Source of the DNA: an uncultured Clostridium sp.
GTDB taxonomy: Bacteria > Bacillota > Clostridia > Peptostreptococcales > Peptostreptococcaceae
DNA: 14,165 nt
Reading direction: 5' to 3'
NCBI GenBank assembly: GCA_900557165.1
Contig: USRS01000070.1
Span: 1-14,165, forward strand
In this document: positions 1-14,165 of the stretch, piece by piece
Layout: each line of letters begins with the position of its first letter
Numbering within the stretch: position 1 is the first letter of the stretch
Program-made: the position numbers and the translations under genes
The notes under the pieces: generated by a model
Databases searched by the model: none
What the model was told of the DNA's origin: nothing
What the model saw: the letters and a program-made list of their open reading frames with translations, nothing else

Positions 1-17
1 ACATTTAAAGGCTAGAC

Positions 18-788
18 GTGAAGCCTAATTTATATACATTATTATACGAGGGGGATATATCTTTTTATTATAAGAACTTAATTACAGAGGAAACTATTAA
101 ATATAATGAAAAACATGAAATGTTAGCAGCAAGTATAATTAAACTTCCCATATTAGTTGAATGCTTTAATCAAATAAATAAACGTATTGTAAATAAAGAT
201 GATATATTTATAACTAAAGATAAAGATAAAGTACCATCTTGTGGAGCTTTAACATATATGAGGGAAAATTTAAAAGTTAAGTTAGAAGATTTATATACTC
301 TTATGATTATTCTTAGTGATAATTATGCAACAAATATGTTGATTGATAAATTGGGCATAGATAATATTAATAAAACGATAAAAAATATAGGCTTAAGAAA
401 TACAGTTCTTAATCGAAAAATGTTTGATGATAAAAAAGCATCATTAGGTCTAGAAAATTATATAAGTGCAGAAGATATATCTATTTTACTAGAAAAGATG
501 TATCATAAAAATTTGATTAATAAAAAATCAAGTGAAGAAATGATAAACATCTTGAAAAATCAAAGATTAAATGGAAAAATACCATTTTTTCTACAAAGCA
601 TAAAACCAAAAATTGAAATTGCCCATAAAACGGGCGAAGATACAAACATAAGTCATGATGTGGGTATAGTTTTTTCAAAGGAACCATTTATATTATGTTT
701 TTGTGGAAATAATGTGGATGTAACTCACTATGAAAGACTTATACAAGATATGACTTACGATTTATATAAATATAATATAAAAGAGTAA
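18..788 (+). CDS. Class A beta-lactamase-fold serine hydrolase, no signal peptide
   Basis: The 256-residue protein carries the serine beta-lactamase/penicillin-interacting motifs in order and at normal spacing: SxxK at S39-K42 (SIIK), SDN at 100-102 and KTG at 204-206. This supports an acyl-serine hydrolase of the beta-lactamase2 type. The Omega-loop signature with the deacylating glutamate of true class A enzymes (RxExxLN) is not visible between the SDN motif and residue 150; the region reads NRKMFDD instead. A housekeeping hydrolase is therefore more likely than an antibiotic-resistance enzyme. I see no signal peptide or lipobox, so it is predicted to be cytosolic, which is odd for a penicillin-binding fold. 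GTG at 18 is chosen because an in-frame TAA lies at 6-8, no other common start codon falls between them, and an AAAGG ribosome site lies at 7-11. The next in-frame ATG (120) would leave only four residues before the catalytic serine. The substrate is unknown. Confidence 0.82.
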   Translation: MKPNLYTLLYEGDISFYYKNLITEETIKYNEKHEMLAASIIKLPILVECFNQINKRIVNKDDIFITKDKDKVPSCGALTYMRENLKVKLEDLYTLMIILSDNYATNMLIDKLGIDNINKTIKNIGLRNTVLNRKMFDDKKASLGLENYISAEDISILLEKMYHKNLINKKSSEEMINILKNQRLNGKIPFFLQSIKPKIEIAHKTGEDTNISHDVGIVFSKEPFILCFCGNNVDVTHYERLIQDMTYDLYKYNIKE

Positions 789-849
789 AATACTTCATTA
801 AATAATATGTGTATTTATTTAAAACTAGAAAATATTTTGGAGGAAATAA

Positions 850-1821
850 ATGAAGATAGTAGATTTTCACTGTGATACCATATCACAATTATATGACTTA
901 AAACAAAGTGGAGAAAATATAAATTTAAAAGAAAATAAATTACATTTAGACTTAAATAAAATGAAAAAAAGCGACTATATGTTACAAGTTTTTGCATCTT
1001 ACGTTGATTTGGGAAGTAATAATAAACCTTTAGAATCTTGTTTAAGTTATATAGATTTACTTTATAAGGAAGTTGAAAAAAATAAAAATGAGATTGGTAT
1101 AGTTTATAATTATGAAGATATATTGAAAAATATTGAAAATAAAAAAATGTCAGCATTACTATCCATAGAAGAGGGCGGCGTTTGTAAAGGTAATTTATCA
1201 CTTCTTAGAAACTTTTATCGTCTTGGAGTTAGAATGATGACCTTAACTTGGAATTATGAAAATGAGTTAGCTTATCCCAACGGCTATTTTTATGATGAAG
1301 AAAATAACTCAAGAAAAGGTCTTAAGGAAAAAGGCTTTGAGTTTATTGATGAAATGGAAAGATTGGGTATGATTATAGATGTTTCACATTTATCAGACGA
1401 TGGCATTTATGATGTTTATAATAATACGAAAAATCCATTTATAGCAAGTCATTCAAATGCTAGAAGTCTATGTTCTCATCAAAGAAATTTAACTGATGAT
1501 ATGATTAAAAAAATTGGTCATAGGGGTGGTCTTATAGGCGTTAATTTTTATTCCTCATTTTTAAATAACAATTATAAATCAAATGATATGAGTAAAATTG
1601 AGGATATTATAGATCATATGAAATATATAGCCAATATGGGTGGAATAGACTCAGTTGGTATAGGAAGTGATTTTGATGGCATAGATTGTCCTCTTGAATT
1701 TGAAAGTGCTGAAAATATGCAACTTATATATAATAGTATGAAAAAAAGTGGATTTAAAGAAGAAGACATAGAAAAAATATTTTATAAAAATGCAATGAGA
1801 TTATTTAAAGAATTATTATAA
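850..1821 (+). CDS. Membrane dipeptidase family protein (peptidase M19, zinc dipeptidase)
   Basis: This 323-residue protein has the full M19 dipeptidase layout and the usual length for bacterial members. The N-terminal DFHCDT provides the H7-x-D9 metal pair. SIEEGG at 105-110 supplies the bridging glutamate (E107 or E108). DVSH (H180) and ASHSN (H201) supply the second pair of histidines, and GIGSDFDG (D274) provides the catalytic aspartate. Family members hydrolyse dipeptides, often with a D-residue or unusual C-terminal residue, using a binuclear zinc centre. No signal peptide or membrane segment is visible, so the bacterial enzyme is probably cytosolic despite the family name. The start is clear: GGAGG at 839-843 lies seven bases before ATG. 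It sits 61 bp after the serine hydrolase and could share its transcript. Both could act on peptides or wall-derived fragments, but that link is inference. Confidence 0.93.
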   Translation: MKIVDFHCDTISQLYDLKQSGENINLKENKLHLDLNKMKKSDYMLQVFASYVDLGSNNKPLESCLSYIDLLYKEVEKNKNEIGIVYNYEDILKNIENKKMSALLSIEEGGVCKGNLSLLRNFYRLGVRMMTLTWNYENELAYPNGYFYDEENNSRKGLKEKGFEFIDEMERLGMIIDVSHLSDDGIYDVYNNTKNPFIASHSNARSLCSHQRNLTDDMIKKIGHRGGLIGVNFYSSFLNNNYKSNDMSKIEDIIDHMKYIANMGGIDSVGIGSDFDGIDCPLEFESAENMQLIYNSMKKSGFKEEDIEKIFYKNAMRLFKELL

Positions 1822-1825
1822 TTTG

Positions 1826-1866
1826 AAAGAACCTGTGAATAAACTTTTTATAACAGGTTCTTTTTA
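1826..1866 (+). terminator. Rho-independent terminator after the dipeptidase gene
   Basis: An 11-bp perfect inverted repeat, AAAGAACCTGT at 1826-1836 and ACAGGTTCTTT at 1853-1863, begins five bases after the dipeptidase stop. The last pairs run into a T tract (1861-1865). The 16-base loop can form a further short ATAAA/TTTAT stem. This should end the upstream transcript and separate it from the repair operon. Confidence 0.85.
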
Positions 1867-1918
1867 TATAGAAAAATTTTTGATAAATAAATCATAAGTA
1901 TAAATTTACCTATACAAT

Positions 1919-1949
1919 TTGACTAAAAAATTAGAAAATATTATATAAT
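1919..1949 (+). promoter_or_regulatory. Probable sigma-A promoter of the helicase-nuclease operon
   Basis: A TTGACT -35 box lies at 1919-1924. A TATATA -10 box follows at 1942-1947 with 17-bp spacing, overlapping a TATAAT at 1944-1949 with 19-bp spacing. The site falls between the terminator and the first gene of the operon, about 40 bp before its ATG. The surrounding DNA is so AT-rich that the -10 match is weak evidence; the -35 box and the location are the stronger evidence. No LexA-type palindrome (GAAC-N4-GTTC) is visible next to it. Confidence 0.55.
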
Positions 1950-1990
1950 TATAAATATATAAAAAATGAAACTTTAGAAAAGGTGATTAA

Positions 1991-3892
1991 ATGAAATATT
2001 TATTCAAAGAAGTGAATTTAAACAAGAAGAAAGAAAAGATAATTAATATATATGAAAATATAATAAAAAAAAATAACTATAGAAGCAAGAATATCCTTTT
2101 TCTTGTACCAAATAGTATAATTAAATTAAATTATATGAGAGATATAAATCTTCCTTTTAGTGAAGAGCTAAAAATAACTACATATAGTCACTTTGTTCAA
2201 AGTGAGTTAATAAAATATTGGCCCATAGTAGTTAAAAATTGTAATCAAATAAAAAAAGACAAAATAAGCCCTTCTTTTATTTCTCCAAGTTTAAGTGAAT
2301 ATATAATAAAATCTTATGTAAAAAAAATGAGAGAAGAAGAAAATTATTTTGAAGATATAGTGGGTACTGATAAAAGCATTTGCAGAAATATTATGGATAA
2401 TTTAAGTAAAGCTTGTTTTAATAATTTTGATATAAATAGTATAGGAGAAAAAATATACGATACTAAAAAAAATAGAAATGATTTAAATAGATACTCATAC
2501 AGTCAAATGCAAGAAATAATTGATTATTATGTTGAAACATTATTTTTGGAAGGTATAATTGATAATTCTTTATCCATATATTTATATAATAATTTTTTAT
2601 TAAATAATAAAGATTACAAAGAAAAATTGAAAAAAGAGTATAAATATTTAATAGTGGATAGCTTAGAAAATAGCAGTGTAAGTGAAGGTAATTTAATTGA
2701 TGAGTTAATGCAATCTGTGGAAGATGCTTATATTTTCTATGATAAAAGCAAGGATTATTCATCTTTTAAAAATGTGGATATAAAATATATTGAAGAAAAT
2801 ATATTAAAAAGACATTTCTCAGAACATAGCGAAGATAAATTTATATTTGATGAAATAAATATACAAACGCTTTATAAAGAAAAAAATAAAATTAATATTG
2901 ATGAAAATTCTCATTTATATGATGAAATGATTGAAGCCGTTGGAAATAAAATTGAAGAGTTAATAAGAAGTGGTAAAAACTTAAAAGATATAGTTATAAT
3001 TTCTCCAATAAATAACTCCATATTAGATTATAAAATATGTAATAAATTAAAAGAAAAAAATATAGAAATACAAAATACAAAAATGGATAGTAAGATAATA
3101 GATCATCCATATGCTAATGCTTTAGTTGTAGCTACTTGTATATTTTTAAATTTACAACATTTTATAAAAGAAGAAGAGTATATAAATTTTATTGAGGTAT
3201 TATTTGAAGTGAATAAAATAAGAGCTATAAAAATTTATAATACCCGTCATGAAAATGAAGAGTATAAAAATTTGATAGAATTTATAAGAAATAAAGAAAA
3301 AGAAAGTTTAAGAATTAGTGAGTTTTTACTTCAATTTTACATAGAAAAAATGCTAAATCTTAAAAATGGAAAGGAAAATGTTCAGTTTTGTAAAGAGATT
3401 ATAAAACAAGGCGATATTTTCAGTGAAATTTTAGAAGATTTAAATATAAATAAAAAAGAAAAGCATGAAATTTTTATAAAATGCTTGAAAGAAAACATAA
3501 ATGATTATTATATGTCTTCTGATATGGAAGATATGAAAAAATCAAATAAAATTATTATTGCCACGCCTTATACATATATAAATGCTAATATAAATAGAAA
3601 AATACAACTTTGGTTAGATATAGGTAGCAATGTATGGAATATGAAAATAGAAAAAGATATATCAAACCCATTAGTTCTTAGAAAATCTTTTAAAAAAAAA
3701 ATATATAGTGATGAAATGGAAGAAAATTATAAAAAATATTATTTATATAATTTAATTTATAATTTATTGATAAACAGTGAAGAGGTTTATGCTTTTAAAA
3801 GTGATTATAGTGTAAATGGATTTATGCAGGAAAGTATGATGTATACCCTTTTATTGAGACTTTTAGATAAAGGAGAGAAAGTTGATGAGTAA
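1991..3892 (+). CDS. AddB-like inactivated helicase scaffold lacking P-loop and nuclease domain
   Basis: This 633-residue protein has no obvious catalytic motif but follows the layout of an AddB helicase region. Its KNILFLVPN (33-41) matches the AddB motif around VILLVPE at nearly the same position. EYKYLIVDS (216-224) falls where AddB has its Walker B IYIDE. The segment at 519-551 (KIIIATPYTY onward) parallels the AddB stretch VLVSSIDRM followed by LIGTTDGIFP. Where AddB has its Walker A (residues 8-15), this protein has a lysine/asparagine-rich stretch with no GKT, and the Walker B glutamate is replaced by S224. It ends before any PD-(D/E)XK or cysteine motif. It is therefore read as a non-ATPase structural partner, probably of the helicase and nuclease encoded next. 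The start is supported by AGGTGAT at 1981-1987. It is the first gene of the operon and overlaps the next gene by 8 bp. The assignment rests on visual alignment, so remote homology is likely but unproven. Confidence 0.68.
   Translation: MKYLFKEVNLNKKKEKIINIYENIIKKNNYRSKNILFLVPNSIIKLNYMRDINLPFSEELKITTYSHFVQSELIKYWPIVVKNCNQIKKDKISPSFISPSLSEYIIKSYVKKMREEENYFEDIVGTDKSICRNIMDNLSKACFNNFDINSIGEKIYDTKKNRNDLNRYSYSQMQEIIDYYVETLFLEGIIDNSLSIYLYNNFLLNNKDYKEKLKKEYKYLIVDSLENSSVSEGNLIDELMQSVEDAYIFYDKSKDYSSFKNVDIKYIEENILKRHFSEHSEDKFIFDEINIQTLYKEKNKINIDENSHLYDEMIEAVGNKIEELIRSGKNLKDIVIISPINNSILDYKICNKLKEKNIEIQNTKMDSKIIDHPYANALVVATCIFLNLQHFIKEEEYINFIEVLFEVNKIRAIKIYNTRHENEEYKNLIEFIRNKEKESLRISEFLLQFYIEKMLNLKNGKENVQFCKEIIKQGDIFSEILEDLNINKKEKHEIFIKCLKENINDYYMSSDMEDMKKSNKIIIATPYTYINANINRKIQLWLDIGSNVWNMKIEKDISNPLVLRKSFKKKIYSDEMEENYKKYYLYNLIYNLLINSEEVYAFKSDYSVNGFMQESMMYTLLLRLLDKGEKVDE
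3871..3875 (+). promoter_or_regulatory. Ribosome binding site deciding the start of the UvrD-like helicase gene
   Basis: AGGAG sits inside the 3' end of the preceding gene, nine bases before ATG 3885 and six before an in-frame TTG at 3882. ATG is preferred as the common start; using TTG would add a single methionine. The placement implies translational coupling. Confidence 0.7.
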
Positions 3893-6080
3893 AATTAATT
3901 ATAGAGAAGACCAACTTCCAATTATAAATTATGAAGGTGGAAAAATGGCAGTTCCTGCAGTACCAGGAGCTGGTAAAACATTTATAGTTACTAATTTAGT
4001 AGCAAAACTTTTGCAAGAGAAAAAACAAGGAAAAGGGAAAATTCTTATATTAACTTATATGAATAGTGCGGTAAATAATTTTAAAGTTAGAATAAAGAAA
4101 ATTCTTGAAGAAAAAAACATAGAAGAAAAAACTTCTTATGAAGTAATGACTATTCACTCTTTAGCTGTAAAAATAATAAAAGAAAAGCCAGAAATAGTTA
4201 TGTTAAATGAGGATTTTAATATAGCAGATGATTTGCAAAAAACTATGATTTTAAATGAATGCATAAACAATTTTAAAATTAATGGTGGTGAAAAAGCATT
4301 TAGATTCTTTTTAAAAGAACAAAAAGACGTAGAGTGGGCTCAAAGACAACTAGATGCTTGGGAAAATGGGTTTTATGATTTAGTTCAAAATACTATAAGT
4401 GAGTTAAAATACAAGGGCATTAAACCACAAAAGTTAGAACAATATTTAAATGAAAATCGTAGGGGAATATTTAAAATAATTCTTCCCATATATAAACAGT
4501 ATGAAAAACAATTAAAATCAAATGGTTTATTAGATTATGATGATATGCTTATTTTGGCTTATAAAATTTTAAGTATGGATGAAGATTTAAAAAGGAAATA
4601 TCAAAATAAATATGAGTATGTGTTTGAGGATGAATGTCAGGATTCCAATGAAATTCAAGGAAAAATAATAGGGTTAATTTGTGAAGAACATAAAAATTTA
4701 GTAAGAGTTGGAGATATAAATCAGAGTATAACAGGTACATTTTCATCTTCAGATCCTAAGTTTTTTAAGGAATTTATAGAAGAAAGTGATTTTTGCTATA
4801 AGATGGACATGTCAAATAGAAGTTCAAAAGACATAATAAATCTTGCCAATGAATTAGTTAGATATGTTACACAAAATTTGCAAGAAGAATGTAGAGATGC
4901 TTTGGAAGAAATGAATATAAAAACAGTACCTAAAAATATGGGATACAAGGAAAATCCAGAGCCGGATAAGTATCAAATAAATTATAAGTATTATGAAACT
5001 TTTGATAAAGAAATAGAGCAAAGTGTAAAATTTGTAAGAAATATTCATAAAAAATATCCAGATAAAAGTATAGGTATATTAGTACCTTATAATGACCATA
5101 TTAACTTAGTTGCCAAAGAACTTATAAAAGAAGATTTAGAATTTGAAGAACTTGGTCCAAATTCTCTTAGAAAAAGAAGAGTAATAGATAATATTGCTTT
5201 AATTATAGATTTTATATTAAACTGTGACAACATAGATAAATTAATAGAAGTTTTAGACAAAGTATATATAAAAACTGATAATAAAGAAGGAAAAAAAGAT
5301 TTTCTTCAATTATTAAAAGAAAATAATTATACTGTAGAAAATTTACTATATGATAAAGATTGTTCAAAAAATATAATAATAGATATAAATAGTGATTTAT
5401 ATGAAAGTTTTTTATATGGCTTAGAAAGTTTAAAAAATATAATTGAATATCCATTAACAAGAGTAGATAAGTTGATTCTTTTCATAGGGGACACATTATT
5501 AATCGAAAAAGAAGAAAGAGCTATAGTTGACTATTTAGGATTTTATGTGAAGTATTTACAATCTGAAAACAACAACATAAACTTACAACAAATTTATAAC
5601 TTGTTAAGTGATAGGAAAAATAGGGTATTTAGTTATATTATTGAAATTGTTAGTGAAATAAATGGATATGAACCTTACCCAGGAAGTATAACTGTGTGTA
5701 ATTATCACAAATCAAAGGGACTAGAGTGGGATTGTGTATTTTTATTGGGAATGACAGAATTTAATTTCCCAGATAATATTTATCAAAAGTTCCAATGTGA
5801 CAAATGGTATCTTAAAGAAAAATATAAAAATCCTCAGGCAAATATAAAAGCAGAAATAGATTTAATGTTACAAGGTGAAGTAACTAAAAATTATCCAAAA
5901 GAAATAAAAGAAAACTTAATAAAAGAAAAAATAAGACTTTTATATGTTGGTATTACAAGGGCAAAAGAAATGTTGATTTTATCAGCTAGTGCAAAAAATT
6001 CGGCCCAAGATAAAAGAAATCAAAATCCATCTATGTATTTAAATATATTAAAAAATATAATCGATAATAAAGGAGAATGA
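3885..6080 (+). CDS. UvrD/AddA-like SF1 DNA helicase without a nuclease domain
   Basis: This 731-residue protein contains a complete set of SF1A helicase motifs, so it should be an active ATP-dependent 3'-5' DNA translocase. They are the Q-motif (Q10), Walker A AVPGAGKT (25-32), motif Ia LTYMNSAV (56-63), motif II DECQD (249-253), motif III GDINQSI (276-282), a diverged motif IV SNRSS (310-314), motif V NYHKSKGLEW (606-615) and motif VI LLYVGITRA (685-693). Two motifs differ from the UvrD consensus: DECQD instead of DEYQD, and TGTFSSSDP after motif III where YRFRGA is usual. It stops soon after motif VI, so it resembles AddA with the C-terminal nuclease removed. It overlaps the scaffold gene by 8 bp and ends 4 bp before the nuclease gene, which suggests a three-subunit complex. 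A free-standing PcrA/UvrD-like repair helicase is the alternative, but the context argues for a complex. Confidence 0.9.
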   Translation: MSKINYREDQLPIINYEGGKMAVPAVPGAGKTFIVTNLVAKLLQEKKQGKGKILILTYMNSAVNNFKVRIKKILEEKNIEEKTSYEVMTIHSLAVKIIKEKPEIVMLNEDFNIADDLQKTMILNECINNFKINGGEKAFRFFLKEQKDVEWAQRQLDAWENGFYDLVQNTISELKYKGIKPQKLEQYLNENRRGIFKIILPIYKQYEKQLKSNGLLDYDDMLILAYKILSMDEDLKRKYQNKYEYVFEDECQDSNEIQGKIIGLICEEHKNLVRVGDINQSITGTFSSSDPKFFKEFIEESDFCYKMDMSNRSSKDIINLANELVRYVTQNLQEECRDALEEMNIKTVPKNMGYKENPEPDKYQINYKYYETFDKEIEQSVKFVRNIHKKYPDKSIGILVPYNDHINLVAKELIKEDLEFEELGPNSLRKRRVIDNIALIIDFILNCDNIDKLIEVLDKVYIKTDNKEGKKDFLQLLKENNYTVENLLYDKDCSKNIIIDINSDLYESFLYGLESLKNIIEYPLTRVDKLILFIGDTLLIEKEERAIVDYLGFYVKYLQSENNNINLQQIYNLLSDRKNRVFSYIIEIVSEINGYEPYPGSITVCNYHKSKGLEWDCVFLLGMTEFNFPDNIYQKFQCDKWYLKEKYKNPQANIKAEIDLMLQGEVTKNYPKEIKENLIKEKIRLLYVGITRAKEMLILSASAKNSAQDKRNQNPSMYLNILKNIIDNKGE

Positions 6081-6084
6081 TTAA

Positions 6085-6843
6085 ATGAATGAAAAATTAA
6101 AATATTTTACATATAGCCAAAACTCATTAAATACTTATAAATCATGTCCTTTTAAATTTAAATATAAATATATAGATAATATAAATTGGAAATATGATGA
6201 TGTAGATAGTCGTGAATATTACGATAGTTTGAAATTAGGACGAGAATTCCATTTATTATGTGAAAGATATTTTTCTCAAATACCTTTGGGAAATTGTCAA
6301 AATAAAGAATTTAATAAATGGATAAATAAAATTAAAGATTTATTTCCCATAAAAGATGAAAATATATATTTACCTGAATATGATCTTAGATTAAATTTAA
6401 ATAATAAAAATTTAATAGCTAAAGTTGATTTAGTAAAGATAAAAAAAGATAGCATAAATTTATGGGATTGGAAAACAGAAAATAGGGAAATAACTTATAA
6501 AAATGCATTAAATAGAATGCAGACCATAGTGTATCTATTTTTAGCAGAGGAAATAATAAGAAAAAATTTTTATCCTACTTATGATATAGAAAATATAAGT
6601 ATGAACTATTATCAGCCAGGCTTAGAAAATAACATAATTACAATTAATTATAATAAAAAATTACATGAAGAAAATAAATTGAAAATACTAAATTTAATAA
6701 ATAATATTGAATCAACTGATTTTAATAATGAAAATAAAATAAATAAAAATTTAAACCACTGTAAATACTGTGAGTTTAATAAGCTTTGTAACAGTGAAGC
6801 TATAAATTATGAAATTTTGGAGGAAGACATTTATGGGTCTTAA
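6085..6843 (+). CDS. Stand-alone AddB/Cas4-type PD-(D/E)XK nuclease with predicted 4Fe-4S cluster
   Basis: This 252-residue protein corresponds to the nuclease module of AddB alone. It opens with YKSCPFKFKYKY (18-29), which matches YAGCPFSYF of the downstream AddB. The nuclease residues follow in order: H56 (GREFH), D115 (AKVD), D128-x-K130 (WDWKT) and Q146...Y150 (MQTIVYLF). C21 plus C226-x2-C229-x5-C235 reproduces the cysteine spacing that ligates a 4Fe-4S cluster in AddB and Cas4. It is therefore predicted to be a single-strand DNA exonuclease or endonuclease with an iron-sulfur staple. It has no helicase domain, so it presumably uses the helicase encoded just upstream. The start ATG has AAGGAG at 6070-6075. 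Its last 11 bases overlap addB, whose ribosome site lies inside it. No cas1, cas2 or repeat array is present, so an AddB-type role fits better than CRISPR adaptation. Confidence 0.87.
   Translation: MNEKLKYFTYSQNSLNTYKSCPFKFKYKYIDNINWKYDDVDSREYYDSLKLGREFHLLCERYFSQIPLGNCQNKEFNKWINKIKDLFPIKDENIYLPEYDLRLNLNNKNLIAKVDLVKIKKDSINLWDWKTENREITYKNALNRMQTIVYLFLAEEIIRKNFYPTYDIENISMNYYQPGLENNIITINYNKKLHEENKLKILNLINNIESTDFNNENKINKNLNHCKYCEFNKLCNSEAINYEILEEDIYGS
6819..6823 (+). promoter_or_regulatory. Ribosome binding site deciding the addB start
   Basis: GGAGG lies nine bases before ATG 6833. It supports that start over the in-frame ATG at 6809, which has no comparable site and would add eight residues ahead of the normal AddB beginning (MGLKFVLGRGG). 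The site is inside the 3' end of the nuclease gene, which links translation of the two. Confidence 0.8.
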
Positions 6844-9800
6844 ATTTGTTTTAGGTAGAGGTGGTATAGGAAAAACAACCTTTATGCTAAATGAAATAAA
6901 AAAAAGAGTACAAGATGATGAAACAAGTCCTGTAATTCTTTTAGTTCCAGAACAATACTCATTTGAAATGGAAAAAAATATGTCTAAACTTTTCCAAGGA
7001 AAAGAAAAAGATAAGTATCTAAGAAGTAGAGTACTTAGTTTTAAAACTATGAGTAGTATTGTTTTCTCAAAGGTGGGAGGACTTACTGATGTAAATATAA
7101 ATTCTAGTGGTAGAGCTATGATTGTTTATAAATCCATAGATAAAATAACAAAGGATTTAAATGTTTATGCAAGATCAGCAACACAATCAGGGTTTGTATC
7201 CTCCATAACAGATATGATATCGGAGTTAAAACAATATAATGTATCACCAGAAATATTGGAAAATATGTCAGGGGAAATAGAAAATGAAACATTAAGATAT
7301 AAATTAATGGATATTGCTAAAATATATACAGAATTTGAGAAAAATTTACATGAAAATTATGTGGATTCTCAAGATATGCTTACATCTTTAGCTGAAAAAC
7401 TAGAAAAATGTGATTACTTTAAAGGTGCATATATTTATATAGATGAATTTACAGGTTTTACACCTAATCAGTATGGAATTTTAAGAGTTTTATTAAAACA
7501 AGCAAAAGAAGTTTATGTATCTTTAACAATAGATTCTCTAACTCAATTTACTTATGCAAAAAATGATGCATTTTCAAGAACTAAGTATACTTTTGAAAAA
7601 TTATATAAAATAGCAGTAGAAGAAAACGTGAAAATACATACTAATATTAATTTAAACTCTGAAGAAGTAAAAAGGTTTAGGGGAAATGATGAGCTTAAAC
7701 ATTTGGAAGCTTTTTATCATGCTTATCCTTATAGAAAATATGAAAAAGAAACTAAACACATAGAAATTAAGGAATTTAATAATTTATATGATGAAGTGGA
7801 ACAAGTGGCAAAAGATATAGTTCATTTAGTTAGAAACAAAAAGGCTAGATATAAAGATATTACAGTGGCAACTAGAGATTTAAATAGATATGATTTTTTA
7901 GTTAAGTCCATATTTAAGGAATATGAAATTCCAAATTTTATAGATTCAAAAAGAGAAGCAAAAAGCAATCCTATTATAGTGCTAATTTTATCTGTATTGG
8001 AAATGAGACATAGGAGATATTCTTATGAAACTATGTTTAGATATTTAAAAAGTGGACTTATAGGAGTTGATGAAGAAGATATAAGTTTATTGGAAAACTA
8101 CGTCCTTCAAAACGGGATAACAGGTAAGAAGTGGTTTGAAGAAAGATGGGAGTATAAAGTAAATTCTAATTATTTAGCTGAAGAAAGTGAATTTGATTTA
8201 GAGCAAAAAGAAAGAATCAATGAAACTAAAAATAAAATATTAGAGCCAATTATAAAATTACAAGAAAAATTGGATAAGAAAAATAAAACTGTAAAAGAAA
8301 TCTGCACTTATGTTTATGAATTTTTAATTGATATTAATATAGAAGAAACATTGGAAAATTTAATTAATAATTTTACTGAAAAAGGTGACTTAGAAGTTGC
8401 AGATGAATATTCTCAAGTTTGGCAAATTGTTGTAGATATTTTAGATCAAATGGTCGAATTAATGGGGGATGAAAAAATTTCATTAGATAAATTTATGAAA
8501 GTTATAAGTTTAGGCTTTGATGAATATGAATTAGGTTTAGTACCACCTAGTATGGACCAAGTTTTAGTAAGTTCTATTGATAGAATGAAAAATTCCAATA
8601 CAAAATACCTGTATTTAATTGGAACTACAGATGGTATTTTCCCTCTAATTTCTAAAGAAAGTGGTTTATTAACAGATAAAGATAGAGAATCCCTTGGAGA
8701 AAAAGGATTGGAAGTAGATATAGATAGTAAAACTAAAACTTATGAAGAGCAGTTTTTAGTTTATAAAGCATTAACTTATACAAGTGAAAATCTTATAATA
8801 AGCTATCCCATATCAGACCATGAAGGAAAGACTTTAAGACCTTCTATAATTGTATCAAGGCTTAAAAAAATATTCCCTAATATAAGTATGACAAGTTATG
8901 TTTTAAAAGATTTAGATAATTCTACTCAAAAAGCTTTAGACAATATAACGGTAAAAGCTCCTACTTTTAATGAACTTATAAATGCTATTAAGGAATTTGA
9001 AATAAGAGATAATATAAATCCAGTTTATTTAGATTTATACAAATATTTCTTAAGTGATGAAGAATACAAGGGTAAATTGGAAAAGGTAGTAAGTGGGTTA
9101 AGCTATACAAATCAAGTTGAAAAAGTAGACAAAGAAAAAATTCAACAATTATATGAAAATAAAAATTTAAGTGTATCTAAATTAGAAAAATATGCAGGAT
9201 GTCCATTTTCTTATTTTATACAATATGGATTAAAAGTTCAGGAGAGAAAAGAATATTCATTTACAGCTCCAGATTTAGGTTCATTTGTTCATAATATACT
9301 TGATATCTTCTCAAAATCTTTAAATAAAGATAAATTAAATTGGCATGAAATAAATGAAGATTATATAAGAGTTAAAGTATCAATTATAGTTGATGAAATG
9401 GTGAGTAAAATTCCAGGATTTATATTAAATTCATCAGAACGATATAAATATTTAGCTTATAGGTTAAAGAAAATGTTAATATCAGCAATTAATATAATTT
9501 CCATGCAAATTAAACAAGGAAATTTTGAACCTGTAGATTATGAAGTAAGCTTTAGAAAAAATGGGAAATATCCACCTATAAAGCTTACTTTAAACAATGG
9601 AGAAGAAATAACACTAGTTGGTCAAATAGATAGAATTGATGAATTAGAAAAAGATGATAGCAAATATATTCGTATAGTAGATTACAAATCAGGAGATAAA
9701 TCTATTAACTTAACAGAAGTATATTATGGTTTACAGCTACAATTGTTAGTTTATTTAGATGCCATTATAGAAAGTGATAAATACAAAAAATCAACTTTAA

Positions 9801-10294
9801 AACCAGCAGCCATACTTTATAACAGAATTGATAATCCTATTGTAAAAAGCAATGAAGACCAAAAGGATTCAATTATAAATGAAGAAATATTGAAAAAACT
9901 TAGAATGAATGGTTTAGTTTTAAAAGATAAAGATATCATAGGTGAAATGGATTTATCATTAAAAGAAGGAGATAGAAAAACTTCTTTAGTAATACCTGCA
10001 AACTTTGATAAAAATGGAAATATAGGAAGATATACAAAAGGTGTTACAGATGAAGAATTTGATATATTAAGAGAATATGTAAAATATGAAGTAAAAGAAT
10101 TGTGTGAAAGAATGGTTGGAGGAGATATAAGTATTATTCCATGCAAAAATAAAAATGGAACATCTTGTGATTTCTGCTCTTATGCATCTATTTGTCAATT
10201 TGATGTTTCAATAAAAGGCAATACCTATACAGTTCTTAATGATAAAAGCGATGAAGAAGTTATTAAATTAATGGAGAAGGAGGTTAAAAAATAG
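6833..10294 (+). CDS. addB: ATP-dependent helicase/deoxyribonuclease subunit AddB
   Basis: This is a complete AddB of 1153 residues, close to the roughly 1,160 of the Bacillus subtilis protein. An intact Walker A GRGGIGKTT lies at 8-16, followed by LLVPEQYSFE (36 onward) and motif II IDEFTGF with D204-E205. The C-terminal nuclease domain has QID (D933), the catalytic DYK at 950-952 and the QLLVY segment ending at Y974. The iron-sulfur ligands are C790, C1112, C1115 and C1121, in the known AddB arrangement. AddB pairs with AddA to unwind and resect double-strand DNA ends. From family knowledge, its helicase-like part recognises Chi and its nuclease cuts the 5'-ended strand. It overlaps the upstream nuclease gene by 11 bp and shares one base with addA (TAGTG). 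No lesion is seen. The Chi sequence used here cannot be read from this window. Confidence 0.96.
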   Translation: MGLKFVLGRGGIGKTTFMLNEIKKRVQDDETSPVILLVPEQYSFEMEKNMSKLFQGKEKDKYLRSRVLSFKTMSSIVFSKVGGLTDVNINSSGRAMIVYKSIDKITKDLNVYARSATQSGFVSSITDMISELKQYNVSPEILENMSGEIENETLRYKLMDIAKIYTEFEKNLHENYVDSQDMLTSLAEKLEKCDYFKGAYIYIDEFTGFTPNQYGILRVLLKQAKEVYVSLTIDSLTQFTYAKNDAFSRTKYTFEKLYKIAVEENVKIHTNINLNSEEVKRFRGNDELKHLEAFYHAYPYRKYEKETKHIEIKEFNNLYDEVEQVAKDIVHLVRNKKARYKDITVATRDLNRYDFLVKSIFKEYEIPNFIDSKREAKSNPIIVLILSVLEMRHRRYSYETMFRYLKSGLIGVDEEDISLLENYVLQNGITGKKWFEERWEYKVNSNYLAEESEFDLEQKERINETKNKILEPIIKLQEKLDKKNKTVKEICTYVYEFLIDINIEETLENLINNFTEKGDLEVADEYSQVWQIVVDILDQMVELMGDEKISLDKFMKVISLGFDEYELGLVPPSMDQVLVSSIDRMKNSNTKYLYLIGTTDGIFPLISKESGLLTDKDRESLGEKGLEVDIDSKTKTYEEQFLVYKALTYTSENLIISYPISDHEGKTLRPSIIVSRLKKIFPNISMTSYVLKDLDNSTQKALDNITVKAPTFNELINAIKEFEIRDNINPVYLDLYKYFLSDEEYKGKLEKVVSGLSYTNQVEKVDKEKIQQLYENKNLSVSKLEKYAGCPFSYFIQYGLKVQERKEYSFTAPDLGSFVHNILDIFSKSLNKDKLNWHEINEDYIRVKVSIIVDEMVSKIPGFILNSSERYKYLAYRLKKMLISAINIISMQIKQGNFEPVDYEVSFRKNGKYPPIKLTLNNGEEITLVGQIDRIDELEKDDSKYIRIVDYKSGDKSINLTEVYYGLQLQLLVYLDAIIESDKYKKSTLKPAAILYNRIDNPIVKSNEDQKDSIINEEILKKLRMNGLVLKDKDIIGEMDLSLKEGDRKTSLVIPANFDKNGNIGRYTKGVTDEEFDILREYVKYEVKELCERMVGGDISIIPCKNKNGTSCDFCSYASICQFDVSIKGNTYTVLNDKSDEEVIKLMEKEVKK
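10277..10283 (+). promoter_or_regulatory. Ribosome binding site for the GTG start of addA
   Basis: A full AAGGAGG lies at the end of addB, ten bases before GTG 10294. It supports this rare start, which overlaps the addB stop by one base, and the resulting N-terminus (KWTKEQQEVID) is the usual AddA beginning. Confidence 0.75.
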
Positions 10295-13200
10295 TGGGCT
10301 CACCAAAATGGACGAAAGAACAACAAGAAGTAATAGACAGTAGAGATTGTAATTTATTAGTAGCAGCAGCTGCAGGTTCGGGAAAAACAGCCGTTTTAGT
10401 TGAAAGAATAATAAAGATAATTACAAATAAAGAAAAATTAGTAGATATAGATAGCTTGCTAGTAGTTACCTTCACCAACGCAGCAGCATCAGAAATGAGA
10501 GAAAGAATAGGAGATGCCATAGGTAAGGCCTTAGAAGAAAATCCAGAAGATACTCATTTACAAAATCAATTGGTACTTTTAAATAAGGCAAGTATAACAA
10601 CTATACATTCATTTTGTTTAGAAGTTATTAAATCAAATTTTCACAAGATAGATTTGGATCCTAACTTTAGAATAGGTGATGAAACAGAATGTACTATTTT
10701 AAAATTAGAAACTATAGAAGAAGTTTTTGAAGAATTTTATGAAGCAAAGGAAGATGATTTTTATAAATTAGTTGAAAGTTATAGTGAAAAAAGAGGAGAT
10801 TCCAACTTACAACATATGGTTTTAAGTATTTATTCCTTTGTTATGTCTTCACCTTATCCGAGAAAATGGTTAAAAGATAGTATAAATGATTTTAATATAG
10901 ATGATAATTTTGATTTTTCCACATCAAAATGGGCTCATATTATTTTAGATACTGTGAAAATTCAAATTAATGGTATTGTGAAAAACTTTAATAAAGCTTT
11001 GGAAATGGTAGAAGGCATAGAAGAGTTAGAAACTTTTACAGATAAATTAAAAATAGAATATAAAATGATAAAAAATCTTTTAGATAGTTGTGATAAAGGT
11101 TGGGAAGAATCTTATAGAGCAGCCCTATCTTTGGAATTTGAAAACTATGCAAAGGGAGTAAAAAGAATTCCCAAGGGGTCTGAAGAATACATAAAAGAAG
11201 CTAAAAATAAAGCTAAAAAAATAAGAGATGATGCTAAAAAATCTTTGGAATCTATACAAAATTCCACATTTAATAAAGATATTTCAGCATTAAATAAAGA
11301 AATAAAAATGTTATACCCAGTGGTTAATGCCCTTGGCAAAGTACTTATAAGATTTATGGACTTATATAGCAATAGAAAAAGGGAAAAAGGTATAATTGAC
11401 TTTAATGATATAGAACATTTTGCTTTAGATATATTGATTAAAAAAGATGAAAATGAAGATATTGTAAGAGATAAAGATGGCAAAGCTATAGGAAGTGATG
11501 TTGCCTTAGAATATAGGGAGAAATTTTATGAAATTTTTATAGACGAATATCAAGATTCCAACTTTGTCCAAGAAGTTTTACTTTCAACAATAGCTAAAGT
11601 TGAAACTCCAAATAGATTTATGGTTGGAGATGTTAAACAAAGTATTTATAGATTTAGACAAGCAAAACCTGAAATTTTCTTAGAAAAATATGCTACTTAT
11701 GGAACCGAAAAAGGTGAAGCAAATAGAAAAATAATGCTTTATAAAAACTTTAGAAGTAGGAAAGAAGTTATAGATAGTTGTAACTATATTTTTGAAAATA
11801 TAATGAGTAAAAATATAGGTGAAATTGAATATACAAAGGATGAATCATTAAATTTAGGTGCATCTTTCAAAGAAAATATTGAAAAAAATGTGATTGTAGG
11901 TGGTGCTACAGAAATTCATTTAATGGAAAAAGCACAAAAGGAAAATGAAGAAAGTCAAAATGATGATGAAATATCAGAAGAAGAGTTAGATAATATTCAA
12001 CTTGAAGCTCGTATGGTTGGTAAAATTATAAAAAATTTAATGTCAGAAGATGAAGAAGGTAATACATATAAAGTTTATGATAAAAAATTAGATGATTACA
12101 GAGTTGTTGATTTTAAAGATATAGTCATTTTACTTAGAGCTACATCTTCATGGGCACCAGTATTTGCTGATGAACTTATAAATATGGGAATACCAACATA
12201 TGCAGATACAGGGATGGGATATTTTGATACTATAGAAATTAAAACTATAATGTCATTTTTAAGGATAATAGATAATCCTATGCAGGATATTCCATTACTT
12301 GCTGTTTTAAAATCACCTATACTTCCATATACATCTTTCACACCAGAAGATTTTATAGATATAAGATTAGAAAATGAAAATACTAATCTTTTTGAATGTA
12401 TAAGAATTTTAAGTGAAAGTGAAGATGAAGAAAAGAAGGAAATAAAAGAAAAATGTCGAAGATTTCTAAGTGGATTAAAAGAATATAAGGAAAAATCTTT
12501 ATATATGAGTACGGATGAGTTTTTATGGCATTTATACATGAAAAGTGGATATTATGCTTATGTGGGAGCTTTACCAAGTGGAAGTCAAAGACAAGCTAAT
12601 TTAAAAATTTTATTTGAAAGAGCTAAGCAATTTGAAGAGACAAGTTTTAAAGGTATTTTTAACTTTATAAACTTTATAGATAAAATAAAAAAATCAAATT
12701 CTGATATGGGAAGTGCAAAAACTTTAGGAGAAAATGCCAATGTAGTAAGAATAATGTCTATACATAAAAGTAAAGGATTGGAATTCCCTATAGTATTTTG
12801 CTCTGCCATGAGTAAAAACTTCAATACAATGGACTTTAAAAAAGATATGTTATATCACTATGAATTGGGGTTTGGGCCACAACTTGTAGATATAGATAGA
12901 CGTATATCTTATCCAAGTATTGCAAAAGAAGCTTTAAAATACAAAATGAATTTGGAAAATTTATCAGAAGAGATGAGAATTCTTTATGTTGCCTTAACAA
13001 GAGCTAAGGAAAAACTTATTTTAACGGGTGCTGTAAAAGATATTCCAGCAACTTTAAATAAGTGGGGTAAAAATTTAGATGGAGATAGTCCCATGTCTCA
13101 ATATGATGTATTAAAAGCAAAAAATTATTTAGATTGGATTATGCCATCAGTATTAAAACATCAGGATTTTAAAGAAGTAAGAAAAGATTATGATATGAAT

Positions 13201-14079
13201 GTTTTATCTGAATATACTCATGATTCTAAGTGGTCATTTAATACTTGGGGAAAAGATGATGTAATAGTCCAAGAGAAGGAAGAAGAAAGAAATATAGAAA
13301 CTCTTCTAAAAGAAATGGAAGAAAGTACTTATGAAAGTGATTATAGCGAAGAAATAAAGGAAACTTTAAATTATGTTTATCCTTACAAAGAAAGTGTAAA
13401 AGTATCTGCTAGTATATCAGTATCAGAAATTAAAAAAATGCAAAGTACCCATGAAGAAGATTACTCCAAACCTTTGTATGAAGAAAAATTGACTTTAAAA
13501 AGACCTTTATTTATTCAAGAAGGTGAAGCTAAAAATAAAATCAGTCCACAGGAGAGGGGTACAATAGTCCATTTAGTTATGGAAGTACTTGATTTAAATA
13601 GAATAAATACAATAGATGAAATAAAGGAACAAATTAAAGATTTAATAAAAAGGGAAATAATAAGTGAAAAGCAATCTTTAGTTATTAATCCTTTTAAAAT
13701 ATATAAATTTTTTAAATCACAAGTTGGTAAAAGGGCATTATCTTCTCATTTTATAAAAAGAGAGCAAAGCATATATTCTCAGATAAAAATGAATGATATT
13801 TATTTAAACAATGAAGATATTCAAAATAATAGGGCAATATATGAAGAAGAAAGCATGATGCTTAGGGGTATAATAGATTTATACTTTGAAGAAGATGATG
13901 AATTAGTAATAGTTGATTACAAAACAGATTATATAACAGATGAAAATAAACAAGATGTTATAAATAGATATAGAAAACAGTTAGATTTATATGCTGATGC
14001 ACTTACTAAATTAAGTGGAAAGAAAGTAAAAGAAAAATATTTATATCTATTTAATATAGATAAAGAAGTTAAATTATAA
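10294..14079 (+). CDS. addA: ATP-dependent helicase/nuclease subunit AddA
   Basis: This complete 1261-residue AddA joins a UvrD-like SF1 helicase to a RecB-type nuclease. The helicase motifs are the Q-motif KEQQ (8-11), Walker A AAAGSGKT (25-32), motif Ia VTFTNAAASEM, motif II DEYQD (417-421), motif III GDVKQSIYRF (from 445), motif IV NFRSRKE, motif V HKSKGLEF (from 824) and motif VI RILYVALTRA (895-904). The nuclease domain has H1093 (RGTIVH), GIID (D1195), DYKTD with D1208 and K1210, and Q1229...Y1233. AddA is the translocating motor of the AddAB complex, and its nuclease trims the 3'-ended strand until Chi. An acidic stretch around residues 550-566 lies between helicase subdomains and is probably a loop. 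Unlike AddB, it has no C-terminal cysteine cluster, as expected. It starts with GTG, immediately coupled to addB, and ends 17 bp before sbcD. Confidence 0.97.
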   Translation: MGSPKWTKEQQEVIDSRDCNLLVAAAAGSGKTAVLVERIIKIITNKEKLVDIDSLLVVTFTNAAASEMRERIGDAIGKALEENPEDTHLQNQLVLLNKASITTIHSFCLEVIKSNFHKIDLDPNFRIGDETECTILKLETIEEVFEEFYEAKEDDFYKLVESYSEKRGDSNLQHMVLSIYSFVMSSPYPRKWLKDSINDFNIDDNFDFSTSKWAHIILDTVKIQINGIVKNFNKALEMVEGIEELETFTDKLKIEYKMIKNLLDSCDKGWEESYRAALSLEFENYAKGVKRIPKGSEEYIKEAKNKAKKIRDDAKKSLESIQNSTFNKDISALNKEIKMLYPVVNALGKVLIRFMDLYSNRKREKGIIDFNDIEHFALDILIKKDENEDIVRDKDGKAIGSDVALEYREKFYEIFIDEYQDSNFVQEVLLSTIAKVETPNRFMVGDVKQSIYRFRQAKPEIFLEKYATYGTEKGEANRKIMLYKNFRSRKEVIDSCNYIFENIMSKNIGEIEYTKDESLNLGASFKENIEKNVIVGGATEIHLMEKAQKENEESQNDDEISEEELDNIQLEARMVGKIIKNLMSEDEEGNTYKVYDKKLDDYRVVDFKDIVILLRATSSWAPVFADELINMGIPTYADTGMGYFDTIEIKTIMSFLRIIDNPMQDIPLLAVLKSPILPYTSFTPEDFIDIRLENENTNLFECIRILSESEDEEKKEIKEKCRRFLSGLKEYKEKSLYMSTDEFLWHLYMKSGYYAYVGALPSGSQRQANLKILFERAKQFEETSFKGIFNFINFIDKIKKSNSDMGSAKTLGENANVVRIMSIHKSKGLEFPIVFCSAMSKNFNTMDFKKDMLYHYELGFGPQLVDIDRRISYPSIAKEALKYKMNLENLSEEMRILYVALTRAKEKLILTGAVKDIPATLNKWGKNLDGDSPMSQYDVLKAKNYLDWIMPSVLKHQDFKEVRKDYDMNVLSEYTHDSKWSFNTWGKDDVIVQEKEEERNIETLLKEMEESTYESDYSEEIKETLNYVYPYKESVKVSASISVSEIKKMQSTHEEDYSKPLYEEKLTLKRPLFIQEGEAKNKISPQERGTIVHLVMEVLDLNRINTIDEIKEQIKDLIKREIISEKQSLVINPFKIYKFFKSQVGKRALSSHFIKREQSIYSQIKMNDIYLNNEDIQNNRAIYEEESMMLRGIIDLYFEEDDELVIVDYKTDYITDENKQDVINRYRKQLDLYADALTKLSGKKVKEKYLYLFNIDKEVKL

Positions 14080-14096
14080 AATTTTAAGGAGGAAAT

Positions 14097-14165
14097 ATGA
14101 GATTTATTCATACATCAGATTGGCACATAGGAAAAAACCTAGAAGGTCATTCAAGATTAGAAGAA
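14097..14165 (+). CDS. sbcD: Nuclease SbcCD subunit D, 5' end only
   Basis: The first 23 codons are present and the rest lies beyond the window edge. The start MRFIHTSDWHIGK carries the first metal-binding motif of the Mre11/SbcD phosphoesterases (D8-x-H10), and the following LEGHSRLEE is typical of SbcD rather than of other calcineurin-like enzymes. With SbcC it forms an ATP-dependent nuclease that opens hairpins and cleans blocked double-strand ends. AAGGAGG at 14086-14092 lies four bases before the ATG. It follows addA by 17 bp with no terminator between them, so it is probably the next gene of the same operon, with sbcC expected beyond it. Confidence 0.92.
   Translation, partial: MRFIHTSDWHIGKNLEGHSRLEE

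Follow-up and report, generated by a model that had tools for sequence, protein, structure and literature searches.

A conserved pseudo-helicase, helicase and nuclease trio beside addBA in clostridia: a candidate split enzyme for DNA-end processing

The stretch of DNA considered here (the window) comprises 14,165 nucleotides from an uncultured Clostridium sp. of the Peptostreptococcaceae. Three genes on the same strand, O1, O2 and O3, lie directly upstream of addB and addA (Table 1).

Table 1. Genes and signals of the trio locus, with positions in the window
Feature	Position	Strand	Remarks
Terminator-like hairpin with T tract	about 1825..1864	+	between the upstream dipeptidase gene and O1
Probable O1 ribosome binding site, AAAAGGTGA	1978..1986	+	spotted by eye
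O1	1991..3892	+	pseudo-helicase subunit, 633 aa
O2	3885..6080	+	intact UvrD-type SF1A helicase, the motor; 731 aa from ATG 3885, 732 aa from TTG 3882
O3	6085..6843	+	stand-alone PD-(D/E)XK nuclease, 252 aa; four Cys of a probable Fe-S site
addB, canonical neighbour	6833..10294	+	listed from ATG 6809; better start ATG 6833
addA, canonical neighbour	10294..14079	+	

An earlier note on this DNA described positions 1991 to 6843 as three coupled genes followed directly by a canonical AddAB, and the layout agrees on both counts. O2 more likely begins at the ATG behind AAGGAG than at the listed TTG, in which case it overlaps O1 by 8 bp. O2 and O3 are separated by 4 bp, and O3 overlaps addB by 11 bp, given the AddB start behind GGAGGA. 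The downstream pair scores 1263 bits (AddB, TIGR02773) and 1265 bits (AddA, TIGR02785). The hairpin 5' of O1 has a folding energy of -16.1 kcal/mol (z -5.3), so the trio probably opens a transcription unit of its own; a consensus terminator scan with a short-loop rule returns nothing between 1700 and 7000. The three frames are real genes rather than chance, because a database search with O1 gives 707 proteins at E <= 0.001 (the best 120 of the 707 being near-copies) and the gene order is kept in relatives.

In the window, O1 lacks the P-loop, the motif II Glu, the motif III Gln, the motif IV Arg and the basic residue of motif VI. Pfam and NCBIfam yield nothing for it below E 0.1, PDB sequences nothing up to E 10, and none of 25 O1 members matches ADDB_N at E 0.1. 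Its AlphaFold model (pLDDT 88.4, pTM 0.86) is nevertheless, by structure comparison, a complete SF1A helicase fold and not an unrelated one. By fold and sequence, O1 and O2 both belong to the SF1A (UvrD/PcrA) helicases, and the fold together with the decayed motifs makes O1 an inactivated SF1 helicase subunit of the sort found in AddAB. The earlier note had called O1 AddB-like and without a P-loop. The helicase fold and the missing P-loop in the window stand, and a Foldseek search with the model, ranked by E-value, places four AddB chains first (1.1e-15), ahead of UvrD/PcrA. Profile comparisons, however, favour PcrA: P-loop-bearing O1 sequences score 1.2e-14 with PcrA, 3.9e-14 with O2 and 6.9e-6 with AddB, and the addBA-linked set to which the window belongs is weaker throughout (2e-6, 9.9e-5 and 0.0015, respectively). 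The view that O1 is a diverged AddB is rejected, as the direct profile comparison is weak with the first sets used (E 0.0023, probability 12.7) and with larger sets O1-AddB remains weaker than O1-PcrA.

Nor is the missing P-loop a trait of the O1 family. Trios linked to addBA group in a single clade (SH-aLRT 100). One loss of the P-loop maps to the branch leading to this clade, in which the motif IV Arg is also absent; O1 elsewhere keeps Walker A. This succession of kept and lost P-loops provides a natural series on the role of a dead helicase subunit.

O2 carries the SF1 motifs, ends 39 residues past the motif VI Arg and has no nuclease domain. The Walker A Lys, the motif II Asp-Glu, the motif III Gln and the Arg of motifs IV and VI are present in 80/80 sequences of the family; residues were counted in 80 of 82 trio loci, two with a broken or partial O1 being left out. 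The earlier proposal that O2 is an AddA minus its nuclease holds for an intact SF1 helicase ending after motif VI, but not for its affinity, which is closer to PcrA (2e-58) than to AddA (5e-43). O2 scores 125 bits with the AddA model TIGR02785, whose cut-off is 707.65, and 21.3 bits with recD against 310; O1 and O3 have no recD match.

O3 is a PDDEXK_1 protein (Pfam, 4.7e-22) in which His56, Glu98, Asp115, Asp128, Lys130, Gln146 and Tyr150 are conserved in all 80 family members. Four cysteines (C21, C226, C229 and C235) fit the Cys...CX2CX5C pattern of the AddAB nucleases, making an Fe-S cluster probable; all four are kept in 71/80 and all four absent in 9/80. By Z score, the O3 model comes nearest to AdnA (17.2), followed by AddB and ACE1/Cas4 (14.6). 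An O3-AddB fusion suspected from frame length at one locus (L068) is ruled out by a stop between the two. Motif and residue conservation thus bear out a composition of one motor, one dead helicase and one nuclease, and this is the only nuclease among the three proteins.

Conservation as a unit, without which the earlier note would have counted its reading as refuted, is evident from a survey of gene neighbourhoods. Of 84 loci scanned, 82 show the arrangement O1-O2-O3 and the remaining two are truncated at contig ends; within the taxonomic order, no genome with O1 lacks O3 (61/61). O3 occurs in 72/393 genomes of the order; a sample of 373 genomes from the phylum adds another 26. In the class sample, O1 has a match at E 0.001 or better in 136/391 genomes, and in 13 of these it is below 1e-100; the weak matches lie mostly between 1e-4 and 1e-8 and mostly in frames of 500-1100 aa. 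They were counted as UvrD/PcrA cross-matches because two of them (L145 and L146, E 1e-11 to 1e-12) are PcrA without the trio. Three others (G016, G028 and G047, E 1e-13 to 1e-18) are true divergent trios, and trios in this sample may be undercounted, as weak matches were inspected for these five only. An AddA-like ORF without the trio (G095/L072) was excluded from the O1 count, a locus split across contig ends (G1038) was left out, and absence from a fold list was not used to exclude any family. Among the literature matches listed, there is no paper on the trio and no biochemical or genetic data on O1, O2 or O3; an essential-gene study of C. difficile (PMC12548448) offers nothing of use here.

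The gene that follows the trio on the same strand varies. Among 82 loci it is RecJ in 29, AddB in 35 and neither in 18, the RecJ and neither contexts being outside the clade of the window. RecJ lies within about 50 bp of the trio in 28 of its 29 loci, and in 4/4 genomes tested it is a second RecJ. The four-gene form is complete on the Salinibacter plasmid pSR56, in another phylum, behind an XRE regulator. In C. difficile, the trio lies directly upstream of addB in three records (L007, L011 and L019), strain 630 not being among these. It is very improbable that the three genes are mere neighbours with no function in common, O2 being an ordinary UvrD paralogue and O3 a Cas4-like nuclease, each with its own task: O2 and O3 singly belong to common superfamilies, but the order is the same across three contexts and two phyla, and O1 is still there where its identity has fallen to about 23%.

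The main rival explanation is mobile defence: the trio and RecJ would unwind and degrade invading phage or plasmid DNA, and the trio would have become fixed beside addBA in the Peptostreptococcaceae. The trio is scattered unevenly through the phylum, and the pSR56 copy sits behind a regulator. UvrD-Cas4-like fusions are linked to defence (PMC5704561), and a Cas4-like nuclease, UvrD and RecJ are described as restricting a plasmid in Synechococcus (PMC10653904). On the other hand, O1 has no PADLOC match and the GajB matches of O2 are common to AddA. Among 38 loci compared, neighbours other than the trio and RecJ recur in at most 6, and examples from the two six-locus groups, one from each, are an ABC transporter and a chemotaxis receptor. 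Two O1 queries gave no phage match, leaving phage carriage of the trio unsupported; one clade stays beside the housekeeping addBA; and O3 is the sole PF12705 nuclease of several genomes (see below). We regard a defence role as unlikely. The patchy spread (26/372 other genomes of the phylum sample) and the plasmid copy are just as much in keeping with an accessory or defence system, and so weigh against the reading favoured below.

The trio is distinct from the adjacent AddAB, as the earlier note had held, and can occur without it. Of the genomes in which the trio is not beside addBA, 24 were checked: 11 of these have no AddB beyond weak cross-matches, 11 also hold a Gram-positive-type AddB and two have another AddAB-like pair. 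AddA is below the cut-off in all 8 tested of the 11 AddB-less genomes. In 6/11 (G241, G129, G136, G202, G082 and G576) no PF12705 protein other than O3 is present; further PF12705 proteins or pieces occur in G235, G088, G193, G659 and G708, and G129 and G136, which lack AddAB, have a 204-aa ORF weakly matching the AddA nuclease region. The PF12705 control was positive in 12/14 genomes, including E. coli, B. subtilis and C. glutamicum. Within the order, AddB is absent (no match better than 1e-15, a threshold set in the analysis) from 8/13 genomes with the trio not beside addBA, versus 6/321 without the trio (Fisher p 1e-9, ignoring kinship). A 2005 survey describes AddAB as almost ubiquitous in Firmicutes, with RecBCD instead in the single exception that it names among them (PMC1193525).

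In the clade of the window, the trio could instead be an accessory of AddAB, the five products acting together so that the trio tunes AddAB rather than resecting alone. The argument is that O1 gave up nucleotide binding once, under addBA: the linked trios are a single clade, the P-loop loss falls on that same branch, the motif IV Arg has gone too, and the genes overlap. The motor motifs and nuclease catalytic residues are invariant in this clade, however, so the trio seems to have kept catalysis of its own. C. difficile without addAB is reported to grow near-normally and to retain SOS filamentation, from which the authors infer another exonuclease (PMC6344619); this suggests activity independent of AddAB. 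We consider the accessory role improbable. In the same mutants, sensitivity to UV and to metronidazole rises about 1000-fold (PMC6344619), which indicates that the neighbouring trio is no substitute for AddAB in C. difficile survival.

The reading that we favour, and hold to be reasonably probable, is that the trio is a split helicase-nuclease for DNA-end resection, similar in action to AddAB and AdnAB without being a member of either. O1, O2 and O3 would be subunits of one complex. O2, as a 3'-5' motor, would unwind DNA from the break, and O1, a second and hydrolysis-dead SF1A copy, would bind the motor and a single strand as a scaffold or strand guide, much as the inactivated helicase domains of AddB and RecC do. 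O3, a putative Fe-S nuclease of the AdnA/AddB/Cas4 type, would cut one of the emerging strands. In the commonest form outside the clade of the window, the dedicated RecJ would supply a 5'-3' exonuclease, and the expected product is a 3' overhang for RecA.

Firmicutes are generally assumed to process DNA ends with AddAB, or else with RecBCD. The trio is found in many clostridia, and several lineages keep it though they have neither AddB nor a PF12705 protein of AddA or RecB size; in some species it is the best remaining candidate for preparing broken DNA ends. Since it also moves as a unit, bacteria may have in it a break-repair enzyme that has so far gone unrecognised. It also offers a concrete candidate, open to deletion, to explain how SOS is induced in C. 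difficile independently of AddAB. A wider proposal is tentative, and we find it possible rather than probable: that the trio represents a further class of break-end enzyme beside RecBCD, AddAB and AdnAB, built of a split pseudo-helicase, helicase and Fe-S nuclease with an ancestral RecJ, mobile between phyla as four genes, replacing AddAB in Tepidibacter and others, and keeping SOS inducible in C. difficile without addAB.

Each of the known systems shares some features with the trio. The UvrD-Cas4-like (pfam12705) fusions likewise combine a UvrD motor with a Cas4-like nuclease, but are single proteins of restriction and defence loci, in whose description no pseudo-helicase is mentioned (PMC5704561). 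At the trio loci listed, the components are separate ORFs. The GajB of Gabija is a UvrD-type helicase that scores on O2; its partner GajA, at E 0.01, is found neither for O1 (0 families) nor for O3 (6 families, all Cas4-like or DruK), the matches covered for O2 being 25 of 42. In RecQ/RecJ resection, a helicase teams with RecJ to resect ends; the trio, in contrast, brings together in a single operon a UvrD-type motor with a nuclease of its own and a second, dedicated RecJ. RecBCD comprises a RecC-like dead helicase, an active helicase and one active nuclease. The trio operon has no RecD-type second motor, and its nuclease is not fused to the motor. The AdnAB of actinobacteria also has a paralogous pair of UvrD-type helicases, and the AdnA nuclease domain is the closest match by Z to the O3 model. 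AdnA and AdnB each fuse a helicase to a nuclease, however, whereas the trio divides its helicases and single nuclease among separate genes. AddAB (RexAB) differs in that its scaffold and nuclease are not separate genes, its motor bears a nuclease domain and it has two nucleases rather than one; O1 matches neither ADDB_N nor the AddB model, and the trio is encoded beside AddAB or without it. What the trio shares with AddAB is one active SF1A motor, one inactivated helicase subunit and a PD-(D/E)XK nuclease of the Fe-S type.

In the window, the pseudo-helicase gene O1, the UvrD-type motor gene O2 and the nuclease gene O3 precede canonical addB and addA, and the coordinates and gene description that the earlier note gave for 1991-6843 are right. 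The window belongs to Terrisporobacter, the name carried by almost identical O1 proteins. A terminator-like hairpin separates the M19 dipeptidase gene from O1. At the junctions of the trio a Shine-Dalgarno-like sequence lies within the preceding gene, and the junctions look translationally coupled. Beta-lactamase-like and dipeptidase genes, or the dipeptidase gene alone, are also near the trio in L001, L002, L013, L014, L016 and L020.

Features of the window and of other trio-related loci
Sequence	Feature	Coordinates	Remark
Window	Class A beta-lactamase-like gene	18-788	PF13354; under every NCBIfam cut-off; upstream of trio
Window	M19 dipeptidase gene	850-1821	Upstream of trio
Window	O1	1991-3892	
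Window	O2	ends 6080	
Window	O3	6085-6843	
Window	Canonical addB, addA		After O3
L198	AAA_24 + PDDEXK_1 protein	1356-3113	AddAB-less genome
L199	AAA_24 + PDDEXK_1 protein	1298-2899	AddAB-less genome
L203	O1-O2-O3-recJ operon	8950-16830	Salinibacter ruber M8 plasmid pSR56
L202	Lone O1-like gene	7992-9965	Ilyobacter polytropus plasmid pILYOP01
L053	Divergently oriented RecJ gene	11293-13008	572 aa; adjoins O1
L018	Broken O1 frame	821-2717	Faecalimicrobium dakarense
L188	Broken O1 frame	3702-5949	G1102

O1 has no significant family match. Its predicted structure (pLDDT 88.4, pTM 0.86) is a complete SF1A helicase. Foldseek places four AddB chains first (1.1e-15), with UvrD and PcrA after them, and ranking by Z gives Rep/UvrD/PcrA (26), AdnB (23), RecB (20), AddA (19) and AddB (18-19). 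The UvrD-helicase family is matched by 13 of 25 diverse O1 proteins at an E-value of 0.1 or below (best 9.3e-12), ADDB_N by none. O2, an intact helicase of the UvrD type, has no nuclease domain. O3, a PDDEXK_1 nuclease (model pLDDT 86.0), is closest by Foldseek E-value to RecE, AdnA and ACE1/Cas4 (3e-6) and by Z to AdnA (17.2), with AddB and ACE1 next (14.6).

The trio is conserved as a unit within the order. One scan located O1 at 21 genome loci, all in Peptostreptococcaceae or labelled close kin, C. difficile included, and there O2-O3-AddB-AddA keep their order as far as the contigs extend. O1 was matched in 62 of 393 genomes of the order (61 after removal of a false match, G095), and strong O3 matches (E 1e-15 or better) occur in 72 of the same genomes, namely all 61 and 11 more. 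Nine of the 11 were examined at the locus (G004, G016, G028, G039, G047, G071, G163, G166, G220); in all nine O3 is preceded by O1 and O2 and followed by AddB, the O1 being very divergent (49-111 bits). In the remaining two (G190, G255) O3 abuts AddB. By coordinates read by hand, the distance between O3 and AddB is about 120 bp or less in 57 of these 72 genomes; in 13 O3 is apart from AddB or AddB is absent, which leaves two (G225, G251) unassigned. In L013, L016, L020 and L021 the AddA match is in two pieces a few hundred bases apart, which suggests a long insertion in the AddA of Intestinibacter-type genomes.

Outside the order, a class sample of 391 genomes has 10 further genomes with O1 matches below 1e-100, the relatives of one being Acetivibrio clariflavus, A. 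thermocellus and Clostridium thermosuccinogenes. In a phylum sample of 373 genomes, O3 matches below 1e-30 occur in 27, one already known (G001) and 26 new, and O1-O2-O3 was seen in all 25 new genomes examined at the locus, O1 being in two frames in L188. The trio is in order at 82 of 84 scanned loci, the other two being interrupted by contig ends. The downstream gene is RecJ at 29 loci and AddB at 35; eighteen have neither, and some of these stop at a contig edge. The loci were chosen by O1 or O3 matches with near-duplicates included, so these figures count loci, not independent events. At 28 of the 29 RecJ-linked loci no more than about 50 bp separates O3 from the start of RecJ (about 675 bp at L180). 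The operon RecJ is a second one, with another elsewhere, in 4/4 genomes tested, and two trio genomes without it have one RecJ. Besides the trio and RecJ, no neighbour recurs at more than 6 of 38 loci compared. The broken O1 frames of L018 and L188, each in a single genome, could be sequencing error or decay. At L053 the trio has no downstream RecJ.

The trio is possibly a defence system, a reading that its patchy distribution and its carriage on a plasmid would fit. In pSR56 (Rhodothermota, a phylum other than the window's) the complete four-gene operon follows an XRE regulator and a small hypothetical gene. The O1-like gene of pILYOP01 has no adjoining O2 or O3 in that plasmid's incomplete annotation.

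The trio also occurs without AddAB. AddB was sought in 24 genomes with the trio not seen beside addBA, G700 having an O1 fragment and G566 a trio truncated by a contig end. AddB exceeds the cut-off in 11, another AddAB-like pair is present in two (G476, G534), and in 11 no AddB beyond weak cross-matches was found. The last are six Tepidibacter-type genomes (G193 counted as such by similarity), G082, G088, G659, G708 and G576. AddA exceeds the cut-off in none of eight searched (best about 100 bits, PcrA-sized frames); in G129 and G136 a 204-aa frame weakly matches the AddA nuclease region. O3 is the only PF12705 match in six of the 11. Further matches are a 169-aa piece each in G659 and G708, a weak 211-aa frame in G193, and AAA_24-PDDEXK_1 proteins in G235 and G088, the latter also with a 389-aa frame. 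In G241, G235, G659 and G082 the trio is on contigs comprising nearly the whole genome, and the AddB absences occupy four places on the O2 tree. Across the order, 15 of 393 genomes have no AddB match better than 1e-15: 8 of the 13 whose trio stands away from addBA, the trio-bearing MAG G251 (its contig stops within O3) and 6 of 321 lacking the trio, these six all being 1.2-2.1 Mb, with completeness unstated.

O1 has its Walker A at 46 of the 47 RecJ-linked or partnerless loci (in the exception, L188, it is in a separate frame) and in none of 33 addBA-linked loci with a visible O1 N-terminus (35 minus L021 and L071). O1 sequences with a P-loop have Asp or Asn in place of the motif II Glu in 45/46, retain the motif IV Arg in 43/46 and have a basic residue in motif VI in 45/46; in addBA-linked O1 the motif IV Arg is found in 0/33 and Lys occupies the motif VI position in just 5/33, with Arg absent from the letters shown, the nine most divergent sequences being poorly aligned in these counts. 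The O2 tree groups all addBA-linked trios in a single clade (support 100) that falls within the RecJ-linked and lone trios, and the P-loop needs one change; the tree (72 trio rows and five PcrA rows, quick method) is flagged for uneven composition and long branches, which makes its deep branching uncertain. Judging by this motif distribution and the one-change tree, the ancestral O1 probably bound ATP but hardly hydrolysed it, and binding was given up once the trio came under addBA. In a nine-locus addBA-linked group (L142-L144, L192-L197) O1 is barely recognisable.

By analogy with AddB and RecC, whose inactivated helicase domains are proposed single-strand scanners for Chi (PMC4824097), O1 may have a guiding or scanning role on the strand behind the O2 motor and set it at the O3 nuclease. 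The operon RecJ would fit 5' strand resection. Against a role in end resection, genomes of the window's clade retain AddAB, and all four Fe-S cysteines are missing in 9/80 O3 sequences, presumably those of the nine-locus group. In a C. difficile study, growth is nearly normal after addAB deletion and SOS filamentation persists, from which its authors infer another exonuclease and suggest RecJ; UV and metronidazole sensitivity rises about 1000-fold (PMC6344619). The C. difficile records examined encode the trio immediately upstream of addB. We infer that, for the activity that induces SOS without addAB, the trio offers a concrete candidate, but that it is no substitute for AddAB in survival. 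No publication on the trio was found among the open-access literature matches listed.

In profile comparisons with the larger alignments, P-loop-bearing O1 aligns nearly end to end with O2 (3.9e-14, 593 columns) and PcrA (1.2e-14, 566 columns); its alignment with AddB spans 224 columns (6.9e-6). O1 from addBA-linked loci gives weaker matches in the same ranking (PcrA 1.2e-6, O2 2e-6, AddB 3.8e-4). O2 matches PcrA at 2e-58, the PcrA set being small (five rows, three distinct), and AddA at 5e-43. Given the near end-to-end alignments and the O2-PcrA match, O1 and O2 appear to be a pair of UvrD-family copies of which one has decayed, with descent from AddAB not implied. AddAB and AdnAB are likewise paired UvrD-family copies, and O1/O2 resemble both in having one copy decayed.
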